Of a DNA stretch of 64,000 bases, positions 1 through 64,000 are shown piece after piece; positions within the stretch are counted from its first letter, which is position 1; the number at the start of each line of letters is the position of its first letter. The stretch lies in NCBI GenBank assembly GCA_022573285.1, contig JACZUF010000002.1:1-64000 (forward strand). Reading direction: 5' to 3'. This DNA comes from Chloroflexota bacterium. Its GTDB lineage: Bacteria; Chloroflexota; Dehalococcoidia; Lucifugimonadales; UBA3495. The position numbers and the translations under genes are program-made. The notes beneath the pieces were generated by a model. That model was not told where the DNA came from. It made no database searches and saw only the letters and a list, made by a program, of their open reading frames with translations.

Positions 1-163
1 TCGAAAACGGTGACGATGTGGCCGTGGGATTTGCCGTTGCCGCAGGCGCGGAAGTCGAGGTTGCCTCTGGGGTAAATGAAATTCCAGACCCGCCGCAGCC
101 GGCCGCCAAAATGCCGATACAAGTCGTGGATGAAAGAAGAAGCAGGACGCGCCAGACCAGCAT
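1..163 (-). CDS. Lipoprotein, N-terminal part (runs off window edge)
   Basis: The first 54 residues of a secreted lipoprotein are visible; the rest lies beyond position 1. The start is MLVWRVLLLLSS, a basic-hydrophobic signal peptide. It is followed by a lipobox-like LAAGC with the lipidated cysteine at residue 23, then a Gly/Ser/Thr/Pro/Ala-rich linker typical of exported lipoproteins of Gram-positive-type and Chloroflexota cells. The ATG overlaps the fabG stop as TGATG, so translation is probably coupled to fabG and the gene is the last visible member of that operon. Ala instead of Leu at position -3 of the lipobox is slightly unusual. The mature function cannot be told. Confidence 0.72.
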   Translation of the reverse strand, partial: MLVWRVLLLLSSTTCIGILAAGCGGSGISFTPEATSTSAPAATANPTATSSPFS

Positions 164-915
164 CAGGCGATCATGCCGCCGTCGATGGTCAGGACTTGGC
201 CGGTGATGTAGGCCGCGCCGTCGCTGCAGAGAAAGACCACCGCCTCGGCCACGTCCTCGGGCGTCCCGAACCGGCCCATGGGGATCCGGGCTAGAATCTT
301 CGCCTGGGTCTCCTCGGACAGTTCTTCCACCATCGCCGTCGTGATGTATCCAGGGGCCAGGGCGTTGACCGTGACGTTACGGGAGGCGACCTCCCGGGCC
401 ACCGCCTTGGTCAGACCCACCATTCCGGCCTTGGCGGCGGCGTAGTTGGCCTGCCCGGGGTTCCCGGAGAGCCCCACCACCGAGGACATGTTTATCACCC
501 GGCCCGACCGCTGCCGTATCAGGTGGGGCATGACGTAGCGGGTGCAGAGGAACGCCCCGCGCAGGTTGACGCTGATGACGCTGTCGAAGTCTTCAGGCTT
601 CATCCGGATCAACAATTGGTCCTTGTTGATGCCGGCGTTGTTAACCAGAATGTCGATGCTGCCGAAGTGTTCCACGACCTGTTTGACGACGGATTCGGCG
701 GCCTCTACTTGGGAAACGTCCCCGCCGACCAAATGGCCTTCCCCCCCGGCCTGAGTGATCGAATCGACGACCTGGGTGGCGGCGTCGGGGCTGGCGTGGT
801 AGTTGACACCAACCTTGACTCCGGCCTCGGCCAGGCGGCAGGCGACGACAGCGCCAATCCCCCGGGATGCTCCGGTGACCAGTGCGACTTTACCCCCCAG
901 GTCGATGCCAGACAT
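163..915 (-). CDS. fabG: 3-oxoacyl-[acyl-carrier-protein] reductase FabG
   Basis: This cytosolic SDR reduces 3-oxoacyl-ACP with NADPH in fatty-acid elongation. At 250 residues it has the normal family length. Visible motifs are the Rossmann TGASRGIG (14-21), NNAG (92-95), the SVNL motif with Asn117, and the catalytic Ser145, Tyr158 and Lys162. The C-terminus (GQVLTIDGGMIA) is the usual FabG end. It begins 8 bp after plsX and shares TGATG with the downstream lipoprotein start, so it lies inside a lipid-synthesis operon. FabG paralogs acting on other 3-oxoacyl thioesters cannot be excluded, but the plsX neighbour supports the biosynthetic role. Confidence 0.93.
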   Translation of the reverse strand: MSGIDLGGKVALVTGASRGIGAVVACRLAEAGVKVGVNYHASPDAATQVVDSITQAGGEGHLVGGDVSQVEAAESVVKQVVEHFGSIDILVNNAGINKDQLLIRMKPEDFDSVISVNLRGAFLCTRYVMPHLIRQRSGRVINMSSVVGLSGNPGQANYAAAKAGMVGLTKAVAREVASRNVTVNALAPGYITTAMVEELSEETQAKILARIPMGRFGTPEDVAEAVVFLCSDGAAYITGQVLTIDGGMIA

Positions 916-923
916 AATCCGCT

Positions 924-1979
924 CTACCGGCCCGCGCCGCTGCCGGCCGCCTTCGTCCCGTCCGCTCCCGTGATGGAGGCCAGGTCCTCCCGCATGATGT
1001 CGACCATGCCCAACTGCACATACCGGACGGCGGTGCTCACCGCGGCCAATATCTCATCGGCCCGGCTGGAGCCGTGGCCCAATATCACCGGACTGTTGAC
1101 CCCGAAGAGCGGGCCCCCGTTGGTGCGGGTGCGGTTGGTCAACCGGACCAACTCGGCGGCGAATTTGGAGAGACTGGCTTCGTCCGTGGAAGAGGCCAGC
1201 CGCTTCTTGGCGAACGCGGCGAAAGCGGCGCCGAGACCCTCGGTAAATTTTATAAGGATGTTGCCGACGAAGCCGTCACAGATGATGACTTCGGCTTTTT
1301 CGGTGAAGAAGTCCATCCCTTCGACGTTGCCCACGAAATTCAGGTGGCTGTCTTGGAACAGTTGATAGCTCTTCCGGACCTGTTTGTTGCCCTTGGCCGC
1401 TTCGGAACCAACGCTGAGCAGGGCTACTCTGGGGTTCTCGATGCCCATGTAGGTGCGGGCCCAGGAAACACCCAAGGATGCGAAGTTAAGCAGCAGCGCC
1501 GGGCGGCAGTCCAGATTGCTGCCGATGTCCACCAGAACGGTGTTGGGGGCCAGACCCAGGAATGGGCCGCCCAGGCAGGGACGCTCCAGCCCTTCCATCA
1601 GGCCCAATGTCAGGACCGCGCTGGCCATCGACCCGCCGGTGGACCCCATGGAGACCATGACGTCGGCGTCGCCGGTCTTGACCAATTGGGTGGCGACGAC
1701 CACCGAGGCCTTGGGCTTGGCCCGCATGGCCTGCAGCGGTTGCTCGTCCTCGCGGATCTTGTCTTTGGAAGGCACGACGCGGACGGACAGACCGGAAAGA
1801 TCGTGTTTGGCCAGTTCCTGCTCCACCGGGCCCTGGTCGCCCACCAGCAACATCTCCGCGCTGGTGGACTGGGCGGCCAAAATCGCTCCCTTCACCGTCT
1901 CCACCGGTCCGTGGTCTCCACCCATGGCGTCCAAAGCCACTCGCACCGGCCCCGTTCCGTTATTTGTCTGTTTCTGCAT
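924..1979 (-). CDS. plsX: Phosphate acyltransferase PlsX
   Basis: PlsX converts acyl-ACP and phosphate to acyl-phosphate, feeding PlsY in phospholipid synthesis; it is a peripheral membrane enzyme. The family start RVALDAMGGDHGP, the following V-x-G-A and the later MGSTGGSMA and DGFVGN motifs are present. An ORF remains open to 2048, but I place the start at the ATG at 1979 (MQKQTNNG) because GGAAGGG lies just upstream and the resulting 351 residues fit the family. It follows the dehydratase gene by about 75 bp and precedes fabG by 8 bp, the classic plsX-fabG arrangement. Confidence 0.93.
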   Translation of the reverse strand: MQKQTNNGTGPVRVALDAMGGDHGPVETVKGAILAAQSTSAEMLLVGDQGPVEQELAKHDLSGLSVRVVPSKDKIREDEQPLQAMRAKPKASVVVATQLVKTGDADVMVSMGSTGGSMASAVLTLGLMEGLERPCLGGPFLGLAPNTVLVDIGSNLDCRPALLLNFASLGVSWARTYMGIENPRVALLSVGSEAAKGNKQVRKSYQLFQDSHLNFVGNVEGMDFFTEKAEVIICDGFVGNILIKFTEGLGAAFAAFAKKRLASSTDEASLSKFAAELVRLTNRTRTNGGPLFGVNSPVILGHGSSRADEILAAVSTAVRYVQLGMVDIMREDLASITGADGTKAAGSGAGR

Positions 1980-2054
1980 CGTTTCCCTTCCTCGTCTGAC
2001 CGGGTCCTCCGGGTGTGTCATCCGAGTGTCGCCCGAGTCATTCGCCAAAGGTTT

Positions 2055-2879
2055 CTACCCCTGATTTATGTTGACGCCCGCGGTGCCGGAGACCAGTTCC
2101 TGCCCGCCGGCGCTGTTCCTAACACCCACCGCATAGGTCCGGGACGAGCCCTGTTCCTTGGACAAACTGCCCCACGCCTCGACCCGGTCTCCCAAATAGG
2201 CGGCGCCCTTGAATCTGACCCGGAGGCCTGCCGATTCCAGCCAGTCCCGTCCGTGGGCGGCGGCCATCATCTCGGAGACGAAGGCCAGCGTGAGCATGCC
2301 GTGGGCGATGATCCCATCGAATTGCGTCCCGGCGGCGAATTCTGGGTCAAGATGCAGCGGATTATCGTCGCCCGATGCCTTGGCATAGGCTATCAACTGC
2401 GCCTGGTTAATCTCTTTTGATACGACAGTCAGACTGCTTTTTAGCGGCTTGGCGTCTTGACCTTTGGGTTCTCTTGACGTTACTCCAGTGGGTCCGCCGC
2501 TGGGCACGAGCACAGTGCTTTTGGACGTCAGCGCCACCGCTCCGCCGGACTCCACGGTGCAGACCACGGTTATGAACTCAAGGCCGGCCCGGCGGCGGGG
2601 TTTCTCCAGGAACGCACTGGCCTTGATCTCGCTGCCGATGGCAACGGGCGTCAGAGTCTTCACTTCCTGCAAGCTGTGAATCGCCCCTGGCGGGAGCGCC
2701 AGTTGGCGGAGTAGCGAACCCAAGGCCGAGGCCGCCGAGTAAAGGGGCGGCGCCAGGCCGGTTTCTTTGTAGATGGGCAGGGCGTCGCCCACCGAGCTTA
2801 GGTACTCGTCAACCGAGTCCTGTGTCGCAACAAACGAACCCAGGTCCAAGTTGCGCTCGGTCTCAAGCAGCAATGCCAA
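2055..2879 (-). CDS. MaoC-like double-hotdog dehydratase
   Basis: This is a two-hotdog protein of about 274 residues. The C-terminal half carries the hydratase-2 motif region (ASGDDNPLHLDPEFA, then FDGIIAHGMLTLAF), whose Asp and His form the dyad of R-specific enoyl thioester hydratases. The N-terminal half resembles the FAS1-type MaoC N domain. I choose a TTG start at 2879 because GGGAGG lies seven bases upstream; the longer ORF from a TTG at 2936 has no ribosome site. As the first gene of the plsX-fabG operon it may act as a 3-hydroxyacyl-ACP or -CoA dehydratase. Substrate type is inferred from context only. Confidence 0.8.
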   Translation of the reverse strand: MALLLETERNLDLGSFVATQDSVDEYLSSVGDALPIYKETGLAPPLYSAASALGSLLRQLALPPGAIHSLQEVKTLTPVAIGSEIKASAFLEKPRRRAGLEFITVVCTVESGGAVALTSKSTVLVPSGGPTGVTSREPKGQDAKPLKSSLTVVSKEINQAQLIAYAKASGDDNPLHLDPEFAAGTQFDGIIAHGMLTLAFVSEMMAAAHGRDWLESAGLRVRFKGAAYLGDRVEAWGSLSKEQGSSRTYAVGVRNSAGGQELVSGTAGVNINQG

Positions 2880-2998
2880 GCCACCTCCCTGCGCCGGTCC
2901 GTCGCCGTTTCCAAATGAACATTCGGCATAGTCCAAAATAGGGGCCTAAGCCCCCGTGATTGTTTCGATATTGGCCACCGGAAAGTCCGGCAGGCCCG

Positions 2999-3027
2999 AT
3001 TATACCCACGGGCAGGCTACCCAGCAA
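2999..3027 (-). promoter_or_regulatory. Candidate promoter of the dehydratase-plsX-fabG operon
   Basis: On the minus strand a perfect TATAAT (2999-3004) is preceded by TTGCTG (3022-3027) at 17 bp spacing. It sits about 120 bp upstream of the TTG start at 2879. Only three of six -35 bases match consensus. Confidence 0.5.
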
Positions 3028-3087
3028 CTTTATGGACAACCAGCTTAGTCAGGTTTGATTCAGGCCTTCAAGATGAGATTCCGGAGG

Positions 3088-4314
3088 CTAGTCCGGCGCT
3101 CCGAAGTTCTCTAGGGCCAGTCCGGCGATGTGCTCCCCAATGGCCAGCGACGAGGTTGCGCCGGGCGACGGCGCGTTCAGCACGTGAATCGCGTCGCGGC
3201 CTTGGAGAATGCTGAAGTCGTCCAAAAGCGAACCGTCCTTGGCCACCGCCTGGGCCCGGACACCGGAGCCGCCGCCGGCCAGGTCCGAATCCTTTATCTC
3301 CGGCAACAGCCGCTGCAAGTCGCGCAGGAACACCCGCTTGTTGTAAGACCGGTAGACCTCGCCCAATCCTATCTTCCAGTACTTAAGGGCCATCTTCCAG
3401 AATCCGGGATAGGTCAGGCTGCCCAGGCTTTCGCCCAGGTCAAAGTCCCGCTTGCGGTATCCCTCCCGGCGCAGGGCCAGCACCGCGTTGGGGCCGGCCT
3501 CGACGTGTCCTTTGATATTGCGTGTGAAGTGGACGCCCAGGAACGGGAACTGGGGGTCCGGCACCGGGTAGATCAGCCCCGAGACCAGATGGTGGCTCTC
3601 GGGCCGCAGGGTGTAATACTCACCCCGGAAGGGGATGATGCGGACCTGGACATTCTCGCCGCTCATGGAGGCGATCCGGTCGGCGTAGAGACCGGCGCAG
3701 TTGATGAGGTGTTTGGCTTGAAGGATACCCTTGGGCGTTTCCAGGGCCAAGGAGCCGCCCGAGCCACCCGGCCGGGTTATCTTCCGCACCGGCGCCCCGG
3801 TGAAGATGTCGCCGCCGGCCTGTTGGAACTTGCCGGCGTAGGCGGTTGCCACTCTGGTGAAATCGACTATGCCGGTGTGGGGCGCCCACAGGGCCCGCAA
3901 CCCGGTGGTGTAGGGTTCGATCTCTTTCAGCCGTTCCGGACCGACGATCTCCAGGCCGGGCACCCCGTTGGCCGTTCCCCTTTCGTAGAGGTCCTGCAGG
4001 CGGCCCAGCTCGGACTCTTCGATGGCGACGATGACCTTGCCGCACTGCTGGTACTCGATCTCGTTTTCCTCGCAGAACCTGACCAGGTTGTTCCGGCCGG
4101 CCACGCAGAATTGGGCCTTTTGGGAACCGGGCCGGTAATAGATCCCCGAGTGCATCACCCCGCTGTTGTGCCCGGTCTGGTGGGTGGCCAGGTCTTCCTC
4201 TTTCTCCAGCACCGCCACCCGCCATCGTGGGGCACGGTCCGCCAACTGCATGGCGGTGGACAGCCCCAGGATGCCGCCTCCGATGATTGCGATGTCGTAC
4301 TGGCTCGATTCCAT
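3088..4314 (-). CDS. lhgO: L-2-hydroxyglutarate oxidase/dehydrogenase (LhgO family)
   Basis: This FAD enzyme oxidises L-2-hydroxyglutarate to 2-oxoglutarate, passing electrons to oxygen or the quinone pool. The dinucleotide fold is at the N-terminus (IIGGGILGLSTAMQL). It is followed by the family-typical THQTGHNSGVMHSGIYY stretch and, near the end, GSGVRAQAV and the NAPSPGATSSLAIG region. 408 residues is the usual length. The gene is monocistronic and divergent from the LLM flavoenzyme gene. The GGAG-type ribosome site is weak and distant. A related D-amino-acid or glycerol-3-phosphate oxidase activity is less likely given the motif set. Confidence 0.88.
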   Translation of the reverse strand: MESSQYDIAIIGGGILGLSTAMQLADRAPRWRVAVLEKEEDLATHQTGHNSGVMHSGIYYRPGSQKAQFCVAGRNNLVRFCEENEIEYQQCGKVIVAIEESELGRLQDLYERGTANGVPGLEIVGPERLKEIEPYTTGLRALWAPHTGIVDFTRVATAYAGKFQQAGGDIFTGAPVRKITRPGGSGGSLALETPKGILQAKHLINCAGLYADRIASMSGENVQVRIIPFRGEYYTLRPESHHLVSGLIYPVPDPQFPFLGVHFTRNIKGHVEAGPNAVLALRREGYRKRDFDLGESLGSLTYPGFWKMALKYWKIGLGEVYRSYNKRVFLRDLQRLLPEIKDSDLAGGGSGVRAQAVAKDGSLLDDFSILQGRDAIHVLNAPSPGATSSLAIGEHIAGLALENFGAPD

Positions 4315-4549
4315 TTTTCGCCCGTTCCCTTCTGGAGATAGCCTCTTTCTTTCTGGTCTAAGCCTCTGGCCGAATAGCGCTGGAAAGAGTGACGCTAAGA
4401 TTAATCCGCCGGGCTGGGCCGGTCAAGCCAGCGGAAGTTGCCTCTTTTCTTGACCCTCGGCGTGCCATGGGGTACTTTTGAACGTGGCTCTGCCCAGGGG
4501 CGACCAGATTCGGGCTTAACTGGATATTGGGATTAACGGAGAGCGACAG

Positions 4550-5611
4550 ATGCACTTTGGCGCATTCATGGAGTTCGGCAACAGGGCCGGGGTCAGTGAG
4601 GCCCAGGCCTTTCAAGAAGGGTTCCGGATGGTCGACGCGGCCGAGGAGATGGGTCTGGACGGCGTCTGGCTGGCCGAACTGCACTTCAACCCGGCCCGTT
4701 CGGTGCTCTCGTCTCCCATCGTGATCGCCAGTTCCATCGCCACCCGCACCAAGCGGCTCAGGGTGGGCATGGCCGTATACGTCCTCCCCCTGAGCAATCC
4801 GCTACGCATCGCCGAGGAAGTGGCCACCGTTGATCACATCAGCGAAGGCCGGTTCGAGTTCGGCATCGGGCGCAGTGGGTTCGCCCGCTCCTACGACGTC
4901 TTCAGCATCCCATATGACGAGAGCCAAGACCGGTTCGCCGAGTCTCTGGAGATCATTCTGCAGGCGTGGGAGGGGAAAGAATTTTCCTACGAGGGTTCTT
5001 ACTACACCGTGGACAAGGCCACGGTCACGCCCATCCCTTACCAAAAGCCTCACCCGCCGCTGCGGATCGCCGCCAACTCCGCCGATACCTTCATCCGGTT
5101 GGGCAAGGCCGGCCACCCCATATTCGTCGGATTGCGGGGCATGGACGTCCCCGAGTTGCGCCGGAACGTGGAACAGTACCGCCGGTCCTGGCGTGAGGCT
5201 GGGCATCCAGGCGAGGGCGACGTGTCCCTGCGCATCCCGGTCTACGCCGGGGAGACTCATCAGCAGGCTATGGACGAACCATTTGAGAGCATCAGCGGTT
5301 ACTTCGGAAGGATGGGCTCCCTCTACCGCGAGTCGGCCGGAAAGGCGGGCCCGGATTCAATCGAACGGGCAACCGAACTGCGGGAGGGCCGGGCCGACCG
5401 GCTGGCCGCCCTCAGTTATGATCAGATGTTGGAGACCAAGATTGCCTTCGGGACCGCCGAGGGACTGGTGGACCGCTTCACCCAACTCAAGGAAGAACTG
5501 GGCCTGGACGGTCTGGTGGCCGAGCTGAACGCCGGAGGCCTGATCCCCGAAGAGCGGGTCCTGCGCAGCCTGCGCGTCATCACCGACAAGGTCATGCCGG
5601 CCTTCAAGTAA
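4550..5611 (+). CDS. LLM-class F420/FMN-dependent flavin oxidoreductase (luciferase-like)
   Basis: This is a 353-residue bacterial-luciferase-like TIM-barrel protein. It shows the family pattern DAAEEMGLDGVWLAELHF near residues 27-44, then RIAEEVATVDHISEGRFEFGIGRS and a C-terminal KEELGLDGLVAELN segment. Such enzymes are FMN-dependent monooxygenases or F420-dependent dehydrogenases; the sequence alone does not decide which. A CGGAG ribosome site precedes the ATG by 8 bases. It is followed after 28-37 bp by a hydroxyacid dehydrogenase on the same strand, probably cotranscribed. The substrate is unknown. Confidence 0.88.
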   Translation: MHFGAFMEFGNRAGVSEAQAFQEGFRMVDAAEEMGLDGVWLAELHFNPARSVLSSPIVIASSIATRTKRLRVGMAVYVLPLSNPLRIAEEVATVDHISEGRFEFGIGRSGFARSYDVFSIPYDESQDRFAESLEIILQAWEGKEFSYEGSYYTVDKATVTPIPYQKPHPPLRIAANSADTFIRLGKAGHPIFVGLRGMDVPELRRNVEQYRRSWREAGHPGEGDVSLRIPVYAGETHQQAMDEPFESISGYFGRMGSLYRESAGKAGPDSIERATELREGRADRLAALSYDQMLETKIAFGTAEGLVDRFTQLKEELGLDGLVAELNAGGLIPEERVLRSLRVITDKVMPAFK

Positions 5612-5648
5612 TACATTCAACTACGCAGACGTAAGGGAGTTGACCGAG

Positions 5649-6635
5649 TTGAAATTAGCAGTATTGGACGATTACCAGGCGACGGCCAAGGACTTGGGCG
5701 ACTGGTCTGAGTTGCCCCCCGGGACCGAGGTCGAGTATTTCCACGACCACATCGACAACGAAGACCGGCTTGTGGAACGGCTCAAAGATTTCGACCTGGT
5801 CATGGGGATGCGGGAGCGGACTCCCTTCACCCGGGCGATACTGTCCCGGCTGCCCAGGCTGCGGCTGCTGATCACCACCGGCCGCCGGAACGCCTCCTTC
5901 GACATCGAGGCGGCCTCCGAGTTGGGCATCGCGGTCTGCGGCACCGGCGGCGCGGGAGAAGGCCCCACCGAACTCACCTGGGGCCTGATCATCGCCATGC
6001 TGCGCCACATCCCGGAGGAGGACCAGCGGGCTAGGGAGGGCAGTTGGGGCACCACCGTCGGCGTGGGCCTCAAGGGCAAGACCCTGGGTCTTCTCGGCCT
6101 GGGCCATATCGGGTCGTTGGTGGCCAGGGTCGGCGCGGCCTTCGACATGAACATCATCGCCTGGAGCCAGAACCTGACCGCCGAGCGGGCCAAAGAATGC
6201 CAGGCCACCCTGGTGGACAAAGACACCCTGTTCAAAGATTCGGACATCGTATCGGTCCACGTGGTGCTCAGCGACCGCAGCCGGGGACTGGTCTCCGCTG
6301 CCGAACTGGCCCTGATGAAGCCCACGGCCTATCTGGTGAACATCTCCCGGGGGCCCATCGTCGATGAAAAGGCCCTCATCGACGTGCTGCAGCGGAAGGC
6401 CATCGCCGGGGCCGCGCTGGACACCTTCGACATCGAGCCCCTGCCCGCGGACCATCCCCTCTTCAAGACCCCCAACACCCTGATCTGCCCCCACCTGGGT
6501 TACGTCACGGAAGAGGGCTACCGGGCCTTCTACGCCGGGGTGATCGAGAACGTCCGAGCCTTTACTAGCGGAGAGCCGGTAAGGATGATCAATGAAGACG
6601 TGCTCACGTCGTCCCAGTTCCGGGGTTACAACTAG
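5649..6635 (+). CDS. D-isomer-specific 2-hydroxyacid dehydrogenase
   Basis: This NAD(P)-dependent dehydrogenase of the phosphoglycerate/glycerate dehydrogenase family interconverts 2-oxo and D-2-hydroxy acids. Seen are the Rossmann GLGHIG motif, the catalytic Arg in NISRGPIVDE and the His in CPHLGY near residue 280; the Glu follows in the FDIEPLP region. The ORF is open from a TTG at 5640, which lies directly against GGGAG. The TTG at 5649 (MKLAVLDDYQ) has a 9-base spacing and fits the family start better, giving 328 residues. It sits just downstream of the LLM flavoenzyme. The substrate is not assignable. Confidence 0.88.
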   Translation: MKLAVLDDYQATAKDLGDWSELPPGTEVEYFHDHIDNEDRLVERLKDFDLVMGMRERTPFTRAILSRLPRLRLLITTGRRNASFDIEAASELGIAVCGTGGAGEGPTELTWGLIIAMLRHIPEEDQRAREGSWGTTVGVGLKGKTLGLLGLGHIGSLVARVGAAFDMNIIAWSQNLTAERAKECQATLVDKDTLFKDSDIVSVHVVLSDRSRGLVSAAELALMKPTAYLVNISRGPIVDEKALIDVLQRKAIAGAALDTFDIEPLPADHPLFKTPNTLICPHLGYVTEEGYRAFYAGVIENVRAFTSGEPVRMINEDVLTSSQFRGYN

Positions 6636-6671
6636 TAGCTCATCGAAGTGAAACTGACAGACAGCAACTCG

Positions 6672-6718
6672 CCCCCATCCTAACCTTCCCCCGGAGCGGG
6701 GGAAGGTTAGGATGGGGG
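6672..6718. terminator. Perfect 21-bp inverted repeat, REP-like terminator
   Basis: Arms 6672-6692 and 6698-6718 are exact reverse complements of 21 bases around a GGAGC loop. It lies between two plus-strand genes, 36 bp after a stop codon. It has no T-tract, so it may be an mRNA-end hairpin or one copy of a dispersed palindromic repeat. Confidence 0.65.
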
Positions 6719-6797
6719 AGCAACCGGCAACGAATCAGATTCACCTGGAACAAACACCAGGCCAAATAATCATCCATAAACCATGGAGGGCACCCAG

Positions 6798-7763
6798 ATG
6801 AAAGCAGTCCGATTAAACGAGTTCGGCGGCTTGGACGTACTGAAGATCGAGGAAGTGGCCGAGCCCAATCTCCGTCCCCACCAGGTCATGATCAAGGTGG
6901 ACTCCGCCGGGGTTAACTACGCCGACATCCTCCGCCGGGGCGGCAACTACCCCGGCCCCGACCTGCCCTCCTCCATGGGGCTGGAGGCGGCGGGCACGGT
7001 CGCCGAGGTCGGCTCGGAGGTCAACGGCATCTCCGTGGGTCAGAAGGTGATGGCCATGGGACCGGGCGGCCAGGCTGAGTATATGGCCGTGAACGGCAAC
7101 TTTGTGTTCCCCTATCCCGACTCCCTGGACCCGGTGGAAGCGGGCGGCATGCCCATCGTGTTTCTAACTTCGTACCACCTGCTGAAAACCAGGGGACAGT
7201 TGCAGCCGGGCCACACGGTGCTGATCCAAGCCGGGGCCTCCGGAGTGGGCACCGTGGCCATTCAATTGGCCAAGGCCTGGGGCGCCAAGGTCATCGCCAC
7301 GGCCTCCACCCAGGACAAGTTGGACCTGTGCCGGTCTCTGGGCGCCGACGTGACGATTAATTACACCGAGACTGACTTTGAAGAGGCGGTCAAAGAGGAG
7401 ACCGGCGGCGCCGGGGTGGAACTGGTCCTGGAATCGGTCGGCGGGCCGGTGTTGGAGAAGAGCGTCCGTTGCGTCGCGTCCTACGGGCGGCTGGTCAGCT
7501 ACGGCAACGCCTCGCAGACTCCGGCCAATCTGGCGGCGTCGGATATCACCGGCGCCAACCGGACCGTCATCGGGTTCAGCATCGGCCGGTCGCCCCAGGG
7601 CTCCCTGGACCACAAGGGTGCCATGGCTGAATTGTTCCCCATGATCGCCGATGGCAAGGTCAAGTTGATCGTGGACCAAGTGCTGCCGATGTCCGAAGTG
7701 GCCAAGGCCCACCAGCACCTGTCCAACCGGGGCACCCGCGGCAAGGTGATCCTTACTCCGTAA
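6798..7763 (+). CDS. Quinone oxidoreductase-type MDR enzyme (NADPH)
   Basis: This zinc-free medium-chain dehydrogenase/reductase of the QOR family carries the N-terminal GroES-like fold with SAGVNYADILRRGG, and the nucleotide motif GASGVGTVAIQLAK followed by GAKVIATAST and GADVTINY. The start is placed at the ATG at 6798 because GGAGGG lies eight bases upstream; the ATG at 6783 overlaps that site. The resulting 321 residues fit the family. It ends convergently with the molybdenum hydroxylase gene, overlapping by 11 bp. Likely activities are quinone or enone reduction. Confidence 0.9.
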   Translation: MKAVRLNEFGGLDVLKIEEVAEPNLRPHQVMIKVDSAGVNYADILRRGGNYPGPDLPSSMGLEAAGTVAEVGSEVNGISVGQKVMAMGPGGQAEYMAVNGNFVFPYPDSLDPVEAGGMPIVFLTSYHLLKTRGQLQPGHTVLIQAGASGVGTVAIQLAKAWGAKVIATASTQDKLDLCRSLGADVTINYTETDFEEAVKEETGGAGVELVLESVGGPVLEKSVRCVASYGRLVSYGNASQTPANLAASDITGANRTVIGFSIGRSPQGSLDHKGAMAELFPMIADGKVKLIVDQVLPMSEVAKAHQHLSNRGTRGKVILTP

Positions 7764-10088
7764 GCCCGGTGGAGTTAGCCTGCTCTTTTCGCCAGATAGC
7801 CTCAAGGACCGCCGTCGGGGACATGGGCGTCTCGGTCATGCGGATGCCCAGGGCCTGGTTGATGGCGTTGGCGATGGCTGGAATCGGCGGGATTATGGAA
7901 ACCTCTCCCACGCCCCGAACACCAGTTGGATGGTCCGGATTGGGGACCTCCACTATCTGGGTGTCGATCATGGGCAGGTCCTTGGCGATGGGCATGCGGT
8001 AATCCAGCAAACTGGCGTTCAGCATCCGGCCCTGGTCGTCGGTTACGTACACTTCGTTCAAGGCCCAGCCGATGCCCTGGACGGCCCCACCCTGGATCTG
8101 GCCCTCCACGTAGGTGGGATGGACGGCGGTGCCGGGGTCCTGCAGGGCCGTGTATCTAATTATGTCGGTCTTGCCCGTTTCCGGGTCAACCTCCACGTCC
8201 ACGATATGCACCGCGAACCCTGGGCTCTCCCCGCCCCAAGCCCCGGAGGCCCGGCCCGACATCGGCCCGCCGGTGGTGTTCTGCCGGGCGGCCAGTTCCT
8301 TCAATGTAAGCCGCAGCTCGGGGTCGGAGCGGTGGGAAAAGACGCCGTCGGCAACGTCCACCTCTACCGCCGGCACTTCCCAGATGAGCGCGGCCCTGGC
8401 CGCCAAATGCCGCAGCAGATCGCGGGCCGCTTCGAAAGACGCCCAACCGGTCTTGTAGACGGCGCTGCTGCCGGCGCTGATAGCGGTGTACCCGATGGAA
8501 TCGGTGTCGCCCACCGAAGGGTGGACCTCCTCGGCGGCGATCCCCAACACCTCGGCCACGTGCATGGCCGCGGCGGTGCGGCTGCCCGCCAGGTCGACAG
8601 ACCCCTCCACCAGGCCCACGCTTCCGTCCTGCTGCAGACTGACCACGGCGCTGGCCGGGCGCCGGTGATGTTGTTGCAGACGGCGGTGGCCACCCCGCGG
8701 CCCCTATTTGGGCCGCCCAGAGGGGCGTTGTAGTGGGGGTGTTCTTTGGCGGCCTGAAGAGTCTCTATGTAGCCCACCTTCTTGAACGGGATGCCGGAGA
8801 CCCGGCGGGTGCCCTCTTTGGCTGCGTTCAGCAGCCGGAACTCGATGGGGTCCATGGACAGCTTCTCGCATAGCTCGTCGATCAGGGTCTCCCCGGCGAA
8901 TCCCGCCGGTGGGCCCAACGGGGCGCGGTAGGGCGCGACCTTGGGCTTGTTGACCACGACGTCATAGCCTTCCGACCGGACGTTGGGTATGTCGTAGGGA
9001 GCGAAGATGGTGAGGGAGGCCAGGTTGACCAGGGCCCCGGGGAAGGCGCCTGCCTCGTAGACGAAATGGGCGTCCGCGGCGGTGATGCGGCCTTCTTTGG
9101 TGGCCCCGATCTTGGCCCGGATGTAACCCCCGGCAGTGGGACCGGTGCTCTCGAAGACCTCGGCGCGGGTCATGGTGATCTTTACTGGACGACCAGACTT
9201 CTTGGATAAAAGCGCCGCCACCGGTTCGACGTAGATCACCAGTTTTCCGCCGAAGCCACCGCCCACTTCCATCGGTATTACTTTGACTTGGGAGATGGGG
9301 ACCCCCAGCACCAGGGCGGTGAAATCCCGGATGGCGAAATGGCCTTGGGAACTGCCCCAGACGGTCAACCGCCCGTCCCGGTCCCACCGGGCGGTGGCGC
9401 TGTGGGGCTCGATGTACCCCTGGTGCACCGGCCTGGTGCGGAATTCCCGCTCCACGATCACGTCCGCCTCTTTGAACCCCTGGTCTGTGTCGCCGATCTC
9501 GTAGACAAAATGGCTGGCTATGTTGGTCGGGGCGCTGTCATCGTCCTCGTCCCGGAGGCCGCCGGGGCGGAAATACTCGCCCTCGGAGCGGAACAGCCGG
9601 TCATGGAGGATGGGCGCGCCGGGTTCCATGGCCTCTTTCCCGTCCAGAACGGGGGTGAGGACCTCGTAGTCGACTTCGATGAGTGATAGCGCCTTTTCGG
9701 CGGTGTGCACGCTGTCCGCGGCCACTCCGGCGACCGCATGTCCTTGGTAGAGGACCTTGCCGCCGGCCAGCACGTTATTGCTCAGGAACCTGGGGTTCAG
9801 GGGAGAGCCTTCGGCCACGTCAACCGGCCGGCCCGAAAGCTCCGGCAGGTCTGCGGAGGTTACCACCGCCTTGACTCCGGGCAGCGCCAGGGCCTTGGTT
9901 GCGTCGATGGACCTTATCTTGGCGTGGGCGTGGGGGCTCCTAAGTATCTTGCCGTGGAGGAGACCGGGCAGGGTGATGTCGGCGCCGTACCGGGCCTGGC
10001 CGGTAACCTTGTCCGTGGCGTCGTGCCGGATGGGCGTGGTGCCGATGACCTTGAATCCGCTGGTGCTTGCCGGTGCTTTGGCCGTCAT
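7753..10088 (-). pseudogene. Xanthine dehydrogenase/CO-dehydrogenase-type molybdopterin large subunit, frameshifted
   Basis: The N-terminal part starts at the ATG at 10088 (MTAKAPASTSGFKVIG, with AGGAG seven bases upstream) and contains KVTGQARYGAD, GGGFGGK and other molybdopterin-binding segments. Near 8650-8658 the reading frame breaks. The remainder, from VSLQQDGSVGLVEG to the end at 7753, continues in another frame. Adding one base after GCCCGGCC would join them. Summed length is about 778 residues, normal for CoxL/XdhA-type subunits. No FAD or iron-sulfur subunit gene adjoins, so it is orphaned as well as broken. A sequencing or assembly error is the main alternative to a true pseudogene. 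Confidence 0.85.
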
Positions 10089-10129
10089 GGCGGGGCTCCT
10101 ATTCGAGTCTGCTTCGCGTGGCGTGGCCG

Positions 10130-13100
10130 TTATTCGTAGCGCAGCGCCTCGGCGGGGTAGATGCGGGAGGCCTGGCGGGCCGGCAGGAAGGTCGTGGCCA
10201 GGGAGAAAACGTAGGCTATGGCCACGATGATGCCTATCTGCAGCCAAGGGATGGCGAAGCGGATGGTATCGACGTCCTCCTGGATGTCTTTCACGATGTT
10301 GTAGGAGATCACGGTGCCCAACCCCACGCCGATGGCAATGCCCATCAGGACGATGAAGGACGATTCGGTGAGGAAGCTCAGTTGCACCATCCTCCGCCGG
10401 TAGCCGATGGCCCGCAGCACGCCGATCTGCTGGCGGCGTTCCACCACCGCCCGCAGGCTGACCACCCCCAGAGAGGCGATGCCCACCAGCAGTCCCAGAC
10501 CCATGAAGCTGGTGAACAGATAGTTGAAGGCCCGGTTGGCCGCGGCGATCTCGTCCACCAGATCGGACAAGACATCGCTCTCCATGCCGTTCTCCCGGAA
10601 GGCCGATTCCAGGTTTCTAGAGAGTACGGCGACATCGACGCCCTCCGCCGCCTTGAACCGGTAGGTCGTGGTCGGTATGCGGAAGGGTATGGCCTCATCC
10701 AGTCCCCTTCGGGAGGCGATCATACCCACGCCCAACTCGCCGAAGGCGTCGGTCAGCCGGTCCAAAACGCCGATGACCTTCAGCGAAATCACCTGGCCGG
10801 TGCGGGGCTCCCTGATCTCGATGTCGATGGCCTCCATCTCGCTGTCCTCGTATAAGATACCCTCGAGTTTGAAGGGAATCTCATCATCGGAGAAGCCCCG
10901 CCGCGAGGGCACCACCAGAGAATCGACCACCACCAACGTCGAGTCCTGCCGCAGAGCGTCCCAGACATCTTTCGAGGTGTCGCCGTATCCGTTGGCGATC
11001 AGTTTCAGGTTGCCGCCGGTCTCCTGCAGGAACCGGTCGTCGGCGGCCCTGATCGCGTAGAAACGCCACCGCTGTTCTTCCGCCCCCACCTGCCGGGTCT
11101 CCACAGGGATGGTGGTGTACCCGCCGATGGAGGCGATGTCTTCGTTGCGGAGGCCGGGCTTACCGTCGATGGCCCGGCGGATGTCCTCGATGGGCGTGTT
11201 GAAGTTGACCGTGGCCTGGATGTCCCAGCCGCCGGCCACCCGTTCGGCGTCGCCCACCGCCGCGCTGAACGCCTCGGTCAGGATCGACATCACGATCAAC
11301 GTGAAGATGACCAGGGCGAACATGGCCAGGGTGAGGCCGGTCCGGAACTTGGCGGCCATCGGATAGGCCACGGCGGTTACCAGCACCGGCCGGAGCCTGC
11401 CGAAGGGACTGGTCACAAAGGTCAGCAATCTCAGAAGCAGATCGGCGTTGTACATCACCGTCCAGACCGCCGCCGCCACCATGGCGATCCCGGAGATGAA
11501 GAACATCTCGATGCCGCCTTCAACCTCACCAAAGACGGTCCGAAGCGAGCTAAAGGGAATCACCCAGAACACCAAGGTCAACACGCCCATGAAGGTATAG
11601 GCGATGCGGTCTCCGGCATCGGGCCGGAGCCCGGTGCGATGGGACAAAGTCCTGATGGACAGGCCCACGCCGATGATGACCAGGGTAACCCCGATGCGTA
11701 GCGGGGCCGCCTCGTCGGTTGACGTGCCCAGCCAGGTGAACAATGCTCCGGCCACCACGGTCAACCAGCCGTGGCTCAGGGGTACCCACAATGCCTGGAT
11801 TATGGCGCCGAAGATGACGAAGGGACCATTGAACGAAGCCCAGGCTGTCGAGCGGTAAAGGGCCAGTGAACGGCGCATGTCCCCCGCAGTGAAGGCTCGA
11901 AAGCCGTCCAAAGCCAGTACCAGCGGCCGGACTGACGTGCGGAACGGGGCTAGGAGGAGCTGCCGGAAAGGAGTTGTAGATGTCTGGACCGGCGGGGGAA
12001 GTCCCCGGACCGCCGCCACGATATTCAGACGGCTAACCCTGTAGGCGGAGATCCCAACGGTGCCCAAGGTGATCACCATGCCCAGACAGTAGGCGACCAC
12101 GGCGCTTCTGATCTCGAAGTGGGCGAACATGGTGAAGTTTTCCGGCGCGCCGGTGCCACCGCCCTGGAATATCCGGTTAACCATGAAGACAATCACGGCG
12201 CTGGCGCCCAACCCCAGCACCACTCCCACCGCTCCCGATACCAGGGAATAAGCCGTTCCCTCAAAGATGAACATCTGGACCAGGTGCCGCCGTTTGGCCC
12301 CCACGGCCCGGGTCATGCCCATCTCCGAGCGCCGGGCCGCCGCCAGCATCACGAAGATGAGGAAGATCAGCAGCACGCCGACCATGATGGAGAACAGGCC
12401 CATAACGATGAAGATGCTGGTCACGCCGGAGCCGGCCCGGTCGGCGGCGTCCAGGAGCCGTTTCTTGATATCCAATACACGGAACTCGGCCAGGCTGGCG
12501 AACAGGGTGTCGGCCTGAAGTTCCACGTCGGCAAGCCCGGCGCTACTCACGGCGTTCAACACCTCTTCTTGGACGTCTTCGTCGGCCAGTACCCCGAGAA
12601 AACTGTCGGTCAACCGGTTTTCTCTCAGTCCCTGAGCCAGCACGTTCAGGTCGGCGGCCGCCTCCTGGTCCAAAGACGGCCCCAACAGGTCCAGTTGCTC
12701 CAGGACTTCCTCACGGTTGAGCAGAGATATAAGCTGCCCGGCGATGGCCCGGTCGGTGAAGAGCACTCTCAGGGCATCGGTGACCTCGTCACTGAATTCG
12801 ACGCCGCCGAAAACCCCACCTAAATTGGAGACGGCCATCGAGTTGATCAGGCCTTCCCGTCCGAACATCTCCTGGGCCCGGTCCAGACGGACCAGCAACG
12901 TCGGTCCGTCTCCGGCCAGTCCGCCGCTGTCCACCACGCCCTGGACCCGGAACGCCACGCTGGAGCCGGCAACAAAGGCCACCAACTCGTCGCCGATGAC
13001 GGCATCCAGCTCATCGGCCGCCTCCTCGTTGATCAGGGCGCCATCGTGCCCCAGAGTCTCCAGCCGGGCCTCTTGGCCGTCCAGCAGATGGAAGCGGCCA

Positions 13101-13615
13101 AATCCCTCCAGGGTGTTGGGGTCGACCCCCACTATCCGCATCTGCCCCTCGCTCAAGGAGGTCCGCGTATTCACGGTGGGGGCGGACTCGCCGATGCTGG
13201 GGGCCAGGCCGTCGATGGATTCGAGGCCGGACTCCGGGCGGGCCAGTTCCACCTTGAGTTGTTCGTAGCGTTGGAAGGGGAAGTAGCTGAAGCTGCCGAT
13301 GGTGTCGGACTCGGAGGCGCGGGCCGAAACGATGATCTCGTCTATGGTGCCCAGGCGGTCGATGGCGTTCTTGCGGATTGAGTACGTGATGGAATCGCCG
13401 GTGCCGAAGGCGGCGGCCATGATCAGGGTGCTCATCATGATGCCCACGATGATGAGGGCGGTCTGGGACTTGCGGCGGGGGATGTTGCGCAGTCCCAACT
13501 TGAGCATGACCGGGTTGCGCCAGGCCATGTAGGCCACAACGGCGATCAAGGGCAGAAAAACGGCCAACAGGACAGCCATTATCGCATTCATGGAGACGCC
13601 GAACAGTTCTTCCAT
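10130..13615 (-). CDS. ABC transporter permease with two FtsX/MacB domains
   Basis: This is an 1161-residue membrane protein. A helix at about 10-32 and another at 53-70 precede a large extracytoplasmic domain (about 75-390). A first FtsX core of three helices follows (about 398-530, with the cytoplasmic RRSEMGMTRAVGAKRRH coupling segment). Then come several extra helices (about 590-770), a second extracytoplasmic domain and a second FtsX core to the end (RRQQIGVLRAIGYRRR). This is the duplicated layout of MacB/LolCE-like exporters, which are mechanotransmission machines rather than classic importers. It lies 57 bp downstream of the matching ATPase. The cargo is unknown. Confidence 0.87.
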   Translation of the reverse strand: MEELFGVSMNAIMAVLLAVFLPLIAVVAYMAWRNPVMLKLGLRNIPRRKSQTALIIVGIMMSTLIMAAAFGTGDSITYSIRKNAIDRLGTIDEIIVSARASESDTIGSFSYFPFQRYEQLKVELARPESGLESIDGLAPSIGESAPTVNTRTSLSEGQMRIVGVDPNTLEGFGRFHLLDGQEARLETLGHDGALINEEAADELDAVIGDELVAFVAGSSVAFRVQGVVDSGGLAGDGPTLLVRLDRAQEMFGREGLINSMAVSNLGGVFGGVEFSDEVTDALRVLFTDRAIAGQLISLLNREEVLEQLDLLGPSLDQEAAADLNVLAQGLRENRLTDSFLGVLADEDVQEEVLNAVSSAGLADVELQADTLFASLAEFRVLDIKKRLLDAADRAGSGVTSIFIVMGLFSIMVGVLLIFLIFVMLAAARRSEMGMTRAVGAKRRHLVQMFIFEGTAYSLVSGAVGVVLGLGASAVIVFMVNRIFQGGGTGAPENFTMFAHFEIRSAVVAYCLGMVITLGTVGISAYRVSRLNIVAAVRGLPPPVQTSTTPFRQLLLAPFRTSVRPLVLALDGFRAFTAGDMRRSLALYRSTAWASFNGPFVIFGAIIQALWVPLSHGWLTVVAGALFTWLGTSTDEAAPLRIGVTLVIIGVGLSIRTLSHRTGLRPDAGDRIAYTFMGVLTLVFWVIPFSSLRTVFGEVEGGIEMFFISGIAMVAAAVWTVMYNADLLLRLLTFVTSPFGRLRPVLVTAVAYPMAAKFRTGLTLAMFALVIFTLIVMSILTEAFSAAVGDAERVAGGWDIQATVNFNTPIEDIRRAIDGKPGLRNEDIASIGGYTTIPVETRQVGAEEQRWRFYAIRAADDRFLQETGGNLKLIANGYGDTSKDVWDALRQDSTLVVVDSLVVPSRRGFSDDEIPFKLEGILYEDSEMEAIDIEIREPRTGQVISLKVIGVLDRLTDAFGELGVGMIASRRGLDEAIPFRIPTTTYRFKAAEGVDVAVLSRNLESAFRENGMESDVLSDLVDEIAAANRAFNYLFTSFMGLGLLVGIASLGVVSLRAVVERRQQIGVLRAIGYRRRMVQLSFLTESSFIVLMGIAIGVGLGTVISYNIVKDIQEDVDTIRFAIPWLQIGIIVAIAYVFSLATTFLPARQASRIYPAEALRYE

Positions 13616-13672
13616 ATTTGTCCTGGCGCTTGGCTGCCTGACGCTTGCCCGCCGGGTGCTTGCCTTTGGGCG

Positions 13673-14377
13673 CTAGATTCCCGAGGCCCGGCCGTTGCCG
13701 TCGTCCGTGATTGCACCGTCCCGCATGCGTACAATGCGGTGGGCCCGGTTGCCCACATCCACCGAGTGGGTCACAAGCACGAAACTCTGGCCGTTGTCGG
13801 CGTTGAGGCGGCACATCAGGTCCATGATCTCGCCGGCCGTCTCGCTGTCCAAGTCGCCGGTGGGTTCGTCGGCCCAAACGATGGACGGTTGGTTGACCAG
13901 GGCCCGGGCGATGGTCACCCGCTGGCGCTGCCCGCCGGAGAGCTCGCCGGGAAGGTGCGGCGCCCGGTCGGTCAGCCCCACCAGGTCCAACATCTCCATG
14001 GACCTCTTGCGGGATTCCGCCGGCTTGGTCCCCGACACCAGCAGCGGCAGCTCCACGTTCTCCACCGCGGACAGCACGGGAAGCAGGTTGTAGAGCTGGA
14101 AAACGAATCCCATGCGGCGGGCCCGGTAGTCGCTGCGCTCATCGTCGGGCAGGTCGTGGAGCACCACACCGTCGATCACCACCTGACCCGAGTCGATCTC
14201 GTCCAAACCGGAGAGACAGTTCAACATGGTGGTCTTGCCGCAGCCGCTGGGACCCATGATGGCGACCATCTCGCCGCGTTCCACGGTCAGGTCAACACCC
14301 CGTAGGGCCTTCACTTTGACGATGCCGGTGTCGTAGGTCTTATGGATTCCGGTGGCGGAAATTATTGGATCGGGCAT
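13673..14377 (-). CDS. ABC transporter ATP-binding protein, MacB/LolD type
   Basis: This is the cytoplasmic ATPase partner of the downstream FtsX permease. Walker A is GPSGCGKT, the signature [15 protein letters not shown], Walker [14 protein letters not shown] and the switch His in LVTHSVDVG. The start at 14377 ([15 protein letters not shown]) gives 234 residues, the usual LolD/MacB length. An upstream TTG at 14455 would add 26 residues encoded across a hairpin (14399-14421) and is unlikely. The ribosome site is weak. The system probably exports or extracts a lipoprotein, peptide or small amphiphile. Confidence 0.92.
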
Positions 14378-14503
14378 CTTTTCGCAGATGAGGTCGCTAA
14401 CCGCAGCCGTTGCCTGCGGTTTACTCCAGACCAGTATATCTGAATACACCGCCAAAGGCGGGGTTTGGGGACGCTGATATCCGAATTGGTCCCGCTTGGC
14501 CCG

Positions 14504-14758
14504 CTAGAATGGGCCGCTTATCCTGGCCTTCACCTGTTCCAGCCACCACCACATGCGGCTCCAGACCAACCTTCGTTCCCTGTCAGCCAACCTGCGTCCC
14601 GCATGCTCCCGCACGGTGGCCACCGCCTGCCCCGCCAGGAATCCCCAGGCGCCCGGCTCACCCTTCATCCAGCCGGCCACCTTGTCCTGGTTGCCCTTGA
14701 CCACATCCGCCAAAATTGGATCGACCGCCTCGTTCGTTACCGCGAAGCCCTCTACCAT
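14504..14758 (-). CDS. Stand-alone GatB/YqeY-domain protein
   Basis: This 84-residue ORF has an in-frame TAA three codons before its ATG, so it is not longer. Residues about 14-65 (ILADVVKGNQDKVAGW, then GEPGAWGFLAGQAVATV) match the tail domain of GatB and of YqeY, which in GatCAB contacts tRNA; the -WGFLAGQ- pattern corresponds to the family GFLVGQ. The rest of GatB is absent here. It lies 126 bp upstream (in transcription) of the ABC ATPase and about 100 bp after thiS. There is no clear ribosome site. It could be a remnant or a small tRNA-binding protein. Confidence 0.6.
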   Translation of the reverse strand: MVEGFAVTNEAVDPILADVVKGNQDKVAGWMKGEPGAWGFLAGQAVATVREHAGRRLADRERRLVWSRMWWWLEQVKARISGPF

Positions 14759-14860
14759 AAAAGGTTATATTAACAACCGGGCCCGGAAAGCAGCCCCAAC
14801 CGACGGGGCAGCCGGGGACCGGTAGCAATTTTGGATTTGGCATCACCAGGGCGGCTAGTT

Positions 14861-15064
14861 TTATCCGCCGCCGACGGGACGCACGATCTCGAGTACGTCG
14901 CCGTCTTTCAATGTCAAACTGGCGAACAGCTCCTTCTTGACCACTTCGCCGTTGTATCCAACCGCCACGAACTGTAGGTTGAACCCGAATGACGCCAGAT
15001 AGGTCTCAAGGTCCACGCTGGCTTCTATGGGCCGGGGTTTCCCGTTTACCATCAGGTTAATCAT
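14861..15064 (-). CDS. thiS: Sulfur carrier protein ThiS
   Basis: This is a 67-residue ubiquitin-fold sulfur carrier that delivers thiocarboxylate sulfur to ThiG for the thiazole ring of thiamine. The start MINLMVNGKPRPIEA is typical, and the C-terminus ends RPVGGG, with the double glycine that is adenylated and thiolated. The ATG overlaps the thiE stop as ATGA, so translation is coupled. GGGAAG lies directly upstream. ThiF and the other sulfur-transfer genes are not in the window. Confidence 0.93.
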   Translation of the reverse strand: MINLMVNGKPRPIEASVDLETYLASFGFNLQFVAVGYNGEVVKKELFASLTLKDGDVLEIVRPVGGG

Positions 15065-15759
15065 ATCTTCCCTCGGCCTCCCTTTCCCACACCCGCAGGA
15101 CTTCCGTATAAGCACCAGGCCTCGCGGAGAGCTTCCTTCAACCGCGCGGAGGCGGCTTTCGGGTCTGACGCCGCCAGGATACTGGTGATCACCGCCACCC
15201 CGGACGCTCCGGCTTCGATCACTCCTGGCGCATTCTCCGGGGTGATCCCTCCGATGCCGATCAGCGGCAACCGGGAAGTCCCGGATATTCGGCGCATCAG
15301 GTCCGGGCCCGCCGGCCCTTCGCCGGGATGGGAACGGGATGCGAACATCGCGCCGACGATCAGAAAGTCCGCCCCGCCGGCCTCCGCCCGGGACGCCCCT
15401 GTTTCCGAATGGACCGACCGGCCAATCAGCGCTCCGCTCCCCATGGTTATTCGCGCTGCGCTCACCGGGAGCGCGTCTTCGCCCAATTGGACTCCGTGAG
15501 CCCCGGCGGCCAGGGCCACGTCGGCCCTTTCGTTTACGATCAGCTTCGCCCGCCCGGAAATGACCGCCAAGATTGACGCGGCTAGTTCCAGTAATTCGCC
15601 GCCCGGAAGGTCCTTCTCCCTTAACTGTACCAGGTCAACTCCGCCCTCCACCGCCTGCGCCACCCGTTCGATCAAGTCGCTCAGATCGCCCCGGCCGCCC
15701 TTAATCACCGAGCGGTCGGTCACCAAGCACAGGCACGGCTCAGGCATAACCGGTGTCAC
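15061..15759 (-). CDS. thiE: Thiamine-phosphate synthase ThiE
   Basis: This enzyme couples HMP-pyrophosphate with thiazole phosphate to give thiamine phosphate. The TIM-barrel motifs are LVTDR (12-16), VDLVQLREKDL, LIVNERADVA, GVHGVQLG-like AHGVQLGED and GIGGITPENA for phosphate binding. At 232 residues it is slightly long, with a Gly/Lys-rich tail. It lies 5 bp after thiG and overlaps thiS by four bases, so thiG-thiE-thiS form one transcript under the TPP riboswitch. The first ATG versus the second (MPEPCLC) is undecided. Confidence 0.94.
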   Translation of the reverse strand: MTPVMPEPCLCLVTDRSVIKGGRGDLSDLIERVAQAVEGGVDLVQLREKDLPGGELLELAASILAVISGRAKLIVNERADVALAAGAHGVQLGEDALPVSAARITMGSGALIGRSVHSETGASRAEAGGADFLIVGAMFASRSHPGEGPAGPDLMRRISGTSRLPLIGIGGITPENAPGVIEAGASGVAVITSILAASDPKAASARLKEALREAWCLYGSPAGVGKGGRGKI

Positions 15760-15764
15760 GCTTT

Positions 15765-16556
15765 CTAACTGCTGGCCGGCACCGGTTGGGGAACGTCGGT
15801 GGTGGGACTGCTGGCGATGGCGGACCGGCGCACACCGATACGGCCCGCGAGATAGGCGTTCCGGCCGGCCTGCACGCCCTGCTTGAACGCGTCACCCATC
15901 AGCGCCGGGTCTTCGGCCTGGGCGATGGCGGTGTTCACCAGGACTGCGGCAGCGCCCAGCTCCAGCGCCTGGGCGGCGTCGGAGGGTACGGCCAAGCCCG
16001 CGTCCACGATCACCGGGACGTTGGCCTGCTCGATGATAATCTTGATCTCTTCCAGGGTATGGATTCCCTGGCCCGAACCGATGGCCGAGCCCAGCGGCAT
16101 CACGGTCACGCAGCCCGCCTCCTCCAGGTTCTTGGCCAGTGTCGGGTCGGCGTGGATGTAGGGCAGTACCTTGAACCCCTCTTCCACCAAAAGGCGCGCC
16201 GCTTCCAGGGTGGCGGCGCCGTCGGGGAACAGATAATTGGGGTCTGGGATGACTTCTAATTTCACGAAGTCGGTCTGTCCCACCTCCCGGCCCAGCCGGG
16301 CGACGAACAGGGCCTCTTCGACCGTGGCGCATCCCGCCGTGTTGGGCAATATCTGGTACTTTTTCCAGTCGATGTAGTCCAGCAGGGTCTTGCTGGTGGG
16401 GTCGTCCAGGTCGAGGCGGCGGATCGCCACCGTGATCATCTCGGTACCGGAAGCCTCGACCGCCGCCACCATTTCCTCCATGGTGCGGTACCGGCCCGTT
16501 CCCAAGATGAGCCGGGAGTTGAAAGACTTTCCGCCGATAATTAGCTCGTCGGACAT
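15765..16556 (-). CDS. thiG: Thiazole synthase ThiG
   Basis: ThiG builds thiazole phosphate from deoxyxylulose phosphate, dehydroglycine or glycine imine, and ThiS thiocarboxylate. Seen are IIGGKSFNSRLILGTGRY at the N-terminus, PNTAGC, the Schiff-base lysine region DFVKLEVIPD, PLGSAIGSGQGI and the phosphate-binding DAGLAVPSDAAQALELGAA. The length of 263 is normal. An AAAGGAG ribosome site lies about ten bases before the ATG, directly after the riboswitch terminator. It is the first gene of thiGES. Confidence 0.95.
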   Translation of the reverse strand: MSDELIIGGKSFNSRLILGTGRYRTMEEMVAAVEASGTEMITVAIRRLDLDDPTSKTLLDYIDWKKYQILPNTAGCATVEEALFVARLGREVGQTDFVKLEVIPDPNYLFPDGAATLEAARLLVEEGFKVLPYIHADPTLAKNLEEAGCVTVMPLGSAIGSGQGIHTLEEIKIIIEQANVPVIVDAGLAVPSDAAQALELGAAAVLVNTAIAQAEDPALMGDAFKQGVQAGRNAYLAGRIGVRRSAIASSPTTDVPQPVPASS

Positions 16557-16582
16557 CTGGTCAATTCTCCTTTCGGGAGTAA

Positions 16583-16616
16583 TAAAAAAGCCGCCAGGTA
16601 TTTAGCCTGGAGGCTG
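16583..16616 (-). terminator. Intrinsic terminator of the TPP riboswitch
   Basis: Read on the minus strand, AGCCTCCAGG pairs with CCTGGCGGCT around an AT-rich loop and runs into TTTTTT. It sits between the aptamer and the thiG ribosome site, so it is the likely ligand-controlled off switch. Confidence 0.85.
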
Positions 16617-16637
16617 CTCTGTAAGTCCGCTGTTGCG

Positions 16638-16730
16638 TCTACTCCCTGCGCCAGTATTACCTGGGTCAGGTACAGACGGTCGGCGGCGATCTTGGCCGCC
16701 CTCTCAGCCTGGCTTACCCAAGCTCCCGCC
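16638..16730 (-). ncRNA. TPP riboswitch aptamer
   Basis: On the minus strand the conserved thi-box pieces occur in order: a GGGAGC start, CTGAGAGGG, ACCTGACCCAGGTAAT and GGCGCAGGGA. The 5' and 3' ends can pair to close P1. The aptamer binds thiamine pyrophosphate; binding would favour the terminator at 16583-16616 and shut off thiG-thiE-thiS. Confidence 0.95.
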
Positions 16731-16760
16731 AGAACGTATCTACCGTTCTGTTACGGAAAA

Positions 16761-16789
16761 AGCTTATCACCGGCCCTGGGGAGTGTCAA
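16761..16789 (-). promoter_or_regulatory. Promoter of the TPP riboswitch-thiGES transcript
   Basis: A perfect -35 TTGACA (16784-16789) and -10 TAAGCT (16761-16766) lie on the minus strand at 17 bp spacing, about 30 bp upstream of the aptamer. Confidence 0.75.
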
Positions 16790-16860
16790 CGAAGCCAACA
16801 GCCTCAAAAACCCCAACGGCAAAGCGTTGGTTCCAGATGGGTCGCGGGAATATCGCCGGG

Positions 16861-17556
16861 CTAGAGTTCGAACTCTTTAACGTCCGGAGATATGGTTAAT
16901 CTGGCCCCGGTTAGTTGCTGCACCTCTTCAGGTGTCCAACCCGGGGCCACTTCTTTCAGTGTCAGACCCACGCCGTCGCACTCGATGACCGCCAGGTCGG
17001 TGACGATGAGGTAAACGCACCCTTTGCCGGTTATTGGGAAGGTGCATTCTTCGACTATCTTAGGCTCGCCTTGCCGGTCTGTGTGCTCCATGGCGACGAT
17101 GACCCGGCTGGCCCCGGTGGCCAGGTCCATGGCGCCGCCCACGTTGCCCACGCCACGCTGGGGGAGCATCCAGTTGGCCAGGTCGCCGGTGGCCGACACC
17201 TGGTGGGAGCCAAGGACCGTCACGTCGACATGACCGCCCCTGATCATGGCGAAGGCCGCCGCCGAATCGAAGAAAGACATCCCGCCGACGCTCTGGAGGT
17301 ATTGGCCCCCGGCGTTAATCAGGTCGATATCCTCCTCGCCCTCTTCCCCCGCTTCAACGACGGGCCCGCAGTTGAGGATGCCGCTTTCGCTGTGGTAAAA
17401 GACCGTCCGGTCCTCGGGCACAAAGCTGGAGACCATTGTGGGGATACCGATGCCCAGGTTGACGTAGGCGCCGTCGGGCAGCTCTTTGGCAACCCGCATG
17501 GCGATAATCTCCCTGGGCAGGCGCTCTTTATCGGCTAACGATGTCATTGGTTGCAC
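16861..17556 (-). CDS. Class I CoA-transferase subunit B
   Basis: This is the beta subunit of a 3-oxoacid-type CoA-transferase. The catalytic glutamate that forms the acyl-CoA anhydride is visible as Glu57 in FYHSESGIL. GIGIPTMV, RGGHVDVTVLG, GDLANWM and the RVIVAMEHT segment are family-typical, and 231 residues is the normal length. The GTG at 17556 or the ATG at 17547 may start it; AGGTG favours the latter slightly. It is the last gene of an A, B'-A, B set on the minus strand, 24 bp after the fused gene. The acid substrate is unknown. Confidence 0.9.
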   Translation of the reverse strand: MQPMTSLADKERLPREIIAMRVAKELPDGAYVNLGIGIPTMVSSFVPEDRTVFYHSESGILNCGPVVEAGEEGEEDIDLINAGGQYLQSVGGMSFFDSAAAFAMIRGGHVDVTVLGSHQVSATGDLANWMLPQRGVGNVGGAMDLATGASRVIVAMEHTDRQGEPKIVEECTFPITGKGCVYLIVTDLAVIECDGVGLTLKEVAPGWTPEEVQQLTGARLTISPDVKEFEL

Positions 17557-17580
17557 CTGTACCTAGATTTGGGTACTCAA

Positions 17581-18987
17581 TCACAAGTATGCGGAAAAGT
17601 CCGGCGGCCGGAGGACGATGCGGTCGATAAATAGGCCGGGGGTGACGGTCTCCTCGGGGCCCAGTCGGCCCGGTTCCACGATCTCGTCGACCTCCACCAC
17701 CGTTACCCTGGCCGTGGTGGCCATCACCGGGTTGAAGTTTCGGGAGGTGCCCTTGTAGACCACGTTGCCCAGGGTGTCGGCCTTGTGGCCCCGGATGATG
17801 CAGAAATCGGCCCGCAACCCCATCTCCAGTATGTATTCTTTGCCATCGATGGTCCTCGTCTCTTTGCCTTCGGCCAGGAGGGTGCCCACGCCGGTGGGCG
17901 TGTAGAACGCCGCCACCCCCGCCCCTCCGCAGCGGAGGCGCTCGGCCAAGGTCCCTTGGGGCACCACCTCCAATTCTGTCTCTCCCCGGTTGTAGGCCTC
18001 CTCGAAGGCGCTGGGCCGGGAGGCCGACGGCGACACCGGGTAGGACGCGGTGGCCTTGGCGACCTGGTTGTTCTCCACCAGGATGCTGTGGTCGATGATA
18101 TTGGGCGAACCGAAGGCGCTCACCCGGGCGACCCCGGCGGTGTTGCTGATCAGCTGCAGGCCCTTAACGCCCAGGTCCCGCAGTCCGACCATCAGGTAAT
18201 GGGCCATCCCGCCGGGGCCGGCGAAGCCGTCGACGTTGATGACCGAACCTTCGGCCACGTCCTTAAGGGCATCGACGGCGCTGGGATAGACCTTGTTGGG
18301 CGGCGTCAGCGTTGGGACCTGGAAGGTCATCTCTTTCACGCCGGAAGAGACCGTCAGCGGCGCGTCCGTGATGGCCAGTATCTCATCGGCGGTCCAACCG
18401 GGCGCTATCTCAACCAGTTCCAGGCCGGCGGGGCCGACGCTGATCACCGCCGCATCGGTGATGATTATGTCAATTTGCCCGGCCCCGTCCACCGGCAAGC
18501 TGCACTGCCGAACGATGCTGGGCCGGCCTTCGGGGCTTCGATGGGGCATGACCGCCACCACTCGAGAAGCGCCGTAGGCCATGTCCACCGCCGGCCCTGG
18601 AGCAAACAGTCCCTGGGTGGCCCCTTGAGTGGCCTCAGTAGTCCAGTGAACGAAATCTCCGTTCACGCCGACCTGGGCCGGTTGCAAGACCGCCAGACCG
18701 GTGTGTCCGCCCCGGATGATGCCGGCGATGTCCACCACCCCGGTGAAACTTCCGCCGGGCAGCAGGGCAACGGTCCCGCCCTCCGCGTCCACCACACCAC
18801 TGTCCGCTCCCGGGCCCTGAAATCCCAAAACCCCGCTGTCGGCCAGGAACCACACGCCACCACCGGGGGGCAACTCGCCGGGCAATCGGCAGGGTAGGCC
18901 CGGCCCCAGGGCAACGACAGCGCCGGGACCCAACTCCTGGGCGGCGCGGCGGGCCATGGCGGCCGGGGCTAGTGGCGTACCGGGCAT
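17581..18987 (-). CDS. Fused class I CoA-transferase, degenerate B domain plus A domain
   Basis: Of 468 residues, about 1-215 resemble subunit B (RGGHTGLAVL, GDFVHWTTEA, RVVAVMPH, LVEIAPGWTADEI). The rest resembles subunit A (KVYPSAVDALKD, GFAGPGG, TLGNVVYKGTSRNFNP, EPGRLGPEETVTPG). The catalytic glutamate position of the B half reads WFLADSG, so it is Asp50 where the neighbouring B subunit has Glu57. A strong AGGAGG precedes the ATG. The natural order is A-B; here B comes first, so this looks like fusion across the junction of two tandem A-B pairs. Confidence 0.85.
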   Translation of the reverse strand: MPGTPLAPAAMARRAAQELGPGAVVALGPGLPCRLPGELPPGGGVWFLADSGVLGFQGPGADSGVVDAEGGTVALLPGGSFTGVVDIAGIIRGGHTGLAVLQPAQVGVNGDFVHWTTEATQGATQGLFAPGPAVDMAYGASRVVAVMPHRSPEGRPSIVRQCSLPVDGAGQIDIIITDAAVISVGPAGLELVEIAPGWTADEILAITDAPLTVSSGVKEMTFQVPTLTPPNKVYPSAVDALKDVAEGSVINVDGFAGPGGMAHYLMVGLRDLGVKGLQLISNTAGVARVSAFGSPNIIDHSILVENNQVAKATASYPVSPSASRPSAFEEAYNRGETELEVVPQGTLAERLRCGGAGVAAFYTPTGVGTLLAEGKETRTIDGKEYILEMGLRADFCIIRGHKADTLGNVVYKGTSRNFNPVMATTARVTVVEVDEIVEPGRLGPEETVTPGLFIDRIVLRPPDFSAYL

Positions 18988-19035
18988 CTGAGATTGTCCT
19001 CCTGGGGTTCGCGGCCTGGGGTTCGCGGCCTGCGG

Positions 19036-19737
19036 CTAGCCGGCCAGGACCATGCGGTCGATAAATATGGCCTGGGTGATGACCATTTCCGGGTCGAGCC
19101 CGCCCGGCTCGTGCACCTGGTCCACCTCCGCCACCGTGACCGCGGCGGCCATGGCCATGGTCGGATTCCAGTTGCGCCCGGTCCCCTGGTACACCAAATT
19201 GCCCAGGGTGTCGGCGGCGTGGGCCCGGAGCAGAGCGAAATCGGCCTTGAGCGCAACTTCCAAGACGTGGTCCTTGCCGTCGAACCGGCGCACCTCCTTG
19301 CCCTCGGCGAACCTGGTGCCCACGCCGGTGGGCAGGAACATGCCGCCGATGCCCGCGCCGCCCGCTCTCAACCGCTCGGCCAAGACGCCCTGGGGCACAA
19401 TCTCCAGTTCCAGCTCGCCCGCCTCCCACCGGTCCTTCACGGGCCCGCCCTTCTCTGGATGGAAGGGCAGGGGAGAGATCATCTTTTTGACCTGTCCACC
19501 GGCAACCAGTTCGGCGATTCCGAAGTGGCCTGGTTCCTGGGGCCAGGCCCCCTGGCAGACTAGGGTCAACTCTTCAACCCCGCTCTCGGCCAACCCGCGA
19601 AGCAGTTTCTCCGGTATCCCGCATCCGGCGAACCCGGCAACCAGCACCGAGGCCCCGTCTACGATGCCCTCCAGGGCCGCTTGGGCCGAGGGGAAGACCT
19701 TGCCCATTCTGGAGGAATTCTCGGGAACTCTGGTCAT
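19036..19737 (-). CDS. Class I CoA-transferase subunit A
   Basis: This is the alpha subunit of a 3-oxoacid-type CoA-transferase, 233 residues. It shows the oxyanion/CoA loop region VAGFAGCGIPEKL, PQGVLAERLRAGGAG, PTGVGTRFAEGKE and TLGNLVYQGTGRNWNP. It is the first gene of the three-gene set; AGGA stands eight bases before the ATG. With the intact B subunit at 16861-17556 it could form a complete heteromeric enzyme, or it may pair with the fused protein. Confidence 0.9.
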   Translation of the reverse strand: MTRVPENSSRMGKVFPSAQAALEGIVDGASVLVAGFAGCGIPEKLLRGLAESGVEELTLVCQGAWPQEPGHFGIAELVAGGQVKKMISPLPFHPEKGGPVKDRWEAGELELEIVPQGVLAERLRAGGAGIGGMFLPTGVGTRFAEGKEVRRFDGKDHVLEVALKADFALLRAHAADTLGNLVYQGTGRNWNPTMAMAAAVTVAEVDQVHEPGGLDPEMVITQAIFIDRMVLAG

Positions 19738-19784
19738 GGGAAGTTTCCTGGACCGATGGGCTTGGGCGTTTTCAGCAGCAAAGC

Positions 19785-19790
19785 ATTATA
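19785..19790 (-). promoter_or_regulatory. Candidate -10 box for the CoA-transferase operon
   Basis: A perfect TATAAT on the minus strand lies 48 bp upstream of the subunit A start. The base pattern 17 bp further upstream (TGGTAT) is a poor -35. Confidence 0.4.
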
Positions 19791-19837
19791 GCGGCACACG
19801 GCTGGATATACCACGAGGAGCCTAGGCAGCGGCACAC

Positions 19838-19870
19838 AAAAAAGCCGTCCTTCCGCGGAAGGACGGCTTC
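19838..19870 (-). terminator. groEL intrinsic terminator
   Basis: Thirteen-base arms (19842-19854 and 19857-19869) are perfect complements around GC, followed on the minus strand by a run of six T. It is placed 26 bp after the groEL stop. Confidence 0.92.
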
Positions 19871-19895
19871 TGTTTGCGCCGGGTTTCGGAAGGAC

Positions 19896-21533
<1,638 letters not shown>

Positions 21534-21596
21534 TCAGGTAGGTCAAGGCCGGGCTGCTACCCGCCTTGTTTTTGGTTCCAGATTAATGAATTTTGG

Positions 21597-21887
21597 TTAG
21601 CCGATCTTCGCTAAAATATCGCTTTCCCGAAGGATCAAGAACTCGTCGTCGCCGTCTTTGTATTCGGTGCCGGCGAACTTTGAGTAGATTACCTTGTCTC
21701 CTTTGGCTAGCTCCATGGGGATCCGGTTGCCGTCATCGCTGACCCGTCCGGGCCCCACTGCGACGACCTCGCCCTCCTGGGGCTTTTCCTTTGCGGTATC
21801 GGGCAGGTAGATGCCCCCCTTAGTGGTCTGCTCACCCTCGTCGGGTTTCACCACCACACGTTCGCCCAAAGGCGTAAAGTTTGCCAC
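21597..21887 (-). CDS. groES: Co-chaperonin GroES (Hsp10)
   Basis: GroES caps the GroEL ring as a heptameric lid. The 96-residue frame contains [17 protein letters not shown] (the mobile-loop region [15 protein letters not shown]) and [21 protein letters not shown]. The start is placed at GTG 21887 because AAGGAGG stands five bases upstream; the ORF open to 21920 would add 11 non-conserved residues. It is the first gene of groESL. Confidence 0.96.
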
Positions 21888-21944
21888 CGTGGCCTCCTTC
21901 TCTTCGCCGGGAAAAATCACCGCCCGGCACTTATCTCACATGGA

Positions 21945-21971
21945 TTAGCACTCTCGTCTCGCGAGTGCCAA
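21945..21971 (-). promoter_or_regulatory. CIRCE operator (HrcA site)
   Basis: TTAGCACTC, nine bases, GAGTGCCAA: the standard 9-9-9 CIRCE inverted repeat with two mismatches in the right arm. It lies between the promoter and the groES start, so HrcA would repress groESL until heat shock. No hrcA gene is in the window. Confidence 0.95.
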
Positions 21972-21974
21972 GCT

Positions 21975-22003
21975 ATCGTAGAACGGGCATGAGACCTTGT
22001 CAA
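21975..22003 (-). promoter_or_regulatory. groESL promoter
   Basis: On the minus strand TTGACA (21998-22003) and TACGAT (21975-21980) are spaced by 17 bp. The CIRCE element begins four bases after the -10 box, overlapping the expected transcription start. Confidence 0.82.
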
Positions 22004-22041
22004 GATTGACGTGTCCGGCCTAGTATTTAGGGGCCGTTTTC

Positions 22042-22974
22042 GTGGTTTCGGCCCTGGTTCAGTCCGTGCTTCCGGCCGTCATTTCATCAAGCCTGGACAA
22101 GCCCGGCCCGGAGAACCCGCGGCCCAGAGAATCCAGAGGAGGAGCCGGCATCGCCATCGATTCCATAACCATTGGGCCCGTGATCCTGGAATTGGCCGCA
22201 ACGGTGGCCACCGTCACCCTGAACCGTCCGGAAACCGGGAACCGGATCGACGCGGACATGGCCGACGCCATCGGGGAAGTCTGCCGCCTGATCGCGGAAG
22301 ACGGCCGGCTACGGCTTTTGGTCCTGACGGCCAGCGGCGCCGTCTTTTCCATCGATGATGCAGGGAGTGTCAACACCGGCGGTGAGCGAACCGCAAATAC
22401 CGGGAAACCCTTTGAGGGGAATGATGCTCCCGGAAACCCCGGCGTGCCGGCCGGCACGCCGGCGGTGGCGGGGTTGGCGATCCCGGTGTTGGTGGCCCTG
22501 AACGGCGACGCCACCGGGCCCGGCCTGGAGTTGGCCTTGGCGGGAGACCTGCGCATCTGCGTCCCCTCCGCCCGGTTCGGATTCCCCGGTCTGGCGCGGG
22601 GCGTTCTACCCCAGGACGGCGGCACCCAACGGCTGCCCCGGCTGGTCGGGCCGGCTTGGGCCCGTGACATGCTCCTCACGGGCCGCATGGTGGACGCCGC
22701 TGAGGCCCTGGCCATCGGCCTGGTGAACCGGGTGACGGAAGACCCCGGCCAACTGACGGCCGCGGTGGATGAACTGGCGGCGCAGATCACCGGGGGAAGC
22801 CCCATCGGAGCCCGCTACGCCAAGGAGGCGGTGGGCAAGGGAATGGACCTGTCCTTGGACCAGGGTCTGAGACTGGAAGCCGATCTGAACGTTATACTGC
22901 AAAGCACCTCAGATCGGGCCGAGGGCATCAAGTCATTTCTGGAGAAACGGGGCCCCAAGTATTCGGGGTCTTAA
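22042..22974 (+). CDS. Crotonase-family protein (enoyl-CoA hydratase/isomerase-like), one catalytic Glu absent
   Basis: The crotonase core runs from about residue 47 (ATVTLNRPETGNR) to the end. The first catalytic-type glutamate is present in GPGLELA. The second, normally in a QPE context, reads GFPGLARG, so it is glycine. The oxyanion segment SGAVFSIDDA is also divergent, and an insertion of about 30 residues rich in Gly/Pro/Asn follows it. Hydratase activity is therefore doubtful; isomerase, hydrolase or decarboxylase roles are possible. The start is uncertain. The first 36 codons look untranslated, and AGGAGGAG at 22137-22144 precedes an in-frame ATC at 22150. Confidence 0.78.
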   Translation: MVSALVQSVLPAVISSSLDKPGPENPRPRESRGGAGIAIDSITIGPVILELAATVATVTLNRPETGNRIDADMADAIGEVCRLIAEDGRLRLLVLTASGAVFSIDDAGSVNTGGERTANTGKPFEGNDAPGNPGVPAGTPAVAGLAIPVLVALNGDATGPGLELALAGDLRICVPSARFGFPGLARGVLPQDGGTQRLPRLVGPAWARDMLLTGRMVDAAEALAIGLVNRVTEDPGQLTAAVDELAAQITGGSPIGARYAKEAVGKGMDLSLDQGLRLEADLNVILQSTSDRAEGIKSFLEKRGPKYSGS

Positions 22975-23012
22975 AAGTCGAGTCGGATTATCCATATAGG
23001 AAAGGGAACCCT

Positions 23013-23558
23013 GTGAAGCTAAAGCTGGACCTCCACACCCATGTGTGGGAGGCGTTTAATTTCGCGCCGCCGTCCGTGGAGATCGCGGAAAAGGTGGTGA
23101 CGCAGATCAAGTCCAAGGGCATCGACGGCATCGGCATCACCGACCACCATAACAAGGAGTGGGCCTTCGAGTTCCGCGAATTGGTGGAGAAACACTTTCC
23201 CGGCCAGGTGCATATCCTGCCCGGCTGGGAGATTGAGATCCGGCCCGAGGCGAACCCCTTCGCCGAGTACCAAGTGGCCGAGCTTTTCCTGCCCAACGGC
23301 GGCGGAGTATTCCGCACCTACTGCCACCCCGGCTATTACTCCCCCGAGATCCTGATCGAGCCGGATATTCACGCCATCGAGATCGACAACTACATCCACA
23401 ACTGGCACATCCGGAAGGACCAGGTGGCGGAGGTCGCGTCAGAACACGGCCTGATGCTCTTAGAAGTGAGCGACGCCCATAACCTGGAGAATATCGGCCT
23501 GCGCTATACCGAAGTGGAACTGGACGACCTCTACGCCAGGGCCGCTCCCCAAGGTTAG
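23013..23558 (+). CDS. PHP-domain metal-dependent phosphoesterase-like protein
   Basis: At 181 residues it has the metal-ligand motifs of PHP hydrolases: DLHTHVWEA (6-14), GITDHHN near 41-47, the GWEIE glutamate near 71-75, CHPGYY, and SDAHNLENIG near the C-terminus. GTG is the start, with AAAGGGAA upstream. It lies 38 bp after one crotonase gene and 10 bp before the next, so it belongs to the same plus-strand run. Substrates of stand-alone PHP proteins vary (phosphoesters, nucleotides), and nothing here decides this. Confidence 0.82.
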   Translation: MKLKLDLHTHVWEAFNFAPPSVEIAEKVVTQIKSKGIDGIGITDHHNKEWAFEFRELVEKHFPGQVHILPGWEIEIRPEANPFAEYQVAELFLPNGGGVFRTYCHPGYYSPEILIEPDIHAIEIDNYIHNWHIRKDQVAEVASEHGLMLLEVSDAHNLENIGLRYTEVELDDLYARAAPQG

Positions 23559-23568
23559 GCTCTCCTCC

Positions 23569-24309
23569 ATGTCAACTTCGTCCGGGTCAACTTCGTCCGC
23601 CTTCGAGACCCTGCTGTTCCAGAAGCGCGGCGCCGTGGCCCATATCTCGTTGGACCGGCCCCAGGTGGTGAACGCCTATAACGTTCAGATGAGGGACGAT
23701 TTCTCCGAGGCCCTGGCGGCCGTTCAAGACGACCCGGAGGTCCGCGCCCTATTGATAACTGGTGAGGGCCGCGGGTTCTGCTCAGGCGCCGACCTGACCG
23801 AGTTCGGCACCGCCCCGTCTCAGGTCATCGCCCGGCGGGTGCGTTGGGAAAGGGACGTTTGGGGGCAACTGGTAAACTTGGACAAGCCCGTCGTGGCCGC
23901 CGTGCACGGTTACTGCATCGGCTCCGGTCTGGAGATCGCCCTGCTGTGCGACCTGAGGATCGCCGCCACCGGCACCGTGTTCGCCCTTCCCGAGGTCCAA
24001 TTGGGGATGGTCCCGGCGGCCGGCGGCACCCAGACCCTGCCCAGGGCGGTGGGCCGGTCCAGGGCGATGGACCTGTTGCTGACCGGGCGGCGGTTCCAGG
24101 CTGAAGAGGCCCTTTCCATGGGCCTGGTGACACGGCTCGTACCGCCTGAATCGCTGCGGGACGAGGCCTGGAGGCTGGCCGGCAGCCTGGCGGAACTGCC
24201 CGTTGCGGCGGTGGCCGCATTGAAACAGCTACTCCGCCAGGGAATGGACCTGGGACTGCCGGAGGCGTTGGACCTGGAATCCCGGACCGCGGCCAGGCTG
24301 GCCGCTTAA
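23569..24309 (+). CDS. Enoyl-CoA hydratase/isomerase family protein
   Basis: This 246-residue crotonase keeps both catalytic-type glutamates (GSGLEIALLCD and ALPEVQLGMVPAAGGTQ) and the oxyanion motif GRGFCSGADL. It would hydrate a trans-2-enoyl-CoA in a beta-oxidation-like pathway. The N-terminus has a Ser/Thr-rich lead (MSTSSGSTSSAF) that may not all be translated; the alternative TTG inside has no ribosome site. An acyl-CoA ligase gene follows after 30 bp, consistent with an acid activation and degradation module. Confidence 0.92.
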   Translation: MSTSSGSTSSAFETLLFQKRGAVAHISLDRPQVVNAYNVQMRDDFSEALAAVQDDPEVRALLITGEGRGFCSGADLTEFGTAPSQVIARRVRWERDVWGQLVNLDKPVVAAVHGYCIGSGLEIALLCDLRIAATGTVFALPEVQLGMVPAAGGTQTLPRAVGRSRAMDLLLTGRRFQAEEALSMGLVTRLVPPESLRDEAWRLAGSLAELPVAAVAALKQLLRQGMDLGLPEALDLESRTAARLAA

Positions 24310-24339
24310 GCCCGGTCAGTTAAACGCGAGAGCAAGTAA

Positions 24340-25914
24340 ATGAACACTTCTGAATTCTTGACCATCGCAGGGGCCATCGTTCCCGGCCGCCCCGCGGTAA
24401 TATTCGACGGCCGGACCATCACCTTTGAAGGTCTGCAGGAGCGGGTCAACCGGCTGGCCAACGGTCTCTCCGAACTGGGGGTCGGGCCCGGAGACCGCGT
24501 GGCCACCATGCAGGTCAACACCAACCAGTGCATCGAGGCCTACTTCGCTTCGGCCCAGTTGGACGCCATCTACGTGCCCATAAACTTCCGGGCCAAGACC
24601 GATGAACTGGCCCAGATGCTGGACATCGTCCAGCCCTCCTGTCTCCTCATCGGCGAGCGTTATCTTCCGTTGGTCGCCGAGGGCAGCGTCCCCTCCGAAC
24701 GGGTTGTCGTGCTGGACGGGGAGATTCAGGGGGAGCCCGGCAGCGGCCATTTGAATTATGACGCCCTCCTGGCCGGCGCTTCTCCGGAGCAGATGCACTT
24801 TCCGGAGGCCGGCGACGACGACACCACGGTGATCATGTTCACCGCCGGCACCACCGGGGCGCCCAAGGGCGTGATGCTGACCCACGACAGCTTTTCCTCC
24901 TACCTGCTGGCCAACGTCGAGCCCGCCGACCCGGACGTCGAAGAGAGCAACCTGATAACGGTGCCCTTCTATCACATCGCCGGACTCCAGGCCGCCTTGG
25001 CCGCGGTCTACGGTGGGCGCACGCTGGTCGTGATGCGCCAGTTCGAGCCGGTGGAGTGGCTGCAACTGGTCCAAGAGTACCGGGCCAACCGGGCCATGTT
25101 GGTGCCCACCATGCTGAAACACCTCATGGAGCACCCCGACTTCTCCGATTACGACCTTTCGTCTCTGAGTGTCATCACCTACGGCGCGGCCCCCATGCCC
25201 CTGGAGGTCATCCGCGAGGCCATCGAAAAATTCCCCGGCGCGCGGTTCATCAACGCCTTCGGCCAGACCGAGACCGCTTCAACCATCACCATGCTGCCGC
25301 CCGATGACCACGTGCTGGACGGCAGCCCCGAAGAGATCGAGACCAAACTCAAGCGGCTGACATCGATCGGGAAACCTTTGGATGATGTTGAAGTGGCGAT
25401 CGTGGACGAGGGGGGAAAAACCGTCCCTGTGGGTGAGACCGGGGAGATAGTGGCCCGGGGCTCCCGCATGATGGCGGGCTACTGGCAGCAGGAATCGGCC
25501 ACCCGCGACACCCTGCGCGGCGGGTGGGTCTACACCGGGGACCTGGGTTACCAGGACCAGGACGGCTACATCTACCTGTCGGGCCGGGCCAAGGATTTCA
25601 TCAAGCGGGGCGGCGAGATGATCTCGCCCGAAGAGGTGGAGCAGGTGCTCCGCTCCCACCCTGAGTTGGACGATGCGGCGGTGATCGGCGTCCCCGACGT
25701 GGAATGGGGCGAAGAGGTGCGGGCGGTCGTTGTGGGCCGCGCTGACCGGGTCACCGAGGAGCAGATTATCGAATACTGCCGGGATAGGCTGGCCGGTTTC
25801 AAACGGCCCCGCTCGGTGGTGTTTATCGATGAACTGCCCCGCAACGCGATGGGCAAGGTCTTGAAGCGGGACCTGCGGGAAGAGTACGGCTATCCGGTGG
25901 AGAACCGGCGTTAG
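24340..25914 (+). CDS. AMP-forming acyl-CoA synthetase (class I adenylate-forming)
   Basis: At 524 residues, it activates a carboxylic acid to acyl-AMP then acyl-CoA. Core motifs: P-loop MFTAGTTGAPKGVMLTH near 167, the GQTE motif INAFGQTETAS, the hinge YTGDLGYQDQDGYIYLSGRAKDFIK and the C-terminal lysine in AMGKVLKRDLR. ANL family membership is certain but chain length or aromatic preference is not. It directly follows a crotonase and precedes a PanE-like reductase by about 65 bp. Confidence 0.93.
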   Translation: MNTSEFLTIAGAIVPGRPAVIFDGRTITFEGLQERVNRLANGLSELGVGPGDRVATMQVNTNQCIEAYFASAQLDAIYVPINFRAKTDELAQMLDIVQPSCLLIGERYLPLVAEGSVPSERVVVLDGEIQGEPGSGHLNYDALLAGASPEQMHFPEAGDDDTTVIMFTAGTTGAPKGVMLTHDSFSSYLLANVEPADPDVEESNLITVPFYHIAGLQAALAAVYGGRTLVVMRQFEPVEWLQLVQEYRANRAMLVPTMLKHLMEHPDFSDYDLSSLSVITYGAAPMPLEVIREAIEKFPGARFINAFGQTETASTITMLPPDDHVLDGSPEEIETKLKRLTSIGKPLDDVEVAIVDEGGKTVPVGETGEIVARGSRMMAGYWQQESATRDTLRGGWVYTGDLGYQDQDGYIYLSGRAKDFIKRGGEMISPEEVEQVLRSHPELDDAAVIGVPDVEWGEEVRAVVVGRADRVTEEQIIEYCRDRLAGFKRPRSVVFIDELPRNAMGKVLKRDLREEYGYPVENRR

Positions 25915-25978
25915 ACCCCAGGGATTTATTGGACGCCAAGGGGTTTAGTAGGGCCGGGGTATAGGAGCCAGTGAGCAC

Positions 25979-26917
25979 ATGAAAGCAGCGGTTGTCGGTA
26001 CCGGGGGAGTGGGCGGTTACTTTGGGGGCCTCTTGGCCCGCGCCGATCATGAGGTGACCTTCATCGCCAGGGGCGCCCACTTGAAGGCCATCAAACGGAA
26101 TGGACTCAGAGTGGAGAGCCAATTGGACGGCGACTTCACCGTGCCCGGCAACGCCACCGACGACACGGCCGAAGCCGGGCCCCAGGACCTGGTGCTGTTC
26201 ACGGTGAAAATGTACCACAACTCCGAAGCCGTCAGGTCGCTGGCGCCCATGATCGGACCGGAAACCATTGTGTTGACTCTACAGAACGGCATCGACAACG
26301 GCGAGATACTGTCCGAAGCCGTGGGCGAGCCCCATGTGATGATCGGCTCGGCCTACATGGAAGGCCGCATCTCCGAGCCGGGAGTGGTCATCCAGGACGG
26401 GCCTGGCATCGCGGCTTTTGGGGAGATGAAGGTTGGCATCAGCCGCCGCGGCGAGAATCTGCTCCAGCGGTTTCAGGAAGCCGGCTGGCGGGTGAATCTC
26501 CACGAAAACATGCCCGGCATGCTCTGGAAAAAATTCGCCTACATCGCCGGTTCCGCCGCCGTCTGCGCCGCCGCCAACTGCGTTTACGAAGAGATGCGGA
26601 CCAAGCCGGAAACCAGGGCCCTGATCCAGAGCGCCGTCGAAGAGGCGCTGGCCGTGGGCCGTGCCCGCGGCGCGCCCATCATGTCCGACTCCCTTGCCTG
26701 GGCCATGGACTCCCTTGACCGGTTTCCAGGCCAAGGCCGGGCGTCGATGGCCAAGGACTTCACCGAAGAGCGTCCCGTTGAACTTGAGGGCCTGACCGGC
26801 ACGGTGGTCCGCATGGCCCGGGAACTGAATGTCCCCACCCCCGCCAACGATTTCCTCTACGCAATATTGAAACCCCGCGCCGACCGCATCGAAGCCCTCC
26901 ACGACGCCGAATCTTAG
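25979..26917 (+). CDS. panE: Ketopantoate reductase family protein (PanE/ApbA)
   Basis: This NADPH enzyme of 312 residues has VVGTGGVGGYFGGLLA at the N-terminus, LTLQNGIDN in the middle, the catalytic-lysine region MLWKKFAYIAGSAAVCA, and a C-terminal ELEGLTGTVVRMARELNVPTPAND segment. PanE reduces 2-dehydropantoate in pantothenate/CoA synthesis. Several paralogs in this family act on other 2-oxo acids, and its position inside a CoA-thioester catabolic block leaves that open. A GGAG-like site precedes the ATG. Confidence 0.85.
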   Translation: MKAAVVGTGGVGGYFGGLLARADHEVTFIARGAHLKAIKRNGLRVESQLDGDFTVPGNATDDTAEAGPQDLVLFTVKMYHNSEAVRSLAPMIGPETIVLTLQNGIDNGEILSEAVGEPHVMIGSAYMEGRISEPGVVIQDGPGIAAFGEMKVGISRRGENLLQRFQEAGWRVNLHENMPGMLWKKFAYIAGSAAVCAAANCVYEEMRTKPETRALIQSAVEEALAVGRARGAPIMSDSLAWAMDSLDRFPGQGRASMAKDFTEERPVELEGLTGTVVRMARELNVPTPANDFLYAILKPRADRIEALHDAES

Positions 26918-26932
26918 AAGCTAATTCGAAAT

Positions 26933-27000
26933 GTGGTTCGACAAGCTCACCACGAACGGAAAGAGGTGTCTCTCCCGTTCGTCCTGAGCCTGTCGAAGGA
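26933..27000. repeat. Dispersed imperfect palindrome, GTTCG/CGAAC type
   Basis: GGTTCGACAAGCTCACCACG and the diverged reverse complement CGTCCTGAGCCTGTCGAAGG face each other over a short loop. The same arms occur in opposite order at 58512-58616. The surrounding gene-free stretch 26918-27251 holds otherwise only the promoter candidate at 27081-27089. Confidence 0.75.
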
Positions 27001-27080
27001 CCCAATAGAGGGTCGTACAATATTTTGAAATTGCTTCTAGAGAGCACCGTCCGGCGGCCGATGTCCTCGCTCTTGGGCGG

Positions 27081-27089
27081 TGGTATACT
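27081..27089 (+). promoter_or_regulatory. Candidate extended -10 promoter of the ThDP-enzyme gene
   Basis: TGGTATACT is an extended -10 (TG, one base, TATACT) 163 bp before the ATG at 27252. No good -35 is visible. Confidence 0.4.
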
Positions 27090-27251
27090 CCCCGTGGCTA
27101 AAAACCGGGCTCAGGATTGGTCTTTTCCCCACGCGCCGCCCCAGGAAAGCATACAGAAATACGGCCGGTCCCGGCATTGGCCCGGCCCTTCTTAGACCGG
27201 CGCCCGGACCGAAAGCACATCGCAGAAACACGATTCAGGAGGCGGCCCCCA

Positions 27252-28898
27252 ATGAAGACGATTGAAGCCATAACCGAGATTCTCAAGCGGGAGGGTGTCA
27301 AGTACCTTCCCTGCTTTCCCACTACCCCGGTGATCGAAGCCGCCGCCGAGGGCGGTATCCGGCCCATCGTCTGCCGCCAAGAGCGGGTCGGCGTGGGCAT
27401 CGCCGACGGCATCAGCCGCGTCAGCAACGGCGATCAGATGGGCGTGTTCGCCATGCAGTACGGGCCGGGGGCCGAGAACGCCTACGCCGGGATTGCCACC
27501 GCCTACTCCGACTCGGTGCCGTTGCTGCTCCTGCCCTTGGGCCATCCCAGGTCGCGGGCCGGCATATCGCCCCACTTCAGCGGCCTCAAGAGCTACGAAG
27601 ACGTCACCAAGGGCATCGAGCAGGTGAACACCCCGGACCGCACATCGGAGATAATGCGCCGCGCCTTCGCCGGCCTGCGCCAGGGCCGCCCCGGCCCGAT
27701 GGCGGTCGAGATTCCCGCCGACATCGCCCTGGAAGAAGTGAGCGAAGAGTCCTTCTACTACGTGCCCAGCCGGCCCATTGCCAGCCAGGGCAACCCCAGC
27801 GACGTCGAAGCGGCCGCCAAGGCCCTGTGCGCCGCCCATTACCCGGTGATAATGGCCGGTCAGGGCGTGTTGTACGGCAAGGCCTCCGGCGATCTGCTGG
27901 AACTGGCGGAACTGCTCCAAGTCCCCGTCTGCAGCACCCTGCTGGGCAAGAGCGCCTTCCCGGAGGTCCATCCCCTGGCCCTGGGCAGCACCGGCCCCAC
28001 CTTATCGGGACACGCCTACCACTTCGTGCGCCGGGCCGACCTCATGTTCGGCGTGGGCACTAGCTTCACCAAACACGGCATGTGCATGAACATTCCCCCA
28101 GGCAAGACCATGGTCCAGGCCACCAACGATGCGTCCGACATCAACAAGGACTACAACATAGACTTCCCCATCGTCGGCGACGCCAAGCTGGTCCTGCGCC
28201 AGATGATCGAGGCCTGCCGGGCGATCGTCGGCGACAGCCGGAAGGACGACCAGTCCACCGCCAAAGAGTTGCAGTCGGAACGGGAAGGCTGGCTGTCCCA
28301 GTGGCGCGCCAAGCTCTCCGACAGTTCAACCCCGATGACCCCCTACCGGGTGATCTGGGACTTCATGCACACCATCCCGCCGGAAGACGCCATCGTGACC
28401 CACGACTCGGGCAGTCCCAGGGACCAGCTAACCCCGTTCTACCGGTCAAACGGCCCCCGGACATACCTGGGCTGGGGCAAGTCCCACGGGCTGGGCACGG
28501 GCCTGGGCCTGACCATCGGCGCCAAGTTGGCCGCGCCGGAGAAGGTCTGCGTCAACTTCATGGGCGACGCCGCCTTCGGCATGGTGGGACTGGACTTCGA
28601 GACCGCCGTCCGCAGCGGCATCCCCATCATCACCGTGGTGTTGAACAACTCCACCATGGCCATCGAGACCCAGTCGATGACCGACTCCCACCGGCTCTAC
28701 GGGACCAGAGACCTGGGCGGCAACTACGCCGACCTGGGCAAGGCCATGGGTGGCTACGCCGAGCGCATCGAAGACCCCAGCCAGATCAGCGCCGCCTTCA
28801 CCAGGGCTCGAAAGGTCACCGAGGAAGATGGCAAGGCCGTTCTGCTGGAGTTCATAACCAACGAGGAGACTGAATTCTCCCACCGGCGGGCTTTCTAG
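27252..28898 (+). CDS. Thiamine-diphosphate-dependent enzyme, acetolactate-synthase-like
   Basis: At 548 residues it has the three-domain layout of POX/ALS-type ThDP enzymes: Pyr domain with the cofactor-activating glutamate in CRQERVGVGIADG, a central domain, and PP domain with FMGDAAFGMVGLDFE and the later NN that bind Mg-diphosphate. An ORF stays open from 27117, but AGGAGG about ten bases before the ATG at 27252 fixes the start. Family activities include decarboxylation or carboligation of 2-oxo acids. The next genes encode an EthD-like protein, an acyl-CoA dehydrogenase and CoA-transferases. Confidence 0.88.
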   Translation: MKTIEAITEILKREGVKYLPCFPTTPVIEAAAEGGIRPIVCRQERVGVGIADGISRVSNGDQMGVFAMQYGPGAENAYAGIATAYSDSVPLLLLPLGHPRSRAGISPHFSGLKSYEDVTKGIEQVNTPDRTSEIMRRAFAGLRQGRPGPMAVEIPADIALEEVSEESFYYVPSRPIASQGNPSDVEAAAKALCAAHYPVIMAGQGVLYGKASGDLLELAELLQVPVCSTLLGKSAFPEVHPLALGSTGPTLSGHAYHFVRRADLMFGVGTSFTKHGMCMNIPPGKTMVQATNDASDINKDYNIDFPIVGDAKLVLRQMIEACRAIVGDSRKDDQSTAKELQSEREGWLSQWRAKLSDSSTPMTPYRVIWDFMHTIPPEDAIVTHDSGSPRDQLTPFYRSNGPRTYLGWGKSHGLGTGLGLTIGAKLAAPEKVCVNFMGDAAFGMVGLDFETAVRSGIPIITVVLNNSTMAIETQSMTDSHRLYGTRDLGGNYADLGKAMGGYAERIEDPSQISAAFTRARKVTEEDGKAVLLEFITNEETEFSHRRAF

Positions 28899-28987
28899 GC
28901 CCTCGGGCCGTTCCCGTTTGACGATCAACCACAGGCAAGTACCGGTTAACAATCTAGAAGCCCGATTTAGACATTTAGGAGGTTGCC

Positions 28988-29350
28988 ATGGCCCCGAGAT
29001 CCAAGTACCTCTTCATTGCGAGCATGGACGTCGATCCGGCCAAGGAGGCGCTGTTCCACGAGGTCTACAACACCGAGCATTGCCCGGAGTTGGGCAAGAT
29101 CGCCGGAGTGGGCGCCATCACCCGGTTCGAGGCCCAGGCCTTTCAGGTCCTCATCGGAGGGGAGACCCAGACCGTCTCGCCGGAGGGCCAGCCCCGTTTT
29201 CACGCCATGTACGAGATCGAGAGCCCGGAGGTTCTCAGCTCCGCCGCATGGGGCGAGGCTGTGGAACTGGGCCGCTGGCCGGAGCAGGTCCGGCCCTATA
29301 CCACCAACCGGCGGCACACCCTGCTGCGGCTGACCTACCCCGAGCAGTAG
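28988..29350 (+). CDS. Small EthD/ABM-like dimeric alpha-beta barrel protein
   Basis: This 120-residue cytosolic protein has a ferredoxin-like beta-alpha-beta pattern (KYLFIASMDVDP, then HEVYNTEHCPELGKIAGVG). The NTEH-x-P motif is characteristic of EthD and related dimeric barrels, in which the His often binds substrate or heme. A strong TAGGAGG stands five bases before the ATG. It sits between the ThDP enzyme and the acyl-CoA dehydrogenase genes with short gaps, suggesting an accessory role in that pathway. No enzyme activity can be assigned. Confidence 0.75.
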   Translation: MAPRSKYLFIASMDVDPAKEALFHEVYNTEHCPELGKIAGVGAITRFEAQAFQVLIGGETQTVSPEGQPRFHAMYEIESPEVLSSAAWGEAVELGRWPEQVRPYTTNRRHTLLRLTYPEQ

Positions 29351-29377
29351 GCCGCACCGGATTCAACTAGGAGATAT

Positions 29378-30550
29378 ATGGACTTGGGTCTTAACAAAGG
29401 CCAACTTGAGTTGGTAAACACGGCGGAGCGCGTCGCACGGGAATGCCTGGCGCCCCGCGCTCACGAGGTGGACGCCAGCGCCACCAATCCCGAGGAGAGC
29501 TGGCAAGACGTCTGGCGGAACGGCCTGCTGACCATCGGCGTGCCGGAGCAGTACGGCGGCCACGGACTGGACATGCTCACCTATGTGATGGTGATCGAGA
29601 AACTGGCCGGCGGCTGCACCAACACGGGCATGACCGTCCACATGCACTCCACGGTAATGCGGTTCATCGAGGCCCTGGCCACCAGCGAACAGAAGTCCGC
29701 CTACTACCCGGAGGTGGTCGAAGAGGGCAAGCTCTTCGGAAGCTGGGGCAGCGAACCGGAGACCCGGGGCGGCACGGCCTTGCGCTACACCATCATCACG
29801 CCGGAGGGCGAAGGATACGTCATCGACGGCGTGAAGCACTTCTGCACGATGTCGGGCGGGGCGCACCGATACATGATCCACTGCAACGCCCAGAACACGA
29901 CGGACCCTCTGGGCTCGCAGCAATTGGCGTTGATCCCCCACGACATCGCCGGCCTTTCCCAACTGGACGAATGGGATACCCTGGGCATGCGGGGCACCGT
30001 CAGCCCCAGCATGAAGCTGGACCACTGCGTGGTGCCAAAAGACGCGGTGCTGGGCGAACCGGGGCAGAGCGCCAAGACCGGAGTGACCCAGGGGTTCAGC
30101 TTGGGATTCGCCGCGGTGTACGTCGGCGCGGCCCAGGCCGCCTTGGACTTCACCAAGGAATTCTGCCTGAACCAGACATTCGCCCCCGACCCCGGAAGGG
30201 TGGCCGACGGCCTGGTGGTGCAGCGCACCATCGCCGAGATGTCCATGGCCATGTGCAGCGCCCGGCAGGCCCTGTACGACTCCGCAGGCCGGTGGGCGAA
30301 CAAGAAGCCCAACGAAAGGGCCGTGATGGCCGCCAGGGCCAAGTACCTGGCCACCGTTGCCTCCCTGGAAGTGACTTCCAAAGCCATCCAGATCACCGGC
30401 GGGCGGAGCGCTCACAAACGGATGCCCCTGGAGCGCATCTTCCGGGACATCCGCACATCGACGCTGATGCCGCCCAACTTGGACCGCTGCCTGGAGTTGG
30501 TCGGCCGGGCTGAATTCGACCTGGACACCCCGCTCAACCGGGACGTTTAG
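29378..30550 (+). CDS. Acyl-CoA dehydrogenase family flavoprotein
   Basis: This 390-residue FAD protein has the ACAD N-terminal helical domain (VPEQYGGHGLDMLTYVMVIE), middle strand region (GSWGSEPETRGG, GVKHFCTMSGGAHRY, WDTLGMRGT) and C-terminal helices (QITGGRSAHKRMPLERIFRD). Where classic acyl-CoA dehydrogenases carry the catalytic YEGT glutamate after RD-x-R, this reads RDIRTSTLMPPNLDRCLE, so the usual base is absent. It may use another base or be a flavin monooxygenase-like member. It lies 27 bp after the EthD-like gene. Confidence 0.87.
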   Translation: MDLGLNKGQLELVNTAERVARECLAPRAHEVDASATNPEESWQDVWRNGLLTIGVPEQYGGHGLDMLTYVMVIEKLAGGCTNTGMTVHMHSTVMRFIEALATSEQKSAYYPEVVEEGKLFGSWGSEPETRGGTALRYTIITPEGEGYVIDGVKHFCTMSGGAHRYMIHCNAQNTTDPLGSQQLALIPHDIAGLSQLDEWDTLGMRGTVSPSMKLDHCVVPKDAVLGEPGQSAKTGVTQGFSLGFAAVYVGAAQAALDFTKEFCLNQTFAPDPGRVADGLVVQRTIAEMSMAMCSARQALYDSAGRWANKKPNERAVMAARAKYLATVASLEVTSKAIQITGGRSAHKRMPLERIFRDIRTSTLMPPNLDRCLELVGRAEFDLDTPLNRDV

Positions 30551-30576
30551 CGCCTAAATGTAATCGGTGGCATGGC

Positions 30577-30614
30577 GTAGGGGCACGGTCCCGATGGAAT
30601 CGGGATGCCCCTAC
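30577..30614. repeat. Dispersed hairpin repeat (GTAGGGGCA family)
   Basis: GTAGGGGCA and TGCCCCTAC, plus an inner TCCCGAT/ATCGGGA pair, form a 38-base hairpin in the gap between two plus-strand genes. A related perfect palindrome is at 58441-58469. There is no T-run, so it is probably not a terminator by itself. Confidence 0.7.
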
Positions 30615-30657
30615 GGTGTTTAAGAACAAGTCGCCACTACAATTGCGGAGCAATCCT

Positions 30658-31857
30658 TTGAACGAACGCGCCCTGGACGGGGTGAAGGTCTTAGACCTCA
30701 CCCACCACATAGCCGGACCCTACTGCACCAAGCTGCTGGCCGATTTCGGCGCCGAGGTGGTCAAGGTCGAGCGGCCCGGCGGCGACCCGGCCCGGCGGAT
30801 GGCCCCCTTTCACCACGACGATGCCGACCCGGAAAAGAGCCTGGTCTTCGCCTACCTGAACACCAATAAGCAGAGCGTGACCCTAAACCTCAAATCCGGG
30901 AAGGGTATCCAGGTACTGAAGTCGCTGGTCGAAGAATCCGACGTCTTGGTGGAGAACTTCGCTCCCAGGGTCATGCCTTCCCTGGGGCTGGACTTCGAGA
31001 CCCTTCAACAGATCAATCCCAGCCTGGTCATGACGTCGATCTCCAACTTCGGGCAGACCGGGCCCTACCGGGACTACAAGGCCGCCGACATCGTCGAATA
31101 CGCCTTGGGGGGGCTCATGTATATCTTCGGGGCCTACGACCGGGAGCCCCTGAAGCACGCCTTCAATCAGGCCCAGTTCAAGGCCGGTACCGACGCCGCC
31201 TCGGCCACCCTGATGGCCATGTACCACCAGCGGCTCACCGGCGAGGGGCAGCGGGTGGACGTTTCGGTCCAGGAGGCGGTGGCCACCGGCCTTAGAGATG
31301 TGGTCAACAACTTCACCTACACCGGGGCGGTCCGCCGCCGTCAACCCAACCACAGCGGCGACCTCCTCCGCATGCGGGCCAGCGCCGACGGCCACCTCTT
31401 GCCCAATCCGGGTATCGGCGCCGGGCTGGACTGGAACATCGTGGTGGACTTCCTGGGCCTCCCGGAATTGGACGACGAGAGGTTCAGCACCCCCTCGGCC
31501 CGGCTGGTCAACGCCGAAGAACTGGGCCGGATACTGGACGAGTATTTCATCAAGCAGAACAAGTACGAAATGTTCTACGCCTCCCACGAGAAGCGGTTCA
31601 TCTTCGGCGTGGTCCAGTCTCCCGAAGAGGTCATGGCCGACCCGCAATTCGAGGCCAGGAACTACTTCGTCGATATCGGCCACCCGGCGCTGGGAACCCT
31701 CAAGTACCCCGGCGCTCCCTTCGAGATGAGCGGCACCCCGTGGGAGGCCCGCAGCCCGGCCCCAACCCTGGGCCAGCACAACCAGGAAGTCATCGGCCAA
31801 CGGCTGGGCCACACCAACGAACAACTGGCCCAGATGCGGGCCATGCAGATAATTTAA
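30658..31857 (+). CDS. CaiB/BaiF class III CoA-transferase, catalytic Asp replaced by Gln
   Basis: This 399-residue family III CoA-transferase fold has LDGVKVLDLTHHIAGPYCTKLL at the start, ADFGAEVVKVERPGGD, the NTNKQSVTLNLKSGKG segment, and TSISNFGQTGPYRDYKAAD. The TTG at 30658 has GGAG seven bases upstream; the GTG at 30616 lies in a repeat and is unlikely. Aligning from the conserved TG-x-GQ motif, the position of the catalytic aspartate is Gln173 (in AQFKAG). It is followed by a paralog that keeps the Asp, suggesting a heteromer with one active subunit. Confidence 0.9.
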   Translation: MNERALDGVKVLDLTHHIAGPYCTKLLADFGAEVVKVERPGGDPARRMAPFHHDDADPEKSLVFAYLNTNKQSVTLNLKSGKGIQVLKSLVEESDVLVENFAPRVMPSLGLDFETLQQINPSLVMTSISNFGQTGPYRDYKAADIVEYALGGLMYIFGAYDREPLKHAFNQAQFKAGTDAASATLMAMYHQRLTGEGQRVDVSVQEAVATGLRDVVNNFTYTGAVRRRQPNHSGDLLRMRASADGHLLPNPGIGAGLDWNIVVDFLGLPELDDERFSTPSARLVNAEELGRILDEYFIKQNKYEMFYASHEKRFIFGVVQSPEEVMADPQFEARNYFVDIGHPALGTLKYPGAPFEMSGTPWEARSPAPTLGQHNQEVIGQRLGHTNEQLAQMRAMQII

Positions 31858-31892
31858 TGCCAGTGAATTTAATAATGGAGAGTCAATAGAGC

Positions 31893-33239
31893 ATGTCCGC
31901 CCCACTGGAAGGCGTCCGGATCATCGAGATGGGCCAGCTCATCGCCATCCCCTTTGCCATGAAATTGCTGGCCGACATGGGCGCCCAGGTCATCCGCCTG
32001 GAGTCCACCGGCCGGCTGGAGAGCTACCGCAGCGACTCGGTCTATAAGAACGACATCTCCGGCGAGTTCTGGAACAAGGGCGCCAATTTCTACGAGCAGA
32101 ACCGCAACAAACTGGGCATCACCCTGGACCTGAGCAAACCTGAGGGCCTCCGGATTCTTCGCGAGTTGATCGCCGTTGCCGACGTTTTCTCCGAGAATTT
32201 CACCCCCCGGGTGATCAAGAACTTCGGTCTGGAATACGAGGACCTTCGCAAAATAAAGCCGGACATCATCATGGTGTCGTCCACCGGCTACGGGTTCTAC
32301 GGGCCTTGGGCCAACTTCGGCGCCACCGGCCCGGCCACCGAAGGTGCGGCGGGTCTGGCCTACCAGACCGGCTACCTCGGCGGGCCGCCGGTGATGGCCG
32401 AGATACCCTATACCGACTACACCTCCGGCGAGCACACGGTCTTCGCCGTCATGGCCGCCCTGATGCACCGGTTGCGCACCGGCCAGGGCCAGTTCGTGGA
32501 CATCTCCCAGACCCAGGCCACCAGCGCCACCATCCCCGAAGTATTGATGGACTACTCGGCCAACGGCCGCACCGTGCCGCGCATGGGCAACCAGGACACC
32601 TCCATGTCGCCCCACGGCTGCTACCCCTGCCGGGGGGACGACCGTTGGATCACCATCGCCGTCGCCACCGATGACGAGTGGCAAGCCGTCTGCCGGGTGT
32701 TGGGACAGGAAGGATGGGCCGCCGACCCCAGGTTCGAAGACTCGCTAAGCCGGTGGAAGAACCGGGACGAATTGGACGCCCTGATCGGGCCGGTGACCAG
32801 CCCCTGGGACGCCCACGATCTGATGCACGCCTTGCAGCAAGAAGGAGTGGCCGCCGGAGCGGTCCTGGACAGCAAGGACCTGCTCTTCGACCCCCACCTG
32901 AATGAGCGGGGCTTCTACGAGGTCGTCGCCCACCACGACAGCACGGGCATCCCGCCGTTGCCCTACGCCGGCCGCCCCTGGAAGCTGTCAAAAACGCCGG
33001 CGGTCAAGGGCAAGGCGGCCCCGCTGATGGGAGAGCACAACTCGATGGTCCTCTCCGAACTGTTGGGCAAGACCGCCGAGGAACTGGCGGCCCTGGAAGA
33101 GGCGGGCATCATCGGCTACGGCCCCACCAACCCGCGGCCGGTCCAGCGCCCGTCACTGGACGAACAGGTGCGCCAAGGCCGGATGCAACGCTACGAGACC
33201 GACTTCGAGGAGCAGGTCAGAAGGGCGTTTCCGGGGTAG
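31893..33239 (+). CDS. CaiB/BaiF class III CoA-transferase with catalytic Asp
   Basis: This is a 448-residue paralog of the preceding gene, 35 bp downstream. The catalytic aspartate is Asp175 in PYTDYTSGEHTVFAVMAAL, matching the GDSNTG site of formyl-CoA transferase. Other family stretches: EGVRIIEMGQLIAIPF, NKLGITLDLSKPEG, SSTGYGFYGPW and the C-terminal LGKTAEELAALEEAGII. It carries about 40 extra C-terminal residues rich in charge. The enzyme would move CoA between carboxylates; donor and acceptor are unknown. Confidence 0.92.
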   Translation: MSAPLEGVRIIEMGQLIAIPFAMKLLADMGAQVIRLESTGRLESYRSDSVYKNDISGEFWNKGANFYEQNRNKLGITLDLSKPEGLRILRELIAVADVFSENFTPRVIKNFGLEYEDLRKIKPDIIMVSSTGYGFYGPWANFGATGPATEGAAGLAYQTGYLGGPPVMAEIPYTDYTSGEHTVFAVMAALMHRLRTGQGQFVDISQTQATSATIPEVLMDYSANGRTVPRMGNQDTSMSPHGCYPCRGDDRWITIAVATDDEWQAVCRVLGQEGWAADPRFEDSLSRWKNRDELDALIGPVTSPWDAHDLMHALQQEGVAAGAVLDSKDLLFDPHLNERGFYEVVAHHDSTGIPPLPYAGRPWKLSKTPAVKGKAAPLMGEHNSMVLSELLGKTAEELAALEEAGIIGYGPTNPRPVQRPSLDEQVRQGRMQRYETDFEEQVRRAFPG

Positions 33240-33277
33240 CGGCCAGACGTCAGCTATCAGCTATCTAGCGTAATCGC

Positions 33278-33325
33278 AAAAATCCCCGAGGAGCCCCCTT
33301 TCGTAAAGGGGGTTGGGGGATTTCC
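33278..33325. repeat. REP-like hairpin (AAATCCCC...GGGGATTT family)
   Basis: AAAATCCCC, GAGGAGCCCCCTTTCG and TAAAGGGGGTTGGGGGATTT form a hairpin. Copies occur at 49453-49498 and 50704-50780, split by an insertion sequence at 46595-46623/48656-48671, and within a coding region at 52407-52463. The gene-free stretch 33240-33492 also contains GCTGACGGCTGAAAGCTG-type minirepeats and a fragment of the 78-bp repeat. Confidence 0.82.
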
Positions 33326-33492
33326 GTATCTCCACCGCAGACCGGCGCACGCCCAGCGAAGACAGGATTCATTGCCCGGCCAAATACATTCGTGAGAGCA
33401 ACGAGATTCTTCGGCTGACGCCTCAGAATGACAACAATGGGCCAAAGAGCAAGCTGACGGCTGAAAGCTGACCGCTGTTAGCTGACGGCTTC

Positions 33493-34086
33493 CTAAAGCC
33501 CCCGCTTGGCCTCGTAGGCCGATATTTCGTTCTCCATGCGGAGGGTGAGGCCGATGTCGTCCAGGCCGTTTACCAAGGCGTCTTTGCGGGCGGCGTCGAT
33601 CTCGAAGGAGATGGAGATCTCCTCGCTCTCGTCCCAGACTCTTTGGCTCACCAGGTCAATGTTGAGCTGCACGCCGGGGTCGGACTCGGCCTTGTCCATG
33701 ATCTTCCGCACCTGTTCTTCGGGCAGTATCAGGGGCAGCACGCCGTTCTTGAAGCAGTTGTTGTAGAAAATGTCGGCGAAACTGGTGGAGATGATGCATT
33801 TGATCCCGTAGTCCCGGAGCGCCCAGGGGGCATGTTCCCGGGACGAGCCGCAGCCGAAGTTGGGGCCGGCCACCAGGACATGGGCGTTCTGGTACGCGGG
33901 TTTGTTCAACACGAAATCGGGGTTGGGGCTGCCGTCGGAGTTGTACCGCCACGAGGAGAACAGGGCGTCCTCGAAGCCGCTGCGTTCGATGCTCTTCAGA
34001 AACACCGCCGGGATGATCTGGTCGGTGTCGATGTTAACGCGGTCTATGGGGGCGACCACGCCGGTTAGTTTCGTGAAGGGGTCCAT
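33493..34086 (-). CDS. leuD: 3-isopropylmalate dehydratase small subunit LeuD
   Basis: LeuD is the swivel-domain partner of LeuC in leucine synthesis (2- to 3-isopropylmalate). The 197-residue sequence shows IDTDQIIPAVFLK at 19-31, GPNFGCGSSREHAPWAL (the substrate-specificity loop) and SFADIFYNNCFKNGVLP. AGGAG lies seven bases before the ATG. It begins 37 bp after the leuC stop. Confidence 0.96.
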   Translation of the reverse strand: MDPFTKLTGVVAPIDRVNIDTDQIIPAVFLKSIERSGFEDALFSSWRYNSDGSPNPDFVLNKPAYQNAHVLVAGPNFGCGSSREHAPWALRDYGIKCIISTSFADIFYNNCFKNGVLPLILPEEQVRKIMDKAESDPGVQLNIDLVSQRVWDESEEISISFEIDAARKDALVNGLDDIGLTLRMENEISAYEAKRGL

Positions 34087-34123
34087 GGTGTATCTCCTGG
34101 CCTGGCCCTGGTTTAAAGGGCGC

Positions 34124-35524
34124 CTAAAGGTCTCTCACGTCGACAAAGTGGCCGGCGATGGCCGCCGCCGCCGCCATGGCGGGGCTGACCAGGTGAGTTC
34201 GGCCTCCCTTGCCCTGCCGCCCTTCAAAGTTGCGGTTGGAGGTGGAAGCGCAGCGCTGTCCCGGCGAGAGGATGTCAGGGTTCATTCCCAGACACATGGA
34301 GCATCCGGCCACCCGCCAGTCCAAGCCCGCTTCCACGAATATCTTGTCCAGGCCTTCTTCCTCGGCCTCCTTCTTGATCTTGGCCGAGCCGGGGACCACC
34401 ATGGCGTAAACGTCGTCGTGGACCTTCTTGCCCTTGACCACCTCGGCGGCGGCCCGCAGGTCTTCCAACCGGGCGTTGGTGCAGGCGCCGAGAAAGATGC
34501 GGTCGATCTTGATGTCTTTGATGGCGGTGCCGGGCTTCAGGCCCATGTACTCCAGGGCCCGGACGGTGGCCTCCCGCTCGGCCTCGTCCTCCATGTCGGC
34601 CGGGTCGGGAACCCGGCCGGAGATGGGTACGACCATGCCGGGATTGGTGCCCCAGGTCACGTGGGGCTCCAATTCGGATGCGTCGATCTCCACCAGCTTG
34701 TCATACTTGGCGCCGGTGTCGGTTGCCAGGGCCTTCCAACGCCCCACCGCCGCGTCGAACTCTGCGCCTTGGGGCGCGAACTGGCGGCCGCGCAGGTATT
34801 CGAAAGTGGTCTCGTCGGGGGCAATCATTCCGGCCCGGGCCCCGGCTTCGATGCTCATATTGCAGACCGTCATCCGGCCGTCCATGGACAGAGAGCGGAT
34901 GGCCTCTCCGGTGTATTCGATGACGTGGCCCACGCCGCCGTTGACGCCGATGCGGCCGATGATCGCCAGGATGATGTCTTTGGCGGTGACGCCGTTGGGC
35001 AATCGTCCGTTGACCCGGACCTCCATGGTGTCGGGCTTGAACGAACGCAGGGTCTGGGTCGCCAGCACGTGCTCGACCTCCGAGGTGCCGATGCCGATGG
35101 CGAAGGCGCCCAGGGCGCCGTGGGTGGAGGTATGACTGTCTCCGCAGACGATGGTCTTGCCGGGCTGGGTGTAGCCCAGGTCCGGCCCGATTATGTGGAC
35201 TATGCCCTGCAGGGGACTGAACCGGTCGTACAGCGTGACGCCGAACTCGGCGCAGTTGCGGTCCAGGGCGTCCAGCTGTTTCTTGGATATCTCGTCGGTA
35301 ACCGGCAGTGACAGGTCCCAGGTGGGCGTGTTGTGGTCGGCGGTGGCGATGGTCAGGTCGAGCCGCCGCACCTTCCGTCCGGCGTCCCTGAGGCCGTCGA
35401 AGGCCTGCGCGGAGGTAACTTCGTGGACCAGGTGCAGGTCGATGTAGACCACCGCGGGCTCGCCCGGCTCCTCGACCACCACGTGGTCGTCCCAGATTTT
35501 CTCGAACATGGTCTTGGGAGGCAT
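34124..35524 (-). CDS. leuC: 3-isopropylmalate dehydratase large subunit LeuC
   Basis: LeuC is the aconitase-fold catalytic subunit with a [4Fe-4S] cluster held by three cysteines: one in [10 protein letters not shown] and two in [32 protein letters not shown] and [20 protein letters not shown] are also diagnostic. At 466 residues it is the standard bacterial length. It heads a leuCD operon. No leader peptide rich in leucine codons or T-box was seen upstream. Confidence 0.96.
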
Positions 35525-35918
35525 TTGGGTCTTCCTTGGTGAAATAAGATTCCGGTGCCGGACCTAGCCGGGACTCCGGGAAAATAACGTTGAGAGTCTG
35601 TCTCCCCCGGTCTTTCTAAGACCGCCCTCAAACGCCCTTCCCACGCCTAAACGGGGTGACAAAACCGGCCCGTATTATAGCACCAAGCGGGGCGTCCGCC
35701 ATGCCCGTTCCAGCCTGCACCGGCACCCTCGCTGCAGGTAGAGGCGGCGGCGGCTTAAATGGTACACTGGCCCTACGCCTGGCCAACGGAACTAACGAGC
35801 GGCCCAACACCGCCGAATTCGGCTGCGGTGGGGTCTCTCAATACCGGCTTTCACATCGTTTTTTTGCCCCTTTCCGTGAGCGTCGGCCATCGCTTAAAGT
35901 CTACGGAGGAACAATTCA
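35525..35918. other. Gene-free divergent region between leuC and the aminopeptidase gene
   Basis: The 394 bp hold no convincing ORF. On the minus strand a perfect TATAAT (35674-35679) could serve leuC but lacks a matching -35. On the plus strand CGGAGG just before 35919 is the aminopeptidase ribosome site. No known repeat or RNA motif was recognised. Confidence 0.5.
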
Positions 35919-38525
35919 ATGCCCGCATCCGAAGCGGTGGTCCTGCCCGAAACAACCCGTCCCAGCAAATACCGCATCACGCTCCAGCCAGACTTGCATA
36001 ACTTCACCTTCAAGGGCGACCAGAGCGTGGACCTCAGGATATTGGAGCCAACCTCCACCATCGTGCTCAACTCCGTGGAACTGAAGATCAGCTCGGCAAC
36101 CCTTCACGCCAACGGCGCCGCGCTGTCCAGCCGCTCCATAACTTTGGATGAAGAAGCCCAGACCGCGACCCTGGACTTCGGCGACACCATTCAGCCCGGC
36201 GACGCCCGGTTGGAAATGGTCTTCACCGGCGAATTGAACGACAAGCTGGTGGGTTTCTACCGGTCCGAGTACACCTCCCAGGACGGCGAGACCCGCTACC
36301 TGGCCACCACCCAATTCGAGGCCACCGACGCCCGCCGGGCCTTCCCCTGTTGGGATGAACCGGCCAAGAAGGCGACCTTTGAAGTAACCCTGGTCTTCTC
36401 GGATGAGTTCCAGGCCGTCTCCAACACCCCAGCGGTAGAGGAAGGCGTCCCCGGTCCAGGACTGAAGTCGGTCCGGTTCGCCGAGACCCCGGTAATGTCA
36501 ACCTATCTGCTGGTTTTCATCGTCGGCGACCTGGTCTCGGTGGAGCGGCAGGCCGCCGACGGCACCAAGATCGGGGTGTGGACCACTCCGGGGAAGCAGA
36601 ACCAGGCCGCCTTCGCCCTGGACACCTCGGTAAAGCTGCTGGGTTACTTCAACGAATACTTCGGCATCCCCTACCCGCTGGCCAAGTTGGACCACATCGC
36701 CATCCCCGATTTCGCTGCCGGCGCCATGGAGAACTGGGGCGCAATCACCTACCGGGAGACGGCCCTGCTGGTGGACCCGGAGAACTCGTCGGCCGGCACC
36801 CGCCAACGGGTGGCTGAGGTCATCGCCCACGAGATGGCCCACATGTGGTTCGGCGACTTGGTGACCATGGAGTGGTGGGACGACCTGTGGCTGAACGAGA
36901 GCTTCGCGTCGTGGATGGGCAACAAAGCGGTGGACTGGCTATACCCAGAGTGGCAGATGTGGACCCAGTTCGTGAACATGGACACCAACCGGGCGCTCAG
37001 CCTGGACGGCCTGAAGAACTCCCACCCCATCGAGCAAGCGGTCAAAAATCCCGCGGAGGTCAGCCAGCTATTCGACGCCATCAGCTACAGCAAGGGCGCT
37101 TCGGTGATCCGCATGCTGGAGAATTTCCTGGGGGAGGAGACCTTCCGTAAGGGCCTGAACCGGTATCTGTCGGGCCACATGTACGCCAACGCCCGGACCC
37201 AAGACCTGTGGTCGGCCCTGGAGACAGAGTCGGGCCGGCCGGTCACCGCCATGATGGACTCCTGGGTGAAGCAGATGGGATACCCGGTGCTGCAGGTGGA
37301 ATCCGACCGTAGCGACGGCCGGACACGGCTATCGGTAACCCAGGAGCGGTTCGTCTACGACCGGTTGCTGGGCGAGAGCGGGCCGGACTCGGACGACCCC
37401 AACTCGGACGGCAATGAGGTCTGGCAGGTGCCCCTCAGCGTCAGCCAGGGCGGACAGGAATCCGCCGTCACGGTGATGGACGGAAGGCAGGTCCAATTGG
37501 ATGTTCCAGGGACCAGCACGGGTTGGATCAAGGTCAACCCCCAGCAGACCGGCTTCTTCCGGGTGAACTACAGCACCGAGGACTGGCAGCGGCTGGTCCC
37601 GGCTATCCGCGCCTTGGAATTGCCTGCCACCGACCGTCTGGGGGTCCAGAACGACGCCTACGCCCTGTCTAGGGCCGGACTTTTGCCGGTGACCCAGTTC
37701 CTATCCCTGGCCCAGGCTTACGAGAACGAGGACGACGCCTCGGTCTGGGGCGACTTGGCCAGCAACCTGCGGGACATCGAGCAACTTATCGCCGACGAGC
37801 CGGTGCATCCGGCGTACCAGAAATTCGCCCGGGACATCTTTGGCCCGGCGGCGAGGAAGGCCGGGTGGGAACCCCGGTCCGGCGAGGGTCACCTGGACGC
37901 GCTGCTCCGTTCCACCGTGCTGAGCCAGGCCGGCAGCTATCATGACACCGAATTAATGGGTCAGGCGTCGGAGCATTTCCAGCGGTACCTGCAGGACCGG
38001 GAGGCGTTGGCGCCCGACCTCCGCGGCGTGGTCTTCGCCTTGGCGGCCCAGGCGGGCGGCAAGGACATCTACGACCAGATCTGGCAGCTTGAGGGCGAGA
38101 CCGGCCTGGCGGAAGAGAAGATCCGGCTCCTGATGGCGCTGACCCGGTTCCAGCAGCCGGAACTGCTGAACGCAACCCTGGAGGACTCCCTGTCCTCCAA
38201 GGTGCGGTCCCAAGACACCATCACCGTGGTGACCGGTGTGGCCGCCAACCCCAAGGGCCGCGATCTGGCCTGGGAGTTCGTCAAGTCCAACTGGGGCGAG
38301 TTCGACCGGCGCTACGGCGGCGGCGGATTCGGCCTCATGCGCCTGGTGTCCATCTGCAGCCACTTCAACTCCCAGGAGAAGGCCGACGAGGTGGACAGCT
38401 TCTTCGCCGAGCACCCGGCCCCCGCCGCCGAGCGGACCATCCGCCAGGCCTTGGAACGGGTCCGCCTCAACATCAAATGGCTGGAGCGGAACCGGCAGGA
38501 GCTCACCGGCTGGTTGGCGGGTTAG
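35919..38525 (+). CDS. M1-family zinc aminopeptidase (ERAP/puromycin-sensitive-like)
   Basis: This 868-residue metallopeptidase removes N-terminal residues from peptides. The exopeptidase motif GAMENWG is near residue 269 and the zinc motif HEMAHMWFGD near 304, with the third ligand glutamate in WLNESFASW. An N-terminal beta-saddle domain precedes them (ARRAFPCWDEPAKKATF), and a C-terminal ERAP1-like helical domain follows (GWIKVNPQQTGFFRVNY). There is no signal peptide, so it is cytosolic. It is monocistronic, or cotranscribed with the 56-residue ORF behind it. Confidence 0.95.
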   Translation: MPASEAVVLPETTRPSKYRITLQPDLHNFTFKGDQSVDLRILEPTSTIVLNSVELKISSATLHANGAALSSRSITLDEEAQTATLDFGDTIQPGDARLEMVFTGELNDKLVGFYRSEYTSQDGETRYLATTQFEATDARRAFPCWDEPAKKATFEVTLVFSDEFQAVSNTPAVEEGVPGPGLKSVRFAETPVMSTYLLVFIVGDLVSVERQAADGTKIGVWTTPGKQNQAAFALDTSVKLLGYFNEYFGIPYPLAKLDHIAIPDFAAGAMENWGAITYRETALLVDPENSSAGTRQRVAEVIAHEMAHMWFGDLVTMEWWDDLWLNESFASWMGNKAVDWLYPEWQMWTQFVNMDTNRALSLDGLKNSHPIEQAVKNPAEVSQLFDAISYSKGASVIRMLENFLGEETFRKGLNRYLSGHMYANARTQDLWSALETESGRPVTAMMDSWVKQMGYPVLQVESDRSDGRTRLSVTQERFVYDRLLGESGPDSDDPNSDGNEVWQVPLSVSQGGQESAVTVMDGRQVQLDVPGTSTGWIKVNPQQTGFFRVNYSTEDWQRLVPAIRALELPATDRLGVQNDAYALSRAGLLPVTQFLSLAQAYENEDDASVWGDLASNLRDIEQLIADEPVHPAYQKFARDIFGPAARKAGWEPRSGEGHLDALLRSTVLSQAGSYHDTELMGQASEHFQRYLQDREALAPDLRGVVFALAAQAGGKDIYDQIWQLEGETGLAEEKIRLLMALTRFQQPELLNATLEDSLSSKVRSQDTITVVTGVAANPKGRDLAWEFVKSNWGEFDRRYGGGGFGLMRLVSICSHFNSQEKADEVDSFFAEHPAPAAERTIRQALERVRLNIKWLERNRQELTGWLAG

Positions 38526-38558
38526 GAGACATGTCCCCTTGATTTAAGGGAAATGACG

Positions 38559-38729
38559 ATGGCGAAGGAAATCTTGCCCGCAGACTCCAAAGCCTACGGG
38601 GAACTAGCGTTCCGCGAAAAGGCGAAATGGCACCGCCGCCAGGCACGGATGAGCTTCTCCCGTAAGCTGGAAGTGCTCGACCGTTTGAGGGAACGGGCCC
38701 GGGAGATCGCCAAGTTATCCCGGACCTGA
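38559..38729 (+). CDS. Small basic protein of unknown function (56 aa)
   Basis: An ATG at 38559 with AAGGG upstream opens 56 codons: MAKEILPADSKAYGELAF, then a basic helix FREKAKWHRRQARMSFSRK and LEVLDRLRERAREIAKL. The pattern 'KWHR-QAR-s-x-K-x-LDrL-Er' recalls short conserved proteins often seen beside toxin genes, but that is recollection, not a search. No toxin partner lies beside it. The start is 33 bp after the aminopeptidase stop, so it may be cotranscribed. Confidence 0.6.
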   Translation: MAKEILPADSKAYGELAFREKAKWHRRQARMSFSRKLEVLDRLRERAREIAKLSRT

Positions 38730-38772
38730 CCCCCTCACCAGTCTCTCATGCCCGCGGAATACCACGCGCCGG

Positions 38773-38801
38773 TTCCCAGTTCCGTGGGCCGATGCTACAA
38801 T
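38773..38801 (+). promoter_or_regulatory. Candidate metH promoter
   Basis: TTCCCA and TACAAT at 17 bp spacing lie 34 bp before the metH ATG. The -10 is good and the -35 moderate. No cobalamin or SAM riboswitch motif was recognised in the short leader. Confidence 0.4.
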
Positions 38802-38834
38802 CGTAGCCGGAATCTTTTCAGCCTTTGAACATAT

Positions 38835-41800
38835 ATGTCAACTAATTCCCGTATCGATGAACTGAAATCGGCGTTGGGTCAACGCTTACTGGTGATTGAC
38901 GGGGCCATGGGCACCGCCATTCAAGACCGCAACCTCGGTCCCGACGACTTCGGCGGCCCGGAGTACGAAGGGTGCAACGAGTACCTGATTGTCACCCGGC
39001 CCGACGTTATCGAAGATATCCACCGGGGCTACTTGGAAGCCGGCGCCGACATCATCGAGACCAACACCTTCGGCGCAACGCCGGTGGTGCTGGCTGAGTA
39101 CGGCCTGGCCCACGAGGCCCGCCGCATCAACCGCGAGGCCGCCGCGTTGGCCCGGCGGGTGGCCGAGGCCGCGTCCACCGCGGACAAGCCCCGGTTCGTC
39201 GCCGGCTCCATGGGCCCCACCACCAAGACCATCTCGGTCACCGGCGGCATCACCTTCGAGGAGCTGGCCGGCGATTACCATATCCAGGCCGCCGGGCTGA
39301 TCGAAGGCGGCGTTGACGTGCTTCTCCTGGAGACCGCCCAGGACACCCTGAACGTCAAGGCCGGGTTGGAGGGCATCGACCGGGCCTTCGCCGAATCGGG
39401 ACAAGAGGTGCCGGTGGCGGTGCAGGGCACCGTTGAACCCATGGGCACCCTGCTGGCCGGTCAGGACGTTGAAGCCTTCTATACCTCCCTGGCCCACCGC
39501 GACCTACTCTGGATCGGACTGAACTGCGCCACCGGCCCCAGCTTCATGACCGACCACATACGGACATTGGCCGCTCTCTCCCGGTTCCCCGTGTCCTGCG
39601 TTCCCAACGCCGGGATGCCCGACGAAGACGGGAATTACAACGAGACGCCTGAAATGATGGCGGAAACGGTGGGCCGGTTCGCCGAGTCCGGCTGGGTGAA
39701 CCTGGTTGGCGGCTGCTGCGGCACCGTGCCCGGCCACGTGGAGTTACTGGCGGAACTGGCATCTGGGAAGCCGGTGCGCCCTGGGGTTAACTCCTCGGAG
39801 ACCCGCGTGTCGGGCATCGACTCACTGGTGGTCGATGACGACTTGCGGCCGGCGATAATCGGCGAGCGCACCAACGTATTGGGCAGCCGGCGGTTCCGCC
39901 GGCTCATCGCCGAGGGTTCCTTCGAGGAGGCCGCCGAGATCGGCCGACGCCAGGTGCGGAACGGCGCCCACATCTTGGACGTCTGCCTCCAAGACCCCGA
40001 CCGGGACGAAATGGCGGATGTGGCCAAATTCCTAGACCTGGTCACCAAGAAAGTAAAAGCGCCGATCATGATCGACTCCACCGACTCCGCGGTGATCGAG
40101 TTGGCTCTGATGCGGCTCCAAGGCAAGTCCATTATCAATTCCATCAACCTCGAAGACGGCGAAGCGCGGTTCCAGTCGGTGGTGCCGCTGGCCCGCCGCT
40201 TCGGTGCGGCCCTGGTGGTCGGCTGCATCGACGACGACAAGGAACAGGCCCAGGCCATCACCAAAGAGCGCAAACTTGAGGTGGCGCTCCGGTCGGCCAA
40301 ACTCCTGACCGAGAAATACGGCGTCCCCATCGAGGACATCATCTTCGACCCGCTGGTGTTCCCAGTGGGCACCGGCGATAAGAACTACATCGGCTCGGGC
40401 GCCGAGACCATCGAGGGCGTGCGGCTGATCAAGGAGGCCCTGCCCGGGGCCAAGACGGTGCTGGGCATCTCCAACGTGTCGTTCGGTCTGCCCGCAGCCG
40501 GGCGGGAGGTGCTCAACTCGGTCTTCCTTTACCACTGCGTCCAGGCGGGACTGGACATGGCCATCGTCAACTCCGAGGGGATGGAACGCTATGCGTCCAT
40601 TCCGGAAGAGGAGCGCAAGCTGGCCGAAGACCTGATCTGGTACAACGGCGACGACCCGGTGGCCGCCTTCGCCGATCACTTCCGGGACAGGCCGCCCAAG
40701 GCCACTTCGGAAGAGCGCAAGAACCTGCCCCTGGACGAAAGACTGGCCCTGGCCATCATCGAGGGCACCAAAGAGGGACTGGCCGAGGACCTAGACGAAG
40801 CCCTCACTGGCCGGACTCCATTGGAGATCATCAACGGCCCACTGATGGACGGGATGGCCGAGGTCGGCCGCCAGTTCAACGCCAACCAATTGATCGTCGC
40901 CGAGGTCTTGCAGTCGGCCGAGTCCATGAAGTTCTCGGTCACCCGTCTGGAGCCCCATATGGAACGGACGGAGAGTGCCATCAAGGGCAAGATCTTGCTG
41001 GCTACGGTGAAGGGCGACGTTCACGACATTGGCAAGAACCTGGTGGAGATCATCCTGGGCAACAACGGCTACGAAGTGATTAACCTGGGCATCAAGATAC
41101 CGCCCCAGGAACTGATCGAAGCCTACCAGAAGCATAAGCCCGACATGATCGGCCTCTCGGGCCTGCTGGTGAAATCGGCCAAGATGATGGTCGAGACGGC
41201 CCAAGACTTCCGCCAGGCGGGCATCTCCTGTCCGGTGCTGGTGGGGGGCGCGGCCCTATCCAACCGGTTCACCCGGCTTCGCATCGCCCCCGAATACGAC
41301 GGCATGGTGGCCTATGCCCCGGACGCGATGTCCGGACTGGCCCTGGCCAACACCATCCAGGACGCCGACGAACGGGCCAAGTTGATCGCCTCATTGGATG
41401 AGGAGGCCGAGTCCATGTCGGCTGCGGAACAAGCTGCCCGGGACAAAGAGCCTGAGGTCGGAGAAGACGTGCCGCCGGCCCAGGTGAGGCACGACTTTGA
41501 CATACCCAATCCGCCGGACCTGCGGCTGCACGTTTTGAATGACCACCCCCTCGAGGAGATATTCCCCTACATAAACCCCCAGATGCTCTACGTCCGGCAC
41601 TTGGGTTACAAGGGCCGGTTCGCCGATGATCTGGAGGCCGGAAAGCAGGGGGCCATAGACCTCCGGGACTCGGTGAGAAAAGTGGAGGACTTGATGTTGG
41701 CCCAAGAAGACATCAGGGCCAACGCTGTTTTGAAGTTCTTCGCCTGCAATTCGGACGGCCAGCGGCTGCTGGTCTACGGCCAGGAGAACCAGTCCGGGGA

Positions 41801-42353
41801 CCAAAATGTCGCCGAGGAATTCTATCTCGGACGCCAGTCCCAACGGGACGGCCTGTGCCTGTCGGACTACGTGCTGCCCCAAAGTAGTGGAAAGGTCGAC
41901 TACGTCGGCATGTTCGTCACGTCCATCGGCAACGGAGTCCGGGCATTGGCCGAGAGGTGGATGGCCGAGGGGCAGTTCCTGAACTCCCACATCCTGTCGG
42001 CCCTGTCCCTGGAAAGCGCCGAGGCCTTCGCCGAATTGCTCCATCAGCAGATCAGGCAGATGTGGGGCTTCGGCGACCCAGCGGGGACCGCTAACCAAGA
42101 CCTGTTCCGCACCCAGTACCGGGGCAAGCGGTTCTCCTTCGGCTACCCGGCCTGCCCCCGGTTGGAGGACCAAGAACAGCTGTTCCGGTTGCTGGAGGTT
42201 TCGGCCCACCTGGACGTGGAGTTGACCGAAGGATACATGATGGACCCGGAGGCTTCGGTGTCGGCCCTGGTCTTCCACCACCCCGACGCCAAGTACTTCA
42301 ACCTGAGCGAACGGGACATCGAGCGGCTGGAGCTTAATTTTTCCCAGGGTTAA
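38835..42353 (+). CDS. metH: Cobalamin-dependent methionine synthase MetH
   Basis: MetH transfers the methyl of 5-methyl-THF through B12 to homocysteine. Of its 1172 residues, 1-310 are the homocysteine domain with the zinc GGCCG site; about 340-600 the folate domain (IGERTNVLGSRRFRRL); about 640-880 the B12 module with DVHDIGKN, whose His ligates cobalt, and GLSGLLVKSAKMM; and about 890-1172 the AdoMet reactivation domain (RGKRFSFGYPACPRLEDQ). All four modules are complete. The formate-THF ligase gene follows 241 bp later. Confidence 0.97.
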   Translation: MSTNSRIDELKSALGQRLLVIDGAMGTAIQDRNLGPDDFGGPEYEGCNEYLIVTRPDVIEDIHRGYLEAGADIIETNTFGATPVVLAEYGLAHEARRINREAAALARRVAEAASTADKPRFVAGSMGPTTKTISVTGGITFEELAGDYHIQAAGLIEGGVDVLLLETAQDTLNVKAGLEGIDRAFAESGQEVPVAVQGTVEPMGTLLAGQDVEAFYTSLAHRDLLWIGLNCATGPSFMTDHIRTLAALSRFPVSCVPNAGMPDEDGNYNETPEMMAETVGRFAESGWVNLVGGCCGTVPGHVELLAELASGKPVRPGVNSSETRVSGIDSLVVDDDLRPAIIGERTNVLGSRRFRRLIAEGSFEEAAEIGRRQVRNGAHILDVCLQDPDRDEMADVAKFLDLVTKKVKAPIMIDSTDSAVIELALMRLQGKSIINSINLEDGEARFQSVVPLARRFGAALVVGCIDDDKEQAQAITKERKLEVALRSAKLLTEKYGVPIEDIIFDPLVFPVGTGDKNYIGSGAETIEGVRLIKEALPGAKTVLGISNVSFGLPAAGREVLNSVFLYHCVQAGLDMAIVNSEGMERYASIPEEERKLAEDLIWYNGDDPVAAFADHFRDRPPKATSEERKNLPLDERLALAIIEGTKEGLAEDLDEALTGRTPLEIINGPLMDGMAEVGRQFNANQLIVAEVLQSAESMKFSVTRLEPHMERTESAIKGKILLATVKGDVHDIGKNLVEIILGNNGYEVINLGIKIPPQELIEAYQKHKPDMIGLSGLLVKSAKMMVETAQDFRQAGISCPVLVGGAALSNRFTRLRIAPEYDGMVAYAPDAMSGLALANTIQDADERAKLIASLDEEAESMSAAEQAARDKEPEVGEDVPPAQVRHDFDIPNPPDLRLHVLNDHPLEEIFPYINPQMLYVRHLGYKGRFADDLEAGKQGAIDLRDSVRKVEDLMLAQEDIRANAVLKFFACNSDGQRLLVYGQENQSGDQNVAEEFYLGRQSQRDGLCLSDYVLPQSSGKVDYVGMFVTSIGNGVRALAERWMAEGQFLNSHILSALSLESAEAFAELLHQQIRQMWGFGDPAGTANQDLFRTQYRGKRFSFGYPACPRLEDQEQLFRLLEVSAHLDVELTEGYMMDPEASVSALVFHHPDAKYFNLSERDIERLELNFSQG

Positions 42354-42485
42354 CCGTCGTTACTCTCTCTTGACACGGGCTCTGTTGCCGGACCGCTATT
42401 GGAACACCCAAAGTTGACGGGCGCGGTATGTAGTCCATATGCTCCAGATTGACGATTCCCCAATATGGAAGGCTTGCCTCAAGAT

Positions 42486-42563
42486 TGTCATTCTGAGGAG
42501 TGAAGCGACGAAGAATCTTCCAATCATCACTGTGGCAGACCCTTCGCTACACTCAGGGTGACA
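42486..42563. repeat. 78-bp dispersed repeat, copy 1
   Basis: Begins TGTCATTCTGAGGAGTGAAG and ends CACTCAGGGTGACA, so the termini are inverted repeats of about 12 bases. An inverted copy with about four differences lies at 55150-55227. Confidence 0.9.
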
Positions 42564-42594
42564 CAAGGGAAGAGCCGCTCATACCGGAAACTGG

Positions 42595-44295
42595 GTGAAG
42601 TCGATACTTGAGAGGCAAGGCCGCCGGGAGCGTGCCCACCCCAAAATGGCGCCTGGAGACGATTTGGAGCCGATAACGAAAATTGCAGAGGGCCTGGGCC
42701 TGGACCCGGACCACCTGGTTCCCTACGGCCGCTACAAGGCCAAGATATCCCTCGACGCCATGAAAAGCCCCGGAGACCAGAAGGGCAAGCTGGTGGTGGT
42801 GACCGGCATCACGCCGACCCCCGCCGGCGAAGGCAAGACCACCACCGCCATCGGCCTCACTCAGGGCCTGGGACGCCTGGGACACCAGGTTTCGGTCAAC
42901 CTCCGGGAGCCCACGCTGGGGCCAATCTTCGGGATCAAGGGCGGCGGCACCGGCGGCGGCATGGCCCGGGTGGTGCCTGAAGACGAGATCAACATCCACT
43001 TCACCGGCGACGCCCACGCAATCGGCTCGGCCCACAACCTGCTGGCCGCGTTGGTGGAAAACGCCGTGTTCCGGGGCTCAATTCCGGGCCTGGACGCCGG
43101 CGGAGTGATGTGGAACCGGGTGACCGACGCCTCCGACCGGGGCCTGCGTCAGATCGTCACCGGGATCGGCGGCTCGGGCTACGGGCCGTTGCGGGAGGCA
43201 CGGTTCGACATGGTCTCGGCCTCTGAGATCATGGCCATCCTGGCCCTGGCCGACGGCCCCGGTGACCTGCGCGAACGGTTGTCCCGCATCGTGGTCGCCG
43301 AGACCAGGGATGGCGAGCCGGTGACTGTTGCGACGTTGGAGGTGACCGGGGCGTTGATGACCCTGCTGCACCAGACGGTGATGCCCAACTTGGTCCAGAC
43401 CATGGAGGGCCAACCCTCGATCATCCACGCCGGACCCTTCGGAAACATCGCCCACGGTTGCAGTTCCATCATCGCCGACCGGATGGCCCTGGGCTACGCC
43501 GGCTACGTGATCACCGAGGCCGGCTTCGCTTCGGACCTGGGCTTCGAGAAGTTCATGCATATCAAGACCCGTCAGAGCGGACTGCCGCCCAGCGCCGCCG
43601 TGCTGGTGGCCTCGGTCCGGGCCTTGAAATGGCACGGAGGGGTCCGCCGCCGTGACCTGACCAACCCCGACGCCAAGGCCGTGGTGAGCGGCGGTGACAA
43701 CCTGGTCCATCACGTCGGCATCGTCCAGGGGTTCGGCCTGCCCTGCGTGGTGGCCATCAACCGGTTCGACTCTGACAGTCCTGAGGAACTGGCGGCGGTA
43801 AAACAGATCGCCGTGGACGCCGGGGCCACCGCGGCGGTGGAGTGTGACGGCTTCGCCCAGGGCGGGGCCGGGGCCGAAGACCTGGCCCAGGCCGTGGTGG
43901 ACGCCGCCAAAGGCGACCCGCAGATAACCTACGCCTATCCCACCGACGCATCGGCCCAGGACAAAGTTCTGGCCCTGGCCCAGAAGATCTACGGCGCGGC
44001 CGACGTTAGCTGGTCGCCCGAGGCCCGCCGCCGCTTGCAGTACTTTGAGTCCCAGGGCTGGGGCGGCCTGCCCATCTGCATGGCCAAGACCCACCTGTCC
44101 ATCTCCCACGACCAGAGCCTGCGGGGACGACCCCAGGGGTACACCTTCCCCATCACCGACATCCGGGCATCGGTGGGCGCCGGTTTCCTCTACGCCCTGG
44201 CCGGCCGCATCGAGACCCTGCCCGGCCTGCCCTCCCGCCCCAGGGCCCTGGACATGGACGTTACGCCCGAAGGCGAGGTGCTGGGGCTGAGTTAG
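42595..44295 (+). CDS. fhs: Formate-tetrahydrofolate ligase
   Basis: This enzyme makes 10-formyl-THF from formate, ATP and THF. Its 566 residues include the P-loop TPTPAGEGKTTTAIGL (near 75), REPTLGPIFGIKGGGTGGG, HFTGDAHAI and EAGFASDLGFEKFMHIK. The GTG at 42595 (MKSILERQGRRE) is assumed. The ATG at 42646 (MAPGDDLEPITKIAEGLG) also fits the family, but neither has a strong ribosome site. It follows metH and thus extends a one-carbon folate block. It ends four bases past the convergent stop of the XRE-TIR gene. Confidence 0.95.
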   Translation: MKSILERQGRRERAHPKMAPGDDLEPITKIAEGLGLDPDHLVPYGRYKAKISLDAMKSPGDQKGKLVVVTGITPTPAGEGKTTTAIGLTQGLGRLGHQVSVNLREPTLGPIFGIKGGGTGGGMARVVPEDEINIHFTGDAHAIGSAHNLLAALVENAVFRGSIPGLDAGGVMWNRVTDASDRGLRQIVTGIGGSGYGPLREARFDMVSASEIMAILALADGPGDLRERLSRIVVAETRDGEPVTVATLEVTGALMTLLHQTVMPNLVQTMEGQPSIIHAGPFGNIAHGCSSIIADRMALGYAGYVITEAGFASDLGFEKFMHIKTRQSGLPPSAAVLVASVRALKWHGGVRRRDLTNPDAKAVVSGGDNLVHHVGIVQGFGLPCVVAINRFDSDSPEELAAVKQIAVDAGATAAVECDGFAQGGAGAEDLAQAVVDAAKGDPQITYAYPTDASAQDKVLALAQKIYGAADVSWSPEARRRLQYFESQGWGGLPICMAKTHLSISHDQSLRGRPQGYTFPITDIRASVGAGFLYALAGRIETLPGLPSRPRALDMDVTPEGEVLGLS

Positions 44296-44990
44296 CCTGG
44301 TGGCTTCTGTCCCGTGATTCCCCAACACAAATCGTCAAGCGCGTTTTCTTCGTTGGCATCTTCGTGGAAACGAACGATCGACAACCCCTTAAAAGGGGAG
44401 TAGTCTGGGAATTTCGGTTCAATCCGCGGTAGAAATACAGGAATTACCCGCAATCCGTTATCGTCACTGATCCGAGCAATACTGGCGTATTCGGCGATTT
44501 GCCAATTTCCTAGACTCTCGGAACCGATAAAAATCGCCACCGACTTAGACTCGGAAATTGCTTTATACAGACTTTCCTGGATCCATCTCCCCGGAGCTAC
44601 CTGTTCTTTCTCAAACCATGGTTTGAGTCCTCGGCGCTTTAACTCTTCGGCGATCTCACTGATTTGCGGTTCATCGATTTTTTGGTACATCAAGAGCACA
44701 TCGAAGGCGCGGCTCCCAGGTAGATGACTAGGCGTTAACCTATCGCTCTCAATATTCCCATCTGATTTTCCGGTAAAAAAGTACGAAATCTCTTTATTGA
44801 GCAAGCGAGCAAATGTCGGTATCAAATGGAACGGAATATTCCTAGTGCCGTTCTCGTACCGCAGAATTGCGACGGTGCTGAGTTTGACCTCTTTGGCCAA
44901 AGCGGCCCGGCTGAAGCTAGCCGCTACCCGTGCTTCTTTTAGCCAGCCTCCGGCGTCGTCATAGATGGAATCTCGAACCTTATTCACCAT
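44292..44990 (-). CDS. XRE helix-turn-helix fused to TIR domain
   Basis: Of 232 residues, about 14-66 form an XRE-type DNA-binding domain (WLKEARVAASFSRAALAKEV, then LSTVAILRYENGTRNIPF). About 95-215 form a TIR domain: AFDVLLMY strand, ELKRRGLKPWFEKEQVAPG, a helix, then IFIGSESLGNW and VIPVFLP. Glu167 in NWQIAEY is the candidate NADase glutamate. An ATG at 44990 fits a leaderless transcript, since TATACT lies six bases upstream; the ORF to 45017 would start inside an operator-like palindrome. The gene is AT-richer than its neighbours. It suggests a self-regulated NAD-cleaving or signalling defence protein. Confidence 0.85.
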   Translation of the reverse strand: MVNKVRDSIYDDAGGWLKEARVAASFSRAALAKEVKLSTVAILRYENGTRNIPFHLIPTFARLLNKEISYFFTGKSDGNIESDRLTPSHLPGSRAFDVLLMYQKIDEPQISEIAEELKRRGLKPWFEKEQVAPGRWIQESLYKAISESKSVAIFIGSESLGNWQIAEYASIARISDDNGLRVIPVFLPRIEPKFPDYSPFKGLSIVRFHEDANEENALDDLCWGITGQKPPG

Positions 44991-45000
44991 GCCAATAGTA

Positions 45001-45058
45001 TACCATATCGGTACCACAATTAAATTACCGTATTGTCACTTAATATACCATAACGGTA
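45001..45058 (-). promoter_or_regulatory. Two palindromic operators with promoter upstream of the XRE-TIR gene
   Basis: TACCATATCGGTA (45001-45013) and TACCATAACGGTA (45046-45058) are near-identical palindromes (TACC, five bases, GGTA) 45 bp apart, with a TACCGTAT half-site between them (45026-45033). On the minus strand a TATACT -10 overlaps the first. These are likely autoregulatory sites of the XRE domain. The remainder of the 45018-45289 gap is AT-rich and holds the inverted repeat ATGCTACCA (45188-45196)/TGGTAGCAT (45242-45250). Confidence 0.65.
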
Positions 45059-45289
45059 CAACCCATCATAATGCGATGCTCCCGTTCTGCCACGCTGTCC
45101 GTCAACGCCACTTTCACCGGCAATGCTTAACCAAACTCAGAATCCCACCGCCCACCGGACCGCAACTTTTACGTATTCTTCTATTTTATGCTACCAAAAT
45201 ATCAGTGAATTGAGCGTGGCCTTGCCAGAGTTATGACAATCTGGTAGCATATCGCATTCGCCTGCGAGGCACTGGAGCTGGCCAGGATC

Positions 45290-45589
45290 ATGATTACAAT
45301 GATAGGAGCAGCGGGGGTGGGAGCAGTCGCCGGATATATCGCACACTTTGCCCTGTTGCGGTATCCGGACAGCGTTTTAACGCCACGGAATGTAATCGTA
45401 ATCGTATCAGGAATATCCGGAGGTATGATCATTGGCCTTGTCATCGCAGTCATAACAAATCACTATGGCCTGGTGCCACCTGATGTCTCTGGGAGCCATG
45501 GAATCGGAGTATTTGCAGGGTTCTTTTATTACCACCTCGATAATCGGCGGCGTAAACCCACTGACTACAACTTGAAAAAGGGGGAGTAA
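45290..45589 (+). CDS. Small hydrophobic membrane protein
   Basis: This 99-residue protein has a first helix at 1-23 (Gly/Ala-rich, GAAGVGAVAGYIAHFALL), a second at 34-57 (VIVIVSGISGGMIIGLVIAVI) and a weaker third near 70-83 (GIGVFAGFFYYHL), ending in a basic charged tail (NRRRKPTDYNLKKGE). No family is recognised. It is divergent from the XRE-TIR gene across a shared 272-bp AT-rich region. It could be a partner, such as a membrane effector or immunity protein, but this is inference. AGGATC is a weak ribosome site. Confidence 0.55.
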   Translation: MITMIGAAGVGAVAGYIAHFALLRYPDSVLTPRNVIVIVSGISGGMIIGLVIAVITNHYGLVPPDVSGSHGIGVFAGFFYYHLDNRRRKPTDYNLKKGE

Positions 45590-45696
45590 ATCCGCTCGTC
45601 CTGCGGGGTCGAAGGACCCACGCTACGCCACACTTGCAGCCGAGAACTAGGCCCACTATCATGGCCCCAACTCGGAGCCTCGCAAGGAGATGCAAC

Positions 45697-46590
45697 ATGG
45701 CCCCCAGCCAAGAACTGAATACCGTACTTGAGATGATCCGAAACCGGTCTGCGGAAGTCAGGAAAACCACCGACGACTACCGCCTATCCTACGAGCGGAT
45801 CATGGCTTCCCTGCCCCTGGACGACGATATAAAGACCAAGCGGGTGGGCGTCAACGGGGTGCCCGCCGAATGGATCAGCGCCCCCGAATCCCAGGACGGC
45901 CGTGTGGTGCTCTACCTTCATGGAGGGGGATACCTATTTGGTTCGGCCCGCACGCACCGGGTGATGCTGGCCCACCTGGCGAGGGCGGCCAAGGCGCGGG
46001 TCCTGGCCCTAGACTACCGCCTGGCCCCGGAGATACCATTCCCTGCCCCGGTGGAGGACTCGGTGTCCGCCTACCGTTGGTTGCTCTCTCAGGGCATCGC
46101 CCCGGAGAAGATGGTGATCGGCGGAGACTCGGCCGGCGGCGGTCTGACCATCGCGGCATTGGTGGCCCTCCGGCACGTTGGCGAACCCATGCCCGCCGCC
46201 GGTGTCTGCATCTCGCCCTGGGCCGATATGGAGGCCACCGGCCAGTCTTACACCACCAACGCCGAGGCCGACCCATCGGTGTCCAAAGAAAATATCCTGA
46301 AGATTGCCGAGGTGTACATGGACGGCAAGGACCCCAAGGCCCCCTTGGCGTCGCCCATCCACGCCGACCTCACGGGTCTGCCTCCTCTGCTGCTCCAGGT
46401 GGGCGGCATCGAGGTCTTGCTGGACGACTCCACCATGTTGAAATCCAGGGCCAAGGAAGCTGGGGTGCCCGTGGAGATGGAGGTGTGGGACGACATGCCC
46501 CACGTTTGGCACCACTTCGCGCCCATCCTGCCCGAGGCCCGCAAAGCCATCGCCCGAATCGGCGAGTTCGTCCTGCAACACACGGGTTAG
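45697..46590 (+). CDS. Alpha/beta hydrolase, hormone-sensitive-lipase type esterase
   Basis: This 297-residue carboxylesterase has the oxyanion HGGGYLFG, ALDYRLAPE, nucleophile GDSAGGG, and the late Asp and His (VEMEVWDDMPHVWHHF). The start at 45697 is set by AAGGAG about eight bases upstream; the ORF is open from 45634. There is no signal peptide, so it is cytosolic. Typical substrates are short-chain acyl esters. It stands just left of the insertion sequence and is probably not part of it. Confidence 0.92.
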   Translation: MAPSQELNTVLEMIRNRSAEVRKTTDDYRLSYERIMASLPLDDDIKTKRVGVNGVPAEWISAPESQDGRVVLYLHGGGYLFGSARTHRVMLAHLARAAKARVLALDYRLAPEIPFPAPVEDSVSAYRWLLSQGIAPEKMVIGGDSAGGGLTIAALVALRHVGEPMPAAGVCISPWADMEATGQSYTTNAEADPSVSKENILKIAEVYMDGKDPKAPLASPIHADLTGLPPLLLQVGGIEVLLDDSTMLKSRAKEAGVPVEMEVWDDMPHVWHHFAPILPEARKAIARIGEFVLQHTG

Positions 46591-46594
46591 CGGC

Positions 46595-46623
46595 GGAAAT
46601 CCCCCCTGCCCCCCTTTACGAAA
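46595..46623. repeat. Left half of a REP-like hairpin, split by the insertion sequence
   Basis: CGGAAATCCCCCCTGCCCCC followed by CTTTACGAAA matches the AAATCCCC family. The right half, TTTACGAAAGGGGGG, continues at 48656 after the mobile element. Confidence 0.85.
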
Positions 46624-46678
46624 GGTGACTATCCCATGTCTGTAGAGGCGTGCAAAAATGAATGATTTGCCTCCGACC

Positions 46679-47506
46679 CTAGAAGAATTTCTCAAACTGC
46701 GCGAGAGCTCGCGCGGCGTATTCAACGCAAGTGAGCAAAGTTGGCGTAACCTCGCGGCCCCTAAGCCCAGGCGGGTCAGCTCCGAAGCTTATATGGACGC
46801 TGAATGTGCGTTGCACATACATCTCCGCATTCAAACTCATCTCATAGTTGTGCCGACTGATTTCTGTGCCATCTACATACGGGAAAATGGTGGGCACGAT
46901 AAGGTCACGGGGGGTTATCGTTGCTGTTCCGCTGGTGGCTCGCCATTGTGGCTTGACGCTCTCATGCCGAACGAGCGAGGCGACTACGGGCGGGTTCCTG
47001 TGTTTATCCATGCTCCAAAGTTCGTTAAGAATCCACAGCGGGTCCGACACATAGTCGTCCCCTCGAAGGTACGGTTGCAAGGACTTGATCAATGTCAATG
47101 GTCCGTCTCCAACTTTCCCACATTTGGCGATACCGGCCCGCTGACCTTTTCTACCAAGAAGAAACTCGTCACGATTGGAGTAGAGAGGGAACTCTGTGCG
47201 CTTCATGGGCTTCCCTGTTTTGCGGATATTAAGAATTTCAACCAAATTATCGAAGGCGGCACGCGCTTGATGAACCACGTCCCCAACGAGAATCCCGAAT
47301 CGAGCCGTTGGAATCTGCTTCAATACTCTGAGGCGCTGGATATTGTATCCAGACTCGGAGTCGAACTCCTCGACGATGTCGTACATGTCACCTTTGGAGA
47401 GGGCATGGGAGAGCGCCTCAATTTCACCTGCGAGAGTGTGGATGTGTTCGTAACTCCGCTCAATCCTTTGCTGGCAAGCCACGAACTGCTCTGTGAGGGT
47501 ACTCAT
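46679..47506 (-). CDS. Passenger protein of unknown function (275 aa), HEPN-like helical features
   Basis: It lies inside the insertion-sequence ends, downstream of the transposase on the same strand. An N-terminal coiled or helical stretch is followed by GDVVHQARAAFDNLVEILN, a mid PLTLIKSLQPYL, and ALW-like LWILNELWSMDKHRN. Similar 'G-D-x-x-H-x-x-R-x-A-x-D' plus 'DKHR' pairs occur in uncharacterised bacterial helical proteins; a HEPN relation is only a suggestion. There is no signal peptide or membrane helix. A long ORF on the opposite strand (46658-47749) is judged a shadow. Confidence 0.65.
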   Translation of the reverse strand: MSTLTEQFVACQQRIERSYEHIHTLAGEIEALSHALSKGDMYDIVEEFDSESGYNIQRLRVLKQIPTARFGILVGDVVHQARAAFDNLVEILNIRKTGKPMKRTEFPLYSNRDEFLLGRKGQRAGIAKCGKVGDGPLTLIKSLQPYLRGDDYVSDPLWILNELWSMDKHRNPPVVASLVRHESVKPQWRATSGTATITPRDLIVPTIFPYVDGTEISRHNYEMSLNAEMYVQRTFSVHISFGADPPGLRGREVTPTLLTCVEYAARALAQFEKFF

Positions 47507-47525
47507 GGGTTACAATGGAAGGGCA

Positions 47526-47672
47526 ATGTCGAACGAACAACGAAAACCCATCCAGAAAACGCCAAAGGGGCACGAGATTCCCGTGCCCACAAAGGAAGAA
47601 TTCGAGGCGGCCTTAGACAAGGTGGCGAAGCCGGAGAAGAAATCACCGACTCGCCGCCCGAAGAAGGACTAA
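47526..47672 (+). CDS. Small charged passenger protein (48 aa)
   Basis: The ATG at 47526, with GGAAGGG just upstream, opens 48 codons: MSNEQRKPIQKTPKGHEIPV, then PTKEEFEAALDKVAK and a basic tail KKSPTRRPKKD. It starts only 19 bp from the divergent 275-residue ORF and its last 30 bases overlap the transposase end convergently. The sequence is compositionally protein-like (no hydrophobic stretch, a lysine-rich C-terminus). It could be a DNA-binding or antitoxin-like peptide. No function is known to me. Confidence 0.55.
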   Translation: MSNEQRKPIQKTPKGHEIPVPTKEEFEAALDKVAKPEKKSPTRRPKKD

Positions 47673-48590
47673 CTCGAACATCGCCCGACCATCGTCTCGG
47701 TGGTTATACCGCCACGCATACTCGTTCAGGTAGCCCTGAAGATGCTTAGCGGACACCGAATGGTAAACACCGCTTATCCCACGCTTCACGAGGGACCAGA
47801 AGCCCTCAATCGTGTTTGTGTGGACATCCCCACTCACGTAAACCTTCGCCGAGTGATTAACCCTGTCGTGGTTGTACCCCTGCCGCCCCAAAGGGTCGTA
47901 GGAACTCATTTCGTCGGTGTAGACAGTGGCGGTCGGAAGCACTCGCTCCCTGATATGGGGCATCAAAGTCGCCCGACTAACGTTAGGAACCGTGACCGCA
48001 ACGACCTTTCCTTGGCGTTCAACCATCCCCAACACCGGCTGTTTACCAGCCGTACCGCGTCCGCCCAGGCGTTCCCGCTTCTCATGGTGCATGTTGATGG
48101 CCTTTCCACCAAAGTAGGACTCATCAAGTTCTACTGTGCCGTCCAGCGGTTCGTCGGTCTGCTCCATCAACTCGTTTCGGATAGACTTAGCGATTCGCCA
48201 CGCCGTTTTGTAAGTCACCCCAAGCTCGCGCTCAAGTTGCTTAGCGGATATCCCGCATCGAGTGCTAGTCATGAGGTACATGGCGTAGAACCACAGGTGA
48301 AGGGACGTGGACGACTTGTGGAAGATGGTTCCTGCCGTGGGGTGAAGATGGTGCCCGCAGACGGAACAAGTCCACGACTGGCGTTGTTGCTTTATCTCGT
48401 ACCGCTTAAACAAGCGTTCCGTCTCGCACTTAGGGCAGTCGGCATGTTCGCCATCAGGCGCGTACCGCCGCCGCCAGAGGGCTTCAAGGCAAGTAGCATC
48501 ATCGGGGTACTCTTGCATGAATTCCACGAGGGAATATTGAGACTCCGAAGATGCGGCTCTTTTAGGGTGTTTCCTGTTGGCTGGAGGCAT
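47643..48590 (-). CDS. IS1595-family transposase
   Basis: This 315-residue ISXO2-like transposase has an N-terminal zinc-ribbon (CPKC ... CSVCGHHLHPTAGTIFHKS), a helix-turn-helix (ISAKQLERELGVTYKTAWRI), and a DDE-type core with DESYFGGK, VYTDEMSSYDPL and NTIEGFWSLVKRGI. AAGGAG stands eight bases before the ATG. The reading frame is intact and both element ends are recognisable, so it may be active. Confidence 0.95.
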   Translation of the reverse strand: MPPANRKHPKRAASSESQYSLVEFMQEYPDDATCLEALWRRRYAPDGEHADCPKCETERLFKRYEIKQQRQSWTCSVCGHHLHPTAGTIFHKSSTSLHLWFYAMYLMTSTRCGISAKQLERELGVTYKTAWRIAKSIRNELMEQTDEPLDGTVELDESYFGGKAINMHHEKRERLGGRGTAGKQPVLGMVERQGKVVAVTVPNVSRATLMPHIRERVLPTATVYTDEMSSYDPLGRQGYNHDRVNHSAKVYVSGDVHTNTIEGFWSLVKRGISGVYHSVSAKHLQGYLNEYAWRYNHRDDGRAMFELVLLRAASR

Positions 48591-48715
48591 GATAATTACT
48601 CCTTAACTGAGCCTAGTCTAGCATGAATAGTCTATACAGTCAAGGGATAGTTACCTTTACGAAAGGGGGGTTCATGTTAAAGACCATTCCGGAACCGAAA
48701 CATTAGGAGCATGAA

Positions 48716-49408
48716 ATGATCTACGACTTTCGGATGTACACATTGAAGCCGGGGGCCACTCCCGAGTACCGGGCCGGGGTGAAGGAGATCAGCTTGCCCA
48801 TCCGGCAGCGCCACGGCGTGACGCTGGCGGGCTGGTATTGGAGCGAGATCGGGGCGCTGAACCAGGTGGTCCACATCTGGGGCTACAACGATACCAAACA
48901 TATGAAAGAGGCCCAAGATGCGTTTCACTCCGACCCCGAATGGACCCAGAAATACGTCCCCAGGGCCCAGCCGCTGGTGGAGTCCCAGAAGACCTGGTTG
49001 ATGAACTCTCCTGGCTTCGCGCCGGTCTACCCAATAGTGGGCGACGTGCCAGCCGACGGCACCCCCGAGTTCATCAAGAAGAACAAGATGGTCTTCGACT
49101 TCCGCATGTACACCTTCAAGCCCGGCTCCGTGCCCGACTACATGTCGGCGGTGGAGGAAGTGGCCATCCCCATCCGGAAACGTCACGGTGTGAAGCTGGC
49201 GGGCTGGTACTACAGCGACGTCGGCGACCTGAACCAGGTCACCCACATCTGGGCCTTCGACGACCTGAAACACTTGAAAGAGGCCAAGGACGCCGTGGCC
49301 GCCGACCCCGAGTGGACCGGGACCTACGTCCCCCGGGTCCGGGGGCTGCTGGTGGCCCAGAACACCTACCTGATGAACACGTCAGAGTTTGGGCCGGTGC
49401 CGGAATAG
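48716..49408 (+). CDS. NIPSNAP-family protein, tandem duplication
   Basis: At 230 residues it has two NIPSNAP-like ferredoxin-fold units: 1-110 (MIYDFRMYTLKPGATPEY ... LAGWYWSEIG) and 125-230 (VFDFRMYTFKPGSVPDY ... LAGWYYSDVG). Each ends in an HIW-(G/A)-(Y/F)-(N/D)D stretch. Such dimeric alpha-beta barrel proteins are often found beside catabolic genes with unclear roles. The two halves are closely similar, indicating duplication. Upstream is the right end of the insertion sequence and half of the REP-like repeat. Confidence 0.88.
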   Translation: MIYDFRMYTLKPGATPEYRAGVKEISLPIRQRHGVTLAGWYWSEIGALNQVVHIWGYNDTKHMKEAQDAFHSDPEWTQKYVPRAQPLVESQKTWLMNSPGFAPVYPIVGDVPADGTPEFIKKNKMVFDFRMYTFKPGSVPDYMSAVEEVAIPIRKRHGVKLAGWYYSDVGDLNQVTHIWAFDDLKHLKEAKDAVAADPEWTGTYVPRVRGLLVAQNTYLMNTSEFGPVPE

Positions 49409-49452
49409 ATGACAGCTAAGAGCTATCAGCGGTCAGATATGATTGGAATGGG

Positions 49453-49498
49453 AAAATCCCCAGGAGCCCCCTTTCGTAAAGGGGGTTGGGGGATTTCT
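49453..49498. repeat. REP-like hairpin (AAATCCCC family)
   Basis: AAAATCCCCAGGAGCCCCCT then TTCGTAAAGGGGGTTGGGGGATTT, nearly identical to 33278-33325, between convergent genes. The flanks hold AGCTATCAGCGGTCAG-type minirepeats. Confidence 0.85.
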
Positions 49499-49575
49499 GT
49501 ACTCCCACCGCAAACCACATTGGCTTAACAAGCAAGCTGAAGGCTGAAAGCCCCGATTCCATCAGGGCTGACAGC

Positions 49576-50676
49576 TCAGTTGTGACACCCTCTTGCCTGA
49601 ATGTCCCAGACCACTTCCACCTTGCCGTTTCGCAGGCCGACGAAGCGGTCCCAGCGGCTGACCATGGCGTCTTGCTGTGCCGGTATCAGCAGCAATTGGT
49701 CGCCGACTTTTAGGCTATCCCCGGACTCAAACTTGAATACAGCGTGGTCGCTGTCCATTGATTCCACCGTCACGCCGGGGCGGCCGGACACCTCGGGCAT
49801 GCCTAACAGACTGCTGACGGCGCGGACGCCGGCATCTCCGATGGCGACGCCGGGTCGTGGGGTGCTGATGATCGTCGTGAGTATCATGCCGGCGTAATGG
49901 AACTCGCTCATGTAGCCGTAGTGGGTCTCCATCATCAGGTAGCTGCCGCCTTGAATCTCGGTCACGCCGGGGATATCCGCGGCCACGTCGTAACTCCAAG
50001 TCTCTCCGGTTGAGACGATCTCCACCGGGAGCCCGGCCCCCTCGATGGCGTCCTTCAGGTCGATCACGCCCTTGATCGTCCGGTTGGCCTCCACGGCCCG
50101 GTCCTCCCGGTCGGGCATCGCGGGGATCACCTGATGGCTCATGATTCCGCGAAAGCGCAGGCCCGGCAGCGAAGCAATCTCCTTGGCCAGGGCCACGCCG
50201 GCGTCCATCTCCCTAACCCCGCAGCGGCGCAGTCCCGTTTCCAGTTCGATGACCACTCCCAGTTCCACCCCCCTGGCCTGGGCGGCCTTGGAGAGGTCCC
50301 GGGCGTTGGCCGCCTGGTCGCAGGAAACCAGCATCTCGGCCTGGTCCGCCAGGGCGCAGAGGCGGTCAATCTTCATGGACCCCACGATCTCGGAGGTGAT
50401 GAACACGCTGGGGATGCCGCCGTGGACCATGACTTCGGCCTCGGAGACCTTGGCGGCGCAGACCCCGCCCACGGTGCCGCCCCGGCGTATCTGCCGGTGG
50501 GCGATGGCCGGGGTCTTGTGGTTCTTGGCGTGCCCCCTGAGCTTGGCGCTGCGCCCCTGGTAGCAGTCGGCGATGACGTCCATGTTGTTATCCAGGGCGT
50601 CCATGTCGATGACCAGGCAGGGAGTGTCCAAGTCTTCCATTGGCGTCCCAGGCTGGGGCCGGTAATGCTCTTCCAT
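49576..50676 (-). CDS. Alanine-racemase-fold PLP enzyme, D-threonine aldolase/DSD1 type
   Basis: This 366-residue type III PLP protein splits or dehydrates 3-hydroxy-D-amino acids in known family members. The PLP-lysine region reads LRGHAKNHKTPAIAH (Lys51 and Lys54), followed by VSEAEVMVHGG, ELETGLRRCGV and GVTEIQGGSYLMME. The usual metal motif near the C-terminus is altered (IPAQQDAMVSRWD). The start is the ATG at 50676 with AGGAG nine bases upstream; the longer ORF runs through a REP-like repeat. A paralog lies 104 bp upstream in the same direction. Confidence 0.88.
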   Translation of the reverse strand: MEEHYRPQPGTPMEDLDTPCLVIDMDALDNNMDVIADCYQGRSAKLRGHAKNHKTPAIAHRQIRRGGTVGGVCAAKVSEAEVMVHGGIPSVFITSEIVGSMKIDRLCALADQAEMLVSCDQAANARDLSKAAQARGVELGVVIELETGLRRCGVREMDAGVALAKEIASLPGLRFRGIMSHQVIPAMPDREDRAVEANRTIKGVIDLKDAIEGAGLPVEIVSTGETWSYDVAADIPGVTEIQGGSYLMMETHYGYMSEFHYAGMILTTIISTPRPGVAIGDAGVRAVSSLLGMPEVSGRPGVTVESMDSDHAVFKFESGDSLKVGDQLLLIPAQQDAMVSRWDRFVGLRNGKVEVVWDIQARGCHN

Positions 50677-50703
50677 ATAAAAACTCCTCTTTTGGGCGGG
50701 AGC

Positions 50704-50780
50704 GGAAATCCCCCTTAATCCCCCTTTGCAAAGGGGGAGATTCGGAAGCCCCCTTTCGCAAAGGGGGTTGGGGGGATTTC
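50704..50780. repeat. Double REP-like hairpin between the two PLP-enzyme genes
   Basis: Two overlapping copies (GGAAATCCCCCTTAATCCCC and AGCCCCCTTTCGCAAAGGGG) lie directly after the stop of the gene at 50781. They extend the next gene's ORF by 36 spurious codons. Confidence 0.85.
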
Positions 50781-51893
50781 TCACGCCAATCGGCCGCGGG
50801 CAGAGATGGGCCAGAAGCCCTCTAGCTTGCCGCCCTTGACCGCGCGGATGTAGTCGTATTGGTTAACACAGGCGCCCAGTTCGTAGGGCACCAACCATGC
50901 TTTGTCGCCGGGGTTCAGCTTTTTCTGGGCGTCGCCCTCCAGTTCCACGATGCCGTGCTCGGCGCTGAACCGGGTGGCGCTTCCTCCCTCCACCCCGTCC
51001 AGGACGGGCCTGCCTTGGTCGGGGGCCATGGCCTTGTGCCCCGCGTCCAAGACCGCCAGGCCATCAATCGGGTGGGAAATCACCGACGCCAGCACCCTGG
51101 CCGCCGGGGCAAGCTCGGGCAGGAATGACTTGAGGCGGTGGTCCATCAGCGGATAACGCCCCGCCCGGACCTCGGTCACCCCTGGCATCTGTATGGCTTG
51201 GGTGTAGCAGTGGGCGCCACCGACGCTGACAACCGCCACCGGCAAGCCGGCCTTTTCCATATCCTCTTTGGCGTCCAGGACGACCTGTAAATTCGCGCGT
51301 GATCTTGTTTCGTGCTGGGACGGGTCATCGTCATCCTTGGGACCGGGCACCGAGCCCATGACGCCCTCGAACTTGAGTGCGGGAAGCCCGCTTATCTTCT
51401 GGGCCAGGGCCACGGCGCCGGGGCCGGACGCTATGCCGCAGCGGCCCATGCCCGCCTCGATCTCGACCAGAACCCTCAATTCCACTTTGGCGGAGGCGGC
51501 GCCCTGGGAGAGTTGTTCGGCGTTCTCCGGGCTGTCCACCGCCACTCCGATGCCAGTCTGGCCCGCCAAGGCGCAGAGCCGCCTGATCTTGGAGACGGTG
51601 ACCACCTGGTTGGCCAGGAGGATGTCGGCGAACCCCGAACCGGCGAACACCTCAGCCTCGCCCAGGGTGGTCACGGCGATGCCGCCCACCGTGCCGACGG
51701 CGTCCAGTTGCCGGTGGGCGATCTGGGGGCAGAGGTGACTGGTAACCACCGGCCGGACCTTGGCCGCCGAGTCCTTGAAATAACCCTGGAAGGTCTGGAT
51801 ATTTCGGTCCATGACGTCCAGGTCGACCACCAACGCCGGGGTGTCCAGTTCTTCGACCGGGGTGCCCACCGGCTGGAAAATGGGACGTTCCAT
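50781..51893 (-). CDS. D-threonine-aldolase-like paralog lacking the PLP lysine
   Basis: At 370 residues it aligns without gaps to the downstream paralog at the N-terminus (TPVEELDTPALVVDLDVMDRN). In the PLP-lysine segment it reads VRPVVTSHLCPQIAHRQ, where the paralog has LRGHAKNHKTPAIAHRQ: Lys51 is Thr and Lys54 is Leu. The remainder of the barrel (LGEAEVFAGSG, EIEAGMGRCGI, GVTEVRAGRYPLMD) and C-terminal domain are kept. It is presumably not an aldolase; it may be a regulatory or structural partner. GGGAG lies nine bases before the ATG at 51893. Confidence 0.86.
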   Translation of the reverse strand: MERPIFQPVGTPVEELDTPALVVDLDVMDRNIQTFQGYFKDSAAKVRPVVTSHLCPQIAHRQLDAVGTVGGIAVTTLGEAEVFAGSGFADILLANQVVTVSKIRRLCALAGQTGIGVAVDSPENAEQLSQGAASAKVELRVLVEIEAGMGRCGIASGPGAVALAQKISGLPALKFEGVMGSVPGPKDDDDPSQHETRSRANLQVVLDAKEDMEKAGLPVAVVSVGGAHCYTQAIQMPGVTEVRAGRYPLMDHRLKSFLPELAPAARVLASVISHPIDGLAVLDAGHKAMAPDQGRPVLDGVEGGSATRFSAEHGIVELEGDAQKKLNPGDKAWLVPYELGACVNQYDYIRAVKGGKLEGFWPISARGRLA

Positions 51894-52238
51894 GTAGGTT
51901 GTCTCCCGCGGCCATACGGGCCGTTGATTGTGGGTATAGGGGCGCGAGATAGATGGGCAGAAGAATACCATAAACGGAGACCAGGCACAGGCATCTGGAG
52001 GCAGGCCACCACCCGCCGCCTGACATTCTGGTCCCGACCAGTCGGGAAAGAATCTCGTTGCTTCGAACTCGGTAGAGCGGTGGACACGAGACCCTTCCCC
52101 CGACTGCGGCCAGGGTCAGGGTGACAATGCGGGTATAGGCGCGGTTGCATTTGCCAACGACCGGTGCAACAATCTCAGCGGCTATCTGGGGCAGCTAGCC
52201 GGCTGCCTGGGGAAGCCCCGATATTTGGAGACCGATAG
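51894..52238. other. Gene-free region with degraded repeat fragments
   Basis: This divergent gap contains GAATCTCGTTGCTTCGAACT and GGTCAGGGTGACA, pieces that resemble the ends of the 78-bp repeat family, and a GGGTATAGG motif repeated twice. The right edge has GGAG, the ribosome site for the gene at 52239. No ORF or RNA motif was recognised. Confidence 0.5.
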
Positions 52239-53519
52239 ATGCCGGGACTGCTGGAAGGGGTCAGGGTTTTGGACCTGACTCACTATATCGCCGGGCCCTA
52301 CTGCACCAAGCTGCTCTCCGGCCTGGGCGCGGACGTGATCAAGATTGAGCACCCTAGAAGAGGGGACGGGGCCAGGTGGTTGGGGCCCTTCGCTTCGGAC
52401 GGGGCGGAAATCCCCCCTGGCCCCCCTTTATCCCGATTCAGATCGGGAGGGGGGAGGCCTCCCGAGGATAGCGCTTGGTTTCTTTATCTGAATACGGCCA
52501 AACAGAGTTTGGCTTTGGATATCAAGTCGTCCGAAGGGCGGAAAATTGCTTTGGGGCTTGCTTCCAAGGCGGACATCTTGGTGGAGAGCTTCGCTCCTGG
52601 GACCTTGGACTCGTTGGGGCTGCCGTATGCGGAGTTGCAGAAGGCCAACCCGGCGCTGGTGGTGACATCCATCTCCAACTTCGGCCAGACCGGCCCCTAC
52701 CGGGACTGGAAGGCGTCGGAGTTGAACCTCTACGCCCTGGGCGGGTTGATGAACATCACCGGAGAGCCGGACCAGGAACCCCTTAAAGAGGGCATGCCCC
52801 TGGCCCAGTTGGGCGCGGGACAGAACGCCTTCGCCGCCACCATGGCCGCATTGATGTACGCCGAGGAGACGGGCGAGGGCCAGCAGATAGACGTGTCCAT
52901 CGCCGAATACGCCACCAACATCCTGGAAAACGCGCTGATGCAGTACAGCTACTCCGGCCAGGAGTACCGCCGGGTGGGCAACCGGGGCTACGGCCGGGCC
53001 GCCTGGGGCATCTACCCCTGCCAGGACGGCCACGTTGGCATCATCGCCGGGCCCGACACCCGGTGGCCCGAGGTGGCCAAGATCATGGAGCGGGAAGAGC
53101 TGTCCGACCCCCGTTTCACCTCCCGCGCCGGGCGGCTGGAGCATGCCGACGAGGTGGACGCCTACATGCTGCCCTGGCTCTTGGACAACGACAAAGTGGA
53201 CATCTTCAAGGCCGGGCAGGAGAGCGGACTGGGCTTCAGTTTCGTCGCCACCATGAAGGACATTCTGGAGATGGAGCAACTCCTGGCCCGGGACTACTTC
53301 GTGGCCCTGGACCATCCGGTGGCCGGACGGCTCAACTACCCCGGCGCGCCGATCATGCCCGAGGAAGGCGTCAATGCCTGGGTGTTCCGGCGGGCGCCCC
53401 TGCTCGGCGAGCAGACCTATCAGGTCCTAGATTCCTGGCTGGGCTACTCGGAAGAACGGGTGTCGGGTCTGATAGAGCAGGGCGTGATTGTCCAGAACGG
53501 GCGGAACGAGAAGGTCTAG
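52239..53519 (+). CDS. CaiB/BaiF class III CoA-transferase with in-frame repeat insertion; Asp replaced by Gln
   Basis: This 426-residue close relative of the gene at 30658 has EGVRVLDLTHYIAGPYCTKLL, SISNFGQTGPYRDWKASE and DVSIAEYATN. The catalytic position is Gln190 (in LAQLGAG), not Asp. Codons 57-75 (EIPPGPPLSRFRSGGGRPP) are encoded by a REP-like repeat at 52407-52463; the paralog lacks them. GGAG lies eight bases before the ATG. Its neighbour, 4 bp downstream, keeps the Asp, so the two probably make a heteromer. Confidence 0.9.
   Translation: MPGLLEGVRVLDLTHYIAGPYCTKLLSGLGADVIKIEHPRRGDGARWLGPFASDGAEIPPGPPLSRFRSGGGRPPEDSAWFLYLNTAKQSLALDIKSSEGRKIALGLASKADILVESFAPGTLDSLGLPYAELQKANPALVVTSISNFGQTGPYRDWKASELNLYALGGLMNITGEPDQEPLKEGMPLAQLGAGQNAFAATMAALMYAEETGEGQQIDVSIAEYATNILENALMQYSYSGQEYRRVGNRGYGRAAWGIYPCQDGHVGIIAGPDTRWPEVAKIMEREELSDPRFTSRAGRLEHADEVDAYMLPWLLDNDKVDIFKAGQESGLGFSFVATMKDILEMEQLLARDYFVALDHPVAGRLNYPGAPIMPEEGVNAWVFRRAPLLGEQTYQVLDSWLGYSEERVSGLIEQGVIVQNGRNEKV
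52407..52463 (+). repeat. REP-like element inside a coding sequence
   Basis: GGAAATCCCCCCTGGCCCCC followed by CCTTTATCCCG matches the left half of the intergenic repeat family (compare 46595-46623), then GGGAGGGGGGAGGCC. It adds 57 bases (19 codons) without breaking the frame. Confidence 0.85.
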
Positions 53520-53523
53520 TCCC

Positions 53524-54807
53524 ATGCGGAAGACGCCGGAAAGACTGCCCCTCAAGAACTACCGGGTGCTGGACCTCTCCCGCATCTGGGCGGGGCCGTA
53601 CTGCACCAAGCTGTTCGCCGACATGGGCGCCGAGATCATCAAGATGGAGTCGCTGAGCGTCTACGACTCCCACCGGGGCCCGGTCAGCCCGGCCCGGGGC
53701 ATTGCCGCCTATCCGGACGGCGAACCCGGCGAGCAGCCCTGGAACCGGAACGGCTGGTTCAACTGTCTTCACATGTCCAAGTACGGCGTCACCCTGGAAT
53801 TGACCAAGGACGAGGGACGCCGGGTATTCGAGCAACTGGTGTCCATCAGCGACGTGCTGATCGAGAACTTCCGGCAGGGAAGCCTGGAAAGGCTGGGCTA
53901 CACCTATGAGGAACTGCGGAAACACCGTCCCGACCTGATCTACGTCTCGATGCCGGCCTTCGGCAACACCGGGCCCTGGAAGAGTTACTTGGGCTACGGC
54001 ATCGGCCAGGAGCAGCTCTCGGGCATGGCCCACATGACCGGCTACCGGGGCGAGGGGCCCATGAAGTCGGGCATCAACCACGGCGACCCCATCACCGGCT
54101 CCCACGCCGCCGGAGTCCTGATGGCCGCCCTGCGCCACCGCCGCCGCACCGGCAAGGGCATGTTCATCGACGTCTCCCAGCAGGAGTCCTCAGTCGCCCT
54201 GATGGGGCCCGAAGTCCTGGCCTACCAGATGACCGGACGGGAACCGGAACGCCGGGGCAACCGCTCCGGCTGGTACGCGCCCGCCAACAGCTATCCCTGC
54301 GCCGGCGAGGACCGCTGGGTGACCATCGCCGCCACCAACCAGGAGCAGTGGCGAAACCTCACCCAGGTTATGAAATTCCCAGAAATGACCGGCGACCCCC
54401 GGTTCGCCACCGCCGCCCAGCGCCGTGAGAACGAAGACGAACTGGACCGGACCATCTCGAAATGGACCATCGGCCAAGATGCCTATGACGTTGCCCACAA
54501 ACTTCAAAAGGCGGGAGTGCCCGCCGCTCCGGTGCTGCGCGGCCCCGACCTGTTGGCCGACCCCCACTACAAGCACAGGGGCACCTTCGTCACCGTGGAC
54601 CACCCTCAGGTGGGACCCAAGCAGTATCCGGGGATCCCCTGGAAGATGTCGGCCACCCCCGGACAGGTCCGCTGGCCGTCCCCGACTTTGGGACAGCACA
54701 ACCGGGAGGTCTACGGCGAGCTGCTGGGACTGACCGGGACCGAGATCGGCCAACTGGAAAAGTCCGGGACCATCGGCGACCGGCCCACCGGCTCGCGAAT
54801 TATCTAG
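53524..54807 (+). CDS. CaiB/BaiF class III CoA-transferase with catalytic Asp
   Basis: This 427-residue family III CoA-transferase has KNYRVLDLSRIWAGPYCTKLFADMGAE at the start, PAFGNTGPWKSYLGYG, and the catalytic Asp188 in NHGDPITGSHAAGVLMAAL. The start is the ATG at 53524, four bases after the preceding stop; an ORF opens at 53488 in the overlapping frame. The C-terminal LGLTGTEIGQLEKSGTIG is typical. With the Gln-containing partner it repeats the arrangement seen at 30658-33239. The substrates are unknown. Confidence 0.92.
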   Translation: MRKTPERLPLKNYRVLDLSRIWAGPYCTKLFADMGAEIIKMESLSVYDSHRGPVSPARGIAAYPDGEPGEQPWNRNGWFNCLHMSKYGVTLELTKDEGRRVFEQLVSISDVLIENFRQGSLERLGYTYEELRKHRPDLIYVSMPAFGNTGPWKSYLGYGIGQEQLSGMAHMTGYRGEGPMKSGINHGDPITGSHAAGVLMAALRHRRRTGKGMFIDVSQQESSVALMGPEVLAYQMTGREPERRGNRSGWYAPANSYPCAGEDRWVTIAATNQEQWRNLTQVMKFPEMTGDPRFATAAQRRENEDELDRTISKWTIGQDAYDVAHKLQKAGVPAAPVLRGPDLLADPHYKHRGTFVTVDHPQVGPKQYPGIPWKMSATPGQVRWPSPTLGQHNREVYGELLGLTGTEIGQLEKSGTIGDRPTGSRII

Positions 54808-55371
54808 TCCCACTGGTCAGAGAATGCCGTTAGGTTCATCCGCTCACCCTGAGCTCCGACCCGAGGTCGAGAGTCTCGATGAAATCGGACCTGTCGGAGG
54901 GCGCACGCTTTGACACTCTTGTTTGTGGCGATACAATACCTGCGGCCGGACCGTCCATCAAATAAGAAATCGGCTAAGGAGGGAAGCAACGCCCTCACCT
55001 CAATCCGCTCCCCGAAGGGAGATCAGGCAGCTTGACTCCCCATGAAGCTAAGTTGAGCCTACCATGAAAAAGTCCCTTCCCCATCTCAGGAGCTTTGCCT
55101 CAATAGTATCGATCGCGGCTAGTTTCTGGTTTGAACGGCGCTACACATATGTCACCCTGAGCGTAGCCAAGGGTCTGCCAAGGTGATGATTGGAAGATTC
55201 TTCGTCGCTTCACTCCTCAGAATGACAGTTTTGAGGCCAGCCCCCTCACAGCGGGAAGGTTAGGTCCCCCGATTAATCGGGGAGACTCGCGACCTTGTCG
55301 GAGATCGGGGCGATTTGCCCCCGCATATTCCTCAAACACAGAGCCAAAGTACAGCAATTGGAGGCGCGGAA
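54808..55371. other. Gene-free region with repeats
   Basis: The 564 bp hold the inverted 78-bp repeat (55150-55227), a perfect palindrome CCCCGATTAATCGGGG (55267-55282), and a degraded fragment (54836-54905) with CTCACCCTGAGC and TCGGAGGGC. A 40-codon ORF at 55064 ends in the repeat and is not credible. Confidence 0.55.
55150..55227. repeat. 78-bp dispersed repeat, copy 2 (inverted)
   Basis: TGTCACCCTGAGCGTAGCC to CTCCTCAGAATGACA, the reverse complement of 42486-42563 with about four changes. Confidence 0.9.
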
Positions 55372-56136
55372 TTGGCAGAGAAAGAAGTTCTTTATGAGAT
55401 CAAAGAGGGCATCGCCTACATCACCATGAACCGGCCCGAGAAGCTGAACGCCATCGACCCGCCCATGCGTCAGCTACTCTGGGACGCCTTCCAGGACGTT
55501 AAGAACAACCCCGAGGTCCGCTGCGCCATCGTCACCGGGGCCGGACGGGCCTTCTCCACCGGGCACGACTTGATCGCGATGGCCGCCGGCGGCGCCAATG
55601 AGGGACATAGCACCGGCGACCTTTACGTGGTCCAGTCCACCATCTGGAAGCCCATCATCGCCGCCATCAACGGCATCTGCCTGGCCCAGGGTTGCGGCAT
55701 CGCCCTGGGCAGCGACATCCGCATCGCGTCCTCCAAGGCCGAGTTCGGCTGGCCCCAGGCCAAGCGGGGCATATCCTCGGTCAGCGGCCCGGCGCTGCTG
55801 TCCCAGGTTGTTCCCAGGAACATCGCCTTCGAGTTCCTGTTCACCGGAGACTTCGTGAACGCCGAAAAGGCCCTGCAGTTGATGCTGGTCAACTACGTGG
55901 TGGAGCCCAAAGAGGTCATGCCAAGGGCCGAGGAGATCGCCCGGAAGATAACCGCCAACGCACCCCTGTCCATCGCCGCCATCAAAGAAGCCGCCGTCAA
56001 GGGCTCGGAGATGGGCCTGGAGGAACGGGTGGCCTTCGCCCAGAAAAAGCGCAACGAAGTGCTGGAGAGCGAAGACGCCAAGGAAGGCGTGCGGGCCTTC
56101 GCCGAGAAGCGCGCCCCGGTGTGGAAGGGACGTTAA
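55372..56136 (+). CDS. Crotonase-family protein without either catalytic Glu
   Basis: This 254-residue enoyl-CoA hydratase/isomerase-fold protein has a TTG start at 55372 chosen by GGAGG seven bases upstream (the ORF opens at 55315). The fold motifs MNRPEKLNAIDPPM, GAGRAFSTGHDL and INGICLAQGCGIALGSD are present. The first glutamate position reads GCGIAL and the second GWPQAKRG. Hydratase catalysis by the usual pair is therefore not possible. It may be an isomerase, hydrolase or lyase subtype. It stands alone on the plus strand, 70 bp before recQ. Confidence 0.88.
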   Translation: MAEKEVLYEIKEGIAYITMNRPEKLNAIDPPMRQLLWDAFQDVKNNPEVRCAIVTGAGRAFSTGHDLIAMAAGGANEGHSTGDLYVVQSTIWKPIIAAINGICLAQGCGIALGSDIRIASSKAEFGWPQAKRGISSVSGPALLSQVVPRNIAFEFLFTGDFVNAEKALQLMLVNYVVEPKEVMPRAEEIARKITANAPLSIAAIKEAAVKGSEMGLEERVAFAQKKRNEVLESEDAKEGVRAFAEKRAPVWKGR

Positions 56137-56206
56137 CCCCAACAACCGGCCAAATCGCTGACACTATAGCCTTGAAGCCTCGGATGCTCCTGGCTAGGAT
56201 GGGGCC

Positions 56207-58387
<2,181 letters not shown>

Positions 58388-58721
58388 AGGATCACGCTTT
58401 CCAAGGCCGCCGTTTGCAAGCCGAAAGTTGCCTGATGCGTGTAGGGGCAGGTTTGAAACCTGCCCCTACATATTTGGAATCATGTTCCATCAAAGCAAAT
58501 TCTTTCCGCACACGTTCGTCCTGAGCTCCGTCGAAGGGCGCGCATCAGCCAAGTCACCCGGAAGGCAACACCTTGGTCACCCGTGGCGGTGGTTCGACTA
58601 GCTCACCACGAACGGTTGGGAAATCGGTAGGAGAGAAAAGATAAGCCGATCCCCAGACCTAAAGCCCCAGGGCGTCGGCCAGGCGGCGGGCTGAAATCTA
58701 ATCTGGATATCAGACACCAGG
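58388..58721. other. Gene-free region with two dispersed repeats
   Basis: It contains the perfect palindrome GTAGGGGCAGGTTTG/CAAACCTGCCCCTAC type (58441-58469) and, at 58512-58616, the two arms of the GTTCG/CGAAC repeat in inverted order relative to 26933-27000. No ORF or other signal was seen. Confidence 0.6.
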
Positions 58722-58943
58722 TTACTTCCCCAGTTTCGCCTTTACTTCATCCCAAGGAACAAGACCAACGCCGTTACCATCGAGTTCGCCGACTCGCCGT
58801 TCGATCTCCTCCAGCCAAGCGGACTCAATATCCTCGTCAACCTCGTGTTCCAAGCTCTCTAATAGCAGACCAGCCAACGTAGCTCGGTCTTGTTCATCGA
58901 GAATTGATGCCTGCTCGAACAATTCTTCAATAGGGGTAGCCAG
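58722..58943 (-). CDS. Addiction-module component (orphan antitoxin-like)
   Basis: This 73-residue acidic helical protein, LATPIEELFEQASILDEQDR, then LAGLLLESLEHEVDEDIESAWLEEIERRVGEL, matches the short 'putative addiction module component' family that usually precedes a RelE/ParE toxin. The frame from 58922 lacks the family's first residues. A CTG at 58943, with AAGGAGGAGTC directly upstream, gives the expected start, so a CTG start is likely. No toxin gene follows within the next 330 bp. Confidence 0.7.
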   Translation of the reverse strand: MATPIEELFEQASILDEQDRATLAGLLLESLEHEVDEDIESAWLEEIERRVGELDGNGVGLVPWDEVKAKLGK

Positions 58944-58952
58944 GACTCCTCC

Positions 58953-60074
58953 TTACAACCCCAGTGCATCCGCCAAACGGCGGCGGTGGAACTTGGGGTC
59001 GCCCAGGTAGTGGTAGAGGGTGCGGGACGCGGTGGTGTGCAGGGTCAGTCCGTACTCGGTCATGCTGCCCACCCCGGCATGGACCTCGTGGGCGTAGTTG
59101 CAGGCCTCGTAGTAGCCCTCGCTGCCCACCGCCTTGGCCAGGTGTACGCTGCCGGCCGCATCCCGGCCGATGTCCAACTTCCACAGCGCTTCGTAGGCCG
59201 TCCACCGCGCGGCGTCCAGGGCGTTCAGCAGATTGATCACCTGGTCCTGGACCCGTTGGAACCGGCCGATGGGCGTGCCGAACTGGATGCGGGTGCGGCT
59301 GTAGTCCACCGACAGCTCGTAGATGGCCTGGCTGCCTCCGACCTGGAAGGCGCACAGCACCGGGATGGTCTTTTCCGCCGCCCTCTCCAGGGCTTCCCAG
59401 CCCCCAGACAAGGCCCCGCCCAATACCTGGGACGGGTCCGCCGGAACGTTCTCGATGCTGATCTCCGACAGGTTCCAGGCGAAGCCCGGGAGGCTACGAG
59501 CGGTGATCCCGGGGGCGTCGGCGGGGACGATGACCAGCCCGACGTCGTTGCTCTCTTCGGACCGGGCGGCGCAGAGCAGGTGGGTGGCCGACTCGCCGTC
59601 GTACACGTAGGCTTTAGTGCCGTTGAGAGTGTATCCGTCGCCGTTCCGCTTGGCGGTCAGACGCACGTCGCCTTCCTCCCAGCCGTAGTCGGCTTCGGTG
59701 ACGGCGGCCACCATTCGAACTTCACCGGAGGCCAGGCGCGGCAACCAGTCCCGCTTCTGTTCCTCGGTGCCGCCCTCCAGCAAGGTCAACGCCGCCAGGA
59801 CGGCTGAACTGATGTGGGGACCGGGCACCGGACCTCGGCCCAGTTCCTCGAAGAGCACTCCCGCGTCGGTGAAAGACCCGCCCTCGCCGCCGTACTCGGT
59901 GGGTATCAAGATGCCCAGCCAGCCGGTCTGGGTCAACCGCTCCCACGGTTCTTCCGGTGTGGGCTCGGTGGGCGAGGCGATCTGCAGCAGCGTCTCCTTG
60001 GGGTACTCCTGCTGAACGAACCGGCGCACCGCCGTCTTGAGCATCTCTTGTTCCGGGGTTAGGGACAGGTCCAT
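58953..60074 (-). CDS. Acyl-CoA dehydrogenase (small partner)
   Basis: At 373 residues it has the N-terminal domain MDLSLTPEQEMLKTAVRRFV, IPTEYGGEGGSFTDAGVLFEELGRG, the NGTKAYVYDG strand region and C-terminal IQFGTPIGRFQRVQDQVINLL. The FAD-binding second subunit pattern is weak and no YEGT-type base is present in the last 60 residues (EVHAGVGSMTEYGL). It follows the larger acyl-CoA dehydrogenase gene by 73 bp, a pairing known from heteromeric alpha2beta2 FadE enzymes. It may thus be the non-catalytic or helper subunit. Confidence 0.87.
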   Translation of the reverse strand: MDLSLTPEQEMLKTAVRRFVQQEYPKETLLQIASPTEPTPEEPWERLTQTGWLGILIPTEYGGEGGSFTDAGVLFEELGRGPVPGPHISSAVLAALTLLEGGTEEQKRDWLPRLASGEVRMVAAVTEADYGWEEGDVRLTAKRNGDGYTLNGTKAYVYDGESATHLLCAARSEESNDVGLVIVPADAPGITARSLPGFAWNLSEISIENVPADPSQVLGGALSGGWEALERAAEKTIPVLCAFQVGGSQAIYELSVDYSRTRIQFGTPIGRFQRVQDQVINLLNALDAARWTAYEALWKLDIGRDAAGSVHLAKAVGSEGYYEACNYAHEVHAGVGSMTEYGLTLHTTASRTLYHYLGDPKFHRRRLADALGL

Positions 60075-60147
60075 GTTTTCTCCCTTCGGTCGAGCGGTCA
60101 GCAGCCTGCTATCAGCTATCGGGCTGACGGCTGACCGCTGACGGCTT

Positions 60148-61380
60148 TTACGACAGTGCGCCCGCCTTCTCTCTGACCTCGCGGCCGATGCCGATGCGGC
60201 GGGCCATGATCACCTTCTGTATGTCGGTGGTGCCGCCCGGGTGGATGGCGACGATGCCAGCCCGGGAGTGGGCCTCCATGTGGCCATCGGCGGCGCCCAG
60301 CTTGGGGTCGTGGGTCAGACCGGCGGGCCCCAAGATGTCCAGCATGGCTCCCGCCATGCGCAGCCCATTGGTCTTGCGCAGGTAGGATGCCTGGGGGCCT
60401 TCGTAGGTGGTGGTTATCCCGCTATGACGCATCCAGTAGTTGCGGAGTTGCAGCAGGCGGACCACCTCCTGCTCGATGTAGACGTCGATGAGCCGCTCCC
60501 GGGCGTCGGGGTCCTTGGTGATGGGCTGGCCCCGGCGCATGGTCGTCTTGCAATGCTCGAATAGCCGGTCCACCAGGTGGTTGCGGCCGATGCGGCCACC
60601 GGTGCCGTGCTCCAGTTCCAGGTGGGTGGTGGCCACCTTCCAGCCCTGGTTCTCTCCGCCGATCAGGTTGAAGGCGGGGACCCGCACGTTGTCGAAGAAC
60701 ACGGTGTTCTTGACACCGGAACCCGCGCCGGACTCGCCGCCGGAGATGAGCAGGTCCATGGGCTGCACGGTGATTCCGGGCAGGTCCGAGGGAATCATGA
60801 ACCAGCCCAGGTTCTCGTGGCGTTTGGCCTCGGGGTCGGTCACGGTGATCGTCCACATGTAGTCGCAACCCAACGAACTGCCAACGAAAATCTTCTGGCC
60901 GTTGATCAGATAATCGTCTCCTTCCCGGATGGCCGTGGTCTGGACGTTGGCCAGATCGGAGCCGGCCTCGGGCTCGGAGAGCAGTTGCCAGGTGCGGACC
61001 GCGCCGGTGAAGATGGGGGGCAGAAAGAACTGCTTCTGCTCGTCGGAACCCCAGACAATGATTGATGCGCCGCCCAGTCTTCCGCCCGAGTCGTAGTAGG
61101 GAGGCAGGGTCAGGCCGAAGAGGTCGATCTCTTCCTCCAATACCACCGCATGGTCCACGTCCAGACCCCCGCCGCCGTACTGAGTCTCGGCTGTGGGCCA
61201 GAGCCAACCCTTGGCGCCCAGCTTGCGGCCCAGGTCCCGCCGCAACTGGTACTGCTCCTCGGTCAGGTCTATGGGGTCGGCCGGGTGGGTGATGCCGCTG
61301 GGCACGTTGTCCTTCAACCAGGCCTTGACCTCCTGGCGGAACTCTTCTTGCTCCTGGGTATAACGGGGTTCGAAGTCCAT
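60148..61380 (-). CDS. Acyl-CoA dehydrogenase (large partner)
   Basis: This 410-residue FAD enzyme has YTQEQEEFRQEVKAWLKDNV, the flavin-binding LLSEPEAGSDLAN, GQKIFVGSSLGCDYMW and the C-terminal HPGGTTDIQKVIMARRIG. That region replaces YEGT by HPGGT, as in some FadE-type heteromers. It oxidises an acyl-CoA to a 2-enoyl-CoA; chain or steroid preference is unknown. A REP-type minirepeat separates it from the smaller partner gene (60096-60150). Confidence 0.9.
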   Translation of the reverse strand: MDFEPRYTQEQEEFRQEVKAWLKDNVPSGITHPADPIDLTEEQYQLRRDLGRKLGAKGWLWPTAETQYGGGGLDVDHAVVLEEEIDLFGLTLPPYYDSGGRLGGASIIVWGSDEQKQFFLPPIFTGAVRTWQLLSEPEAGSDLANVQTTAIREGDDYLINGQKIFVGSSLGCDYMWTITVTDPEAKRHENLGWFMIPSDLPGITVQPMDLLISGGESGAGSGVKNTVFFDNVRVPAFNLIGGENQGWKVATTHLELEHGTGGRIGRNHLVDRLFEHCKTTMRRGQPITKDPDARERLIDVYIEQEVVRLLQLRNYWMRHSGITTTYEGPQASYLRKTNGLRMAGAMLDILGPAGLTHDPKLGAADGHMEAHSRAGIVAIHPGGTTDIQKVIMARRIGIGREVREKAGALS

Positions 61381-61511
61381 GGGCGTCCTCCGGGGTGTTT
61401 AGCTATCAGCCCCGATTCCATCGGGGCAATCAGAACTTTTAGGAATCTGTTGAATCGAGTATGGATTATGCCCTATCGAGCAACGGGGAGACAAGCGCAA
61501 ATGGATCACGC

Positions 61512-61757
61512 CTAATCGGTGTAGAAACTGTTCCTAAGGGACTCTCGGGAAACAAATCGGCTTGCCTGTCGAACGATTGCCTGTATAGTTCCAACGTCGA
61601 GCTGCCGGTGCCTCGGAATGGTGAGAGTCTGGTTCTCACCACCTGAGGCGGTGCGCCTAAGTTTTACATGACTGCCACGTTGGGAGATGACGTGGAAACC
61701 GAAGGACTCTAGAATTCCGATTACTTCCGCGCCGGAAAGCCGCCTAAGTCTGGGCAC
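61512..61757 (-). CDS. hicA: HicA-type mRNA interferase toxin
   Basis: This 81-residue double-stranded RNA-binding-fold toxin has LSGAEVIGILESFGFHVIS, then the catalytic-type His in RGSHVKLRR, and a C-terminal TLTIPRHRQLDVGTIQAIVRQA. The GTG at 61757 (MPRLRRLSG) has GGAG seven bases upstream and overlaps the end of hicB by 14 bp. The antitoxin gene comes first, the reverse of the classic hicA-hicB order. The toxin would cleave mRNA when HicB is degraded. Confidence 0.87.
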   Translation of the reverse strand: MPRLRRLSGAEVIGILESFGFHVISQRGSHVKLRRTASGGENQTLTIPRHRQLDVGTIQAIVRQASRFVSRESLRNSFYTD

Positions 61758-61980
61758 CCGCCAACTCCAGCTCAAAGGTCAGGAAAATCCAGGGATCCGG
61801 TACCAAACCAAAGTCGGCAGGGTCCTCACCTTCTAGGTGCAGACTAACCGCTTCTCTCAGATTATCCACCGTCTCATCCAGGGTTTTTCCTTGGGTAACG
61901 ACTGCTATCTCCAGACATTCAGCAACATAGTATCCTTCGCCTCGCCGGATAGTCGCTTTTACTGCATGTTGTGGTGTCAT
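61744..61980 (-). CDS. hicB: HicB-type antitoxin
   Basis: This 78-residue RNase-H-fold antitoxin starts MTPQHAVKATIRRGEGYYVA, continues ECLEIAVVTQGKTLDETVDNLREAVSLHLEG, and ends FLTFELELAG. It lacks a C-terminal DNA-binding helix, so autoregulation would have to use another partner. It lies directly upstream of hicA with overlapping ends. The toxin-antitoxin pair is flanked by catabolic genes. Confidence 0.86.
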   Translation of the reverse strand: MTPQHAVKATIRRGEGYYVAECLEIAVVTQGKTLDETVDNLREAVSLHLEGEDPADFGLVPDPWIFLTFELELAGAQT

Positions 61981-62027
61981 AGATCACTCTTCACTATGTC
62001 TCTTGCGGACGCTAACGGCTGAAAGCT

Positions 62028-63587
62028 CTATTGGGACTTTAGCGCCCGGCCCGGCAGCGCTCCGGTATGGGTACCATTATCGATGACCAGCTTGCCATTA
62101 ACAATGACGTAGTCGATGCCCACCGGGTATTGTTTGGGGTCGTCGAAGGTGGCTTTGGCCTCCACCGTGTCCGGGTTGAATACCACCACGTCGGCCTTCA
62201 TGCCGTCCCTCAGGATGCCCCGGTCCTGCAGTCCCAACCGCTGGGCGGGCAGGGCGGTCATCTTGCGGACCGCTTCCTCCATCCGGAAAAGGCCCTCCTC
62301 CCGGGCGAACTGGCCCAGTACATAAGGAAAGGTGCCGAACGTCCGGGGGTTGGGCATCTCGCCGGTCAAAACCCCGTCGGAGCCGACCATGTGGGCGGGG
62401 TGGCGGACGATGGTGCGTATGTTCTCCGGGTTTCCGGTCCGGGCCACAAAGCCCACTTCCAAGTTCTCCTCAATCAGCAGGTCGCAGATGGCGTCCACCA
62501 TCTTCTTGCTCTGGAAGGCGGCCAGGTCGGTGAGAGACCGGCCCTCCCATTCCTTGTTCTTGTCCGATCCGACGTGGCTGAATATGTAGTCGTCCAGGGT
62601 CCGGCCCCACATGGGGTTCACCGAGTCGCCGATCCGCTCGCGGACGGCCGGGTCCTTGATCCGCTCCAACATTACCGCGGGCCCCCCGGCGTGGACCCAA
62701 TAGGGCAGCAGGGAATGCAATATGGTGCTGGCGGCCGCATAGGGATATTGGTCGAAGGTCACATCGACTCCGGCGTTCCGTCCCTCGTCCACCAGGTCGA
62801 TCATCTGCTGTCCCATGCCGTCGACGGGGCTGTGAAAGTGGGAAATGTGTACCGGCACGCCGCTCCGTTGGCCGATCTCAACGGCCTCTCGGAACGGATC
62901 AAGCAGTTGGTCGCCTTTGGTGTAGCGGGCGTGAGTCATGTAGAACCCGCCCAGGTCCGATATCGCTTCACAGATCGCCACCAACTCGCCGGTGTCGCTG
63001 TAGGCGCCGGGAGGATAGGTCAGACCGGTGGCGAACCCAAAGGCCCCGTCCTCCATGCCCTGACGGGCCAATTCCTGCATCCGGGCCAGCTCCGGCGGTG
63101 TGGGCGCCCGGTCCTCCCAGCCCATGGCCTCGATGCGGATGGCGGCGTGGGGCACCATGAACGCCACGTTGCAGGCGGCGCGGCCGTCCAGAAGATCCAG
63201 GAACTCCTTAACCGAGCTCCAGCGGGCGTCCGGCGGCGGAGTCCCGTTTATGGCGGCCAGAAAGGTGATTAGCTGCTCCAACTTTGGGGAGGAGATGGGG
63301 GCGTAGGACAGCCCGTCCATGCCGATGGCCTCGGTGGTCACACCCTGCCTCACCTTGGCCTGGTGCTCGGGCTCGGTCATGAGTTTGAGCTCAGAGTGGG
63401 AGTGCATGTCGATGAACCCGGGACAGACCACCGAGCCCGCAACGTCGATGACTCGCCCGGCCTGGACCTGGGAAGTGTCTCCTCGGACCACGGTGACGGT
63501 GTCCCCGGTTATCCCCAGACTGGCCCGGAACCAAGTCTGGCCGGTGCCGTCGACGATTCGGCCATTTCTAAGCAACAGGTCAAACAT
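62028..63587 (-). CDS. N-acyl-D-amino-acid deacylase-like amidohydrolase
   Basis: This 519-residue amidohydrolase of the D-aminoacylase family has MFDLLLRNGRIVDGTGQTWF, VCPGFIDMHSHSELKL (metal His pair), HISHFHS, GQQMIDLVDEGRNAGVDVTFDQYPY and the late Asp region VGSDGVLTGEMPNPRTFGTFPYVLG. The start at 63587 has GGAG five bases upstream; the ORF opens at 63611. It deacylates N-acyl-D-amino acids or related dihydropyrimidine-like amides. It is alone on the minus strand. Confidence 0.91.
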   Translation of the reverse strand: MFDLLLRNGRIVDGTGQTWFRASLGITGDTVTVVRGDTSQVQAGRVIDVAGSVVCPGFIDMHSHSELKLMTEPEHQAKVRQGVTTEAIGMDGLSYAPISSPKLEQLITFLAAINGTPPPDARWSSVKEFLDLLDGRAACNVAFMVPHAAIRIEAMGWEDRAPTPPELARMQELARQGMEDGAFGFATGLTYPPGAYSDTGELVAICEAISDLGGFYMTHARYTKGDQLLDPFREAVEIGQRSGVPVHISHFHSPVDGMGQQMIDLVDEGRNAGVDVTFDQYPYAAASTILHSLLPYWVHAGGPAVMLERIKDPAVRERIGDSVNPMWGRTLDDYIFSHVGSDKNKEWEGRSLTDLAAFQSKKMVDAICDLLIEENLEVGFVARTGNPENIRTIVRHPAHMVGSDGVLTGEMPNPRTFGTFPYVLGQFAREEGLFRMEEAVRKMTALPAQRLGLQDRGILRDGMKADVVVFNPDTVEAKATFDDPKQYPVGIDYVIVNGKLVIDNGTHTGALPGRALKSQ

Positions 63588-63808
63588 GGTCTCTCCCCAA
63601 TAATTGTCCAACGTGAATTAGCTGATGCGATGAACGGGGTCTCGTTATCCAAAGCGACCCTAAAGTACCACAAAGAGCGGAACCCAGGGCCTCCCGGCAT
63701 GGCCGAAAAACCTTGCCAGTGGCCGGGGTTGCAGATAACATTGGGAAAATCCGGCTCCAGACCATCCCATTCTATGTACGCCGATTCTCTATCAAATGGA
63801 GGCTAAAC

Positions 63809-64000
63809 ATGGGGACCGTTGGCATCGACCACCTGGCAATGCCCACCGCCAACGCAGAACGGCTCATCGCGTTCTACAAGAAACTGGGTTTCGAGATCAA
63901 TGACGAGGAGGAATGGAGGGCCGGCAAAGCCAACATCTTTTCGATACAGATCGGAGACTCGAAGATCAACGTGCACCCAGAGGGCTTCACCGCCAGCCTG
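63809..64000 (+). CDS. VOC (glyoxalase-fold) protein, N-terminal part
   Basis: The first 64 residues of a vicinal-oxygen-chelate protein run off the window end: MGTVGIDHLAMPTANAERLI, then FYKKLGFEIN, and SIQIGDSKINVHP. The first His (residue 7) and the later HPEG His may be metal ligands. GGAGG stands six bases before the ATG. The function (glyoxalase, dioxygenase or resistance-type) cannot be told from this half. Confidence 0.82.
   Translation, partial: MGTVGIDHLAMPTANAERLIAFYKKLGFEINDEEEWRAGKANIFSIQIGDSKINVHPEGFTASL

Follow-up and report, generated by a model that had tools for sequence, protein, structure and literature searches.

In-frame copies of a dispersed palindromic repeat in a class III CoA-transferase and other conserved enzymes of SAR202 Chloroflexota

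The class III CoA-transferase encoded at 52239 of the window (the whole stretch of DNA that was analyzed, 64,000 nucleotides on contig 31 of a 3.17 Mb, 81-contig genome) carries part of a dispersed repeat in frame, such that residues 57-73 (EIPPGPPLSRFRSGGGR) are specified by repeat DNA (Table 1). We consider it very probable that these residues are the translated half of a small non-autonomous palindrome, here called family A, that is spreading in SAR202. Family A is itself most likely a selfish, MITE-like palindrome that is tolerated in surface loops, as far as structural models can indicate.

Table 1. Features of the CoA-transferase gene, its inserted element and other family-A copies in the window.
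Feature	Position	Strand	Basis or remark
Class III (CaiB/FRC-type) CoA-transferase gene, insertion host, 426 aa	52239..53519	+	PF02515, E 5e-101
Left half of a family-A palindromic element, in frame: terminal repeat and first hairpin (long form)	52404..52457	+	
Left terminal inverted repeat GCGGAAATCCCCCC	52404..52417	+	Complete copies have same ends
Outer hairpin 5' arm CCCCCC, pairs with 52449-52454	52421..52426	+	RNA fold
Inner hairpin 5' arm TCCCGAT (long form)	52431..52437	+	Copy reading, RNA fold
Inner hairpin 3' arm ATCGGGA	52442..52448	+	Copy reading, RNA fold
Outer hairpin 3' arm GGGGGG	52449..52454	+	RNA fold
Partial family-A copy, intergenic	46592..46627	+	BLAST, covariance model
Complete double-hairpin family-A element, both terminal repeats	50702..50783	.	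Copy reading, covariance model
Family-A copy, intergenic	49453..49496	-	Copy reading, covariance model
Family-A copy	33280..33323	-	Copy reading, covariance model

A sequence-only reading of this DNA had proposed an in-frame repeat within the gene, and BLAST, pattern matching and a covariance model all confirm a dispersed one. A query spanning 52380-52490 has its best match in its own genome at C25:20401-20449 (49 bp, 98% identical, E 8.5e-18), with ten further places at E < 1e-7 (11 in all), the longest exact match to another genome copy is 37 bp (52420-52456), and covariance model R1 scores the copy at E 6.3e-15 in a search of the same genome. The earlier figure of about 20 identical bases holds within the window (best 17 bp, at 46592) but is an underestimate genome-wide; similarly, the repeat was first placed at 52407-52463 but in truth extends over 52404-52457, with 52458-52463 being non-repeat, and the nineteen codons said to have been added are a net gain of 17 when set against orthologs with a short 18-residue stretch. 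The paralog at 30658 does lack the repeat stretch, as had been stated.

Complete family-A copies have the ends GCGGAAATCCCCC / GGGGGATTTCCGC, with terminal inverted repeats, and individual copies read as the terminal repeat GCGGAAATCCCCC, a few variable bases and a hairpin, CCCCCTTT-NN(N)-AAAGGGGG. The closing repeat follows directly after this first hairpin in single-hairpin elements (about 50 bp); in double-hairpin elements (about 90 bp) a second hairpin intervenes before the closing GGGGGATTTCCGC, and a “long” variant has ATCCCGATTCAGATCGGG at the center of the first hairpin. The family-A pattern gives 114 overlapping matches in the genome against 0 for a reversed control, and the covariance model (E <= 1e-6) places 45 separate sites, 4 of which (the CoA-transferase among them) lie inside genes recognized by conserved-family models; numerous long open frames that overlie other copies, being antisense or spurious, were left out of this count. 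That most sites lie outside recognizable conserved genes implies that copies in genes are strongly selected against or that genes are avoided. The complete element at 50702-50783 adjoins the start of a minus-strand gene (49576-50784), N-terminal of its conserved domain, and elsewhere in the genome short tandem repeats reading APPRVVCVWVMS(L/P)IPIAIGTT stand beside a family-A copy (C41:2900-5300). As RNA, the CoA-transferase insert folds at -38.9 kcal/mol, mildly better than shuffles (z -1.95); a conserved structural RNA hairpin is not supported, since the fold shows little that composition would not give (z about -1 to -2) and is lost in relative G007 (G numbers denote genomes, and G000 is this one).

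The PF02515 domain covers residues 5-393 of the product, running across the insert, and structure comparison matches the fold to human SUGCT (9br7, E 1.3e-35). An AlphaFold2 model gives a confident CoA-transferase fold (mean pLDDT 82) but a low-confidence insert segment (means of 58 and 48 for the blocks covering residues 51-70), and to go by this model the translated insert probably forms a floppy loop at the surface. The frame is kept and the loop, variable and of low confidence, lies between conserved blocks, in line with the original description of a proline/glycine-rich loop between conserved segments.

Elsewhere in this genome, RdgB holds two family-A elements in tandem and in frame (C25:20292-20449), QueA holds family A in frame (C39:126428-126568), and an FAD-linked oxidase/4Fe-4S/CCG protein holds an in-frame half element between its iron-sulfur and CCG domains (C75:56151-56195, L102). 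In alignments with solved homologs (1k7k for RdgB, 1yy3 for QueA), both inserts lie between aligned blocks. Among congeners, the RdgB insert is present in G005, G006, G008, G009 and G010, survives as a relic in G007, and is absent from G001, G002 and G004; family A in QueA is full, single, half, eroded or absent. Outside the genus, QueA of G034 has it too. In G016, which belongs to another genus, RdgB carries family A in a different frame (EIPPTPLYERG vs KSPLAPLYERG), which makes an independent insertion most likely, and IleRS carries family A mid-way in its TIGR00392 match. This IleRS (L203, C40:26700-29200, ORF 2-1993, minus strand) has at least one in-frame element, PPFGKGGPGGIS, with a similar SPPSQGG stretch before it, between conserved segments. 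In the C-terminal part of QueA (L124), a further stretch of about 26 residues (GQGRRGPSTCPISSPDASGSTSGRS) separates MLVSAF from the conserved C-terminal motif; this second insertion is not recognizable as family A.

Orthologs of the CoA-transferase in named genomes come from SAR202-cluster/Dehalococcoidia MAGs of the Chloroflexota, and their tree was built without the loop residues. Outgroup orthologs have a constant 18-residue stretch (17 codons shorter), as does the greater part of a clade within the family; elsewhere the stretch varies between 24 and 48 residues. Clear family-A DNA occupies the loop in G000 and its congeners G005, G002, G010 and G006, and also in G034, which belongs to another genus, and in L064/G060; the model scores every one of these copies at an E-value of about 2e-9 or better. 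The L064 contig (JACZSB010000207) is labeled Candidatus Neomarinimicrobiota; its SAR202-type CoA-transferase falls inside the Chloroflexota clade of the tree, and the contig is probably misbinned. By eye, the loops of G007 (no model hit) and G009 (a weak one) appear to hold eroded family A, and that of G011 (no model hit) a different or eroded short palindrome. Two congeners, G003 and G004, have no insert in the ortholog alignment, and the idea that close relatives would lack the 57 bases is borne out by this pair but not by G002, G005, G006 and G010, whose loops hold recognizably the same element and not unrelated DNA.

Within the genus the inserts have the same left arm and the residues GPP in common, which a single ancestral insertion would explain most simply; the insertion is, as these orthologs indicate, older than the source species. 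The hairpin is of the long form in this genome and G006 and of the short form in their sister genomes, such that each of the pairs G000/G005 and G006/G010 has one of either kind, amounting to two changes among five congeners. Since the short form is no simple deletion of the long one, replacement by another copy would be the likeliest cause. Element-rich genomes have 16 long loops and 0 short, nearly element-free genomes 3 long and 5 short (18-residue), an association that depends on phylogeny, with only 3 independent pairs. G007 has 2 weak family-A hits genome-wide and keeps eroded, protein-like loops in CoA-transferase, QueA and RdgB; judged from these sequences, it is a natural case of a repeat becoming ordinary coding sequence.

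The CoA-transferase loop of G029 (another genus) contains CCCTCACCCCAACCCCTCTCCCTGAGGGAGAGGGG, a copy of a family B that is unrelated in sequence to family A, has the complete ends GCCCTCACC.../...GGTGAGGGC, and occupies dozens of places in that genome by BLAST, its exact pattern having matched the query copy alone. The sister genome G016 has a degraded version of family B in this loop. The loop has on this evidence received at least two unrelated palindromes.

Repeated arrival has to be weighed against a single insertion in the ancestor of the whole CoA-transferase family, later lost or replaced, under which the hot spot would be nothing but ancestry; we regard this as a possible, if rather unlikely, history. 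It would explain why the frame is the same in the genus, G034 and G060, and why the right boundary of the QueA insert is identical in the genus and G034, but it does not accommodate family B in the loop of G029 and its degraded form in G016, nor the other frame of family A in G016 RdgB. In addition, the loops of eight short-loop lineages within the family match the outgroup in length exactly, for which precise excision would be needed, and the tree requires a minimum of 5-6 state changes of the loop. Repeated insertion and ancestry can be told apart only where family or frame differs.

It is improbable, in our view, that the inserted peptide is selected for a function (interaction, regulation or oligomer contact) instead of being tolerated. 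Selection would fit the frame and EIPP.PPL start common to the genus, G034 and G060 (L064), which are separate lineages, and the protein-like relics that G007 RdgB keeps in a genome nearly without recognizable repeats; against this, loop sequence and length differ between sister species, two congeners do without the insert, and RdgB and QueA use another frame, with G016 RdgB using yet another than its counterparts in the congener genus.

A variable GC-rich low-complexity loop that resembles intergenic repeats by chance is scarcely credible, for although loop length varies across much of the family and G021, G028 and G026 have long loops with no recognizable repeat, the 49-bp and 37-bp matches to dispersed copies and the empty reversed-pattern control refute chance similarity for this genome, and family A recurs in RdgB, QueA and IleRS. 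There is likewise next to no prospect that assembly or binning wrongly joined a repeat into the gene: the genome is metagenome-assembled and repeats are prone to misassembly, but the independent MAGs G002, G005, G006 and G010 carry the insertion with the same left arm, on which ground misassembly was rejected, and the frame is intact in all of these.

All six frames of a complete single-hairpin copy are free of stop codons, as is the case for 7% of random 50-mers of the same composition, and the copy encodes Pro/Gly-rich peptides; the two double-hairpin copies examined have 2 of 6 frames open. We envisage that family A entered the CoA-transferase gene before the genus radiated, through some recombinase. 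Because the single copy is stop-free in all frames, insertion of 3n net length would add a hydrophilic, Pro/Gly-rich peptide. Purifying selection would then have purged copies except in surface loops, where such a peptide should be roughly neutral. The in-gene copy would keep changing, its hairpin center being replaced by conversion with other copies (as suggested by the long and short hairpins of sister genomes), and where a lineage has no intact copies, as with G007, the insert would erode into ordinary loop sequence.

Rickettsia and Wolbachia supply the best-known palindromes that code for protein; scattered cases with REPs come from elsewhere. The analogy with Rickettsia drawn by the sequence-only reading holds in kind: family A, like RPE-1 to RPE-7, is palindromic and dispersed, lies between genes and in frame in several unrelated conserved enzymes, occupies loops between conserved segments with the frame kept, and has intact, exchanged and diverged versions at the same site of orthologs. 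Such RPE-like behavior is seen in CoA-transferase, RdgB and QueA, each with and without the insert, and in IleRS with it. The RPE gene list includes QueA and isoleucyl-tRNA synthetase (PMC3767692), both among the genes struck here or in G016. Going by the descriptions of RPE sequences, family A differs in design (AAATCCCCC...GGGGGATTT) and has no CGTC tag, which is reported for R. conorii RPEs (PMC3733652). It is also smaller, about 50 or 90 bp vs the 68-192 bp listed for R. japonica RPEs, and unlike these it is six-frame stop-free when single and belongs to another phylum, in uncultured marine MAGs and not an intracellular parasite.

REPs are defined by a GTAG tag and a Y1/RAYT transposase. 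The earlier label “REP-like” is apt in form, since family A and canonical REPs/REPINs alike are short hairpins, single or in inverted pairs, that are mainly intergenic, but the family-A ends are without GTAG (or CGTC) and Y1_Tnp genes (PF01797, RAYT-type) occur in 0 of 27 genomes vs 5 of 14 control genomes, so that a RAYT was rejected as mobilizer. Intragenic REP units are recorded in several species, with different REPs at approximately the same recB site in two Xanthomonas species (PMC3733652). The MITEs ERIC/RU-1 and NEMIS (107 bp) provide open frames fused to genes (PMC2229807, PMC10969869) and resemble family A in this, in being non-autonomous and in having terminal inverted repeats; family A is smaller, with ends based on G/C runs, and we recognized neither a parent transposon (Y1_Tnp searched) nor a target-site duplication, the nearest empty site (QueA of G004) being too diverged. 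The Wolbachia palindromic element, which shares a biotin ligase gene region with RPE (PMC3767692), also forms in-frame palindromes in proteins, in a different host and, going by its description, as a different element.

We found no description of palindromic repeats in SAR202 in the literature searched, to which subscription papers mostly do not belong. The SAR202 palindrome family with its reused landing loops, the host lineage and the comparative series over several genes all appear undescribed; in-gene palindromes as a kind are already known. A different element does in uncultured marine Chloroflexota what those of Rickettsia do, with empty, intact, exchanged and eroded states in three enzymes, and this series makes it testable whether insertion is random and filtered by selection or returns to preferred loops. 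More speculatively, a few core-enzyme surface loops might be a recurrent safe harbor for unrelated palindromes across SAR202 genera, possibly across phyla, with exchange between in-gene and intergenic hairpins continually rewriting proteins, a proposal that we hold only tentatively. Reuse across genera is suggested by the three genes that hold family A in separate genera and by the CoA-transferase loop that family B occupies as well, and possible reuse across phyla by the palindromes that QueA and IleRS bear in Rickettsia too.

Two minor observations concern the host gene and its surroundings. Residue 161 (codon 52719-52721) is Glu where class III CoA-transferases have the catalytic Asp, by alignment to SUGCT; all SAR202 orthologs of the subgroup have Glu, and Asp is kept in the paralog at 30658 and in distant homologs, so that this subgroup may have a changed chemistry, on the alignment evidence. 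The minus-strand neighbors 49576-50784 and 50781-51971 are both of alanine-racemase-N/D-serine-dehydratase type, and this pair adjoins two neighboring CoA-transferase genes, at 52239 and 53488-54807 (window 49576-54807).
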